The notes beneath the pieces were generated by a model that worked only from the letters and a program-made list of their open reading frames with translations, had not been told where the DNA came from and did no database searches. A DNA stretch of 60,889 nt, taken from Coprinopsis marcescibilis. Its lineage: Eukaryota; Basidiomycota; Agaricomycetes; Agaricales; Psathyrellaceae. Each line of letters begins with the position of its first letter. The first letter of the stretch is position 1. Below, piece after piece: positions 1 through 60,889 of the stretch. The translations under genes were made by a program, and so were the position numbers. The DNA is taken from assembly GCA_004369085.1 (NCBI GenBank), contig ML210293.1, forward strand, positions 17,585 through 78,473, read 5' to 3'.

Positions 1-449
1 TCAATGGAGCGCTCTGGGTCTCCACTGAACCATTTGGATAATTCGGCGCACACGGCAAGGGAGTGGCCCTGGCCTGAGTGCACGGAGGGATCCACGGCAC
101 GCTTGGTGGCTGCGATATGATCGGTGAAAATCACGATCATGCTGCAATCACCGAATTGAATTATTCAGATGATCGCCGCACGTAATGCATAGAGTTCGGC
201 ATCTGGGGCCGTAACTCTACCTGCAGTGAATTTGGCCTTGGTGACCAATCTGCCGCTAGAGTGCACCATGTAGCCAGCAATGGCCTGGTGCCGTACTTCC
301 CGGGGGACCGTGGCATCGGTCGCCACGACGTACACGTTCGGGATCTCATTCACCATCGTGAATTTAGCTTCCAGTATCCGCTCCCTCTCCTCAAGAGCCT
401 CCTTTCTCTTGCTCGGCTCCCTAGGGGGCACGAACTCGTCAAAGGTGAT
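1..449 (-). pseudogene. LINE-type RNase H fragment (non-LTR retrotransposon)
   Basis: Minus-strand translation reads as the RNase H domain that follows the reverse transcriptase in Tad/I-like LINEs. An opening VVATDATV strand is followed by DAELYALRAAI, the family's conserved acidic helix, and then IFTDHIAATKRAVDPS and a GHSLAVCAEL segment. A stop interrupts the frame just after RAAI, near position 165, so the copy is dead. It runs off the left window edge, so the rest of the element is unseen. On its upstream side it is fused in frame to a Ty1/copia fragment near position 450. The domain assignment comes from motif recognition only. Confidence 0.6.
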
Positions 450-669
450 ACGAAATGTAGGGGCAAAGATCTCTGTAAAATCAACTCCAGGGCGCTGGGC
501 ACAGCCCTTGACAACTATCCTGGCCTTGAAGCGCTCCATAGACCCATCTGGGTTGTGTTTGACCTTGAAAACCCAGCCAGAGCAAAGTGGCTTGATTCCA
601 GGAGGCAAATCAACAACCTCCCATGTCCCATTTCCCACCAGAGTCAAGAACTCGGTCTCAGCAGCACTC
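450..669 (-). pseudogene. Ty1/copia reverse transcriptase N-terminal fragment
   Basis: The minus strand encodes the beginning of a copia RT domain: EFLTLVGNGTWEVVDLP, then GWVFKVKHNPDGS, ERFKARIVVKG and QRPGVDFTEIFAPT. These are the classic first blocks of copia RT. The fragment stops abruptly at FAPTFR and continues in frame into LINE RNase H sequence. Upstream it is cut by transposon copy 1, whose terminus begins at 670. Neither the catalytic YVDD block nor the integrase is present, so it is a short relic. Confidence 0.7.
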
Positions 670-1500
670 GAGTACTTTACACTGGCCCACAGGTGTATGT
701 ACACTCCTCATACACTCCTCACACACATATTGTACACAACATGGACACAGTGCAGACAGAACATGAACACAGCTCATGCACTATATATCCACTCCTCATA
801 CACTCCTTGTACACTCCTCATACACTCCTTGTACACTCCTCATACACTCCTTGTACACTCCTCATACACTCCATAGACATAACATGAATACTTCATAGAA
901 ATTCAATCTAGAGACTTGGTGCAAATATCTTGTATCAATACACAAGTACATATGAATAATACAACAAAGCAAAACAACTACTATACGGTTTATACATGAC
1001 TTCTGAGAACAAATCTTCTTCTCTTTCCACCAACACAAGCTTACTAGACTCACAAATAGCCAGCCAACTGTTAGCTAATTTCTCTTTGTCTGGGCTACAT
1101 TAAGTTGCATATACAGCATGCAGTAACAGCCTGGTCTTGTCATGGTATTCCTGCATTGCAAGTCTAAGGCTCTTTTCCTGCAGACCCCAAGTTGAAACCC
1201 TCATAGTTTCATAGGCAGTATAACACTATATGGGGAGTGTACACAGGGTGGACAAGGAGTAGATAAGGAGTAGATAAGGAGTGTATGAGGAGTAGATGAG
1301 GAGTGTACAAGGAGTGTATGAGGAGTGTACAAGGAGTGTACAAGCACAACATATGCACACTGTGTACACTTCTTGGGTACTTTGTGGACACTTCATGTAC
1401 ACATTGTGAACACTGTGGACATAGTATGGACACAACATGGAGACACAGTGGATACATTATGAGGAGTGTACGTACACCTGTGGGCCAGTGTTAAGTGTAG
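670..1500 (+). mobile_element. KDZ-like deletion-derivative transposon, copy 1
   Basis: Left end reads GAGTACTTTACACTGGCCC. The right end, read inward on the opposite strand, is CTACACTTAACACTGGCCC. Next to both ends lie arrays of an 11-bp unit, TACACTCCTCA/TACACTCCTTG: direct at about 700-880 and inverted at about 1220-1345. The whole can therefore fold back on itself. The 330-bp core at about 881-1213 shows no coding sequence I can assign. The flanking 8-mers (662-669 and 1501-1508) do not match, so no target duplication is visible. Orientation is inferred from the two distinguishable ends shared with the other three copies. Confidence 0.75.
700..880. repeat. Subterminal tandem array of copy 1, left arm
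   Basis: Repeated 11-bp units of the form TACACTCCTCA and TACACTCCTTG, most regular at 789-870. The inverted partner array is at 1220-1345 (GTGTATGAGGA, GTGTACAAGGA, variant GTAGATAAGGA). In the middle of the left arm (720-780) a related but less regular stretch has TACACAACATG-like units. Confidence 0.85.
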
Positions 1501-2041
1501 CTAAATTGTGCCAAAGACCATGGGGTTTGAGTTGAAAGCCAGGTGTTAAAGTGAAATTTATTGTTTTCCTCTAGAGTCCTATCTTCTGAATGAGATGGTA
1601 TATTTATCTGATTTCTTCACAGAGTGTACAAGAGCACACTGCAAGCACCCTGTCAATATTTCAGAGAGCCTGTATCAGTGAGTCAAGTGATATGGCCATT
1701 TCAAGCCAACAATTTACCCCTATAAATCGTGTGAAACTTGATCAAATCTTCAATTTTGCAACATTTTGACTGATTTGCAGACTGCCTATCTCCTGAAAAA
1801 GCAAGCCAATATTCCTCAAATTTTGAGAGTAAGCTCCTCCCATACATTCCTTTGATGGCATAGAACTACAGCCCAAAAGATGTAAATATGATTGAGATCA
1901 CATTTGCAGGATACTAGTATGAGACAGTATATCCCATCCCACTCCTCTATTTTCCATCCAAATCCCATATCACTTGGTATATCTCTATCAAAATAGGATA
2001 CCTAGCCCCTGGTCAAAAATATTTCTGATACCCCTTGTAGT
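1501..2041. other. Stretch with no recognisable gene
   Basis: AT-rich sequence between transposon copy 1 and a degenerate Tc1-like relic. No long reading frame and no transposon terminus could be recognised. It may contain the far end of the Tc1-like relic, but no inverted repeat matching the candidate end near 3345 was found. Confidence 0.4.
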
Positions 2042-2940
2042 TTATGAGTTATGCCCAAAGAATGTGCTAGCCATCACTTTTGTTACCCACAAGTATGAGG
2101 TTCTGACATAATTCCACTGAGATCTTTTCCCATTCCTCCTGTACTTGGTCCCACAGCTCAGCAATACTTTGAGCTGGTTCTTTGTACTCCTCCAAACAGA
2201 TCTTGAGGTAGTTCCAGAGGTGTTAAATGGGGTCAAGGTCTGGAGACTGTGCTGGCCATATCATAGTTGTCTTCCCAAGGTCCTGGAAACACTGTTTAGC
2301 CAGTTTTGAAGTGTGTTTTGGGTCATTGTCTTACTGAAAAATCATGTCTTCGGAGTCGAGATTGTAAAATTCAAGGGTTTGCTGAAGTTCATCTCTGAGA
2401 ATGTTAGGGTACAATTAAGCATTTATCTTACCCTCTATCCTGGTGGCATACCCAACCCCTTTCCATGTCATACAGCCCCACATCATCAAGCTGCCTCCTC
2501 CAAACTTGACAGTTCCTTCTACCACCCTATCACTCAGACCCTCTTCCAATCCTCCAAAATCCACTCTGCATGCCTTTCAACAAGCTCTAACCTTGCTTTC
2601 CTATGCCGATAGAAGAAGAGGCCATGTATGCTCGACTACAGGTTACATACCTAAATTTTTGAGGTTTTGGCACATTGTTTGTGCAGATAGAGGTTTTTTG
2701 GTGATCTCCTGAAGTGCTTTGGCAGCTTGAGTAGCATTTTAAATCTTCCCCATCTTGATCATGCATTGAGCATAGTCAATATTGGCAGTAGAGAGAATAG
2801 CAGGGCAGCCACCAGGGAACTTGGGAAGGCTGGGACAAATCTTAGAGTGTAGTTTGCTGATTGCTCCTACACTAACAGCAGTTTCCTTGGAGATTTTATG
2901 CCCAGAGACTCCAGCAGCAAGCAGAGAGAGGATGTGAGAA
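2042..2940 (-). pseudogene. Degenerate Tc1/mariner-like transposase
   Basis: Read on the minus strand, the segment gives a DNA-binding-like start (QTSHILSLLAAGVSGHKIS), then GGGSLMMWGCMTWKGVG, then a DNDPKHTSKLAKQ block around the second catalytic Asp. It ends with WPAQSPDLDPI followed by HLWNYLK. These blocks are diagnostic of Tc1 transposases. Several stops interrupt it; one replaces the residue before the second Asp (Q-stop-D) and another sits where the catalytic Glu is expected. The copy is therefore inactive. A sequence at about 3326-3345 resembling a transposon end, read inward as CAGTGGCCACCCAAACTG, may be its 5' terminus, but no matching opposite end was found. Confidence 0.75.
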
Positions 2941-3949
2941 GTCTGAGAAGGTGATAGTTTGTATATGATAGGTTGTAGGTGATAGAATGGTTGTATGGGG
3001 GTTGTTGATGCATGGATGGACTCTATATAGGCTATGCTTCACATATCAGGTAATTTTATTTGGTGCTATTGCTATTTGGTTTTGGTAAACATAATCACAT
3101 GACTTTGTTGAAAACCCTCCAAAAAACTTGTACAACAAAACTGTTCACATGACTTGCAAGTTTGTGCTATGAGACTTAACTGCCAAATATGGGTGTGGGA
3201 ACTTAAAATTGGGCATGGCATTAGATCAAAGGCTTATCTAATACATCTGTTATTTCTGATATTTTACATAATTTTCTTCTCATGCTATAAAGCATTTATC
3301 TCAAAAGTACAAAACATGCAAACAGTTTGGGTGGCCACTGTAGAGCCCCAGCTACTAAGCTTCCCGTTCCCAGGCAGGTGGTTCACTTGTGCCAACCAGT
3401 GTGGATCCCCAACCTGTCCCAGGTCCCTGTCTTGCCAACAGCCAGCCGGGTATGTACTCTGAGGATTCCCCTTGGCCCAGAGTTGTCTCAGTGTCCAACC
3501 AGTTGCCCTGCATGTATAGCAGAGAACCCACTTGCACTATTGCAAGCAATGCCAGGCTGCTCATAACCAGCCCTTACTACTGCTGACTAACAACCCTACT
3601 AGCCTCGGATTAGGCCATTGCCAATGGTCCAGGTCTTCCAGGTGGGGGGTGGCCTGGGCCCATCTGGCCATTCAGCTTGTTATAAATATGTTCCTTGCTT
3701 ACTGATCCCTATGCTTGCTCTCCTGTTATAGGCACAACTGATAAGGTTTGACCCTACACAGCCACTTTGGGGTGATGCATTCAGTTCCCAGGATCGAGCT
3801 GCAGTGAATAGAAGCTGGCTAGGCCCCACACCCTCTGAGTGATCATCAGATCAGCCTCATTGCTATCCCTGGGAATTGCTTACCAACCCTAGTGATCCCG
3901 AGCATGTGACAGTATCCACTGTTGCTCACACGCCTAGCCCCAACTTCTT
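2941..3949. other. Stretch with no recognisable gene; possible Tc1 end
   Basis: About 1 kb without a supportable reading frame. The only structured piece is the possible transposon end at about 3326-3345. The remainder (3350-3950) is of intermediate GC content and may be the body of the tRNA-derived SINE whose head is at 3950-4075; this is inference only. Confidence 0.3.
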
Positions 3950-4075
3950 GGTTTCAGGGGATGAGAGGGAATTGAACCCTCAACCTTCTGGTGGCTAGCA
4001 CAGCCACCTCTACAGGTCTTTGGTGGCGGTTAGACCACTGGGCTACTATAGCCCAGGTACAGGACAACCAGCCTC
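3950..4075 (-). repeat. tRNA-derived SINE head (A and B boxes)
   Basis: On the minus strand a pol III type 2 promoter is visible: an A-box-like TAGCCCAGTGGTCTAA and, downstream, a B-box-like GGGTTCAATTCCC. The spacing is long, as in tRNAs with a long variable arm (Ser/Leu type). The acceptor stem and anticodon arm do not fold cleanly, so this is a tRNA relic rather than a working tRNA gene. It begins right after a copia gag-like reading frame on the same strand. Confidence 0.5.
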
Positions 4076-4087
4076 CAGAGGCTTTGG

Positions 4088-4250
4088 GAGCAAAGCCAGG
4101 CCTCCATATCACCAGCCCAGCTGTTGTAGTTGGTGTGGCCGAGTTTTACGAATGATGGCAATGATAAGGACGTGGTGTAGTGACAAGGATGGGGGTGAGG
4201 TATGATGAGCAAAGAATTGGAGCAAATGGATGCGAGTGAAGTGCAGGAGA
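4088..4250 (-). pseudogene. Copia gag N-terminal fragment
   Basis: Minus-strand translation contains LPSFVKLGHTNYNSWAGDM followed by EAWLCSQSLWRLV. This matches the pattern of copia gag polyproteins (leucine, NY-x-x-W, M-x-x-L, then LW-x-x-V). The frame is cut right after LWRLV by the tRNA-like sequence. There is no zinc knuckle or protease downstream. Confidence 0.5.
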
Positions 4251-4350
4251 GCAAAAATGAGTAGAGTTCTGTTGTTGACAGTGACTTGGTGTGTTGCTTG
4301 TTGTTAAAGCAGCCCAGGGCCCATAACCTGTTGAAATCAGGCAGCTGGTG

Positions 4351-5078
4351 TTACACTTAGCACTGGCCCACAAGTCCATGCAGCCACCATGCTGGAGCCG
4401 TGTCAGGGCTGTGCTAGAGCTATGCAACTTCATGTGGCTGCCGTGCAAGCTCCATGCCATGTCCATGCAGCCACTGTGCGGCAGCCGTGCAATCTCCATG
4501 CGGCCACCATGCGGCCATTGTACGGCCCTTCCACAGCAGCTGTATGATAGCCATACAAGTTCTGTGTGGCCATCATACAGCTTTCATATGGCAGCCATTG
4601 TATGGCTCTCACATGTCATCTAGGCTAGATCCATAGAAGTATAATGCTATAGTCCATGCTAGAGCCTTGCCAAAATTGACAAAACTGAAATAGTAGATAA
4701 AAAAACTATAGTTACAGTACATTCTATTTTATTTATTCTTCTTCTTCCTGTTCATCCTCCTCATCTTCCTCCTTGTTTCTTTCCTGTTTGGATTGCACAA
4801 TTTGAGTGTGATAGTAGAGCATCACATGAATCATCCAGTTGAAGTTATTGGCAGTCTTCCATTTGAGAATTACAACAAATCCTCCTCCTATCCATGCAAC
4901 TGGAGCTGTGCCAGAGCCACACTCTAGCCACACGGCTGTGGCATGGCCTTCACACGGCCTTCATATGGCAGCCGCACTAGAGCCATGCCAGAGCCGCACT
5001 CCAGCTGCATGGCTGCACCAGCTCCATGCCAGGGCTGCACAGCTGCCACAAGAACCTGTGGGGCAGGGTAAAGTACTC
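4351..5078 (-). mobile_element. KDZ-like deletion-derivative transposon, copy 2
   Basis: Left end (3' end of the element) is TTACACTTAGCACTGGCCC. The right end, read inward, is GAGTACTTTACCCTGCCCC. It is flanked by AGCTGGTG and AGCTGGTA, an 8-bp target duplication with one mismatch. The subterminal arrays use a GC-rich unit built around CATG/GCATGC (for example CATGCGGCCAC) at 4375-4615 and 4905-5040. The core carries the C-terminal end of a transposase reading towards the left end. Together this indicates a non-autonomous, internally deleted copy. Confidence 0.8.
4736..4890 (-). pseudogene. C-terminal remnant of KDZ-type transposase (copy 2)
   Basis: The minus-strand frame reads a GG-(F/Y) segment, then ILKWKTANNFNW, then HVMLYYHTQ, and ends in an acidic tail (EEDEEDEQEEEE) with a stop. 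The same block, with about half the residues identical, is found in copy 4. From memory, the pattern NAWLGG...FNW...HxMLxYHT is characteristic of transposases associated with CxC5/CxC6 cysteine clusters (KDZ group) in mushrooms. Only the last 50 or so residues remain; the upstream part is deleted and replaced by the array. Confidence 0.55.
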
Positions 5079-5814
5079 AGCTGGTAGTAGCCTGATGCTC
5101 TACAAGCAAGACTGGAGTCCTATAGTCAGGGAATGAACTAAGGGACTCCAGAGCAAACTACATCAGTGTATACAAGGCAGGAACTGATGCCAACAGTCCA
5201 AGTATCCAAATGGAGACTATATGATGTAAATATATCACAGGATAAATAACTCAACAAGTATTTGGAATGGGAATGTCCCTTACATACCAATGGAAAGAGG
5301 GAAATGAGACAGTTCTGGTGATACCAAATATAAAAGGAATAGATAAAGGGAAAAGTCCATAGAGTTGAAGTTGAAGATGCTGAGAACACACACACCAATT
5401 GTAACAGGGTGAAAGGGTGGGTTGGGGTTAGGCTCCTGTGAGGCCAGAAGACTCTCCTTTGGGCAGCAGCATGCTTCAGTGCTATAGGTTGTCTGATAAG
5501 CAGCCAACGGAGGTGTGTGGACTGGATGTGTTAGAAGTGTGTGATGTGTCAGCACCTTCCTAATATGCTCAGAGTTCCTGAACCTGGACTAAACTGCTTG
5601 GCAGTTGCATACAGTCCACATTGCACATCCAGGTACATACTCATCCTTGGCTATCTAACTAATAGTCAACTCCAGAAGAAGCATGGCTTCTTAGACCCAG
5701 TCATTAGCAGCCCCACTGGGTATAACAGGCAGAGCAGGGTGTCCACACCCCCATACCACTACCATTGACCATTTGTCTGGAGCTGACCATCCTGTTAAAA
5801 TAGAGCAATGCAAT
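5079..5814. other. Stretch with no recognisable gene
   Basis: About 735 bp between transposon copy 2 and the tRNA-like element. No supportable reading frame. Because the tRNA-like head at 5815-5886 faces left, the lower part of this stretch is a candidate for the SINE body. Confidence 0.3.
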
Positions 5815-5886
5815 CATACCAGGGATTGAACCTAGGACCTCACCAACACATGAGGGATGCTCTAACCACTGAGCTATATGATCTTA
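5815..5886 (-). repeat. tRNA-like SINE head, near-complete cloverleaf
   Basis: The minus strand gives a 72-nt tRNA-like sequence. It has acceptor strands GATCATA/TATGATT, a perfect D arm GCTC...GAGC around AGTGGTTA, and a T arm with TTCAATC in the loop. The A box (TAGCTCAGTGGTTAGAGC) and B box (GGTTCAATCCC) are well kept. The anticodon arm (CCTCA...TGAGG) has an 8-nt loop and is displaced, so it is unlikely to be a functional tRNA. It starts exactly where a LINE endonuclease fragment ends, on the same strand. Confidence 0.55.
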
Positions 5887-6086
5887 GGAATGTGATTTTG
5901 CCAGTTGCCAATGTTGATGACAGCAGATAGGGGCACATGATCTGATGGCCCCTGGATGTCAGGTAATTGCTCAACAGTGCCTGCCAAGCAATCCCTAGAA
6001 TCAACAAACACAAGGTCAATGACTGATGTGCCACCCCCCTGTGCTCTGGAAATGAAGGTGGGGCCTTGGTTGGCCAGAATGGCCAA
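5887..6086 (-). pseudogene. LINE endonuclease (APE) C-terminal fragment
   Basis: Minus-strand frame contains GPTFISRAQGGGTSVIDLVF and then DIQGPSDHVPL. These are the S/T-x-IDL strand and the SDHxPL motif that end apurinic-type endonuclease domains of LINEs. The fragment is about 65 residues and is cut on one side by transposon copy 3 and on the other by the tRNA-like element. Confidence 0.65.
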
Positions 6087-6659
6087 ATCAAGCTACACTT
6101 ATCACTGACCCATGGCTCTATGTACCATGTACATATAGTCTACATGAAGTCTACATGTAGTATATACACTATGTGTAAAGTATACATAAAGTATACATAA
6201 AGTGTATGTATCATGTATATACTGTGTACGTACACTTTATATAATCTCTATGTACACTCTACATAATCTCTGCATACACTACACATAAACTCTATATATA
6301 CTGTTTGTGTTAGACTTGTGTATACAAAATACTTAGTCACTGTAGCTTTATATATTGGTTTCCATTTGACAATTTTAATGTCTCATATAAATAACTAATG
6401 TACAACTTAAAAATGACTTCTTTTCCCTTTAATCTTAACTTCAATCTTCATCATCTGTACCACTCTCCTTAGCTTCATCAACCTAATCCTCCCTACTAGC
6501 CTCCATGTTACCTACACCATTTTGCCAGCTGTGCTCCCAGTAGCCTCAAGTTCAATTCCCATACACACCACTTTTTTTTCTTTAATTTGCAACATGTATT
6601 TACCAACAAGGGAACCCTTTTTGACTAATTTTTTGCAGTAATTTATAAATAGGTACATA

Positions 6660-7983
6660 CACATCCTGTACAAAAGTGTCCGGACACCACGTGACATCAG
6701 CGCGGTACACGTCAAGTGGTGGTTCGAAATGTTCTTCATTATACCATAACCACTCTGTTCTACCTCATTCTATGACTGCATCCAAGACGAATCACATCGA
6801 GCATGACACCCCAACCAAAAACAGGTTCATTGGGGCCATGCAGGCCACCGGAAGGCTCAATCAATCTGCTCGCCTTGCTGGTCTGTCCACATCAACTGCA
6901 TCCGACCTGTGGAAGAAGTATCAATTGACAGGATCATGCAAGAATAGACCTCAGTCAGGGTGTCCACCTAAGCTGAGCATCCGTGACAAGCGAATGATCA
7001 TGCAAGACATCAAATCCAACTGAAGAAAACCCTTTGAACAAGTTGCAAACAAAGCCCCGGGGAATATCAGCACTTGCATTGTTCAGAATCTCGCTGCTGA
7101 AGAAGGGTATCACAGACAGGTTGCATGCAAGACTCCATATGTTTCCCCTTTGCAGAAGAAGAAAAGGCTTGCTTGGGCACAAGAGTTCAAGCAGTTTACA
7201 GATGAGAATTGGAGAAATGTCATCTGGTCTGATGAATGCTATGTCCATCTTGATGATTGGCATGGGAGAATATGGGTTACACGACAGCCTGGGGAGGAAT
7301 ATGATGAGAGCTGCACTGTTCCAACTTTCAAGCAGTCTAACATTCGTGTTATGGTGTGGGGTTGCATTATGGTAGGGAAGAAGGGGCCATTGGTTGTACT
7401 GGAGTATCCAGGAGGGAAGGGAGGCGGAATGACAGGGGAAAGATACATTACACAGGTTCTTCAAGGGAAATTACTCAAGTTTTTGGATGAAGTATGGAAG
7501 GAGAGGCCTGACATTGTCTTTCAGCAAGATAACACCCCATGCCATACTGCCAAAGCAACCAAACACTGGCTAGCCAACCATCACATCACATTGTTCCCAC
7601 ACCCGCCATCTTCTCCGGACATAAACCCTATTGAACCGCTCTGGACAGAGCTCAAATCCATCATCCGCAACCTTCCACACTGCCCTTCTACTGTTCCTCA
7701 ACTCATCAGCGCTGTCAAGTCTGCCTGGGATGCTCTCGAGATTCCCCAAATTGACAAGTACACAAAGACCATGTCCAAACATATTGCAGCAATTATTAGC
7801 ACCCAAGGCTCACATACTAAATATTAGCCCTACACAACCATACATTCCACATGTCTTTAATGGTTATCAGAGTTTTGTTTGCATACATACAATAAATTGC
7901 AAGGAATTAAGCTTCAAAGATTTTCTGCGCAGATGCGCTTGCATTCAATCACATGGTGTCCGGACACTTTTGTACAGGATGTG
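6660..7983 (+). mobile_element. Tc1/mariner element with 35-bp TIRs, nested in copy 3
   Basis: The terminal inverted repeats at 6660-6694 and 7949-7983 match at 34 of 35 positions and contain GTGTCCGGACAC. The element is flanked on both sides by TA (6658-6659 and 7984-7985), the target duplication of this superfamily. It encodes one transposase reading left to right, with a single internal stop. The almost identical ends suggest a fairly recent insertion. Because it interrupts copy 3, copy 3 is older. Confidence 0.95.
6772..7827 (+). pseudogene. Tc1-like DD34E transposase, one in-frame TGA
   Basis: Catalyses cut-and-paste transposition of the surrounding element. Translation from ATG 6772 gives a helix-turn-helix region (IGAMQATGRLNQSARLAGLS), then the catalytic core: first Asp in VIWSDECYVHL, second in VFQQDNTPCH, and Glu in SPDINPIEPLW. 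Thirty-four residues separate the second Asp and the Glu, the DD34E spacing of Tc1. The frame is open except for a TGA at 7021-7023, where CGA (Arg) is likely in active relatives; that is a single C-to-T change. The frame continues unchanged to the TAG at 7825. An upstream in-frame ATG at 6676 lies inside the TIR and is less likely to be used. Confidence 0.9.
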
Positions 7984-10554
7984 TACAGTATACATACATA
8001 CATGGTGCACATAGTATCTGTATACAGGGCATATAGTCAATACATGAAATGACAATGGAAAGCAGTGCAAAATATATTTATGTAAGCAAGAATAGTGTGA
8101 GCTGATCCCCTGACAGTGTGCGATTGCGAGCGACTGCAGGGTTGCGCCAGCAAGCACACCATTGAAATATTGAAATCCCCACCCTCCGTGACGAAGTCCG
8201 TGATGAAGTCACGGACAAGCTGAAAGCTTGTGTATGTACATGGGACATCCAGTATATGTATACAGGTTATATAGTATATATATACAGGTCGTACAGTATA
8301 CGTACACAGGTTATATAGTATATATATACAGGTCGTACAGTATACGTACACAGGTTATATAGTATATATATACAGGTCGTACAGTATACGTACACAGATT
8401 ATATAGTATATATATACAGGTCATATAGTATATATACACAGGTCATACAGTCTATGTACACAGGTCATAGAGTATATGTACATGGGTCATAGAGTATATG
8501 TACATGGGTCATACAGTCTACATACACAGGTCATCCAGTCTACATAGAGGACACATACACTTTTCATAATGTGTACATAACGTGCACATGTTGTGTACAT
8601 GTTGTATATGTATGGTGTACATGTAGTGCACGTACTGTCTATATAGAGCCATGGGTCAGTGTAAAGTACTCCACCCATCAGGCAACAAGACAGTTGCTTG
8701 GAAATTACCAAAGCCACCAAGCCATGTCATCAATCATCATCATCACTGTCATTCCCACTGTCCTTGCTGCTTTCCTTGTTGCTGCCTTGTTCCCTTTCCA
8801 TTGCTGCTGCAATAAACAACTTCAATGTGTGCTTAGGACCCTTCTTTTCAATATCTCGATGTGGTTTCTCATCAGTGAATGATTTCCTGGCTGCTTTGGC
8901 AGCCTTCTTCTGCTGATTCCATGCTGCGATCTCTGCCTGGAGCTCTTGCTTTTGGTTGGCAATTTCCTCATTCCTGAGCTCCCATTCCTCACATGCCACC
9001 TTCCAGTCTACCCTTGCCTTGGCTTTCAACTCGCTTTCCTTTTCTTTTGCCTTCTGGGCTTCTGTGAACTCGACAACTCTCTCAAAGAATGCATCACCTG
9101 ACATCAGTTGGGGTAGGCCATTGCCAAGAAGTTTTCCCTTGCCCTTCCCCTTGTTTGCCTGCTTCTCTTCTTTATGACTGAGCTGGTGACGAAGCTTGTT
9201 GCAATAGGCTTTATTGAGTATCTGTGATTTCTGAAGCTGGATAACACGGTGTTGTAATGCCTCATTTGCAGCCTCAGATTCTTGAAGTGCTGCCAGGAGG
9301 TGGACTTCATTCACTGACTGTGGTTTGATTTTCAGCATGTCGGCAGTGGAGGGGTGGTGGATTTAGAGATGGGACCAGTTGTGGCTTGTATCATAGGTGT
9401 GTCTGATGTGATTGGTTTCACTCCCAGAAGATGACCAACCCTTGATTTTGCCAGCTCCTGTGCAGCTTCACCAACAATCGCTTTTCAACGTGCGACCTGG
9501 GCATCTGACAGTGATGGTGGACAGCTTTCATCATCTTCAGCAATAGTTCCAAGTGGTACGTCATCCTCCAATTCAAGGTTTCGCAGAATCTTCTCTAGGT
9601 GGCAGAAAGGTGTGGCAAGTAGCACAGGGAGATTCAATTTGACAGAGGATGATGTCTTGCTTGGGGCAAACATTTTTGGTGTGATGACGGATGGATCGAA
9701 GGGGTGAACACCGGTCTTCCGGAATGCTTCACAAACATTCTCCTCTGTCAGTGCTGCCATGTGTGCCTTGCTGTAGATTTGAATGAAGTTTTCTTTTGTG
9801 ATTTCTTGGCTGGTTATTCGCACGAAATTGTCCCTCTCTGTACTGAGGCATCACTTGAGGACAGCAAATACAACAACATCCAGTCCCTGGTAAATGTGTG
9901 TTGTGTGTGAGGGGTAGCAGAGCATGACAATCTTGTGCTCTCATGCAAAGCTGAGAAACTCAAGGCTATAGTGGGAGGTGTGACCATCCACTAGAAGCAG
10001 CCAGTATTCACCATCTGCCGTCTTGACCATTGTTGCAATATGGAATAGCTTCAACCAATCAAGGCCAATTTGCTTGTTCATCCATCCTTTCTCAGAATAG
10101 CTGAGTACTTTACTCTGGCCCACAGGTGTATGCCAGGTATACATATACCTAGCATATACCTGGTGCACCCCCCATGCATACCCAATGTATACCTGGTGTA
10201 TACCTAGCATATACCCCATGTATACCTGGTGTATACCTGATGTATGGTATATGCTAGGTATACACTAGGTATATGTATTGTGCTTGAGATGGTTGCAGTG
10301 AAGCATTGGACAACTATTGAGGGGCATCATTTTGTACTGTCCACAAAGAAGAATGGGGAGACAGGTGTCATGTCGTAGAATGCCTAGGAATATGCATTGC
10401 AAAAACCAAAGCCTGCAGATTGCATCAACCTATCTGGCAGAAATATCAAAAGGAACATAGTCGAACATGGACAACAGGAATCTGATGAGCCTTGCAGAGG
10501 CCAAATAAAGGATCTCAATGTGGTCAGGTTGGACAACTCATGATGAACCTCAAA

Positions 10555-10862
10555 AAGAACACCTGGAGTGAAGTATTACTTTAAGCCCAAAAGATACTAT
10601 TGTGTGGAAACTATCTGTTATCCATGTGCAACAGTGTTGTCAAGTCGTGGGCTATATAACACAAGTTTGTGAACAGTTGAATGCATGGCTTGGAGGATAT
10701 GGTTCTATTTTAAAGCCAATAACTGCTACAAACTTTAACTAGACTGTTCATGTCATGCTATACTATCACACTCAAACTATACTTGCAAAGCAGGAAGCAA
10801 AAGAAAAAGGAGAAAAAGGAAAGAATGATAAGGATGAAAAAGATAATTTGTACAAGGTATAC
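10555..10862 (+). pseudogene. KDZ/CxC-type transposase fragments (copy 4)
   Basis: A first frame gives KRYYCVETICYPC, resembling the (R)YFCVETICxPCG block of CxC-cluster-associated KDZ transposases as I remember them. After a frame change around 10640-10660 the translation becomes CEQLNAWLGGYGSILK, then TATNFN, a stop, HVMLYYHTQ and a Lys/Glu-rich tail. In complete family members these blocks are separated by a long catalytic region that is missing here, so this is an internal deletion product. The tail frame runs into the N gap. Confidence 0.55.
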
Positions 10863-10872
10863 NNNNNNNNNN
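10863..10872. other. Assembly gap flanked by a 95-bp exact duplicate
   Basis: Ten Ns separate two identical 95-bp stretches, 10768-10862 and 10873-10967. Exact duplication on both sides of a short placeholder gap is what appears when two overlapping contig ends are scaffolded without merging. The true sequence probably has one copy and no gap. Confidence 0.9.
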
Positions 10873-11039
10873 ACACTCAAACTATACTTGCAAAGCAGGA
10901 AGCAAAAGAAAAAGGAGAAAAAGGAAAGAATGATAAGGATGAAAAAGATAATTTGTACAAGGTATACACCAGGTATACATATACCTGATGTATGGTATAT
11001 GCTAGGTATACACTAGGTATATGCTGGGTATATGTATAC

Positions 11040-11140
11040 CTGATGTATACCCAGTGTATACCCAGTGTATACCCAGTGTATACCCAGTGTATACCCAGTG
11101 TATACCCAGTGTATACCCAGTGTATACCCAGTGTATACCC
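11040..11140. repeat. Homogeneous 11-bp tandem array in copy 4
   Basis: About nine consecutive TATACCCAGTG units with no visible change, in the right subterminal arm. The uniformity contrasts with the mixed units on either side and suggests recent local expansion. Confidence 0.9.
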
Positions 11141-12190
11141 AATTACCTAGTGTATACCTGATGTATACCTAGCGTATACCTAGTGTATACCTAGCATATA
11201 CCTAGTGTATACCTAGTGTATACCTGATGTATACCTAGTGTATACCTGATGTATGTATACCTAGCATATACCTAGCATATACCTGTGGGCCAGAGGTAAG
11301 TGTAGGAATAGCTGATGCTTTGAATCACCAATGTGAGTGCAAAATCATTATTAGCAGTGACAATAGCTTACGATGCATTGGCAGGATTGTTCTGTTTCCA
11401 CTTGATTTGATACCCTTTCCCTTTGAAAATCATTGCTGGAGGAAGAGAGCTACCATTGGCACAGATTGAGACAATAATGGTGATGTTTTTGCGGTTCCTG
11501 GTCCTTTGCTGATATTCGAGGCCAGACCTCTGAGGACCAATCACATGCTTGTGATCTGACCTGTATGGCTGGCATCCAACCTCATCGACTCCATAGATGT
11601 TGTGAGGCTTGATGTTGTAGTCCTCCAAAGCTTTCTTCAGAAGGTTGTAGAATGCTTTGTTGGTATTTTTGTTGGCTGCCTGTGCTTGTTTCATCTCCAG
11701 TAGTGTGGACCAGACAGACTTGAGCTGATCCGAATGCTTTTTCACAAACCGTTCTGTATAGCACTTCCCAACTCCTTTTTCCTGGAATTTGTCTCCGAGT
11801 CAAGCATTCAGTATGTTGTCAATGTCCAATTTGAGCTGTTTATAGTTGAGTGGGAATCCTTGATTGGCAGAAGTCAAAAGATGATTGATGATGAGCTCCG
11901 TCTCCTCAGGTAAGAGCCATTCCTGGTCCTGAACTATCTTGAGGCAGCTTTTCCTTCCTTTCCATTGTTCATTCAGGGTGTGGTGGCTGAGCTTGATTTC
12001 CTTCCCAGTTTCTGTGAAGAATTCCCCCTTAATCCACAGGCAGACAGCAGGAGTGCCATCCCATGGGACAACTGGCAGCTTTGATTGCTCAATGTCATAT
12101 GCCTTGATTGCCTTCTGCATCAAGGATTCCTTGATTTGTGATGCCTCTCAATCTTTGTCTGCCTTTGACTTTGCCTTGTTGACCATCCTA

Positions 12191-12751
12191 GATGGGTTGA
12201 GAGTGCAGAATGGCAGTGTGGAAAGGATACCAAGCAGAGAAATTGGCACAAACTGGGAGGATCTCTCTGTATGGGTTCCCCAATCATTTTCTGTGTCAAC
12301 TCCTTAATCCTCCTGTGCTTGGCTATTACTCCCTAAAATTCAAATGGGCTCGGGAATGTATTCAGTGATCCTCTAATGCTCACTGGGCTGAATCTGAGGC
12401 AGTATGTGGGCTAAATGGCCATGCTACAGCCCTGAACAATTTTGAAGGGACCCGAAAACAGTGTAATTTCCAGTCAGTATTGATGTTGCAACCGGTTTTT
12501 CTCAGCAGGCATCTGTCCCCTCATTACAAAAATTTAGCGCCATATTTTCACTATGCTAGAGACATTATATACGCAGTTTTGAGACGGTTCACTTTGTTGT
12601 AGAAGAGCTACAATGCAAACGAGGCAAGCATGTCTTGTTGGGTGATTGTGTCTCATCATGTGGTCAATGACCATATGATTACAACAGCAACAGACCCAAC
12701 ATCTATGACCAATACTAAATTCAGGAGAATTTCAGAGATAAATGGGGGTAA
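12191..12751. other. Stretch with no recognisable gene
   Basis: Sequence upstream of the pogo transposase start. It may include the element's 5' untranslated part and terminus, but no TIR could be matched to the 8671-8730 side. Otherwise nothing recognisable. Confidence 0.3.
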
Positions 12752-13152
12752 TGTTACGTATATGGGCATCTTCAAAGAAGACCTTGATTGGCTGATAATG
12801 AAGGAACACAAGTTACAGTCAGAAGGTCTTATTGGATATAGTTTTTCTTGATAAACAGACATGAGGATAGATAAGAACATTATTTATAGTATGATAACAG
12901 ATGGACCTCATCGATTACATTGATAGGAGATAACAGAATTATATTTAAACTTACCTTGTTAGGTAGTTGTACTGTAGCTTTGATCTCATTTTACTTGTAT
13001 CTACAAGTAGTCTTGCAATACAAGTCTTCTTACTTGTCTTACTTGATCTCAATTGAACACTCAATCCATCTCAATGTTACCTTGGTGCGACTCCTTGCTT
13101 CTCTCAAGACTACCAAATGGCTAAGGCGTATTACTTGCCTTGAATCGTAACA
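12752..13152 (-). repeat. Probable solo LTR
   Basis: A 401-bp segment begins and ends with TGTTACG/CGTAACA, the TG...CA borders of LTRs in a 7-bp inverted repeat. On the minus strand a TATA-like CTATAAATAATG lies roughly two thirds along, fitting a U3-R boundary. No second LTR or internal domains are near. The five bases on each side do not match, so a target duplication is not supported; recombination or decay could explain that. Confidence 0.45.
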
Positions 13153-14042
13153 CCCATGAGCCTCATGCCACATGCGCCTAGACACACCTTAACAAAAAAT
13201 AACAACAATCGCATCTAAGTTATATTGGTATCTACATCAGTAATCAACATCTTTCCTCTGCTCTCCTACCAGGTTGCACCATAGCAAACCAACAGCCATT
13301 TGATATGTATGATAAACTATGCAGTATCAATTTTCCTTGTAACATAGTTACTTTACAACACTAGACCACCACTACCACCATGCCCCAAAGTTAGAACTGT
13401 CTTCTCCCCCCTTGCCTTTGCTGCTTATTTGGCTCTCCATACCCTTGCTTTTGACTCAACTTGCTCTGCACCCAATCTGCACAACCATACTTTCAAGCTT
13501 CAAGTCTCCACTCAACTTGCTCTGCACAACCTTGCTTCCAACCTGGACCTTGGACTGCTGACACCTCAGACCTACTCTGCATAGCCTTGCTTTCAACTTG
13601 CTCTGCACTTTGGGCAGCAGAGATATGTATGGTGCCTCTTTTCAACACAGTCTCTACCTTCTGGTGTGTTATGGTCTGTGGATCAGCCATGGACCAATGG
13701 TGGATGTGTCACAGCAATCTGCATAGTGTCTGTTTAGTGTATAATATGTATTATTACTATTATTGAAATGTCTATCATATTGGTTCTGTGACAGGGAATC
13801 TGGCATGAAAAAGGCTCATTTTAAATCCCTGTGCAAACTGTATATGACTACACTCCAAACTTGATTCTTGGCATGAGGTTATGTCTGGAGTTGTGTGGGA
13901 CAACAGTAATCTCACTGGGATTCATCAGCTTAAATTCACCCCCCAAATTATCATAAACATCTTTTGAACACAGCCATCCAACACATTATCTATAGATTAC
14001 CTACAACAGCAATGCACATGCAACAGATGAACAATCATCATC
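13153..14042. other. Gene-free boundary between TE island and gene-dense region
   Basis: No gene recognised. At 13440-13620 a degenerate repeat recurs about three times (CAACTTGCTCTGCAC, paired with CCTTGCTT), suggesting an old tandem or LTR fragment. The last 150-200 bp up to 14042 presumably include the 3' untranslated region of the ZUO1-type gene, which ends at 14043. Confidence 0.45.
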
Positions 14043-15615
14043 TCAGGTTTCCTCGGTAGCACGCTGTTGTCGGCGGGCTTTCTTGGCAGCGTTGGCGGCG
14101 GCAGCCTTGGCCTTTTTAGCGTCGGCACGGACAGCCTAAAGCACACTCAGCACGCGACTCTGAGCAAAATAGAATTAATTCGCACCTTTTCAGCCTCCTC
14201 CTTGGCCTTGGCCTCTTCTTCGAGGCGCTTCTTCTCGGCTTCTTCCTCCTGTTTGGTCTTTTTAGCGGGAACATTGGGGGCAGCAGCCTTCTTCTTGGCT
14301 TCCCTAGCTTCCTTCTCCTGCTGCTTGATCCGCTTGATACGGGGGTCGATGCTGGAGAACCATCAGACCTTGTGGCAATACGGGAAATACTTGAAGACAT
14401 ACCTCAAAGCGAGATCAACCAGGCCGCGCAACTTGGTCGTGTCCTCCTTCTTTCTACGAGCACGTTCTGTCTTGTTCTTCTTCTCGGTATAACGCTTGTC
14501 ATCACGGCTGAAAGTGAATCGCTTTCAAGAAAAATCCACAATGCAAGTCAGCCGGTCACGCACCTGTCACTTCCCTCATTGACCTCCTTATCCAACCATT
14601 CAAAGCTCCTCCAACTGTCAAAGTTGTACCAGAAATCGTAAAAGGCCTCAACCTCTTGCTTGGAGGCATCGACACCGCCAAGGCCAGGAACAGGCTGGGT
14701 CTTTGAGAAACGAGAGAACAAGTCGAAAGCGGTCGAGAACTCTTTGAAAAAGTCGAAGTTCTTGCTCTAACGAATGATATTTGCATGAGAACAGCAAACA
14801 TAACTCAGACGAACGTCGAATGCGTACCTTGGTCGCAGCGGCAGTGGGGATGTATTCCTCCAGCTCCATAAACTGGGGATCGACAGAGTCGAATTGCCTT
14901 CGCTTCTCGGCGTTGGTCAGAACCTCGTGTGCCTTTTGGATGCACTTGAAGAACGCGTCGTCGTTGGTGTTCAATTGGACGCCGGTTTCGAAGCCAGGGG
15001 TGGCGGATGCCTTCTTATCGGGATGGTGCTTCAAGACCTTTTTGCGATCTAAAAAGAGAGGGTAAGGAGCTGGATGAATATCGCGGTTGGATTAAACATA
15101 CGGGCAATCTTGATCTGCTCGGCAGTAGCACGGTAGCGCAAGTGGGAGAGGCCGAGGACGGCATACAGATCGTGTTTCTGTCGACAGGTTGTAAATACGG
15201 GCGCTAGCAGGGCGAAGATCGATGCACACTCACCTTCCATTCCTTGGGATCCAATGTCAACAGCTCCTCAGGTTCTTCCTCTTCTCCGACACCGAGATCA
15301 TCCTCCTGGGCATCGATAGTGGGGTTCAAGGCAGCATGGCGCTCGCGTTCAGCCTCCAAATGCTTGTCAAGCTCGGTAAACGAGTGAGCGTGGTGCAAAG
15401 AGAGTCTGAGATGGTTGATATAGGCAGGGCCGACTTGCAAAAGCGAGCGATGACCACTGGGATGGGGTGCTTTCGGACAGCAATAAGATATAGAGGTCGA
15501 CGATGAGGACCAGGCCAAACTTACCCGACAACCTCGAGGTCGAGGGAGCACTGGGGGTCTTGTAGGTAGTGGGGGTAGGAGGGATAGCAATGGGGAGAAT
15601 CTGTACAGAAGCCAT
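14043..15615 (-). CDS. ZUO1: Zuotin/MPP11-type ribosome-associated J protein
   Basis: J-domain co-chaperone of the ribosome-associated complex: it docks at the exit tunnel and stimulates Hsp70 Ssb on nascent chains. Eight exons (15525-15615, 15234-15469, 15102-15177, 14828-15048, 14564-14766, 14403-14507, 14186-14351, 14043-14135) give 396 aa. The J domain starts at KHDLYAVLGLSHLRY and contains the HPD motif in LKHHPDKK, followed by the Zuo1 signature FFKEFSTAFDLFSRFSK and FYDFWYNFDSWRSFEWLD. A long Lys/Ala/Glu-rich charged helix ends the protein (KKARRQQRATEET), close to yeast Zuo1 in length, with no SANT domains as in MPP11. The hydrolase gene upstream on the same strand ends only 84 bp from this ATG. 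Confidence 0.93.
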
Positions 15616-15699
15616 AATGTCGTTCTAGTCAACTCGAATTATCGTCGCCAAATTTTCTATTCACCAAAAGTTTGATCCCATTATCTAAGCAACTTCTAC

Positions 15700-17007
15700 T
15701 TATAGCTTTGATCGCGATGTTGCCCCTGTCCCACTGAGCGCCTTGAATATCTCCTTTGCAAGCCCATTAGGATTGACTTGAGGTGTCTGACGAGGTATTC
15801 AATACATGTTTCGTATCAAATGTGCTGCGCTTACCAGGTGTCCTGCCTTGGGTACAAGGGAAAACGACTCCAGGTTCTGAACTCCACCTACCAACACCAG
15901 GATGTCTTCCTTGACCTCTGCTGGCCTGCAAACAGTATTCGTCAGACGAGATCCTCTGGAACAGGAATGAAGCTCACAGATAATCGTTTATTTCGCCATA
16001 TATCAGGTGTGTGGGCACTTGTTTCACGTACGCGGTGAGCAGTCCATAGGCGCGACTGGACCCAAGAGGATCACGGTAGCAAGCCTTTCTACGGGTCAGA
16101 GGACGATATCCCCATACATCTCGCGAGACTCACCGCTTCCTGCTCACGAGTGCACTTCAAAGTAACTCCTTCGCCATTATCCAGCGGTTTCAAGCCAGTT
16201 TCCTGCAGAAAAAGTTCGCGTCAATGTTTACAGGCGCAATGTCTCCACCTACCACATAGCCTTTCAGAACACGGTCGTCCCATTGCTTCCACGTCCCTCT
16301 CGACTTTAGAATCTTGTATGCTTCTTCTTTCGAGGGCCAGGTATCGCGTCTATTCTCGGCTCCGCCCGTCAACATACCGCTGGCTGCCTTTCCAAACGTT
16401 GGCGCCATTATCATCAATTCGCAGAATATCACAGCCTTGAACTTGACTCTTGGGTGGTGGCCCGCCATCAAGACCCTTTCCATTAACAGAAATCAAAAAG
16501 AGCCCAAGAGATCTTACGGAATATACGTACATCGACACAGCACCCATAGAGTGTCCAACCCCAACCAGATTATGCTTTGAAAAGTCGACATTGACCCCGG
16601 AGCCATATCCCGAAAGGAAAAGATGGATCGAGCGCGCATACTCTTCCCAGCCAACTATGCATACGTGGTTAGCACCGTGATTAGAATACACAGCCAACAC
16701 ACGTACAGATAGGAGTGTAACCCACTCTCAAGACCTCCTGGTTCAGAGCCGCACTGTCTCCATGGTTGGGAGCTTCGATGGACCAGAACTCGCGAATCTT
16801 GAGTTTGGAAGGCTGGCTTTCGACTAGAACCTGCAAATCTTCGATGGTGGGTTCCCAAGTCTCCTTATTGAAGCTGGTTCCATGCGCGAAGACCATGGTC
16901 AGGCCATCATGAGCTTGAGTTTTTGGGTCCCAGTAGCGATTAGCCTTGATGAGGAGTGGGTAATAGGGTCGTGGGTCGAAAGTAAATGTTTCTTTCGTCA
17001 AAACCAT
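15700..17007 (-). CDS. Alpha/beta hydrolase fold protein
   Basis: Probable soluble esterase- or lipase-like enzyme of the AB_hydrolase_1 group; substrate unknown. The start MVLTKETFTFDPRPYYPLL (ATG 17007) was chosen because it opens the conserved N-terminus of basidiomycete relatives. The oxyanion-hole segment is VFAHGTSFNKETWEP, the nucleophile elbow GVGHSMGAV (exon 2), and the catalytic His probably AGHL near the C-terminus. About seven exons; well-defined ones are 16707-17007, 16531-16654, 16253-16475 and 16134-16202. It lies between HMG-CoA lyase (188 bp upstream) and the ZUO1-type gene (84 bp downstream), all on the minus strand. The stop is at 15700-15702, after SRSKL; this SKL C-terminus is a canonical peroxisomal targeting signal type 1. 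Confidence 0.88.
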
Positions 17008-17195
17008 TGTTGTAGTTGACTGCAAGGTTTTCCACCTACCCCGCACATGGTTTGCCCAAGACTCGGGTTTTATGATGTTGGGCAGTACCGGATTCAATTG
17101 CTCGCTTGCATGGGATATTATCGCTTTGGCATTGATCCGGTCGTGTATATTGGAAAACAAGGAGTGATGTCATCGCTACTGACTACGCCCCTAAT

Positions 17196-18386
17196 TCATA
17201 GTTTGGTTTTTGGTGTCTGTTTCCGAGCAAGGATAGCTTTAGCAACGCGACTAGCAGGTTCTCGATTTAGCTGTGCACTAATCCAGTTCCCAATTTCCAC
17301 CACTTGTTCAAGGTCGACTGGACGGCCGTTGGCACCGGCAACGGTGTAAGGCGAACCTTGTAGAGCATAAAGCACATCTTCTGTGGCTACATTACCCGTA
17401 GCTCCCGGGGAATATGGGCAGCCCCCAAGTCCCCCTACAGCTGAATCGATGGTTCGGACTCCGTGCTCTAGTGCCTTTAGAACGTTTGCGACGGCGGTTC
17501 CGTATGTGTCGTGAAACTAGTGCCTTTATTCAACAACACGCGAACCACCAAGCAAGATCCGAAAGACTTACATGTCCCTGTTAAAGCAAGCGAATCAATA
17601 CTCGTAAAGCTACATTCAAATAGCTTCACTTACTGCGAGTTTCTCAACTGGCACAGATTTCTTGACTTCTTCCAGCATTTCCCCAATTTCGTGTGGTCTG
17701 GCCCTGCCTACCGTATCCCCAAGGCTGACCTCATAGCACCCCATATCCACGAGCCGCTTTGCGACATCCCTCGCGCTCCGGTAGTCTACTTTGCCCGAGT
17801 ATGGACAGTGGACAACGACACTAACGTAGCCTCGCACGCGCAGACCCCTGTCAAGTGCTTCCGTGACTACAGACTCTAAAGTGGTCAGAGATTCGTTCAC
17901 AGTGCAGTTCAAATTGGCCTTGTTGAAGGCGTCTGTGGCGGAAGTAAACACGGCAATTTCGTCGGTCAAAGAGGGATGAGAATGCAAGAGTTCGAGCAGA
18001 TTATCGAGGCCGCGTTGATTCGGCAAGATCACCGGGTAACGAACATCGGGACGTCTTGCAATCTGCTTGAGAACTTCTGCAGTGCCTGCCATCTATACGG
18101 GGGCATTCCAGCATGGTTTATGGGCTCCAGAGAGAGCGCAACGCACCTGTGGAACCCATTTCGGACTGACGAAGCTCCCGACCTCCACCGTGGTCAAGCC
18201 CGCATTGACGAGCTTGTCGATCAGCTGGACCTTGACGTCAACGGGAATGACTGCACCCTTCTCGTTCTGCAGGCCATCGCGAGGACCGACCTCGACGATG
18301 TTGACGACGTTGCTGTGAGCAATGGACGCGAACAGCCTCGTACGAGTTGGATTTCTGATAGCAGTGGTGGCGGTAGAGAGTAACAT
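17196..18386 (-). CDS. Hydroxymethylglutaryl-CoA lyase
   Basis: Cleaves HMG-CoA to acetoacetate and acetyl-CoA, the last step of leucine degradation and ketogenesis. Four exons (18147-18386, 17634-18092, 17572-17577, 17196-17516) give 341 aa. The active-site region is [13 protein letters not shown] near the N-terminus, the metal-binding HxH is GHFHDTYGT, and the catalytic Cys loop is [14 protein letters not shown]. The N-terminus is rich in Thr/Ala/Arg without acidic residues, like a mitochondrial presequence. The C-terminus is TKL, close to the CKL peroxisomal signal of the human enzyme but not a consensus signal. Exon 3 is only six bases (GGACAT) and supplies the G-H of the metal site. The ATG faces that of the kinase gene across 151 bp. 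Confidence 0.95.
17572..17577 (-). other. Six-nucleotide micro-exon of HMG-CoA lyase
   Basis: On the minus strand, TTTAACAG precedes GGACAT and GTAAGT follows. Exon 2 ends in phase 0 after CTCGCA and exon 4 starts TTTCACGAC. Without the six bases the protein would lack the Gly-His of the invariant GHFHDTYG motif; with them the motif is complete. The introns on both sides are 56 and 55 nt. Confidence 0.88.
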
Positions 18387-18537
18387 GGATATATACGTTA
18401 ACCACAGCCACGGGCGGACATGCTTGGAACGCGTGGCTATGCATCTGCCTATAAACACACCCCCCCACACCGTCATTGACCTGAACCTGAAACTCATACC
18501 ACCTCTTTCATATTTTTTCTTCCTCGTCGCACACATA
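18387..18537. promoter_or_regulatory. Shared divergent promoter, HMG-CoA lyase / CaM kinase
   Basis: The two start codons are separated by 151 bp and point away from each other, so any promoter elements must be shared or overlapping. The stretch is pyrimidine-rich towards the kinase ATG (CCTCTTTCATATTTTTTC), which is common at fungal transcription starts. No defined factor site was recognised. Confidence 0.6.
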
Positions 18538-20728
18538 ATGGGCGCAACGCAGAGCAAACAGGAGCCGACCTCCAAGGACTCCAAGCGTAGATCTCGCGCC
18601 GACAAGCTCAGCGCCGCGTTCAACAACACCCTGTCCAAGAAAGGTCAGGGCTCGCAGGAAACAATCCCGTCGACTTCAACACATGAGCAGGTCAGCAGCG
18701 TGCCAGCAGACGGTCGCAAGCAGGGTCTTACCGCTGGCCAGGGCGCTCAACAGGACAAGGTCGAGCGGACTGTGATTTACGACACGTCGAAACGAAACGA
18801 GCCAGTGAGTAGGCTCAAGTGGCTGTGTCCATTAAATAACCTGGCAGCTATCCGCAACCAATCTGATCACTTGTTTCTTCCCAAAGCCTGCTTCCTCCTT
18901 CCTACCAAAATCTGATTCAGATATGCCAGCCACCGTTCCTTGCCAGGTATCTTCATTCCAAAATATGCACTCGTTCTACTAACCCAGTTTCGATCAGTAT
19001 CGCACAGGCAAGACCCTTGGAAGCGGAACTTATGCCATCGTCAAGGAAGCGATCCATATTCACACTGGCAAATACTATGCCTGCAAAGTTATCAACAAGA
19101 AGCTCATGGAGGGCAGAGAGCATATGGTACATCTCAAACTACACCACATAACGCGTCATTCACAGACTTGAACTCCAGGTTCGAAACGAAATCGCAGTCC
19201 TGAAGCGTATATCCAGCGGTCACTCTAATATCGTAACTTTGCACGACTATTTCGAGGTCCGTAATGCTCCATCGGCCCTATTGTTGCCCCGATTATCGAT
19301 GGTCGCGACCCATGCTGCAGTATATCTAATTCGTTCCATCTTCCTATCCAGACCGCCCACAATCTCTACTTGGTATTCGATCTTTGCACCGGCGGAGAAC
19401 TCTTTGACCGGATATGTGCCAAAGGCAACTACTACGAAGCGTCTGTCCCTTCATGCTTTTTTGAACCCAGCTCACACCCAACATCAGCGATGCTGCCGGC
19501 CTCATTCGCACCATCTTCAAGGCTGTCAAGCACATCCACGACGCAGGCATCGTTCACCGAGGTACCAGACCCTATTTACTGCGCCTCGTACTGCGCTCTA
19601 ACAAGTCCCATTGCAGACTTGAAGCCAGAGAATCTTCTCTTCAAGACTCAGGCTGAGGATGCTGCGATCATGATTGCCGACTTTGGGTTGAGCAGGGTCA
19701 TGGAGGAAGAGAAGCTCAGCATGTTGACTGAGATCTGCGGTACACCAGGCGTAAGCATCGCTCGACACGTCTCATCTTCCTCTATTAATATCCCAGCAGT
19801 ACATGGCCCCAGAGATCTTTAAACGAAGTGGGTATATCCTTGTCAAACTGGTGTAACCGACCTCACTCTTATCTCAAACAGCTGGACACGGAAAGCCAGT
19901 CGATGTTTGGGCCATGGGTGTCATCACCTACTTCCTTCTCGCGGGTTACACCCCATTCGATCGCGAGTCTCAGCAACAAGAAATGGAAGCAATCATCGCC
20001 GGAGACTACAAGTTCGAACCCGAAGAATACTGGATGAACGTCTCGGACACTGCCAAAGACTTTGTCAAATACTGCCTTACCACAGACCCAGTCAAGCGAC
20101 CAACCGCCACCCAAGCCCTCGCTCACAAGGTAAGCCAACCGGGCCCCAAACCGCAGACCATTTTGTCTGACAACGCGTGTATAAAAGTGGTTGGCCGACA
20201 CAGAGCCTCACTTTGTTGCCAATCCTACTGACGGCACTCCTGCTGATCTGCTGCCGAACGTCAAGCGTGCTATTAACGCCAAGAAACTATGTTCGTCCCT
20301 TGCCCTTTTATATCCTTCTTCTATTTGGCCCACTGACCATTTGGGAACAGGGCGCAAGGCTGCATTCGGTATCCGTGCAATGAACAGGATGGCTACGCTC
20401 GCACAACTGCCAGCATCTGAAGCTGCTATCATGAGGTCGAACGTTGACAAGTACAAGGAAGAGTCCGAGAAGGTTTGTCATCCACGCCCTCCCCGGTTGC
20501 CATTCCACTGACGAGAATAAAACTTTCCCACAACAGGAAGACATTCAGGTATATGTTCTATTCGTCTTGGCTTTGATTTCATGTGCTGATGATGCCATCT
20601 AGACCGCGTCAATTACCTATATGCAAGGGAGCAACACCCCCGTGACTTCCGAGTTCAAGAAGTCCGAGGTTGCTGCAAGTGATGAGGATCTTGGTGATAA
20701 ACTTGCAAAGACCTCCATCAAGGAGTAG
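18538..20728 (+). CDS. Calcium/calmodulin-dependent protein kinase (CaMK type), N-myristoylation motif
   Basis: Ser/Thr kinase of the CaMKI/II-like fungal family. Thirteen exons give 489 aa (junctions at 18804/18887, 18946/18998, 19126/19179, 19256/19352, 19440/19488, 19561/19617, 19750/19800, 19827/19882, 20129/20188, 20290/20351, 20472/20537, 20548/20603). Kinase features: glycine loop [16 protein letters not shown]-like ACKVINKK, catalytic [16 protein letters not shown], and TPGYMAPE in the activation segment. After the kinase domain, [20 protein letters not shown] is a basic amphipathic stretch suited to calmodulin binding. The protein begins MGATQSKQ, a good N-myristoylation signal, so membrane attachment is likely. 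The exon at 20537-20548 has only 12 nt (EDIQ). Confidence 0.92.
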
Positions 20729-20994
20729 TTAATTATTAGGATTCCACAATATGCTTTTATTTTGTTATGCTGGATGTATAATATGATCTCCCTGGATATG
20801 GTCGTCGTGGCACGTGGATCCTACTCATAATAAGATGTACATTAGATGCTCAAATTCAAATGTTGAGCGTATACTAAATGGTAACTTTTTGTCGAAAAAA
20901 GAAAGGCAACTAGGAGTGATATCCGATTAAATATACACGGCCTCGGTATGCTAATAAATGCGGAGGTGAAGTGTAAGCGAACCAATCGGAAGCG

Positions 20995-22073
20995 TTACGT
21001 TTCCAATGCCTTGACAATCGCAAATGCGGCTCCAGCAGCGATACCACCAACCATAAGCGTGCTGAATGCTCCCCAAACGTAAGTTCCGGCACTGACTCCA
21101 GCACCCGTTATTCTCGCCTTGACCGCACCAAAGACCAAAAGGATGATGCCAGTGACAATGCAAGAATACAACAAGGCAACTTTTGCCTTGGGAATGAAGA
21201 AATACGGCAGGAGAGGAATGAGGCCACCGACCAGGTAGCCCATGCCGATAGTAAACGCCGAGGTATACATTCTTCGATCCGGGATTTCCTCTGGGAAGTG
21301 TTAGTAATGCAGACGTTCGTTAGTCAGAGCATTTCACATACCGAGTCCTTGGCCGAACTTGAGCAAAAAGGCGGTCAATCCGACATCCTTGCTCCACCTG
21401 AGGCCGGATGTCTCGATATCGCTGGAGCTGCTTGACTGGTAATTATGTTCATCGCTTTCAACTTCGACGTCTCGGAGACACCTAGCGACAGTGCGGCATG
21501 TTTTCTCGTCGACGCCAATGGGGCCGAGAACTTCTGATACTTCGCGTTCCATCTCGCCGGAGCAACTTCTCTTAACCCGCGTGGAAGTTTGAGAATGAAG
21601 ATAGCGATAGTGGTCCCGCTCGGACTGGGAGGCAAGGAATCCACCAATACCCATTGATATAGCGCCTGCAATGAGTTCGGCTACACCGCCAAGGACAACG
21701 AGCCTGGATTCTCCCAAGGAGGAGAGACCTGCAGCGAGCGCAAAGGGGACTGTCAAGCCATCAGAAAGGCCAATAACACTGTATGATTTGGTCAAAAAGC
21801 GGCGAAAAGGTTCAAGGAAGATATCTACATGTCTCTGACGACGTCTGGGTCAATAAGAGTTCGCTCGTCCTTGATAAGTTCTTTGCAGCAGACGCCATCC
21901 TGGCGGGTGGTTCTCGCGCACTTGGCGGCAAGCGGGGTGTTCGTTCCTGACTCTGAGGACTCTATGGGCCAAACTGGGGGTTTGTGGACATTCTGAAGCT
22001 TATCATGGCGAGAAGGCAGGGGTACGATGGTAGGAGTAGAAGAGACAGAAGACTGAGAAACAGAAGAAGACAT
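20995..22073 (-). CDS. CCC1/VIT1-family vacuolar iron/manganese transporter
   Basis: Moves cytosolic Fe2+/Mn2+ into the vacuole. Three exons (21829-22073, 21342-21778, 20995-21290) give 325 aa. The signature after a disordered N-terminus is VVRDIVIGLSDGLTVPFALA, spanning the first exon junction. It is followed by GGVAELIAGAISMGIGGFLA and a long hydrophilic loop rich in Glu and Ser. Three hydrophobic segments are in the C-terminal third (MGYLVGGLIPLLPYFF, LLYSCIVTGIILLVFG, GGIAAGAAFAIV). The family's conserved Met/Asp/Glu ion-path residues in TM1/TM2 appear to be kept. It is divergent from the aminotransferase gene, with 137 bp between the ATGs. Confidence 0.93.
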
Positions 22074-22210
22074 GGTGGTGGTGGTTAAAGAAAGAACTTG
22101 GAGGACAGGGAAAAGCTTACATGACGTATGGGAATCACGGGCCGTGATGGGCCGGGAATATACTTAATTGAGTCACGGGTAAGTCACGTCCCCTCCTGAC
22201 CGCCGCAATC

Positions 22211-23821
22211 ATGGGCCTGCTCAGAGGCCGTCTGGGTCGCTCGTCGCCATCGATTCGTTCTTTCTTTCATCACAATATCACCAGGCAAACTATGCGTCCC
22301 CTCACAATCGAATCTCTCAACCCTGCCCTGCTCAAGGTCGAGTACGCCGTGCGCGGTGAGCTCGCTATCAAGGCAGAGCAGTACAGGGTCAAGCTCCTCG
22401 ACAAGGACCCAGGTCTTCCATTCGATAGGGTCATCTCGTCCAACATCGGGAATCCTCAGCAAAAGGGGCTTGATCAACCACCCATCACCTTCGTTCGCCA
22501 GGTATCCCAGAATCTCTTTTTTAATTGCTTGTTCACAGCTAATCATCGGCTAGGTCGCAGCGCTCATGGAATGGCCAGCTCTCGCAGACATCGCGCCAGA
22601 TGCTTTCCCCAAGGATGTCATCGCGCGTGCCAAAGAACTCTATGCAGAGATTGGATCGATTGGTGCTTACTCTCATAGTCAGGGTGTCCCCTATATTCGC
22701 AAGAACGTCGCAAAGTTCATCGAGGGCAAGCTCACCTATTTTTGTCCGCGTTTACCCGTGCTAAACCCCGTCCAGACCGCGATGGCTACCTTGCTGATCC
22801 AAACCACATCTTCCTTACCGGAGGCGCATCTGTAGGAGTGTCATTGTTGATCAACATGTTGATCTCCTCTCCAACTTCTGGAATTCTCATCCCGATCCCC
22901 CAATACCCTCTGTATACCGCCACCCTCGCCCAACACAACGGCGTCCCCATACCTTACTACCTCGATGAGGCCCAAGGCTGGGGCACCTCTGTCGAAGAGA
23001 TCGAGGTGGCGCTTGATAAAGCACACCAGCAAAACGTGGTCCCCAAGGCTCTGGTCATCATCAACCCTGGCAACCCGACTGGTGCATTGTTGGACGAAGC
23101 GACCCAGATCAAGCTTGTACACCTTTGCGAAAAATACTCCCTTGTACTTCTCGCTGACGAAGTCTACCAATCCAACCTCCACAAACCCGACCAATATCCT
23201 TTTACTTCTTTCAAGAAGATAGTGAGAAAGATTGATTCCCACGTGCCTCTCGTATCTTTCCATTCCATTTCCAAAGGCGTGTCCGGAGAATGCGGACGCA
23301 GAGGAGGCTACTTTGAATGCGTCAACATCTCAGAACCGGTAATCGCCCTCATGTACAAGATGGTATCCGTAGGCCTGTGCCCTCCGCTCTCTGGCCAGAT
23401 TGGTGTTGATTCCATGGTTCGGCCACCAAATCCAGGGGAGGAGAGCTACGAGCTCTGGAAGCAAGAAACCGACACCACCCATCAGGCACTTGCTTCTCGC
23501 ACTCACACCATGGCTGAACGCCTCAACAGTCTTCCTGGCGTTTCTTGCGTCGATTCTCCAGGCGCACTATACCTCTATCCCCAAATCATCCTCTCCCAGA
23601 AGGCGCAAGAAGTTGCCCGTGCGGCCGGCAAGGAGCCAGACGCCTTCTACGCACTGGCATTGCTCGATGCAACTGGTATCTGCGTTGTTCCTGGAAGCGG
23701 GTTTGGACAAAAGAAGGGCGAATGGCACTATCGGTTGACTTGCCTCTGTCCAGGAGTGGACGAATACGTTGGAAAGCTAGAAAACTTCCACAAGTCATTT
23801 GTTGAGAAGTACGGCCTTTAA
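22211..23821 (+). CDS. Alanine aminotransferase
   Basis: PLP enzyme interconverting alanine + 2-oxoglutarate and pyruvate + glutamate. Exons 22211-22501, 22554-22725 and 22776-23821 give 502 aa. Family blocks: YSHSQGVPYIRKNVAKFIE, HIFLTGGASVGVSLLI, PIPQYPLYTAT, INPGNPTGALL, LADEVYQ, and FHSISKGVSGECGRRGGYFE with the PLP-binding Lys. The first 27 residues (MGLLRGRLGRSSPSIRSFFHH) are arginine-rich and read as a mitochondrial presequence. A second ATG at 22292 (MRPLTIESLNP) would give a cytosolic form. Intron 2 starts with GC (GCAAGC) rather than GT; only that choice keeps the frame and restores IEDRDGYLADP. Confidence 0.95.
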
Positions 23822-24443
23822 TTGTCATAAATAACCCGCTATATTGGATTTAAGTGTCACCTGGAACCCTACATGTTGCTACATCTATAAACGTTTGTGG
23901 AATTCGACGTACAATATCGATGATCTTTCTGTTTTGGAGGCGGGTGCTGTGGAAGTGATCATATGCCTGGACACAGCCTTGATTATCTGAATGGATATGC
24001 GATAAAAAGTATGAGACCAGACGACCTGAGGAGGACGCATGCACAGAAGGTTGTCTGGGGCGTCCTCTGGCGAAAAGACCGCAGGAATGGCCATTCCTCC
24101 GGTATCGGTAGTAAAGCGTAATGGGTTCTTCAATACAAGCCAACAATGCCTTTTGGAGCCTATTAGCGGCCGAATCTGGGCAGATCTGAGAACGCGAGCC
24201 CAGTCAGGAGGGATACAGCGAGGCAGTGTGTGGTCCGTGCGCCAGACCAGCAAAAGGAAGACCGGGCCTGTCAACTCTCGTCAACAACCTGCATAGACCT
24301 CCGACCCGCCAATACTCTGGGACCATGTTAAAGTCTGCTCTCTGCTCTCTCTTGCGAACTAGATAACCCAGACAGCGCGAGTCGCTGGCGGTTTCTGTGC
24401 CAGTGTCCTCACAGTTCTCCTCTATACCCTCAATTTCACAGCA
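23822..24443. other. Intergenic stretch without recognised gene
   Basis: About 620 bp between the aminotransferase stop and the copper-fist ATG. Overlapping reading frames exist on both strands but none looks like a protein. The right half is probably promoter and 5' leader of the copper-fist gene. Confidence 0.5.
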
Positions 24444-26176
24444 ATGGTACGTCATATTGTCCAGCTCAGGTCTACCCATTGCTCACCGTCGTTGTAGATC
24501 ATTAGCGACAAAAAATACGCCTGGTATGCTCTTGTCGTCGAGCTACAATTATCACCTAACAGCTGTGGCCAGTGAAACCTGCATAAAGGGCCACAGGTCT
24601 TCTTCCTGCAAACATTTTGAAAGGCCTCTCTTTGAGATAAAGAAGAAAGGTCGTCCAATCACCCAGTGCGAACACTGTCGTGAATTAAGAAAAACAAAGC
24701 AAGTGCACGTCAAGTGTATCTGCGAAACCAAATCAGAAGTTGGCAGCCAGAAGCAAGGTGTGTCCTCGTCCGTCTGCATCTATCAAACCATACACGCCAG
24801 CTGACAGATAAGGTCCTCTTGCTATGTTCCCCTTCCCCAGGTAATAAGTCAGGTTTTGACAGCGCCGCGTTTCCCAACGGCTTGCCTGCTCAAGCTGTGG
24901 GGACGTTGGTCGCTTTGCAAGCACCCTCCGATTCCATGTCGTCGATGGATGGTACGAGGCCTGGCACCTTTGATTTCGACCGCAACTCTGATCTCATTAT
25001 TTAGCCGGGGGCTGCACCTGCAATTTGGGAGGCCCCTGTCACTGCTGTACACCCAGAAAATCAACAAGAAAGTCCAAGGGTATCTCGGACGAGCAAAATT
25101 CCAACGCGTCGTCCGATGATACCAGCGTCCTTGCTCGAATTGCAGAACTACGCCCGGTCCTCCCTCGTCCGCCAGACCTCATGCTACTCGGACCCCACCA
25201 CGACCCCTCGCAAGGGATGCAGCATAATTACGCTCGTCACTACGATCAAATCTACAGCCCATATGGGCGAGCCTACGACGCCCACCAGCACCTCATGCAG
25301 CCCACCAGCTTGACCATGCCCCCTTACAGCGCCGGTGGTTCCTCTTTCGAGCAAGGTAGAATGTCTTCAATATCTCCGGTAGAAATGGACACGTCCAACA
25401 GCCTCGGCGTGCTTTCCACTGGGTGCGGGTGTGGGGAAGGGTGTCAGTGTCGCGGTTGTCCCAGGGGCCAACCGGGTGCACACTTTGGCCGCTGCATAAA
25501 CCCGGAGACTTGCAGCTCTTGCATCAACTGCACCCTCAACTCGCTGCAATCCTTTCCAAACGACTCCAGCCTTTCTCCATCTATTAGCAGCGCACAATCA
25601 CAAAGCGATTCCATCGACGAATGGCTTCGTCAGTTGACCTCATCCGCCCCTGAAACCGGCTCCAACCTCGAGGATGCGGGAGATCTATTTTCAAACTCCA
25701 ACCCCACATCCTTTTCCTGGAACAGCAACCTCGGCATGCTGACTGAAACGAACGGAGAATACTCAACCATCAACTTCCCTTCCAGCGGTGATCCATCTTC
25801 TTCCCTTCGCACGTCTCGCTCAGCTAGTCACGGCAATTCGAGCTATAGTTACCTTGACCCAAGTCTCCTCCAAAATCTCCGATTCACCGAGACTCCTGAA
25901 CTTCGACCAAGGAGCCATTCCCCTACATCCGTCCTCCGCCAACCTGGTGGGATACCACAGGCATCACATCGCGTCAGTGGACGCGTTCAGAGCATGTTTT
26001 CCAACTCGACTAGTGTGCGTTCGGCTGCACACCTCAACCTTCCGGCTTCAGGGCATTTCCGATCGCATTCCAGTAGTGTTTCGCCTGCTTCAGGTCAGTA
26101 CGCTGTAAGCAATCCAGATTCAGATAGCTCCCGGGATAATGGTCGTCCTACTTCTGAAAATCGTCACTTGTATTAG
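24444..26176 (+). CDS. Copper-fist transcription factor (Ace1/Mac1/Cuf1 family)
   Basis: Nuclear regulator of copper (or copper/iron) homeostasis genes. Five coding exons (24444-24446, 24498-24523, 24573-24757, 24841-24951, 25005-26176) give 498 aa. The copper fist starts right at the N-terminus: KKYACETCIKGHRSSSCKH, then the AT-hook-like KKKGRPITQCEHCRE, completing the zinc module C-C-C-H. Downstream are two Cys-rich segments, CTCNLGGPCHCC and CGCGEGCQCRGCPRGQPG...FGRC...CSSC. They resemble Mac1/Cuf1 C-rich copper-sensing motifs. The rest is Ser/Pro-rich, as in activation regions. The first coding exon holds only the ATG; the 51-nt intron follows it at once. Confidence 0.93.
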
Positions 26177-26340
26177 TTTATCTATTCTGTGTCTTGGTTA
26201 CCCTATACCAATCTCTTTGACTCGGATGAGGGAAAAGACTCGGAGGTATTTGTCAGTGATTGGTGCGCGCCAATTGAGTCCGACCAAACAAACCTGTCAA
26301 TCTCAAAAAATTCTGTTTCTCTTGTCGTCCAATTCAAATA

Positions 26341-28344
26341 ATGCCTGATGCCTTCTTTGCCTCAAACAAACCTCGCAAACGCAAACGGAGTACTTCGGCA
26401 GCGGAGGGGTCTGCTTCACACTCAAGAGCTGCATTGAGAAAAAAGCCATCTGCCGCATCGAAACAACCGCCAGCACCTTCAAAACGGAAACGAGCCCTCG
26501 ACGAAGAGTTGTCGGACCAGACGAGCGACGATGATGGTAGCGTTGGTGACCTTAGGGCCGATGATATCGATCCAGGTGCAAGTGGGGAAGACGACGATGA
26601 CGAAACACCAGCAGAGAAGCGGCTACGGTTGGCCAAATTGTATTTGGAGACTGTAAAGTCGAATCTCGGCAAGTAATTTACCCTCTTATTCCATATAAAC
26701 CTGCTGATCCCTTTCATGTTCTCTCAGCCGATGGAGAGTTTGACGCTGCCGATATTGATAAAGAACTCATTGCTTCACGGTTGAAGCAAGACGTCCTGGA
26801 GCATTCGGGGAAGATCCACTTGTTTATTTCAGACTCCGTGAGCTATAATCTACTTTTGTTTTCGCTGCAGAGTCCTAAAATCAGGACAGTTCGACTTTTC
26901 ATCTCCAGCACAAGGTTCTTTACGCCTTCGAGGACATCGGTTCTCCGTTACCTCTGCAACAGCAGTGGAATCGGCCAAGTTTGTCTTGACCGCCGGCAAA
27001 GAAGGCAATATCATCAAATGGGACCTCAAAACCGGCAAAAAACTTGCAACCTTTTACAAAGTTCGGCCTCCGACCATTGTCCAAGGAAAGGGCAAGGGCA
27101 AAGCGCAACCAGGCGGAAGTGTAGAAGGCCACACGGACGAAGTATTGTCGCTAGCCATTAGCGGAGATGAAAAAATCTTGGCCAGTGCAGGGCGAGATAA
27201 AACAGTTGGGATTTGGAATCTGGACTCGGATAAATGGCTCAAAGGGTTCTCGGGACATCTCGCACATAAAGATTCGGTTTCAGTGCGTGTTTTATCCTTC
27301 GCTTCATGTACAGTATCTCTGACCATACCTCAGACGGTTGCTTTCAAAAAAGGCACACAGCAGCTGTATTCCGGCTCCCTTGACAGAACTGTCAAGGTAT
27401 ACGACCTCAGCCCCGGTGTTATGGGCTACGTCGAGACGCTGTTTGGTCACCAAGACCATATCCTGGGTGTAGACGCTCTGAGGGGCGATGCATGTATCAC
27501 AGTCGGTGCGCGGGATAAAACTGCGCGATATTGGAAAATTCTGGACGAGACCCAGTTGGTTTTTCGAGGTGGTGGACGTTCGAGGATTCGCGAGGTATTG
27601 GAGGGAGGACTTCGTGGAGATGACGAAGCCGAAGCCAACTCTGACGATGAGATGGATGTAGACTCTGGCGAAAAAAAGAAAAAGCGCGTTGATACCAAGC
27701 AGTTTATCGAAGGATCTTTGGAGTGCATCGCGATGTTGGACGAAACAACGTTCATTACTGGCGGGGACAGCGGGTAGGATTTTTTATTCCCTACTTTTCA
27801 TCTATCTCTGACTTTTGGTTCAAGTTCGATTTGTCTGTGGAGTACACAGAAAAAGAAGCCAGTCTTCACGCAACCCGTTGCGCATGGCTTCCATGAAACC
27901 CACTCCGCGACAGAAGGAGTTCTCAAATCTCCCCGTTGGATAACGGCTCTGGGTGCTTTGCGGTACTCTGATCTATTTGTATCCGGTATGCAATGTTCCG
28001 AAATTCAATAGTTTCGGCTGACCCTCGTCTGCCTAGGTTCATGGGAAGGGAGCCTTCGGATATGGAAGCTCGACTCGAAACTCAAGTCATTCTCGCTAGT
28101 GGGCACCGTCCCCGCTCCAGGGGTCGTTAACTCGCTACAAGTCCTACCCTCTCCAAGAAAGTTCTCTACGACCGCAAGTTGGATATCCTCGGAGTCGGTC
28201 AAAGAACACAAATCAATACCATCTCTCCTGATTGTCGCTGGGCTAGGGCAAGAACATCGGTTAGGGCGGTGGATCAAAGCAGACGAGAAGGGCGCCGCCA
28301 CGAACGGCACCCTTGTTCTATATTTCGCTCCCTCAAGATCATGA
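26341..28344 (+). CDS. RRP9: U3 snoRNP protein RRP9 / U3-55K, WD40 repeats
   Basis: Component of the U3 snoRNP that acts in 18S rRNA processing in the nucleolus. Six exons (26341-26668, 26728-26837, 26890-27282, 27334-27773, 27825-27985, 28037-28344) give 579 aa. A basic, then acidic N-terminus leads to ADIDKELIASRLKQDVLEHS, the family signature before the propeller. WD repeats follow: GHRFSVTSA, GNIIKWDLKTGKK, GHTDEVLSLAIS, DKTVGIWN, GSLDRTVKVYDL and GHQDHILGVDAL. The C-terminus has VAGLGQEHRLGRWIK, diagnostic of RRP9. Intron 1 has a GC donor (GCAAGT); using the nearby GT would put a stop within five codons. Confidence 0.95.
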
Positions 28345-28563
28345 ATATATTTCTGAAAATTATATGCCATTTCAATTACAGGCGGTGCTCAGCGCTCAGT
28401 ACTCAGTAAATACGTAATACTACCAATAGCTGCGGGATGGGGAAACTTAGACCTGCAGTCGCTGGTTTCCCTTCAACCACCACCAAGTCCATTTGCTAAC
28501 AAATCTCCGTGGCTTCAGAGCCATTGTCTCACCCTCGCTTTCCGGTCTTCGATCCAACATACC

Positions 28564-29385
28564 ATGACACCACAAGACGAATACATTCCGGGCTACAAAC
28601 CGTCCCATATCCAACACCATGCGTCCCGCACCGCCGAGAACAGTGCCCAATATCTCCTCCCGCATCTTGTGGCACTGGCACAGGTCCGGCCAGAGTTGCA
28701 ATTACTCGATATCGGCACAGGTCCCGGGTCTATCTCAGCATCTTTGGCCAACTACATCCCGCGAGGCAACGTTGTAGCCACGGATGTATCTGAAGAGGTG
28801 TTGCAGCAAGCGAAAGAGCATGCGAGTCAGGTTGGATGCCACAACATAAGATTTCAGACTGCGGACGCCTATGAACTACCTTTCGCAGACGACAGATTCG
28901 ACGTGATACACGTCTCCCAGGTGCTGAACCACCTGCAAGACCCTGTCAAGGCGCTCAAGGAGATGGTGCGCGTATGTTCTCCTGGTGGTCTCGTGGCGGT
29001 TCGGGAAGCCGACATGCGGACCTGGAGCTCCTATCCAGACCTACCTCCCCTCCGCGACTTTTTCGAGCTCATGTCCAGTCTCATGCCACGAAACAACACT
29101 GGACTCAGCCTGATCTCTTATGCACATCAAGCGGGCGTGGACAGGTCAGACATCAACTTTAGTACCAGCACGTACTGTCACAGCACGAGATCTCAGCGTC
29201 AGGTTTTTGGGGGAGCTTGCAAAGAGCGTGTTCGTGCAGGCGAAATGCGAAAAAGAGCACTCGAAAAGGGTATACGCACCTCGGAAGAGTTAGACGCGAT
29301 GGTGAACGCCTGGGAGCAGTGGATTGAGACTGAGGACGCCTGTAATGCATGTATTAACGGCGAGATCATTCTCACTATAACATAG
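28564..29385 (+). CDS. Class I SAM-dependent methyltransferase (UbiE-like)
   Basis: Single-exon gene of 273 aa. Motif I is LLDIGTGPGSISASLA and motif II contains VVATDVSEEVLQQAKEHA. Post-motif residues are FQTADAYELPFADDRFDVIH, then VLKE-type EMVRVCSPGGLVAVREAD. The order and spacing fit Methyltransf_11/25 enzymes acting on small molecules. The substrate cannot be told; it lies between RRP9 and a caspase-like gene and not in an obvious biosynthetic cluster. The absence of introns contrasts with nearly all neighbours. Confidence 0.9.
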   Translation: MTPQDEYIPGYKPSHIQHHASRTAENSAQYLLPHLVALAQVRPELQLLDIGTGPGSISASLANYIPRGNVVATDVSEEVLQQAKEHASQVGCHNIRFQTADAYELPFADDRFDVIHVSQVLNHLQDPVKALKEMVRVCSPGGLVAVREADMRTWSSYPDLPPLRDFFELMSSLMPRNNTGLSLISYAHQAGVDRSDINFSTSTYCHSTRSQRQVFGGACKERVRAGEMRKRALEKGIRTSEELDAMVNAWEQWIETEDACNACINGEIILTIT

Positions 29386-29655
29386 GTTTTTGACTCTTCT
29401 ACTCATTTCGACTTGATCGTTCGTGGCTTTCTATACATTATCGAAACGATTGTCTTTTATTGCACGGCACTCCTCTTGCCGGCTTGCCAGTGTGCTTGCC
29501 ATTGCCCGGCACCATTCAGCGGAACTTAACTCTTTGATTAACTTAACAGCTTCGAAAGTTCGATCCAATGACTAGAATGACTCCGCAAGCAATAGCAATC
29601 GATATCTCTCCATCTCACCAAGATTATCTCCCGCTCGCTGTACCTGCAGTCATAG

Positions 29656-31912
29656 ATGTTGAACATGAACACGACAACGATCGTACGTCAGTCTCTCAGT
29701 CACAAGCTTTCGCCGCCTTTGATACTGTATGGTCAGCACAACCCGACTTCCAACGCATTCGCGCTTGTAATAGGCATCAACAAGTATCATGAAGCAAGCG
29801 GATGGGATTCCTTGTCCGCTGCGACCAAGGATGCAGACGCAATGTATAAATTCCTCCGAACAAATCTGAATATACCCGCCGATCACATAGTCAACCTGCG
29901 AGACGAAGAAGCCAACCGGAAGGGGATCCTCAACGGATTCAAGTGCCTACACCAGCTAACAGCGGGAAGCATTGACCCCGTTATTGTAATTTTTTATGCA
30001 GGACACGGTGCAAGGACTCCAAAACCTGCTGGATGGGGAGGATCTACCGGGATTGGGGAAATCGAGATGATATGTCCGAGTGATCTTGGTACCCCGGACC
30101 CGTCCTCAGAGACAGGGGTTGTAGAAGGAATTCCGGATAGAACGGTCGGCGCGTGGTTGAACAAACTATCGACTGACAGAGGCAACAATATAGTGAGTCT
30201 TGATTTTCTGAATCCTAAAAAACGAAGAGGTTGACATCCCGTCAGACTTTAATTCTCGATTGTTGCTGCTCTGCAGGTCTCAGTCGTAGCGGGGCTCCGG
30301 AGGTGGACCCAAAATACAAACCCCGCAGCATTGAGAATCCTCCCCCGATCTCTTCAAAGTGCGACGAAGATCTCTTCTCGAGCCTAGATGGAACCCGTGG
30401 TCTATCAACGACCCCGGGATTCCATGGTCAGTTCCAGGACTCTCATGTTCTTCTCGCTGCGTGCGCTTCAGACAAGCAGGCATATGAATACGAAGGGCGC
30501 GGAATCTTCACTCAACGCCTGTTATCAGCACTCGAGAAGTTTGGGATCCTGACTACAACCTATGATTCTCTCCTGACACGGATGAAAATGCCAATATGGT
30601 ACGTGCTCATCTAAACCCTGTATTACGACAATTAAAATGGTAGTTTGGCGTTCTGCTAGGCAAACCCCCCACATGGAAGGCACCAACATGAACCGACTAA
30701 TCTTCAACGTGAGAGGAAGACGCTCAGACCCTTTCCTCATCCCTGGCTATCGCAAGAAGCTTGACGGGGCCAAGGAGTTCTCGTATATTCTGGAAGCTGG
30801 AGCGGCCCAAGGGATCGAGCCCAATGCACTGTTCAGCATCCACGACCAAAATTTGCTGGACATTGGGACATTGGGACAGCGAAATCCTCCTTTGGGGACC
30901 TTGTCCGTCCTCTCAGTGGAGCCATTCAAATCATATCTGCAGATCTTACCATCGGAGCAGAAGTTCAAGATCCCCCTTGTGTTCTATGCAAGATGGAGCG
31001 ACCGAACTCGGAAGCCTATCTTGGTCTTCTCTGAAGATCAGACGTGGCTTAACGATGCATTTTCAGAAGAGAAAAAGCAGGAACTAGGGGTGATTGTAGC
31101 TGCCAAAGCCGAGGATGCGTCGCTGATATTCACTATCGAGGGCGACAAAGTATGCTTCGACCGCAACGACACTTTGGCGAAACCATTTTTGGGAAGCAGG
31201 TTTGCCTATAAGGTTGATGTCGACGACCTTGAGACGGTTTACGACATCATAAGAGCCTGGCGGCATTTCAACCATCACCTTAGTCGAACCAGCCCGACCG
31301 ATTTCCCGAAAGTGCGGATGGAACTATACTATCTTGAGCGGGACGAATACGACGTTTACAGTCCAATTGGGGAGAATCTCATTGAGCGGGAACCTGCTCA
31401 TCTAAAGGTGGAGGAAGGAAACTATGTTGGAATGACTATCTATAACGAAAGCGGCGATTCTCTCTACCCCCATCTCTTTTATTTCGATCCGAACGACTTG
31501 AGCATAGGTGAGAGATGCTTTAACTATGGAGGATAGTCCTGATATCTATAACATGTTCACAGTAAAATGGAAAATAAATGCTGAAGGAATGGGAGAGGGG
31601 AGATACGACAGAGATAGCGTCGACTCCCCATTGCCTGCCCATTCGGTTATCACTGTAGGACATGGTGAAGGGGAAGTCGGTGGGGGACCTTGGGAGTTCA
31701 TATTCGATGAAGGCGTTGACACGGACGTCGGGTTCTTCAAACTATTTCTCACAGCATCACCTGCAAACTTTGAATCCCTGGCTCAAGACAACCCCTTTGA
31801 CGGAGCAAGCAGGTCTGCGGACGAGGGGGACATGAGTTTCGAACGGATCGACCCCAATGCCTGGGGATCCAAACTTGCAACAGTAATTCAGTTGTCACCT
31901 AATATCAAGTAG
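29656..31912 (+). CDS. Caspase-domain (peptidase C14) protein with large C-terminal region
   Basis: Metacaspase-like protein of the kind expanded in mushrooms. Exons 29656-30192, 30246-30598, 30660-31507 and 31563-31912 give about 695 aa. The caspase fold starts FALVIGINKYHE; the catalytic His is in VIFYAGHGA and the Cys in LDCCCSAG (right after intron 1). A SHVLLAACASDKQAYE strand and GIFTQRLLSAL follow. The C-terminal 350 residues have no recognised domain but contain PLVFYARWSD-type beta-like stretches. The start is uncertain: ATG 29656 keeps an uninterrupted frame, whereas ATG 29568 would need an extra intron whose phase does not fit. Role unknown; immunity-like or cell death functions are only suggested by family. 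Confidence 0.82.
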
Positions 31913-32051
31913 ATGTAAACTGTACTTTTTGCATTTCTGAATGCCACTGTTTCGCGGTTGTTCGCGCGTGACAATTGCCGCCGAGGGGCGGAACGGCCAA
32001 TTTAGGTAAGCGTGCTGTCGCTGCTGTTCGACCGAGACTCAGTGTCAGACC

Positions 32052-35000
32052 ATGCCCACCACCGTCACTATACCGCCAAACTTGAGCCTACCTATTCCAT
32101 TCTCTGACTCAAGAAACCACGGATATCAAGGCCCTAGCCGTTATGTGCGGCTTCCACGTGTAGCACCCACTGGGGGTGCAACCATCTCGAAGAGTGAAGA
32201 TGGGACAAGATGCGCGGTTGCGGGCAAGGAATGTACGCGAATTCATCGTCATTTTCGAGTAGAATCTGACGCGAGGGAGAAGCACTAAGGATTGCTAGAA
32301 TATCCAACAACTCCGACCACAAGTCGGCCACCGAAGGCGTTTGCAGGATTGAGGGTTCGCGCAATTTCTGGGAGAATAGTGGCTTGAAGATAGACAGTGC
32401 AAGCACCGACATAGCATGGGGCCATGGATGTGAGCTTGTTCCCAATTGTTGCGCGATTATAAAGTCAATAGATACCTTCAGTGTTCAGCAATAAGATTCT
32501 AACAAGCGCCAGGAACGGTGAAATCATTCTCTGGGATCTCGGCAAATCTGGTGCCAAGTATGGTATGTTGCCTGTCTGCTCTATTGGACGAATCCCTAAA
32601 CTCCCAACAGAACGACGGACTAAGGACCATATGCGATCTATCAACAAGCTTTCAGTCTCTCCCGTCGTACATTACTACTGTATCACCGGTTCTGCTGACG
32701 GGGATATGAGAATATGGGTACACTCACCCCTTGCTATCCTGTGGTTTGGCACTAACCATAACACAGGATCTAAGAGACCTCTCAAAATCTGTCATGCGAA
32801 TTAAGCACCCTACCTCTGTTCGCAGCATCGTGTTCTCTCCCAGTGTTAGGCAACCGTTGCAAGCAGTTGTAGGTCTCGATAACGGGAGCATCTATAGGTA
32901 AGGCTGAAAACACTTTCATTGTCGCATTGAAGTAACACATACTCAGATGGGACCTCAAAATGGGTCAACGTGGCCAGCTAGATAGGTTAGCAGTTGCTCA
33001 TAGCGCTCCCGTGACGACACTAGATTGGTGTGGATCCTCTACCTCAGGACCTGGAGCAGGCGGTCCTGGAGGTCAAGCCGACGCAAACAATGGCTTGGGA
33101 TGGCTTGTCAGTGGAGGGCTGGACCGCTGTGTCAAGGTTAGTCCACACTTATTCACTGATTCTCTGACGCTTATTTTAGCCTAGGTTTGGGATTTAACCT
33201 CACCCGATACGAGTGCCCATATCTCCAGCAAACCGACATACACATTGCACCCTTCGTTCCCCGTTCGCCGCGTAAGTTGGAGGCCAGGTTACGAATGTGA
33301 ACTGGCAGTCGTATCCAATGAGGAATTCGCGGTTCCGCCACTTGAGACGCAACCGAGCAACACACCGACCTCTACTCAAAGTCAGGGCCTGTTAAGTAGG
33401 GTTGGTAGCGGACTAGGATTGGATGTCATGATCAAAGGTTTCAACTCTGACTTCCAATATGCTACGGTGTCCGGAGAGGCGCAGCCTACGCACTCGACCT
33501 CCTATGCCGCAGATGCAATCGAGATTTGGGATGTACGAAGGGAATGGGTTGCGAAGTGGTCTGTTAACGGGACGTCGCTTGATGGTAGCATCAGTGGTAG
33601 GTGTTATCAGCTCTACTAGGTTGAAGGGTTCTCACTAGAACCGTAGATATCGCCTTTGGGGACTCGCATGCACTGTGGGCTCAGCATTCATCTGGAACAT
33701 TTTCCCAATTCGATCTGCGGGAAACCTCGAAACCCATCGATTCCATCAGTCGAGTATCAGGTACATGGGGCCCAAGGGGCTCACTCGCCTTCATTACTGA
33801 TCACCGTAGCCGCTGGGAGACCCCTTACGACGACATGTGTGTGTCCCGGTTCTCCACATAGGTTTCTCGACTGACAGTTCTTAGACAGCAGGTTGATCCT
33901 CGACCAGGTTCGGAATCCCGCGGGAGACCTCCAAGGAAAGCTCTAGGCGATCCACCCGTCAGGCTATCTAATCAAGTTTTGGGAATATATGTTCCGGAGG
34001 ACCTTGCTGACGACCAAGAAGTGTTCATTGCGTTGACACGCGGGTACGGTCTTCAAGGGTCAACAAAACAAGATATATGCGAGTCGAACGCAAAGGTGAC
34101 CTCGAAATGCTTGAATGACCGTATTAGATACTCAATTCCTCTATCAATGAATGTAGATCGCATGTCAGGTCGGCCGTGATCGCGCTGTGCAAACATGGTC
34201 TCTCATGGCCTCTGCGTTTACATCCTTCATCCCACCCCCTCTTCCTACCCTTCCAGCGTCGCCCCGCACGAAAACCCGAAAAGGGTTACCTATTATCCTG
34301 CAACCGCCAGCGACACCCGCCAACGGCTACAGCTTCCCGCCTGTGCCAACTCCAGGAAGCGACTCACTACCCCGTAGAAGTCCTGCACACAAATCTCGAT
34401 CTCTAAGCTCAACAAACTCGAATAGCAGGAGCCGCTCCGTCTCTATGAATCGGCACCTGACACCCAGCTCCTCAAAATCGAATTCACCGCTGCATATTCC
34501 CAACAACCTTCCTCCTATAACCCCAAGTCGATCTACCTTTTCTCGCCGCGAATCGGTTGATTCTGGAGTGTTGAGGCATCCATCGACTGGGCGACGACCG
34601 TCGATCTCTGGGCCTTCCGGCAGCTATGTCGCGAGCCCCGGTGAGAAACCTTCCTCCGCGAGCCTCAAACACGTCGGTGAAGGTGCTCTCGATTCCTCCA
34701 GTTCTTCTGAAGAGGAGCCTTTGACCAGCGAAACCGGGCTAAGCAACCTATTCGACGAAGGCATATTCAACAATCTCACTTCCCCTCTTGTCACCTTGGG
34801 TAAACCTGTAGCAACTCCCAGTCCGCTTTCCCGCGTCGTCGGGCAGAATCGCTGGACTGAGGACGAAGACGACGGGGATCTGGACAAGGACGACGAAGAT
34901 GAGACATCGTCGCCATCGCCTCGATCCACCGACACAGAATCAGACCGGTCCAGCAGCACCTCTCGAAGACGGGCCAAATTCCGCGCTAAACGAAACTCTT

Positions 35001-36285
35001 TCCGTATCAAAACTCGAAGTCGAAGTTCAACTTTGGCGTCGTTGCCAGCGTCGGGATCGTCCCGGTTGTTCCGTCGGGAATCTCTGAACAGCATACGGAC
35101 GGTGACGGCGATGGAGTCGAACAAAGATGAGGATGAATCGAGGTCGCTGCACAGGGAGGAGACAATAATGGACCTGGGACATAGACGTCAGAAATCGTGC
35201 GTAGTGTCAGATCCACCTCATGGAGAACTTTTAAAGGAGGACGATGGGTTCGACGCATCACAGTCTCATGTAGAACGATCCAAACGACATCTCGAGATAA
35301 TCAGGGCAGAAGAGCAACGATTCAAAAACAGTGCTTGGGATATTGTCAAGAAAGCCCTCGAAGGGTTTGCCGAAGAGGTGAGTGGGTAGTGTAGGAGATC
35401 ACGGCTCTAAATGCTAAACAGCAAATTTAGGGCGACGTCCAGATGTGTGCTATGGTCTCGCTTTTGGCACACGAAGAACTGGAAATTCCTTTAGCGCGAG
35501 TATGCCGGTTTGTAGAGGGTTACATTGGCAAGTTCATTTCCAAAACCCTCTCTCGCTTCAACTCAACTTGGAGTCTGTATAGAGCGCCTGACGAAGGCAA
35601 AGCTTTTCACCTGCGCAGCGTATCTTCGCAAATTCTCTGACCTAGAAAGCATTCGGGTCAAGTCATTGGTAAGTTACAGATGTTTGAGAGCGAGTGAACA
35701 TCTCTGACGGCATTTCCAGGAGCAAACCGTACTCTATACCACCTGCGCAAAATGCTACAAGCCCCTGATCAGGCCTGCGTTCAACCAAGAAGGTGGAGCC
35801 CTGGTCAAAGGCGCGTTTTCGTACTGCACAGGCTGCAGAGTACCCAATGTCTCTTGTTCAATCTGGCAAGTACCCAAAATCATCCTTAGCGTCACACACG
35901 TCAATTAACATCCCCCAAAAGTCGTTTACCGGTCAAGACGCTCCTGTTCCAGTGTTCGATCTGCAAGCACGGCGGACATCAAAGTTGCTACAGACGATAC
36001 TATCTCCAGCAAGCAATGGTGGATTTGCCAGCATCGTTCTTGCCACAAAACGAAGATCGTGGACGCTCACTTGCTCGCCAAATGACCCATCTGTCTGAAG
36101 ACGACCATGTGTCCGTTAGCAGTACGCGGGGCAGCATAGCTGACACCACGGCCTCTGTCAACCAAAGCCCATCGAGGACAGACCCATCCGTGATTGGTCC
36201 CAAACTCGTTGGCCACCCATGTGCGGCAGGCTGTGGACATTACTGCTGGGCAGCGAACGGTGTCCTAGACGACATGGAGATCTAG
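32052..36285 (+). CDS. WDR24/Rtc1-type subunit of the SEA (GATOR2) complex
   Basis: Vacuole-associated regulator of TORC1 in amino-acid signalling. Many exons; the first junctions are 32232/32283, 32429/32482 and 32562. WD repeats: FSNKILTSARNGEIILWDL, ERRTKDHMRSINKLSVSP, CITGSADGDMRIW, DLSKSVMRIKHPTSVRSIVFSP, WDLKMGQRG and LVSGGLDRCVKVWDL. A Ser-rich disordered region of about 350 aa (34,190-35,390) separates the propeller from an alpha-solenoid-like part. The C-terminus is a RING-like zinc domain (TTCAKCYKPL, YCTGCR, FQCSICKHGGHQSCYRRYY, CAAGCGHYCW). This layout is that of WDR24/Rtc1. Interior exon boundaries were not all fixed. Confidence 0.88.
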
Positions 36286-36406
36286 ACCTACAGCTACTAG
36301 ATACAATCGTATCGTAACAACTGCATAATTATCGGTATGCTACAACGTATGGAGGGATATGAAATACATCAGAAACTTTTTTTTTAACTTTTCGGAAGGC
36401 GGAAGA

Positions 36407-38281
36407 TTATAACAACGGTGCTGGTGATGGAACGGTAGAACCATTCTGGTTCAACTGTTCAGCTTCCTTCCAAAGGCGCTCTCGAGCCTCTTTGCCATCA
36501 TCGGTCTCTTCGGTTGGCAGCTCCATAACCGTATCTATCCAGGCCAAACCCCAAGCACCGTTGCCCGTCTTGGTTCCACCCAAGACGCGTCGCTTCAACG
36601 GGTTAGTCGGGTCATCGTCCAGAGGAACCCACCGAGCAGTCGTGGGCTGGGTATCTGCTCGATCTAAAACAAAGGGTAAGCTGTCAGAGAGCTGCGATCA
36701 AGGAGAAAAACGTACATTGGACCAGATGCGAATGCGGTTCATAAGCACCAAGAGGTTGCCTATCCTCAGAATCCTTCTTCTGTCCATCGACTTCAGCTGG
36801 CTCCTCCCTGGGCTGCTTGGGCGCCCCAGGGACAGGCACCTCGCCCATATACACACCGTTCACACCCTGAACTGCGCGCCTTGCCTCCTGTCTCCACTTG
36901 CCCCACTCCTCATCTGCCTCTCTCACCCTCGACGCCATCATCCACATCCAATTCTCCTCCGTAACGCCATCCCTCGACAGCAAACTCTTCCTCACAGCGT
37001 TCAACGGGCCATCACTGTACGGACCCCAGCCCGCCGCTCCAAACATCGTGGTAGGCCCACCAGCGCGGTATATTCCTCCAGATGACCCTGCCAGTCTCTC
37101 CGACTTGCCTAGCGCATTCGCACCTCCGCCGGTAAGCGACGACAGCTCGTTGTTCTGATGCGGTGGGTTCGGGTCGGGAAGTTCACCGACCAAATCTCCA
37201 GCGTGGAGACCTCGTTCAGTAATTTCTGCGAGCGACTTTTCTTCAAAGTAGTCGTCTGTTACCCATCGTCCGTCTATGAATGGATGAGCACATGTCAATG
37301 TGATTCCAATAACTGAACGCACCGAGGATCATTTTAGCGCCATGCAGTTTATACGCGCTCCTGGCGGTGATCAAGGTAACGCTTCGTGTTCTAAGATGTG
37401 AGCCGAGCTTCCCCTCAGCGATAAGATAGTCCTTTTCTGGTTGGGTCGCATTAAGCTTCAAAGCCAGCAAATTGCGCCTAAAGTAGTAAAGCGAATCCCT
37501 GAAACCAGACGTCCTCGCAGCATCAATGGCGAGCATATACTTTCGCTCAGGATGCCTATTCGGGAGCAGAAACGTCGCCGCCTTGAACCTGCGACCTGAA
37601 GAAACGCTAATGAGCCAACAGACAGCAAAACACGGAAGACTGCACACCTCCGAGCAGATTTCCGTTTTTATCAATCTTCTCGTCTCCCTTGGGGTCATCG
37701 TCCGTAACAAACTCGTCTCCATCGATGATATGGACCTGCCCTTGAATCCGTCTGAACGGTTTACCACCACCGGGAACAGCATCCGCACCGTCCACGCCAC
37801 TGTTTTGCTCCCCGTCCTCATCGTCTCCGTCATCGTCCCTCTTTGGCAGACGTATCGTTATGCCCCTGCCTCGACCACGACCTCGTCCCCGGCCACGACC
37901 TCTGGCTCTGGGAGCTGCCGTCCCAGCAAACCCACCACCCCGTCCCCTTCCACGAGGTCTTCCCCGTTTGCGAGGAACAGGAGCGGTTACAAGTGGTTCA
38001 TCTTCCACTCGTGTTTCACCACCTTCGTCGTCGCCGTCCTCTGGACCAGACCCGGCTGGGGAACCTCCTTCAGGTTGATCTACAGCCATAGCGTCCGCAT
38101 CTTCCTGGTCGGACTGGTTTTCGTCCTGATAGGTATCGTCGTCGTCCATGTCATGGTCGAGGTGTTCCTGGGGCTCTGGCTCTGGTTTAGAACGAGAGCT
38201 ACGAGACGTAGATGGGGCATCTGCATCTCCTCCTGAAGGTACGCGAGCCTTGATTATGATTTTGGGAACAGATCTGGACAT
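36407..38281 (-). CDS. Rsc7/Swp82-type chromatin-remodeling subunit
   Basis: Subunit of RSC/SWI-SNF-like remodelers in the nucleus. The N-terminus (ATG 38281) is acidic with an AT-hook/RG-rich stretch (KRGRPRGRGRGGG, then repeated RG). A conserved domain follows: GDEFVTDDDPKGDEKIDKNG, FKAATFLLPNRHPERKYML, AIDAARTSGFRDSLYYF, NATQPEKDYLIAEGKL and LITARSAYKLHGAKMI. These are Rsc7/Swp82 (Npl6) signatures. The C-terminal third is less conserved. Several short introns interrupt the gene (for example near 37,625 and 37,320). The stop is at 36407-36409. The gene converges with WDR24, the two stops being about 120 bp apart. Confidence 0.87.
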
Positions 38282-38645
38282 GCTTTGCAGTGCAAGAACG
38301 CGAAAGTCACTAGTCGCGCGTTGACAAGCCAGTTCACGCCCCACGTGACATGCAAGAAGTGGTCTGAGCGTGGGAGTGTCTCTGATGAACAATACCCCAT
38401 ACTTATAGCAGTCTCATCAAATGCGGGGTAATGAGCAGAAATCGATTCTGGTCGTTCATTTGGATTGGATTGCGACAAGGATACAATCGGGGCCACTACT
38501 AATCGCGTCCGTATACAGTCCAAGCACGCGAAACATCTACCGAAACCACTTCCGAGACGCACACGACGGCTGGTAGAGCTTGGCCGCCGTCTGCTGGTCG
38601 TTGGCTGTAATGATGAAACACATTGCTTGGATCACGGTTGGCCGA

Positions 38646-38782
38646 TTATTCTATACGCATCAACGTTGAGCCTCTATGACTAGGGGCTATCGGAACAATG
38701 AATACGCACTGGATCGGGCCCTCATCTTTCTGCGTTTGCGTCTGAGCCTGCGGGACCTTTTCTTCTTCCACTTCTCTCTCAT
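38646..38782 (-). CDS. RPL41: 60S ribosomal protein eL41 (25 aa)
   Basis: Smallest ribosomal protein, a single basic helix bridging the two subunits. Exon 1 (38710-38782) encodes MREKWKKKRSRRLRRKRRKM and RARS plus the first base of the last codon. Donor GTGCGT follows. The acceptor ending ...GTATAG at 38651 joins to AATAA, giving the final Lys and the TAA stop. The result is 25 aa, the expected length and sequence type for eL41. The intron is 59 nt. The neighbouring gene at 38989 is divergent. Too short for usual ORF cut-offs, so easily missed. Confidence 0.92.
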
Positions 38783-38988
38783 GCTACTAGAGGATTAGGA
38801 GCTGCCATTACCCAGCGCGTAAGGATACCTACTTTGATAATACGAAACAGAAAAGTTCAAGGTCTCCTAACTCCCAGGACCGCCCAGACAAGGCAAGCAG
38901 CTATACAGTTCTTAGTCATTGCGTCTCACGCTCAGACCATGTTCGCCTCTTGCTTCTCTGCTTCTCGCGCCGATCGCTCTTATTCGCC

Positions 38989-40320
38989 ATGCAGTTGTCG
39001 CCGCCGTCGTCCTCCAAAGGCAAGGACAAGGCTCCTCACCGTCGGGAACGCGTACCAAAGACTTTGCATAACGAGATCACAGAATATACCTCGTTACTAC
39101 GCGCTCTCAAGGCCAGAGATTTGCTCGACCTCACAACTCAGTTAACCCTACCCCATATCTCGCGACGTGCAGAATGGGACGCGACATCTGTCAGTCCAAG
39201 TCCTGCACCTAGCACATCCACATCATCGTCTTCCAGCAGCTCCCGCGACCAGTGGACTCGATGGCCTCTCTTGATCAGCGACGTCGTGGTCCCGGAATGG
39301 AGTCTAGCAGACGAAGTCGACGTCATGTACAAGAGCATCCTCAGAACCCAACGCACAGAGAACATGAAGAGAAAAGCCGAATCTCAATCTGAGCAGCCAA
39401 TTGTCGGCTCCAACTCTGATGTGCATGCCGATCCAGTGCCTGATCCAGACTTTGAGAGTGAAATATCTCCGAAAGCGCTTGTACTTGCTGTATGTGCAGA
39501 CCGTCTCCTGAAATACATGCTTGCTTGGATTGCGCACATGACACCCCGCCGAGCTCCTTCGATGCAAGGCAGGCTCGAAGTTTTGGACTGGAGATTTATC
39601 CTCACCATTCTCGCAGACGGTATCCGGGATCCCGCTATTGACGACCTACTGAACGGGGAGTAAGTCTTTGAACCCATTGTTCACCCTGAAATTGTGAATG
39701 GTTGACACGGTTGTAGAATTCTCGAAAGGTCCGCAGAACGTCTAGGAGAGGTGTACGATTCCCCGAATTTCGATTTCACTGTCAACATTCCCGATTTCCT
39801 GAAATGTAAGGACGAACACGCCGTCTTCAGATCCCATTCAAAACTTACGCAACTCTACCAGCCAAAACTACATGGCCCCAGACCCTCAGCGCCAAAATCA
39901 AACGTTCCAATCTCAACAAACACATTGGCGCTTTAATGCCCGATTTTCCCGAAGACCTCCGAGAGCTAGAAAGGATAAGGAAAGAGAAACTAAAAAGTGA
40001 GCTCACTCGTTCGACCTCTCCCCTTTCCAGACTCGAACTATCCCCCACAAGACATGCCACTAGAGACTCGTTCATCGACACGCGCGAGCCGTCTAAAACG
40101 CTCCCGACACGCCTCCACCAGCACTTCTTCCTCAGCCGACGCACCCGAATCCGAACCCGACGAGGAAGAATACATGCCAACACTAAAATCCCTCAAACGC
40201 AAACGCGTAGGACCCTCATTACCTGCCAGCATCGCATCCTCCGTCACATCTTCCTCTCGTTCCCGTAGCCGCACCCGCAGCGTCACAAGGGAGCGCTCAT
40301 CAAGCCCTGCTCCAATATAA
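38989..40320 (+). CDS. Hypothetical protein, 394 aa (possible Rrn9-like)
   Basis: Four exons (38989-39659, 39717-39805, 39862-39996, 40031-40320) with consistent phases. N-terminus basic and polar, then TLHNEITEYTSLLRALKARD, a Ser-rich linker, RDQWTRWPLLISDVVVPEW and a conserved-looking helical part (ALVLAVCADRLLKYMLAWIA, LDWRFILTILADG). The C-terminal 100 residues are Ser/Arg/Lys-rich with an acidic patch and KRKR motifs, so nuclear location is likely. The W-x-x-WPL...VP pattern weakly recalls Rrn9, a pol I upstream-factor subunit, but this is a guess. Confidence 0.75.
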
Positions 40321-40406
40321 CTGCTCCGTATTCGCTATATTATGTACTAATTACCATCTACTCTTGGGAGTAATTACATGTCTATACTTTTGAACAATCT
40401 CTTTTC

Positions 40407-41293
40407 TCAAGGATTGAGTTCAGCAGCCTCTCCCTCCGAAACCCTCTGCAGCGACTGAATCAACCTCTGCATCAAGCCAGGCGTGAGCTGGGTGATACCA
40501 TCCGCCGTTACAACCCTATACGAAGGCATGGCCTGGTACGTTTCTGGCTTGACAACACCATCCTCAACGAGCACAGTTGCGATGATATCATCCGGGTCGC
40601 CAATCCTGCCAACAGGCGGCGGGTTCCGCTGGTCTACGCGCACAAGTCATCACAGATTTCAAGCGCCCGTGAAATAAATCAAAAACCTACCATGAATATG
40701 CATCCACCCATTCTGAACATATTTCGCCCCATTAACCCACACCTCATCAATCCCATCCCTCAGCCCAGCATAAATCGTCTCATGCAAAACCGGTCGAAAC
40801 GCAGCTAGCAACGCACCCCACCCGTTCAGTACCGTCATAACCCCCCTACAACCGCAGCAAAAGCTATAACAACGCAACACTCACGATTCTCCCGAAACCC
40901 ATTCCACGCAAACCCCCTCTGCTCCCTCCTCGTACCACGCCCAAGTTCAGCCTCAGGCTCCGGGCTGTCCGTCATATACTGTCTCGCAGGTAGCCACCCA
41001 ATCACAGCAGCAGCCTCCGCGCTTGCCTGGCTCGCGGATAAGAACGACAGCCCATACGCTTGCAGTGTCGGTGAGATGGGCGTTGGCGGGTCCATGAGGT
41101 GGTAGAAGAGCTCTGGCCGGGTCGCATCTGCGAACACTCTCTGCTTGTCGCTCCCGTTCCCGTTGACATTACCAGAGCCTCTCTGAGCTGCTTCGTCGTG
41201 CCTGGATCTCACAACGGACGGTCGGAGCTGTACGTGTTTAAAGACGTTTGAACGAGCGAGCGAGCGCGCACGTATGAATTGGTGCCCAAGCAT
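40407..41293 (-). CDS. Conserved basidiomycete protein of unknown function, probably mitochondrial
   Basis: Three exons (40885-41293, 40691-40804, 40407-40633) give 249 aa. The first 30 residues (MLGHQFIRARSLARSNVFKH) are rich in Arg/Ser without acids, like a presequence. The core has MDPPTPISPTLQAYGLSFLS, AAAVIGWLP, PVLHETIYAGLRDGIDEVWV, YVQNGWMHIH and RIGDPDDIIATVLVEDG. I associate this pattern with an uncharacterised protein common in mushrooms, from memory. No catalytic motif was recognised. Confidence 0.8.
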
Positions 41294-41590
41294 GATGGTG
41301 AAGGTTTGCAAGAGAGAGAGAGGGGAACCTAAAAGTTCCGGCCACCGCTGCGTCATTGCTTCCCATCTCCGAAAGTTACAAGAAACAAAACAAATGCATT
41401 TAATCGACAAGAAATGGTATAAAAAACAAAGCATATATGTATGGTATGACGTTCAAGAAATAATAGCAAATACAGTAACAACTAGTGGCAAGAAATCAAT
41501 CATAAAAAGTGTCGTAAGTATTGTCGTGATGGATATGAGAATGCGATGCGTCAATGAGAATGTGTCGTACGGAGCCAAGTAAGTAATCTT

Positions 41591-44500
41591 CTATCTAAAC
41601 GATCCACCGTCAGAGGAAGGAGGTCCGAACAGCCCTGCCTCATCCCGCCTTGGAACCTGGAGAGTGGGTTCAACACTTCCGGGCGATGGTTGCATAGAGG
41701 GATCGGCTATCGAAAATGGTCAGTCAAAACGAAGGAATGCTGAAATAGAAAAAGTCCACTTACGAAGCCAGGCTTGCCATGAGCGGACTTGGGAACGGGG
41801 ACTGAGAGCTACAGGGCGTTGCGGAAGAGCCGTGCGACCGGTGAGGTGTTCATGTATAGAGGCGGCTGCGGGTGGTGGTGCTTGCTGTTGTTGTTGCTGT
41901 TGCTGCTGCTGCTGCCTCTTCTTCTTCTTCTTCACAGGATTGACCGGTCTCCAACCAGGTCGCGCGATAGGAACTTCAGGAGGACCTTCAGGAACGTCCG
42001 GAGGTGGAGGCGGTTGATCACCTGGGGGTCCACCTGGTCCGCCTGGTCCGCCAGGAGCAGGCCGCCTAAAATTACGGGTTAGATTCGCTTTTGTGGAAAG
42101 GGTAAGCGGCAAACTTACCATTCAGGATCAAACTCTCCGCCAGGACCGTATTTGGACTGCATGGTCAACAGGAAACCGATTTCGCTATAAACAATGAGCC
42201 AGGGATCTCCGGAAGCAAAATGAGGCCACGTACTGTTGCAATGCACGCCTGTTTTCCCTCAGTTTGCCGACTTCACCAAGTAACATTCTAACTTCAGTCG
42301 CCAGTGCCTTTGAGAACTCGTTGAGGTACTAGTAAAGACATCTCGTTAAACACGGAAGTGTAGATCAAAAAGGAATAACGTACGCCTTCGACATTGAAAG
42401 GAACTTGCTCCCGAGCAGTAGACTTGACGGCGTTGATAGTCTCCTCTTGATGACGTGCACAATCAGCTCTCCAACCTAGCGTCGGTCGGGGTTAGCAAAA
42501 GTCGAAACAGGCGAAACAAGCTAAATAACGCACTCTCAGAGAACATAGCCAAGAGGTCCTGCTGCTTGGCGGATTGCTGTCGAAGCTCATCAATGACGTC
42601 TTCAAGGTCTATATCAAAATAGTCAGCACCAGAACAAAGATAACACGATTCTTGACAAACCTCTCTTTGTAGCACAAACACCCTTCTCCGCAATAAACTC
42701 CTCTTGCAACTTGTTCACCATATCCCTCAGCTCTTCCCTTTCGATATCCTTCGTCTGCCGACGCCCCAGCTTTTCGACCCATCGATTCTCCATAAGCTCC
42801 CTCTTGTTCTCCAATTCAGAGTGTTGATCCTGGACAAGCTGCGCAATGTCACTAAGCTGCTGCTGTAAAGCTTCATCGCGTTCCGCTCGTTCCTCCCTAT
42901 CTCTCTCCCGATTCGCAGCCTCCTCAGTTGCACGGAACTCCCTCTCGTGGGCCAGCTCGTCCTTGACCTTGACCAACTCGTCCTCCAGATACTTGATCCT
43001 CATATCCCGGTCCTCGAGAAGGCGCTCACGCTCCACGGAGGCGTCCGCAAGCAGTTTTTCACGTTCAGCCGCAGCTTCAGCGCGTTCGAGAGCAAACTCT
43101 TCTCTTTCGAGCCGGAGCGTTTCAAGGATCTCACCGAACTGCTGTGATGCACCAGCGTCAGGAAGGAACAAAGCACTGGTCGGACGGGGTTGAGCCGGCT
43201 CGGCCGGACGTCGGGGTGAGTCTGGACGGATTGGCGGAACTGAGCCTGGCCGTATAGAGTCTGGACGGATAGAGTCTGGACGCATTGACGGAGCTGAATC
43301 TGGATGAAGTGACGGAGCTGTCCTTGTTGAAGGCGAGGATGGTGTGGGAGTGGAAGAGGAGGATAAGGATGGGGATGAGGGGGGAGACGGTGACCCTCCA
43401 ACAGCATGAACAGGCCGAGTAGGAGAAGGCGTCCTCGACGACTCTGAGGGGGGAGCGACAGGCGGAGCAGCGGGAGTGTGAGGAGCGGCGGTAGGTTGCG
43501 GGGCAGCCGGTGCTGTAGGCATTATTGCAGTCAAACGGGTATCGATCTCTCGAAGAATTGCTTCGTGACGTGCCCGCGCTTCTTCATTTCGACGAGTCTC
43601 CTGTTCCAAGAATAGCCGGTCTCGATCCTCTTCGTGTTGCCTAAATTCAAGTTCCCTCAAATCCTCCGCTTCTTGGGCTGCCACAGCGGCATCATGCAAA
43701 CGCTCTGCAACTTGATGCAGCTGTTCCAGACGTTCGTGGTCATCTCCTGCCGGACCGAACGGGAATGGGGTAACGGTAGCGAGTCTGTCGACCGGGGGTG
43801 ATACACGGGGGAAAGGACTTGTGCCTCGATCAGACACCGGAACTGGGATTGGAATTGGGGTTGGGCGAACGGTTGTAAGCGGCGTGCCTGGAGCAGGCGT
43901 AACTGGTCTCGTTGAAGTGGGAGCAGGGATGGGGAGAGGTGCCTCAGAGCTTGCAGTTGTGAGCGGACGTTGCACATGAGTTTCCCGAAGTTCGTGTGTT
44001 GGGACCCGGATCGGTGGGGAAGTAGGAACCTGGATGATGGGACTCGGGCTTCGCCTTCTGTCGTCTTCATATCGCGAAGTACGGGGGTCATAGTCTGTTA
44101 TAGGGTTAGTTTCACTGACTTGCACAAGGATACCGAGAGACTCACCACCTGAAGGTGTTCGTCGATCATATAAAGGAGATCGTCGATCAGACTCAATGCT
44201 GACAATTGTAGGACGAGGAGAACGCGGGCGAGACGGTGAGCGGGGGCGCTGCCGTGAGCGGGAACGGGGCCTAGGAACTGTGACATGGACTTCCAGGGGG
44301 CGACGGTCTGGAGAGCGTTCGACTCGGATGGTTTGTGGGGCACTCGGCGCCAAGGGACGAGGGGTGTGACGTCCCGAAGCGGGAGACCGGATACGCGGAG
44401 ACCTTGAACGAGAGCGAAGCCGAGGAGACATGGAGCGAGAACGAGGAGACCTTGAACGTTGGCGAGGAGACCTGGAACGTTGGCGAGGGGATCGTGGACG

Positions 44501-47500
44501 ACGGCCGATGGGTCTAGGAGATCCCGACGCTGAACGTGACCGTCTTCGTCTTCTGTAGTGAGATCGCTCACGGGATGGAGTACTACTATAAGCAGAGGAG
44601 TCATAAGATCGGCTGGTACGCGGTCGGCGCGGGCGATGAGTTCTTCGACTGCTATCCAAAGAGGATGAACGAGGCATGTGCGTGACAGTGACGGGTCGCG
44701 TAACAGCAGTACCAGTCATGGGCCGCCCTGATGGGGAGAAGACCCTTGGGGGCGAACGATATCCTCTTGGGGAGTCTCCTCGTCGAGACGGATAATAGTC
44801 TCGAGAACGATCCCTGTATTGACCTCCTCTCGGCGAACGGTCCCGTGGGTAATAGCCTCCTCTGGGAGGTGAACGATCTCGTGAATAGTAACCACCCCTG
44901 GGCGGCGAACGGTCTCTCGGATGGTAGCCGGCCCTTGGTGGCGAACGGTCTCTCGGATAGTAGCCACCCCTGGGGGAGCGCGATCGCGAGCGACGTCTTG
45001 GGGATCTGGGTAGAGTTACCGGATGCTGGAGTACAGGTTGAGGTTGTGGCGGTGCCATAACGATGGTGGGCTGTTGAGTTGGTGCAGTGGGCATCATGGT
45101 TGGAAGCTGAGTGATACGGGGACTGCGAGGAGAGCGAGAGCGAGAACGGCGGCGAGGGGACTGGCCCCTTATGGGCTGCAATACTGTAGGTGGATATCCA
45201 GCCATTCCGGGAGGGAATCCACCCATAGTCGGTAGGACTGCTACAGGGGGAGCTGCCTGTAGTTGTGGTTGTGCTTGTGGGGCAGCCGGTACTTGAATAA
45301 TCCTTTCTCGACTGCGGGAGCGGGAGCGGGAGCGTCTGCCACTCTGTGCAGGCACAATTACAGGAGGTTGTCCCATCATAGGCTGTCCCATCATCGGCTG
45401 CATCATGGTAGGGGCCATCGGATACATTGTCGGGGCAGATGGGGCTGGCGGCGCAGTGGGAGCAGTAACAACTATTGGTTGTTGATCGCGGCGAGGACTC
45501 CTGCTCCTGCTCCTGCTCCTTCTCCTGAGACTCGGGGGTCGCTGCTGCATGATGATTGGCGGTTGTCCCATCATAGGCATTCCGGCCATCGTCGGCTGCA
45601 TCATCGTTGGCTGCATCATCGGCGGCATCATCGTCGGTGCTCCCATTGTGGGCTGAGGCTGAATGACGACCTGTGGTTGCTGCGCGGTAGGAGCCATCAT
45701 TGTTGGCGGGTACATCATCTGCGGTCGTGGAGACCGAGAGCGAGAGCGGGAACGCGACCTCCTGCGAGATTCTTGCGTAATGATAACTGGCGCTGTGGGT
45801 GCTGCAGGGGCAGGCGCTGCAGTAGGTTGATACCTTTCTCGCGATCTTGACCTAGACCTCCTCCTGTCTCGGGAACGGGACCTAGACCTTCTTCTGTCCC
45901 GATCTCGAGACCTTGACCTCCTTGATGAAGAACGCGACGGGGCTTGCATAATTACGGGGGGCATTGTTGGCATGTACCCTGTTGGAGGAACTCCCATCAT
46001 TGTCTGTGGTACTCCCATCATCGTCTGTGGGACCCCGACAACTGTCGGCTGCTGCATAGTCGGCGGAACTCCATAGATTGTCGGTGGCGGCATTGACGGC
46101 GCGTACGTCGGCTGCATTTCCACCATGGGCGTCTGTGGCTGCAACATAGGTGTCTGTGGAGGGAACATAGGCGTTTGAGGCCCCATCATCCCTTGTTGTG
46201 GCTGAAGTTGCATTGGAGCCGGTGGTTGTTGCAGAATTATAGTGGGTTGCTGAGGCTGTTGGAATTGAGTTGGCGGTGTTCGACTGCGACTGCGACTGCG
46301 ACTGCGACTACGGCGGCGGCGGCGGCGGGAACGACTGCGACTGCGATCGCTGCTCCTGCTTGAGCTTCTGCTACTGCGACGAGATGGTGAATGGACCGTA
46401 ATATTTATTGGCTGCTGAGGTGGCGCAAGGCCCTGAGGTCCGCCAGGAGTGACCAGTGTGACTGGCTGCATTTGCGGTTGAGGTTCCACTGGGATATGTT
46501 CAAAGTGAACAGACGGCGCAGATGGCACGGGTTGCACAAATTGGGCTCCATCTGGGGACGAGTATCGCACATTAGTTGGCTCGGATCGGTCGAAGGAAGA
46601 GCTTCTTGAGGAGCGGCGGCGGCGCCTCCTGCTATCCCGTCGACTAACTCTGCTTCCTGTCCTTGAAGGATAGTCATCGCGCCGGGACGCTGAAGGATAG
46701 TCGTCGCGTCGCGACGTTCGAGGAGTTCCTGTGCCAGAAGACGCGCTGCTGCTCGACGGGCGATCTATTATATGGGGGATTCCTGGATCAAACCCTGCAG
46801 TTGGCGGACGAACCGGCCGCGGGTCTCCGGTGCTCTGTGGTGACAGATCTGGAACGAAACCTCCTTCCGACTGCACGCGGGATGGAACATGCGACGGTAT
46901 GGTCGGGTGAGGCTGAGCTCCGTAACCACCCATTGTTGGGACGACACCTGGTCCGCCGCCTGTGAACAGGAACGTCGGTGGTTGTGGCTGTTGAGGTATG
47001 ACAGGGCCACCTGGAGGCATGGGGGTGTGGGCGTGCGACGGAGCATGACCAGGGATTACCGGGCCTCCGTGTGGAATTACAGGACCTCCTAGAGGCTGGA
47101 AGCCCATAGGAGGACCCATGGGGGGCATGTGCTGAGGGATTGGCATTTGCATCCCTCCTGGCATAGGCATAGGCCCAGGCATGGTTGGCTGAGGCATCTG
47201 TTGTCCCATTGGTACCACCGTTACCGATGGGGTCTCAGAGTAACTCGAAGATGTACCTTGAAGACAGTGTTACTTGTATAATCCAAACAGACTGAATGCA
47301 ATGACTTACTCGATGGCATATTCCGAAGTTCATCGCGCAATTGATCCACTCTGGCCACAACTCCACGGAGCTCGTTCTGACGATCGAACACGTCTCTCTC
47401 GAGCCACTCGTTCAGACCGCGCATGTATCGCATCAGTTCCCGTTGTTGGTCAACTGTAGCCAACTGAGCAAGGCGGTTTTCCTGAGAAAAATGTGAGTCC

Positions 47501-50500
47501 AGCAAATGGTGACGAGGGATCGTTCACCGTACCCTCAAAATCTCCATCAGAGAGTCAAACAAGGGGATATGAACAGTAGTCTATATTGGGTGAATGAGTT
47601 GGTATCAAGTGTTCCTCGTATTTCAAGCTCCACTCACCGGCCCAGGAGGCATAGGCAAATAAGTCGGTGCTTTAGGAGCAACTTGGGTTGGGGGTGCAGG
47701 TGCAGCGGCAGGTGGTGCATCAGCAAGACGTGTTACCGGGGGCTCTGTTGCAATGGGCGATGGTAGGGGCTACAGAAAGTCAATAAATGTCCTGCCGGCT
47801 GTCCAAACTACCCACCTTCTGCCGTCGAGGTTGAAACGACGGACGCGAGACATACCACGTTTGTGGGATTCTCCCCGTGTCACCTCCCAAATCGCCAGGC
47901 GCTGTGGGTGGCCGTGACTGAGTGTAAAACTTGGAAAGCAATCAGCATCTGTAGACGCCAATTATCGAGAGAAGCTCACTGGATGCACAGGCGGTGGCCC
48001 TGGACCATAATGGAATCTGTCTGGTTGAGGAAACTGAGCTATTGGGGCTTGGCTTGAAGGGGGAACAGCAGGAGCAGGAGGAGGAACAGGAGCAGGAGGA
48101 ACAGGAACACCGAAACGATCTCGCTTCCGGCGTTGGTCGCGAAGAATTTCTTCTGGATCACGGGCGACAGTAGGGTCATGTGTAGGCAGCGGCTGCGAGG
48201 CCTGAATCGACTCGGCCAATGAAGGTTGACGTCGGATCCTGTCCTTTTCTCTTTGGCTTGGCTGCCGCACATGCTCATATTCAGGTTGGGCTGGAGGTTC
48301 AGAGTATGGTCGCGCAGGCAGGGAGTCAATACTGAGAGGACTTTCACTCCTCCTTCTTCGATCGACCGGTGGGTAGAAAGGAATCAGTTGCGGCGGCCCT
48401 TGCACCTGTGGAACATGAGGCAGCCCAGTCCCCAAGTTCAGAATCTCATCCAGCTGCGCCGAAATAGAACGGCCAGTGGCAGCATAAACTGGGATGGGCG
48501 TCACAAGACTGTCGGCAGGGGTCATTCCGCGCAATAGCTGCCGCAAACGGTCGATATCCCGAAGGCGGTCTTGAGAAGTACTGGAATCTGAGAGAGATCC
48601 TTCACTCGGCTCCGAACGTTGTTCGATGATGATTTCAGGAGGTTGGATGGGGGCAGCTCTAGGATGTCCTTGCAATTCAATCACCCCGCGAATCAAATCT
48701 TCGATGCGTCCCATGCGATCCATAAGCTCAGGAGCTCGATCAGGCTGAGGCTGTCGAGACCGAAGGTCGTTAATGAGATCGTTGATTGTATGTTGACCAT
48801 CGCCGAGAGTATCGAGTTTCTTGAGGATATCGTCCAACGGGACTCGCAAGTCCGGCTCGGCTCGTTCGGTCACTGTTGATTGCTCTGAAGGACTGAGAGT
48901 CATCCGCGTGGGTGAGCTGGACGGACTCGACGAAGGGGTGTAATCGTCAGAAAGCTCGGTTGACGATGTTGTGATTGTCGAGGATTGTTGCCACATCTGA
49001 GGAGAGAGGAAAGAGCCCATGCTCTCACGTTCGGCGTCTTCTAAGGACTCATCGTCCGAATGGTGGGAGGACAAATACGACTCGATGCTGCTCGCAGAGC
49101 TAGTCGCTCGGCTAAGCGACACAGAGCCCATGTCTCGAGGACCAAGAGGTCGCAATGAAGAAATGATGCTGCTTCCACCAACGCCTGCATCCACCAATTG
49201 GACTGATCGAACTGGTTGGGTAAGAGTCGGAACTCGGAATGGAGGTATGACCTGCATTGCAGGACGAGCCGCTGGGGACGAAGGTCGATGCAAAAATTCG
49301 GATAGGCCTTGAAGTTCATCTTGGAGAGCTCGGATGTTGTCGACAATGTCGCGGTTTTCCAGTCCACGCTGACCATCGTATCTCCGGACTTCATCCATAA
49401 GCCTGTTGATGTCTTCACTGATGTCCTGCTCGGACACCGAGGTGCTCTCGGACTGAATTGTGCGAAGACTAGATTTATCTGTTTCTCCCCCGCCATGCGG
49501 TGTCGTAATGCTAAGGATCGCCGACGCTGTAGGAGTCGCGAGCAACTGACTTCTGCTTGGTGTCGGTGTCAGTGATTGCTGTGAAATATATAAGTCGACG
49601 AATTCAGATACAAGTACAAGGAAGCTTACAGCTTGTGTTTCTGGTGAAGGAAGCAAGGACGGGATCGTCGAAATATCATCTTCCGCAATGTGGCGGTCAA
49701 TCTCAGTCCCTTCGTTTTCCTGTGGTAGCTCCGGAAGGCTTGGTTCAGAAATGAACGAGCTGATCGATGATTGTGGGCTGCTGGAGAGCGTGCTCGGGGT
49801 CACAGAACTGAACCAGGACAAAGTGCTGGGCGTCCGGGCATCCGTCGCAGAATCTATTGACTCGGGCAGAGCAGGCACTGGGGTCAAAGGAGGCAGACTT
49901 CGGAGTGCCTGAACAGACGAGAGAGCCGATGGCGACGGCGGTATGGTGCTCATTCTGCCGACGGAAGATGGTGAACCACTGGGACGCAGGAAAGAAGTCT
50001 CGAAGGACTGGTCAATGCCCTCGTGTAGAGCCAGCGACAGAAGTGAAGGAGAGGGCTGCAAGATGGAAGAGTCATAAGATCGATTGGTAGTTCCTGACCA
50101 GTTCTGAGGACTAAGAGGAGGGAGGCTTGAAGACGAATCTGTCATAACAGATGGAGACACGGTTGAAGACATCGTCGAATGCGAGGCAGATGACACAGAG
50201 ACCGGGGTGACAACCGACAAGGAACGCGAAGTGATTGACGGTTGTGGAGTCGCAGCAGCAGGAGCTGGTCTTGCAGAAGCAACGCTGGGAGCGATGCTCA
50301 ACGATGTCGGTGTCAAGACTGACGTCGACATCGAACTGCTCGATGTGATTGAAGGAGGGAGGGTGGACACTAGGCTGATGTGCTCCTCGGTTTCCTCCTC
50401 AGGTAGTTCCTCAGGCTCTGGTTCGGGTAAGACGATATCTGATAATGACCTTGGCGTGGATGCGATTGATGGAGTTGAAATGTGGGGTCGTAATTCCGCA

Positions 50501-53500
50501 ACAGAAACATCTGGCGTTACACTTGGTTCCGTCGCAAGCTCTTCAGGCTCAGGGGTTATGGCGAGGCTCGATGGGGTCCGGACACTTGCGCTTTCAACCG
50601 TGATTGGCAAAGGGCTTGGGGGCTCCGACACACTGCGCTCGGACAAGGCTGGTTCTGACCAAGTACGCACAGAGGGTGGGAGTGGGATCTCTTCAGGGGG
50701 GAGGTCAGACACGAGAGAAGGCGAGCTTATCGAGGAGGATTTGGTCGAAGATTTCGCCATAACCAAAGAGGGCGACCTCATAACAGACGGTGACTTGGCA
50801 GGTGAAGCAGTCGACATCTCGAGCACAGGTGTCGGGATCGCGCTAGTCTGTGGTTGGAAATCCAAGGGGAGCGATAGAGAAGACAATGTCGGGGTGCTAG
50901 CCTCGGATGGAATGTCATCAATCTCGCTTGGCCAAAGCTGAGCGGTTCCGAACGTCGAAGGGGGTTCCACCTTGATTTCAGATGCGGTCTTGTAAGACGA
51001 CACAGCGGACGCAGTCTTGAAGCTAGGAATCGACGAAAGACTGGCAAATGAACGGATGCTTGCGACTTCCGAAGTACGCCCAGAAATTGTCAAACCATCT
51101 TCGCTCTGTGCCTGCAGCTTGAACTTTTCGTAGTCAGTCATGGGTTGAATCGTTTTGGTCGGGAGAGGTACGGAAAGCAACGGGGTTACTGTGGCCTCCG
51201 TCGCGGTTGTATCAGGGGTGAACTGTCGTGCAGTAAAGTCCGAAGACATGCAGATGTCGTACCCAGTTTCGCTCGAAGAGATCGCTGTCCTCTCAATCCC
51301 TCTGACGACGTCTCTCCTAGAATCCCTCCTGACATCCCTGCGTGTCAGTGTATCACTTGACGAGTCTCCTCCAGTGTACGTTTCGCTGTAGCTTGGAGTT
51401 TCACTGCCCGAATAGCTTCGAGTGTAGCTTGCGGTTCCACTACCGCTGTAGCTTCCGCTGTATACTCCTTCCGTCCCAGAGCCCGAGTAACTTCCGCTAG
51501 TCCTTGTTCCAGATCCATCGCGACCGTCAAGACTTGGAATGCTGTCCGAGAACGAGCTGGCATCCCGCGATAAGTAGCTACCACTGGGTGTATAGCTTCC
51601 ACTCCCCGATAGCTCGCTCGCAACACGGCTAGACCCTCCACTCCTACTGTTCGACAGGTTGCTGGCACTCAGGTAACTTCCGCTGCCAACCTCGCTGTTC
51701 TCTTTGTCCGACGACGCATCACTAATGGTGCTTCCGATTCCAGACTGGGAACCGGAGTGTGCCCGTCCTGGACGCCTCCTAACTTCTCGAGTTCGCGAAA
51801 GACTTGAAGGCGAGAGACCGGTAAAGGTGGGCGATGCGTCCTGGTTGCCGCTGAGGTAGGTGTCATCTGTATCGCGAATCGAGCTACTTTGGCTGTCAGG
51901 GGTGTAGGTGTATGTCGAAGTCGAGGTCGAGCCACCAGCAGGGGTGAACGTGCCCGTGTAAGTATTTGACGGAGTCTCAAGCCAACTCCTGGTGTCCCCT
52001 TCGTCAGGTGAGAAGTAGGTCGACGAAACATTCGAATGCGTTCCGCTGATGTCACTCCCTGTGCTTCTGGTTTCACTGCCACTATAAAAAACGTCTTCGT
52101 CACTCCTCTGGGAAACTTTTGACTCCCTCTTCCAAGCATCATCCAGATCCAAATCACCAACACTACCACTGCGACGGCTTCTCCTTACCCTGCCCGGTGT
52201 GATAACACGACTATCATCTCCCGAGTAGCTGTAGCCCTCATCTCCGTCTGAACGAATAACTGTATCGTCAACCGTCCTGGTGAAATGGGAAGAGATCAGC
52301 GAGGATCTCCTCGACAAGTCCGAGCGAGCAAAGGAGCCAGTGGGAGACGAAGACCCGTAGGAGTCCATGTCAGGAATCGTTGATAAAGGCGGGACAAATC
52401 GGGTTGAACGGGACCCTGTGCCGCTCGACGCCGTCGAAGAGCGAGATACAGAGGAAGAGATCGATGTGATAGTTCGAATTGAGCTTGTCGGCGACCGAGT
52501 GATGGAAGGGGTGGTCTCGGGACGACTGACGGCCTCCCTACAGAAACAAGTCAGACTGATATTCTCTGGGAACAATGGAATCTCTTACCAAATTCGATTT
52601 ACCCATTTGCTTCTTTCACCGAGGCTTTCTGCAGCCAACCTCTCAACACCATCAGCGTACACCATCTGGAACGGAACCAGAACGTCCATCAACGGGGCTT
52701 CATCTCGACCGTCTCTCCTCGAATCATCCATCTGCAACCTTGCGGCCACAGTTCCAACGTCATCTCGAGCACTAGGGTGGTTGGGGCTAGGCACGCTCAC
52801 AACACTCGTGCAGTTAGCAAGGTCCAGGGCCACGATTCCCCGTCCTCCTCCGGTAGAGAGCCAAGACAGGAGCAACATGTGCGGGTAGAGCAGGGCTTGG
52901 CAACGTTGCCAACGATAAGGTGGGGCTGCGTGGACATTTAGGTACCAAAGCAAGCCAATGTGCAAAGGCTGAAGGAAAGGTCAGCATTGTAGCAAACGGA
53001 GATACACAGACACTTACTGCCTCATCACTTTGAGTGTATGAGCTGAACTGGCTCAAGTCAAATCCAGGTGGAAGAATACCACTCTTTCCACTCCGGATGC
53101 TCGCCCGACTATCCCTCTGGGTACCACTTCCACTACCGCTGCTTCCCATCGAGTTTCCAAATCCAGTAGAAGGGCTGGTATAGCTCCCCTCTCCTCCAAG
53201 GCTCTCTCGTTCTCTTAGCAACTGCCCTGCACGCTGCATTCTCCTCCTAATCCCGACAAGGCCTTTATCGTCATAATCGATATCGTCGCTGTGACCTCGA
53301 CTATCGGCGGGGGTCGTCTTCGTTGGCGACTTCTCTGGGGAATCTTGTCGAGTTCCCGTCTTTGCCGCAGCACCGGGACTGCGCTCCTTCCAAGCAGCGA
53401 CGATGTTCCTAACGCTTGTGAGAGGAGACCGAGGACTTGCTTGCTGTGGTCTTCGCAGTGTTGTGTTGATGGGAGTGACAGGTCCCGCAGTTGTATTGGA

Positions 53501-54717
53501 TTCGGTGGCGCGCATCGGCGTCCAAGATGAGTATGTGGGAGTCATGGTGGTTATCGTCGCTCCAGTATCCTCGGAATAGAGAGGTGTTCCAGTGGTTCTG
53601 GTGTCATATGTTCTGGTGTCCGTGAGCGTCTGGCTTCCCAGGGTGCTGTACGGTGTCTGGCTTTGGGTGTACGGAGTGGACTGCGAAAACTCCGTGGTCG
53701 CGTCGTCTACTTCGCTGTCGGTGTACGTTCGAGTCCCAGTCGCGGTATATGGCCGACTTGGTGGGCTGAACACTGTTGACATGGTCTGCCTTGTTTCGGA
53801 ACGGGAACCTATATATGACCCATAAGAGGAAGTGGTGGTGGACGTGGCAGATTTGGTTGGGGATGCCGAGCGCGGTCCATAGCGAGGGCTTTCTGGGCGA
53901 TATCCTGGCGTTGATGAGGAGCGGTTATGGCCAGAGGGACTGGATGTGGTTTGCGTTCGGGATTCGAAAATAGAAATGAGCTCGTTGGCTCTGCCCTGGG
54001 GAGGCAACGTCCTGTCGCCACTTGGATCAGTTGCACCTCTCGAATGGCGAGCTGGGTTGGAGGATCCCAGTCCAACCATGGCGCCGCCGAGCCCTAGGAG
54101 GGCCGACCGCCTCAAATGGTCTGGTGTATGGGCCGAGAGTCGATTTGCTGCCGAGTATGCCCCAGAGTTGGGGCGCGATGCTTCTTCTGTGCGTTCCGTG
54201 ATACGGCTGAGACGTGCTGGCGCCGCGTAGCCACCGGGGGGTGATGTGAGTGCTGAATATCCTGGGCTCGTCGAATAGTGGGGCAAATTCACAAAAGACG
54301 GGGAGCCAGTGTATGAGGTGTATGACCCTGAGCGGGAGTCTGACCACTCAGTGCGCCCATTTTCGGTGTCGTCGAAAGTATCTTCAAAAGTAGAAAGCGT
54401 TTCTTGTATCTCATCGATCGAGTTGTCGTCGATGTAGTCTTCTTCGCGACTGTCGGCGCTTGGTGGGGTTGGGGAAACCATGATGCGCCTCATGGAGTCG
54501 TCAATATCCGAGTCAGAAGAATGGCGCTGAGAACCTGTCCCTAAAGTACCAAAGACCCGTATAAGTCAACAAAACACGTAGAAAACGGTAGAAACTTGCC
54601 AGACGAGTAGGAATAGCGCGATGGTGAGAGTGGGGGGTTTATATCGGAAGGAGTTGAAATTCCTGGGGTCGTTGACCCGTATCTAGGCGACCAGGGCCCA
54701 GACGATAGTGTTGACAT
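41591..54717 (-). CDS. Giant PH-domain protein (about 4,000 aa) with long disordered S/T- and RS-rich tracts
   Basis: One reading path runs from ATG 54717 to TAG 41591. Checked junctions: 54600/54540 (GC donor), 53018/52968, 52589/52537, 47980 onwards through four short exons to an exon starting near 47,265, all in phase. A PH domain is at 52968-52540: LHIGLLWYLNVHAAPPYRWQ, then YPHMLLLSW and GGGRGIVALDLANC, ending ESLGERSKWVNRIW. Before and after are S/T-rich stretches with SGSGT repeats (exon of 4,558 bp). After a coiled coil (QQRELMRYMRGLNEWLERDV) come 1,500 residues of Pro/Met/Gln-rich and RS-rich sequence. A long coiled coil and a polyQ/Pro tail finish it. Similar proteins are often named proteophosphoglycan-like; location and role are unknown. 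Confidence 0.8.
41880..41935. repeat. CAG/CAA microsatellite (polyQ) and AAG tract in the giant gene
   Basis: On the plus strand a run of TTG/CTG triplets is followed by CTTCTTCTTC. On the minus coding strand this is five to six Lys codons, then Arg, then about eleven Gln codons and APPP. Confidence 0.9.
44745..44990. repeat. In-frame tandem repeat in the giant gene (RDRSPPRGGYYP unit)
   Basis: On the minus strand the unit PRDRSPPRGGYY, with small variations (GYH, YYS, last unit shortened), is repeated about five times, 36 bp per unit. It is embedded in an RS-rich context. Confidence 0.85.
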
Positions 54718-54984
54718 AGTCTGTGTGTCGAATAGATGTCCTTTATATCTTGAGGACGAAGGGCATAGTTCTTGGGGATTTGCGAGACAAGTGTTGTCGA
54801 CGACGTTAACAATTGCCAGAACAAGACGATCAACAGTGACAACTTTAGGGCAGGTCATTCCGTGCCAACAGACGCGTCGCGACATGTGACTGAGCACAGC
54901 CACCCTTGTTACTAATAAACTGCTGTATGCGGGAGCACGCGCCAGAACTGACTCGAGTTCTCTCTCACATACCACCACATCAAC
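54718..54984. promoter_or_regulatory. Divergent intergenic region, giant gene / RBX1
   Basis: Only 267 bp lie between the two divergent start codons. A CGACGACG stretch and several CA/TG-rich stretches are present, but no motif can be assigned to a known factor. Confidence 0.5.
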
Positions 54985-55684
<700 letters not shown>

Positions 55685-55825
55685 TGAATCCTGTTCTTCG
55701 CGTTTCCTGCCTGGTGTGAGGCTTTGAACGAATGGGTCCCGCCCAGTACCAAGTACTATGTCTTGATGTTGTTATCGGCTTTTGCCGTGGTCATGAATCG
55801 CCGTGGAGTTTACCCATCGCCAAAC

Positions 55826-57061
55826 ATGTCTTCTTCAAAACCAGCAACTTGGGAATTCTCGCAACAATTTACAGCCTCATTTCAAGCATCTCGTGCTGGT
55901 ATGGGGACTATTACCTGCATTTGTGCTGCTGTCTCAATAGACGTCCTTTAGATATCCAAGCTAGAATCGATGGGTCCAAAGCTACGCCAACCGATTCTGC
56001 TGTTCAGGACATCTCCTTGCAACTAGCACGGTTGGCCCGATCTCTTTCTGATGCAGCAGGCTCTATTCCCAGCTTCGACCAGGGCCTTTATGAAACTGTG
56101 CGTACCAATCGTCTCTCGATCGACGTCGTATAAATCATAGCAAAGCAAGTGAAGGAACTTGAGCATCAAGTCGAAGGTCTCCGCAATGTAAAGTCAGGGA
56201 AGACTCGATTCTCCTTCAAACGGAAGCAAGAACAAGCACCTCCAGAACCGCCTTCCATTCAGTCCCACCTCCCTATGCTCTCTGAAACTTTGGGTGAAAA
56301 GGTCCACGAACCGCAGACGCAACCCCAACCGCAAACACAAACACAAACACAGAACTTGACACTCAAGTCGCATCTCTTTCACTATCTGACTGCAGCAGAT
56401 CTTCCAGCGCAACAAAACTCAGATGCTCAAGATTTGACAATAAGCGACTTGACAAGCTGCATCGTCAACTTACTTCCTCGTTCCAACGAGGCCAACCTTT
56501 CCAATGACTTTGGCGCCTACCACATTCGTAACCTTTCAAACTGTGTGGTGCTACTCCCGTTCAGCGCTGGCAGCGCTCTCATACACGATCTGCACAACTG
56601 CGTTATCGCGCTTGGTTGTCACCAGGTACGGTGCGCACATGACTATTGTAACTAATATTTGACCGAACTTTGCATCTAGTTCCGAATGCATACTTCGAAA
56701 GATGTTGATGTATACCTTGACATAGCATCAAATCCGGTCATCGAAGACTGCACAGGAATTCGGTTTTCATTGTACCCATCCAAGCTTGACCCGGATCTAC
56801 TAAAGCGATCAGTCAGTCAACGCTTGCCTCGTTTTCGTTCAACCGTTATTAACTGCCGAATAAAAGCCTCTCAAGCCATTCACAGTGCAGGATTTCTCAC
56901 ATATACGAGCCTCCCCATCGCCAAACTTTTCACTTATGGCTGACAAACTCGGAAACGATGCAAAATTCTGGCCTCTTCAACCCCTCTCAGACAAAGAAGA
57001 CATAGAACGAGCGCTGATCAGAATGCTACCTGCCAAAGCCACAAGTTCTTCACACGAGTAA
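55826..57061 (+). CDS. Tubulin-folding cofactor C (TBCC domain)
   Basis: Stimulates GTP hydrolysis in tubulin dimer assembly. Exons 55826-55898, 55961-56097, 56146-56625, then 56680 onwards and a last exon starting near 56,895. An N-terminal helical region (MSSSKPATWEFSQQFTASFQ..., DISLQLARLARSLSDAAGS) precedes a Gln/Thr-rich linker (QTQPQPQTQTQTQ). The C-CAP/TBCC beta-helix follows: HIRNLSNCVVLLPFSAGSAL, HDLHNCVIALGCHQFRMHTS and VDVYLDIASNPVIEDCTGIR. The C-terminus DFSHIRASPSPNFSLM fits other fungal TBCCs. The last splice is ambiguous: donors at TCA|GTCAGT or, seven bases-frame later, at A|GTCAAC give SDFSH or SVMQDFSH. Confidence 0.88.
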
Positions 57062-57149
57062 CATACCTCACACTTTGTACTTGCCTCATTTGAATCTTAA
57101 TTTGCAACTTCCTGAAAACCGTCCGTGGAGGTCGCGTTCCCCAATCAGT

Positions 57150-58475
57150 GGAGGTGACGATCATGCTGTGACATCACCCCATCATACCAGCTGGTGCGCA
57201 AGTATATAGCACCGCGTCCGATCATTCGTCCTTGATTCTTACGGTCATCTCACTTCTCCAACTCATCTCCTCCAACTTTCTGTATGGACGACGCCTGCTC
57301 ATCGTGCTGCGCCGCTTTTTGTGGTATCTTCGCACTATGTGGCGTGAGTTCGCTCGCACCTTGGTGTGATACGAGTTGAGTCGTGCCAAATTCAATGCCC
57401 TCAACACGACTCCAACGATCGTTCCCTGTCTCCTTCAAATAACCAGAGTCATATGGTTCCAACGGGTGCTGTAATAGCAATACTACAGTAGGATGTTGCG
57501 GATGCTGCTGCGACGACTCCTTCGACGACGATCCGTTTGAGAGGGAAATCCAGAAGGACCTCGAGAAAACTCGCGATCCCAATGTCTCAGCCACTGCGGA
57601 AGCGAATGCACAACAGCCCATTTCAACCGCAGCCATGCAGGCATCATGATCTGCTGTGTGTGTGAGCTACCTCCACCCATCCTACTTTTGGGACAATGAG
57701 ACGACGACCGGCCACTTTGCAACTCCGAGACTGCCACATGAATGCATTTCGGAGCCCCAATGTCCCCTCCAATTCTCCAGAACTCTTAATTAACCTTCTC
57801 TCGCTCCGTAATATCTACTGTCTCTCATGAGTGCTTTTTGCGTGGACGGTGCTTTGGCCCTTGGCTTCAACTTGGGCGAGCGTGGCACATGTTATGCAAA
57901 AGTTCTCGAATTAAATCTCCACAATCATTCGTAGCATCAGGTCCACCTGTTGTACCGCTTACTATTACAGACTATGACTTCCAATCACCGTTATTGCTTC
58001 CTTGTCATCCTTTGGATGTTTGCATGGCTGGTTTTATTGTATCCTCGCACATTTCCCTTCAGGCGCCTATCTAATCAGCGTGGGATGCGATTGCCATTTA
58101 CTACTACTAGCATGGCAGGTATATCTGTCTTGTTGCAGAAATAGCTTAAACGAGCCTCTTTTTCATGTAAAGGTGACCCATGGACAGTATCTTTGCGGAC
58201 AAGCCATTGATTTCACGCTCAGCCCAACGTTGCTAGTGACTATGCCGAGACAGAGAACAAGAACGTCCAGGAACACTGAGACTTGAGTAATGTTCGCGCT
58301 TCAAGCTTCAAGTTCACTAGTAAATGAGAGGCTAGAGCTTCGACTTTGGGAATGGGATCTATCTCACACATGTAAAGTTATGAATGTTCTAGTGTGTGTT
58401 GTTAATGATCGTCCATTTTATGAAAATATACTGTTCGAGGAGATGGGCACTGTTCCCTAGGGAAGCCGAGGTAAT
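57150..58475. repeat. Tandem duplication, unit 1
   Basis: Matches unit 2 (58840-60105) in order along its length. It begins with ACATC...CATCATACCA and GCACCGCGTCCG, then the Cys-rich gene, then CCGCTTACTA, CAGGCGCCTATCT, and TCAAGCTTCAAGTTC before AATATACTGTT near the end. Divergence is highest in the non-coding middle. Confidence 0.8.
57284..57649 (+). CDS. Small cysteine-rich protein A (97 aa)
   Basis: Exons 57284-57374 and 57447-57649, phase-1 intron of 72 nt. N-terminus MDDACSSCCAAFCGIFALCG is a short hydrophobic Cys-rich segment. After the intron a second Cys cluster reads GCCNSNT, then GCCGCCCDDSFDDDPFEREI, then QKDLEKTRDPN and a polar tail (QPISTAAMQAS). There is no signal peptide of classical type. 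The Cys pattern suggests a palmitoylated, membrane-edge or metal-binding peptide, but function is unknown. The gene is duplicated 1.68 kb downstream with identical exon lengths, which supports the model. A strong-looking GTGAGT inside exon 1 (57343) would break phase. Confidence 0.8.
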
Positions 58476-58967
58476 CATCACCGCACATTGGCCAACACAC
58501 CCCAATGAATTACTGATTTGACACACGGGTCTTATAGTCGCATCTTTGGGGCGCTTCGAGAAAGTGCAGAACACTTACTCCAAACTTACTCTAACAACAG
58601 CCGGTATATAAGCCTTCAAATTATCAACTATATTTCTGGACTACACTCATCCATATACAGTCATCAATGTCTTGGAAATTTGAGGGTCCACCGAAGTCGA
58701 AAGTACTGCGAAGGAATTCCGAAGGATACAGGCAGGGGGAGGACCCATGTGGGGGCGTCGTATACTTGAAACAGAGTGTCGAGAGCAAGAGAACATCAGT
58801 TGACTGGGTGGTCAGTTCAGAGCTGCGACGGACATGCTGTTAGGGGCTGTGTGAGTATTACTCTGTGACATCCATCATACCATCTGATAGCACCGCGTCC
58901 GCGTCTGATCGTTTGTCCTTCATTCTTACGGTCATCTCACCCCAACTCATTTCTTCCAATTTTCTGT
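57650..58967. other. Duplication spacer without recognised gene
   Basis: About 1.3 kb between the two Cys-rich paralogs. Short frames such as the one at 57950-58144 are not conserved in unit 2, so I do not call them genes. Any function would have to be non-coding. Confidence 0.4.
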
Positions 58968-60105
58968 ATGGACGACGCTTGCTCATCGTGCTGCACTGCT
59001 TTCTGTGGCATCTTCGCGCTATGTGGCATGGGTTCGCTCGCAGCTTGTTGCGATACCAGTTAAGTCGTGCTTAATTCAATACCGTCAACATACCACCAAC
59101 GATTGTGTTTCGTTCTTTTTCCAAATGTTTAGAGACATATGGGGCCAACGGGTGCTGCAATAGCAATACTACATCAGGGTGTTGCGGATCCTGCTGCAAC
59201 GACTCCTTCAATGACGACCAATTTGAAAGGCAAATCCAAAAGGACCTCGAGAAAACTCGCGACCCCAATGCCCCAGCCACTACAGAAGCGACTACACAAC
59301 AGCCAATTTCAACCGCAGCCATGCAGGCACATTGACCTGCTGTGCGAGCTACCTCCGTCTATCTCTTTCATGATAATGATAATGAGAAGGCGACCGGCGA
59401 CCTCTCGCCGTTCCTCCTGCCACGCGAATGCATGAACCCCAAAGCATGACCCCCAAATCAGTTAACCGTGAACACGTATTCCCATACCCCATGATTCTTT
59501 CCCTTCTATATCTCCTAGCTCTCAATAAATACTTGTGCGTGGATTGTGCCCGCTTCAACTTTGTGCTGGTCACTTGCCAGCATAAGTTACGCGAAGTGTC
59601 GGATGGATATCACCATTATCCTGCGTGACATACACACAGGTCTGCCTGCTGTACCGCTTACTAGCACTGTCACCAGTTTTGCCGTTGGTATGACGCCCGC
59701 ATTCCTGCTTATTGCATCTTCGGAGTCCTTCCCCTCGACGCGGCAGGCGCCTATCTGATAAGCGTGGGATATATTTGACATTTACTGCTAGAAGTAGATA
59801 ACTCGACATTGTCACAGAAATAGGTTAAACGGAATATATAGACTCATATCTTCGCGCGGAAAAGCCTTCGAGCTCACGTTCAATCCACGGTGTTAGTTGC
59901 TATGCCGGGACATAGAACAAGAACTTCCAGGAACACTAGATATTTGAGTAATGTTCACGCTTCAAGCTTCAAGTTTCGCTAAATGAGAGGCCAGGGCTTC
60001 AACTTCTGCAGTCAAATTTATCTCAAGTTAAGAAAATTCTAGTATCTGTTGTTTTTTATGACTTCGAAATATACTGTTGGAGGGAGAGGGGCAGTACCCT
60101 ACGAA
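58840..60105. repeat. Tandem duplication, unit 2
   Basis: Second copy of the segment at 57150-58475, same orientation, about 1.69 kb downstream. Gene B sits at the same relative position as gene A. Confidence 0.8.
58968..59335 (+). CDS. Small cysteine-rich protein B (97 aa), paralog of A
   Basis: Exons 58968-59058 and 59133-59335, the same exon lengths (91 and 203 nt) and intron phase as gene A. It reads MDDACSSCCTAFCGIFALCG, then GSLAACCDTK, GANGCCNSNTTSGCCGSCC and NDSFNDDQFERQIQKDLEKT, ending in a polar tail with QPISTAAMQAH. The Cys positions are nearly all kept between A and B, while linker residues vary, consistent with purifying selection on the cysteines. Function unknown. Confidence 0.82.
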
Positions 60106-60309
60106 CATATTGATGTTCTGTTCTATTCAGACCCACTTAGCAACGACAACGAGTTCAATCACGGGGTCAACGGCATCTGGGCCAGTCCGACTATCATATT
60201 CTCAGTGACGGCAAGTCAAAAGTGCTTATGGAAAGTCACCCATTGTTGCATCTTTCTCCAACTCTAAGCCCTCTTCTTCTCTCGGCTTCCAGCTCCTCGT
60301 ACAATTGAT
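59336..60309. other. Stretch without recognised gene (second half of duplication unit 2)
   Basis: Corresponds to the spacer of unit 1. No reading frame is shared between the two copies. The last 200 bp (60105-60309) lie beyond the duplication and probably contain the promoter of the gene at 60310. Confidence 0.4.
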
Positions 60310-60718
60310 ATGCCCGACGAGTGCTTTTTCTGCTTCTGCTGCATCTGTATCTACCTATTCGATCCCTGATGTCTTTCCTGCTGTGCCAACAATGATCATG
60401 GTTGAGCGTTTCTTGCAGCCCCTCGTCACCAAGCAGTACTAACTGCCCCCTTCCGCCCCTCGCAACTGATTTGCCTGCCTTTTGATAGGCAGCTGTGGCT
60501 CCTACCTCACTAGGTGCAAAAGATTCCTCGGCTTCGCCAGACCCACAGACGATTTCACCGCCGACCAACTCGAGATTATTGAGCCTAACCGTAACTCAGA
60601 GGCTCCGCAGCAGCCGCCAAAAGCTGCCGTAAAGAAAGTGAAGATTAGATACGAAGACCAACCGGGCGTTTCTCCAAGTATGATCATCCCATCGGACCGC
60701 GAACGCGAACAGCATTAA
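60310..60718 (+). CDS. Small Cys-rich protein C (88 aa)
   Basis: Exon 1 60310-60346 (MPDECFFCFCCIC), donor GTATCT; exon 2 60489-60718 continues SCGSYLTRCKRFLGFARPTD and ends with a charged tail (VKKVKIRYEDQPG, SDREREQH). The short Cys/Phe-rich start recalls genes A and B (M-x-D-x-C-x-x-C...CC), but the rest differs. The intron is 142 nt, long for this window, so the first exon is less certain. If real it is a third member of a loose Cys-rich group. Confidence 0.55.
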
Positions 60719-60889
60719 ATGGGAGGGTTTGAAAACAGAACGTATCTCAGAAGATATCTTTATGAGAATAAGTGTATGGGTGCAACAGTAACGGTACCTG
60801 ATGATACCGGAGAGCGCAGACGATAACGTCTAGCTATAGAGATAGAGGAATAGACTGCAGAGGCAGTAAAGACAATTGGATAGCTCTAT
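60719..60889. other. Right window edge, nothing recognised
   Basis: AT-rich tail after gene C with short repeats (AGATATC, TAGAGATAGAG). Probably a 3' untranslated region followed by intergenic DNA. Confidence 0.4.

Follow-up and report, generated by a model that had tools for sequence, protein, structure and literature searches.

Plant CACTA (En/Spm) transposons combine conserved terminal repeats with subterminal motifs that vary from family to family within a genome, as in the soybean Tgm/Tgmt* elements, where the motif has been proposed to co-diverge with a DNA-binding protein, and where deletion derivatives and a possible methylation sensitivity of the motif are also described (PMC2613891; this and the other published systems are compared here from parts of the papers cited). 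The original prediction, which knew of no description of fixed ends with changing subterminal arrays, had thus overlooked a published case. The Kyakuja-Dileera-Zisupton (KDZ) transposons occur in fungi, can generate 8-bp duplications (Zisupton; KDZ1 of Cryptococcus) and carry cysteine-cluster domains, CxC1 in Cryptococcus (PMC12730594, PMC12810828). Pfam calls the CxC5 and CxC6 domains KDZ-associated, and both are found in the poMSH4 insert of Pleurotus ostreatus, a 6.8-kb sequence present in several copies (PMC7641404).

Elements of the bacterial IS607 family carry direct, helically phased motifs near the end, on which the transposase assembles cooperatively (filament nucleation) (PMC6188088). 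Galileo/Foldback elements have long inverted arms, tandem repeats in some subfamilies, internal deletions, and chimeric copies without matching target duplications (PMC3573991).

Copies in the window

The DNA analysed here, referred to as the window, is a stretch of 60,889 nucleotides from Coprinopsis marcescibilis. It contains four non-autonomous DNA transposon copies with shared ends, as had been predicted, and their boundaries proved exact. Each copy has one GAGTACTTTAC end and one CTACACTTA end, with TTACACTTA in place of CTACACTTA in copy 2, and all four carry subterminal 11-bp arrays in the left as well as the right arm. Families A, B, C and D (see below) are each represented once in the window, with the following features.

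670..1500, forward strand: copy 1, family A; left end 670, right end 1500; no target duplication (3/8)
790..872, forward strand: copy 1 left array; TRF period 11/22, lag-11 identity 0.63
1230..1414, reverse strand: right array of copy 1; period 11/22/33 in TRF rows, lag-11 identity 0.63
4343-4350 and 5079-5086: copy 2 target duplication, 7/8 match
4351..5078, reverse strand: copy 2, family B; right end 4351 (TTACACTTA), left end 5078; GC-rich unit around GCCGTGCGGCC
4784..4897, reverse strand: copy 2 C-terminal transposase remnant; matches the family C remnant at 65.8% over 38 aa (tblastn)
6093..8671, reverse strand: copy 3, family C; right end 6093, left end 8671; units YGTANAC; no target duplication (3/8)
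6444..6521, reverse strand: copy 3 transposase C-terminus remnant; tblastn 88.5% over 26 aa
6658..7985, forward strand: Tc1/mariner-like element nested in copy 3; DDE_3 ORF 7024-7827, inverted ends CACATCCTGTACAAAAGTGTCCGGACACC, flanking TA
8233..8534, reverse strand: copy 3 left array; TRF period 22/44, lag-22 identity 0.70
10095-10102 and 11306-11313: copy 4 target duplication GAATAGCT, 8/8 match
10103..11305, forward strand: copy 4, family D; left end 10103, right end 11305; undecayed unit CGTATACCTAG in register
10276..10383, forward strand: copy 4, transposase remnant (CxC6 part); matches the family B element C134 at 75% over 36 aa
10568..10793, forward strand: copy 4, further transposase remnants (core and C-terminus) in segments 10568-10636 and 10650-10793
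11033..11284, forward strand: right array of copy 4; TRF counts 22.8 units of 11 bp, lag-11 identity 0.79

An 11-bp period was found in all eight arms, with lag-11 identities of 0.42-0.79 (0.42 and 0.49 in copy 2) that none of 1000 shuffles reached for any arm; the list above gives the TRF periods. The undecayed family A unit, CGTACACTCCT in register, has decayed in copy 1 to TACACTCCTCA/TACACTCCTTG, and no transposase remnant was found inside this copy. The Tc1/mariner-like element is an insertion within copy 3 and stands outside the transposon family; the length of copy 3 includes it, and that of copy 4 includes an assembly gap whose 95-bp flank is repeated.

Five families in the genome

Genome-wide, the left-end pattern occurs at 52 places compared with 2 for its reversed control, and the right-end pattern at 59 compared with 21. 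When sorted by bases about 10-30, 82 of the 83 ends read fall into five families, A to E, with 5 to 31 ends per family, and arrays agree among the members of a family, also across contigs. The earlier idea that each copy carries its own array is therefore not confirmed: between families the termini stay fixed while the arrays are replaced and both arms follow, as predicted, and each copy in the window belongs to a different family. The four are best explained as non-autonomous elements, shortened by internal deletion, from at least four sister families, of which the genome has five.

At positions 1-9, same-side ends of different families agree at 0.93, and the two sides of a single family at only 0.45. 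Positions 21-30 show the opposite pattern, with 0.79 for the two sides of a single family and 0.54 across families. Left and right arms share 0.13-0.46 of 7-mers within families and a mean of 0.02 (maximum 0.08) between families, measured on the 78 of 82 A-E arms in which 100 bases or more precede any N run.

The 83rd end, C305, has the tip and lacks the 11-bp array, and was excluded from family statistics. The right end C97:8273, whose array is lost after about 40 bases, was kept in the B counts, and C259, with just 47 bases, in the A counts. Outside the read set are the left ends C2, C13, C233:8632, C246:873, C257:1763, C287:2666, C365, C384, C433:10877, C224:7950 and C227, the right ends C36, C224:7245, C282:29715, C287:488, C323:7622, C431 and C447, and nine two-mismatch right-end places, many of which are expected by chance (control 21). 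C134, C335:15040 and C417 served solely as held-out checks.

Among 14 end pairs, an exact 8-bp target duplication flanks eight, a 7/8 match two, and four have none. The end lists contain no intact full-length element with both ends, and no same-contig pair of ends beyond 3.5 kb. Many ends sit at contig ends.

Within a family the array is inherited, with CpG decay shown for A and D. The original prediction had proposed that whole arrays are rewritten by gene-conversion-like homogenisation across both arms; template switching between the inverted arms would likewise rewrite an entire array within one copy. In favour of this, left and right arms do share the family unit, as the prediction expected, and the long inverted repeats of Galileo show exchange and tandem expansion (PMC3573991). 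However, the arrays of a family are shared between copies on different contigs, and an arm resembles its partner in the same copy no more closely than it resembles arms of other copies (own-copy against other-copy similarity 0.059 and 0.068 in B, 0.114 and 0.113 in C, 0.217 and 0.213 in E), so that copy-level gene conversion is unsupported and was rejected. This comparison, made raw and CpG-blind (permutation P 0.41-1.0), has low power because it covers 12 paired copies (B 6, C 4, E 2); A and D, with one pair each, lie outside it. We consider rewriting within single copies improbable.

Geometry of the arrays

In the left and right arms of all five families (10/10) the period is exactly 11 bp and keeps a fixed phase relative to the end, one that the families have in common (79 of 82 A-E arms measured). 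Families A, C, D and E share the core YG-N-A-N-A-C in register. Family B lacks it, with no YGNANAC in 12 left arms. Core orientation is mixed: reversed cores outnumber forward ones in right arms, and E left arms have 16 reversed versus 14 forward. Word sharing between the arrays of different families is close to background, with A-C slightly above. Unit-by-unit orthology of the arrays was rejected, as no such homology is visible (the in-phase offset 0 is best in only 3 of 20 comparisons). The predicted complete difference between units is thus not confirmed, nor is the rewriting total: every family keeps the period and the register, and all but B the core.

Could this regularity be a relic? 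Under neutral turnover, short arrays would drift by slippage between old families, with the 11 bp an ancestral remainder free of selection. The arrays diverge far more than the coding remnants, and some show clean tandem expansion (22.8 units by TRF), as such drift would predict. However, slippage is expected to shift both period and register, and the 11-bp period and common phase described above have persisted in every family arm. We therefore regard neutral turnover as unlikely.

The register also involves CpG. In left arms, the fraction of units with CpG or one of its decay products at phase 6 is 0.77 in A, 0.70 in B, 0.76 in C, 0.96 in D and 0.74 in E, and the CpG observed/expected ratio is 0.29 in the element-rich part of the window versus 0.92 in the gene part. 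Both observations would suit arrays that act as methylation sensors or silencing targets, in which one CpG per turn at a fixed register is itself selected and is read by the element protein or by host methyl-CpG machinery. However, phase 10 in A (0.80) scores as high on this measure and phase 8 in B (0.68) almost as high, and undecayed CpG in B left arms lies at phases 8 and 4, with only 1/85 at phase 6. Right arms are weaker (0.29-0.72), and phase 6 is the commonest CpG position there in A (6/8) and D (6/9) but not in B (22/230), C (2/20) or E (1/3). The CpG may also merely belong to a binding core. We regard this reading of the arrays as unlikely.

The transposase

Remnants of one CxC5/CxC6 protein were found by tblastn inside all five families, with only partial ones in A, C and D. 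In the family B element C134, CxC5 (PF18718, E 2.2e-23) and CxC6 (PF18721, 7e-14) lie in one protein, and for family E, CxC6 was also found inside two elements, C323 and C178, and behind the end on C30. Together with the two side-specific ends common to all families, these remnants refute the idea of unrelated elements converging on similar 20-bp tips, which the near-background word sharing between most families might have suggested and which we regard as barely credible.

Coding DNA is 65-85% identical between families, and its similarity does not run parallel to that of the arrays. Family D is closer to B in coding (74-75%, against 65-67% for C) and closer to C in left-side array phase pattern (0.69, against 0.24 for B).

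The elements had been called KDZ-like. This holds for the KDZ-associated CxC5/CxC6 domains, and the 8-bp target duplication matches Zisupton and fungal KDZ1 in size. It does not hold for the KDZ domain PF18758, which has 23 matches in the genome and was not found in or near the elements (those truncated by contig ends fall outside this test). PF18758 and a listed end share only contigs C254, C257 and C297, more than 10 kb apart, and the domain is absent from the precomputed Pfam column of the listed homologues (54 and 120). The KDZ catalytic domain was therefore rejected as the driver.

An RNase H-like core is predicted for the CxC5/CxC6 protein from a structure model of the 312-aa homologue P0066 (64 sequences); a first model (P0035, 15 sequences) was set aside with a pLDDT of 44.6. 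Foldseek matches to the predicted core had weak E-values (best 0.02), and the VIA list re-examines Foldseek's own matches only. A PDB sequence search with a 170-aa remnant gave no useful match. The 8-bp duplication would also fit hAT elements, and no hAT domain appeared in a Pfam scan of 10 proteins, in which the elements were represented by incomplete proteins. The GAGTACTTTAC/CTACACTTA ends and the 8-bp rather than 2-3-bp duplication differ from CACTA/EnSpm, and the duplication and the CxC5/CxC6 protein, in place of a P-type transposase, from Galileo.

A model for array change

We favour, at a probability of roughly two in three, sister families of a CxC5/CxC6 DNA transposon in which the outer 20 bp are the site of cleavage and synapsis, the array supplies cooperative transposase sites one helical turn apart, and the spacing is selected. 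The outer 20 bp would be recognised by the conserved core of the transposase, and we infer, by analogy with the helically phased motifs of the IS607 family, that the array is bound cooperatively by the same protein or a partner. Selection would keep the spacing, the register and mostly a short core, and the remaining bases of the unit could change freely through tandem duplication and co-adaptation with the DNA-binding part. A new array would become fixed in both arms of an autonomous parent before its deletion derivatives spread, after which individual copies would only decay.

Counted against this explanation are the missing core and the off-register left-arm CpG in B, the weak CpG register of right arms, the mixed core orientation, the invisible unit homology, the disagreement between coding and array similarity, the weak Foldseek matches, and the failure to find an intact full-length element with both ends. 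More tentatively, the array may be constrained as geometry more than as sequence, with one turn per unit, phase-locked in both arms, and YpG (CpG) at a recurrent phase, forming a phased and possibly methylation-read filament site for the CxC5/CxC6 transposase, such that a change of unit would create non-crossing families.

One genome thus offers five natural arrays that are divergent but share their phase, with the same ends and related transposases, so that what the transposase reads (sequence, spacing or methylation) is directly testable.

Comparison with known systems

The mushroom elements lack a PF18758 match in or near them, which sets them apart from KDZ transposons, and Kyakuja elements have 7-bp duplications and no inverted ends (PMC12730594). 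IS607-family elements encode a bacterial serine recombinase and make no target duplication, and their four 9-bp motifs lie about 20-60 bp from the end rather than extending over hundreds of bases (PMC6188088). Galileo belongs to the P superfamily, with a 7-bp duplication and repeats of about 210 bp (PMC3573991), unlike the mushroom families.

For the poMSH4 insert, a short-repeat cluster (BC5NWY signature) is described, with no KDZ transposon within the expected distance (PMC7641404, in part). That paper ties the insert to Copia retrotransposons, and its main text does not use the terms inverted repeat or target site. Fungal CxC5/CxC6 genes are now placed in DNA transposons with 8-bp duplications. 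In the open-access literature searched, outside which most subscription papers lie, no description was found of such genes inside DNA transposons with 8-bp target duplications, or of the 11-bp phase lock and recurrent CpG register.

CACTA elements, finally, have a 3-bp duplication and CACTA ends (PMC2613891, in part), whereas the mushroom families have 8 bp, GAGTAC/CTACAC ends, a different protein and an 11-bp spacing phased to the end. Family-specific subterminal repeats with fixed termini are thus already known from plant CACTA elements, and the strict phase lock is the new part.

Element ends and families

The four transposon copies predicted in the window were all found at their expected positions. 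They are non-autonomous, and belong to four families rather than one:

Window 670-1500: copy 1, family A
Window 4351-5078: copy 2, family B
Window 6093-8671: copy 3, family C
Window 10103-11305: copy 4, family D

Pattern searches of the genome (36.3 Mb, 448 contigs) located left ends at 52 places (at most 2 mismatches; control 2) and right ends at 59 (control 21). A looser left pattern, allowing 1 mismatch, matched 51 places (control 4) without revealing a clearly new 19-base class; the inner sequence of unread ends lay outside its reach. Readable sequence was available for 83 ends (41 left, 42 right), which were sorted by their inner bases, about 10-30 of each end, into five sister families and one array-less end.

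Families of ends, with the majority unit of the left arm in end-phased register (lower case, under half)
Family A: 10 left, 9 right ends; CaTACACTcCT
Family B: 12 left, 19 right ends; TGCGGCtgtgG
Family C: 11 left, 10 right ends; TGTAcACTgTA
Family D: 3 left, 2 right ends; TGTATACCttA
Family E: 4 left, 2 right ends; tGAAGAcTCTc
Array-less end: 1 among those read

A perfect left tip, GAGTACTTTACCCTGCCCCACA, lies on contig C305 (8537-8556) with no 11-bp array behind it, and marks either a copy that has been truncated or a further, sixth family. Many element ends are a few hundred bases or less from the end of a contig (C11, C61, C174, C193, C236, C254, C299, C335, C362 at both ends, and others). 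The assembly appears to have been broken by the arrays, and complete autonomous copies may therefore be missing.

Pairing of ends within 3.5 kb gave 14 short elements of 696-2579 bp. The two 8-bp flanks of an element are identical in 8 cases, agree at 7/8 positions in 2 and do not match in 4, including window copies 1 and 3. The unmatched flanks suggest possible recombination between copies, comparable with the chimeric copies reported for Galileo (PMC3573991). The length of copy 4 is unreliable, since its 10-N gap (window 10863-10872) sits between two occurrences of the same 95-bp sequence (10768-10862 and 10873-10967), probably an overlap that the assembly left unmerged. Within copy 3 is a nested Tc1/mariner-like element (window 6658-7985) with matching inverted ends and a DDE_3 ORF (7024-7827, E 6.5e-12). 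On the minus strand, an ORF at window 165-707 that matches a Copia-type reverse transcriptase (RVT_2, E 1.6e-13) extends across the left boundary of copy 1.

Fixed ends and differing arrays

The original prediction held that termini stay fixed while arrays differ and both arms follow the same unit. Base-by-base agreement along the ends upholds this at family level. Bases 1-9 differ by side but are shared by every family (agreement 0.93 on the same side, 0.45 left versus right), and bases 13-20 are common to all (0.89-0.93). Further in, starting at base 21, a family's left and right ends agree with each other at 0.79 and then 0.63, and less with the same end of another family (0.54, then 0.37). 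Within a family, arms of the same side in different copies share 7-letter words at 0.28-0.72, and left and right arms at 0.13-0.46. Between families, sharing falls to a mean of 0.03 on the same side and 0.02 (maximum 0.08) on opposite sides, with 0.02-0.04 in shuffles; A and C arrays are somewhat above this level (0.06-0.12). Coding DNA identity (short segments) is 96.5-99.2% within and 65.3-85.4% between families.

A common 11-bp phase

Among lags 3-30, the strongest identity is at 11, or its double 22, in 10/10 family arms, with lags 10 and 12 low; the 11-bp period is likewise present in all 8 window arms and three held-out ends. Phase, the position in the unit counted from the element end, is common to the families. 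Ranking the observed register against every one of the 14,641 rotations of the profiles of the five families gave P 1.4e-4 for left and 7e-5 for right arms, and 1.4e-4 and 2e-3 with bases 69-200 only; of the subsets of families and bases examined, the weakest gave 0.015.

Agreement among A, C, D and E is 0.41-0.57 at phases 6, 7, 9, 0, 1 and 2 (expectation 0.26), slightly above expectation at phases 4 and 8 (0.32), and not above it at phases 3, 5 and 10 (0.19-0.27). Family B agrees clearly with the others only at phases 6 (0.40) and 7 (0.47). The core YGNANAC starts at phase 6 of the left arms in 77/96 (A), 52/58 (C), 28/29 (D) and 12/14 (E) occurrences, and has none in B left arms; as it was drawn from these same arms, these counts are descriptive and not a test. 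Scoring with one family left out placed the same register top, in either orientation, in 6/10 arms (left and right of A and C, left of D and E), and not in either B arm or the right arms of D and E. Core orientation is mixed. The reversed core GTNTNCR outnumbers the forward in right arms (A 76 versus 35, C 67 versus 28, D 40 versus 4, E 8 versus 6), starting there at phase 1 in 41/76, 32/67, 8/40 and 5/8, and is also seen in left arms (A 8, C 32, D 13, E 16).

CpG register and decay

Of the CpG that remains in left arms, phase 6 holds 25/28 in A, 15/39 in C, 11/13 in D and 10/10 in E, and only 1/85 in B, whose CpG is mainly at phases 8 and 4. Right-arm values are 6/8 (A), 22/230 (B), 2/20 (C), 6/9 (D) and 1/3 (E). 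For individual copies, the YG signal of the left arm peaks at phase 6 in 9/10 (A), 10/11 (C), 3/3 (D) and 3/4 (E); among B copies, 3/12 peak at phase 6 and 7/12 at phase 8.

The undecayed units are CGTACACTCCT in A and CGTATACCTAG in D. The dinucleotide at the joint between units is CG, CA, TG or TA in 104/105 A units, and CG, CA or TG in 24/24 D units. These variants are the trace of CpG deamination, and TACACTCCTCA and TACACTCCTTG are therefore decay products of one unit. Decay of one ancestral unit, which had been set against wholesale rewriting, is thus seen within a family and not between families.

CpG observed/expected is 0.29 in the element-rich window 1-15000 versus 0.92 in the gene part (15000-60889), and GC 0.44 versus 0.52, as expected of a methylated transposon island beside genes. 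ARAGORN calls a minus-strand tRNA-His(gtg) in the transposon-rich part (window 5810-5883), which may be a tRNA-derived SINE. For the host aminotransferase gene at window 22742-23821, the best match is from Coprinopsis cinerea (89% identity), which makes a related agaric mushroom the probable source of the window.

Proposed mechanism and known systems

On the simplest reading, cutting and joining would take place at the outer 20 bp, and the array would present, along one face, a run of putative binding sites for the same protein as at the tip, or a partner. Across 12 paired copies, a comparison of low power, the two arms of a copy resemble each other no more than they do the arms of other copies. 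Since copies of a family also share their unit, the two arms of a parent element probably both acquired the new unit before deletion derivatives spread, rather than copy by copy through gene-conversion-like homogenisation as first proposed. Coding DNA is most similar between A and C (79.6-85.4%), which also have the most similar left phase profiles (0.75), and this fits stepwise unit change; for B and D, phase profiles do not follow the order of coding similarity.

In the open-access literature searched we found no description of the exact 11-bp phase lock across families, of the recurrent CpG register, or of CxC5/CxC6 genes (remnants of one such protein occur in all five families) assigned to 8-bp-duplication DNA transposons. 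The phenomenon is real and well structured, and mostly of a known kind, namely related transposon families that share their ends and differ in their subterminal repeats. For IS607-family transposase, a measured case is described in which subterminal motifs in helical phase nucleate a filament (PMC6188088). In CACTA elements, as described in PMC2613891, subterminal repeats are read by TNPA, and the repeats differ between families while the ends are conserved.
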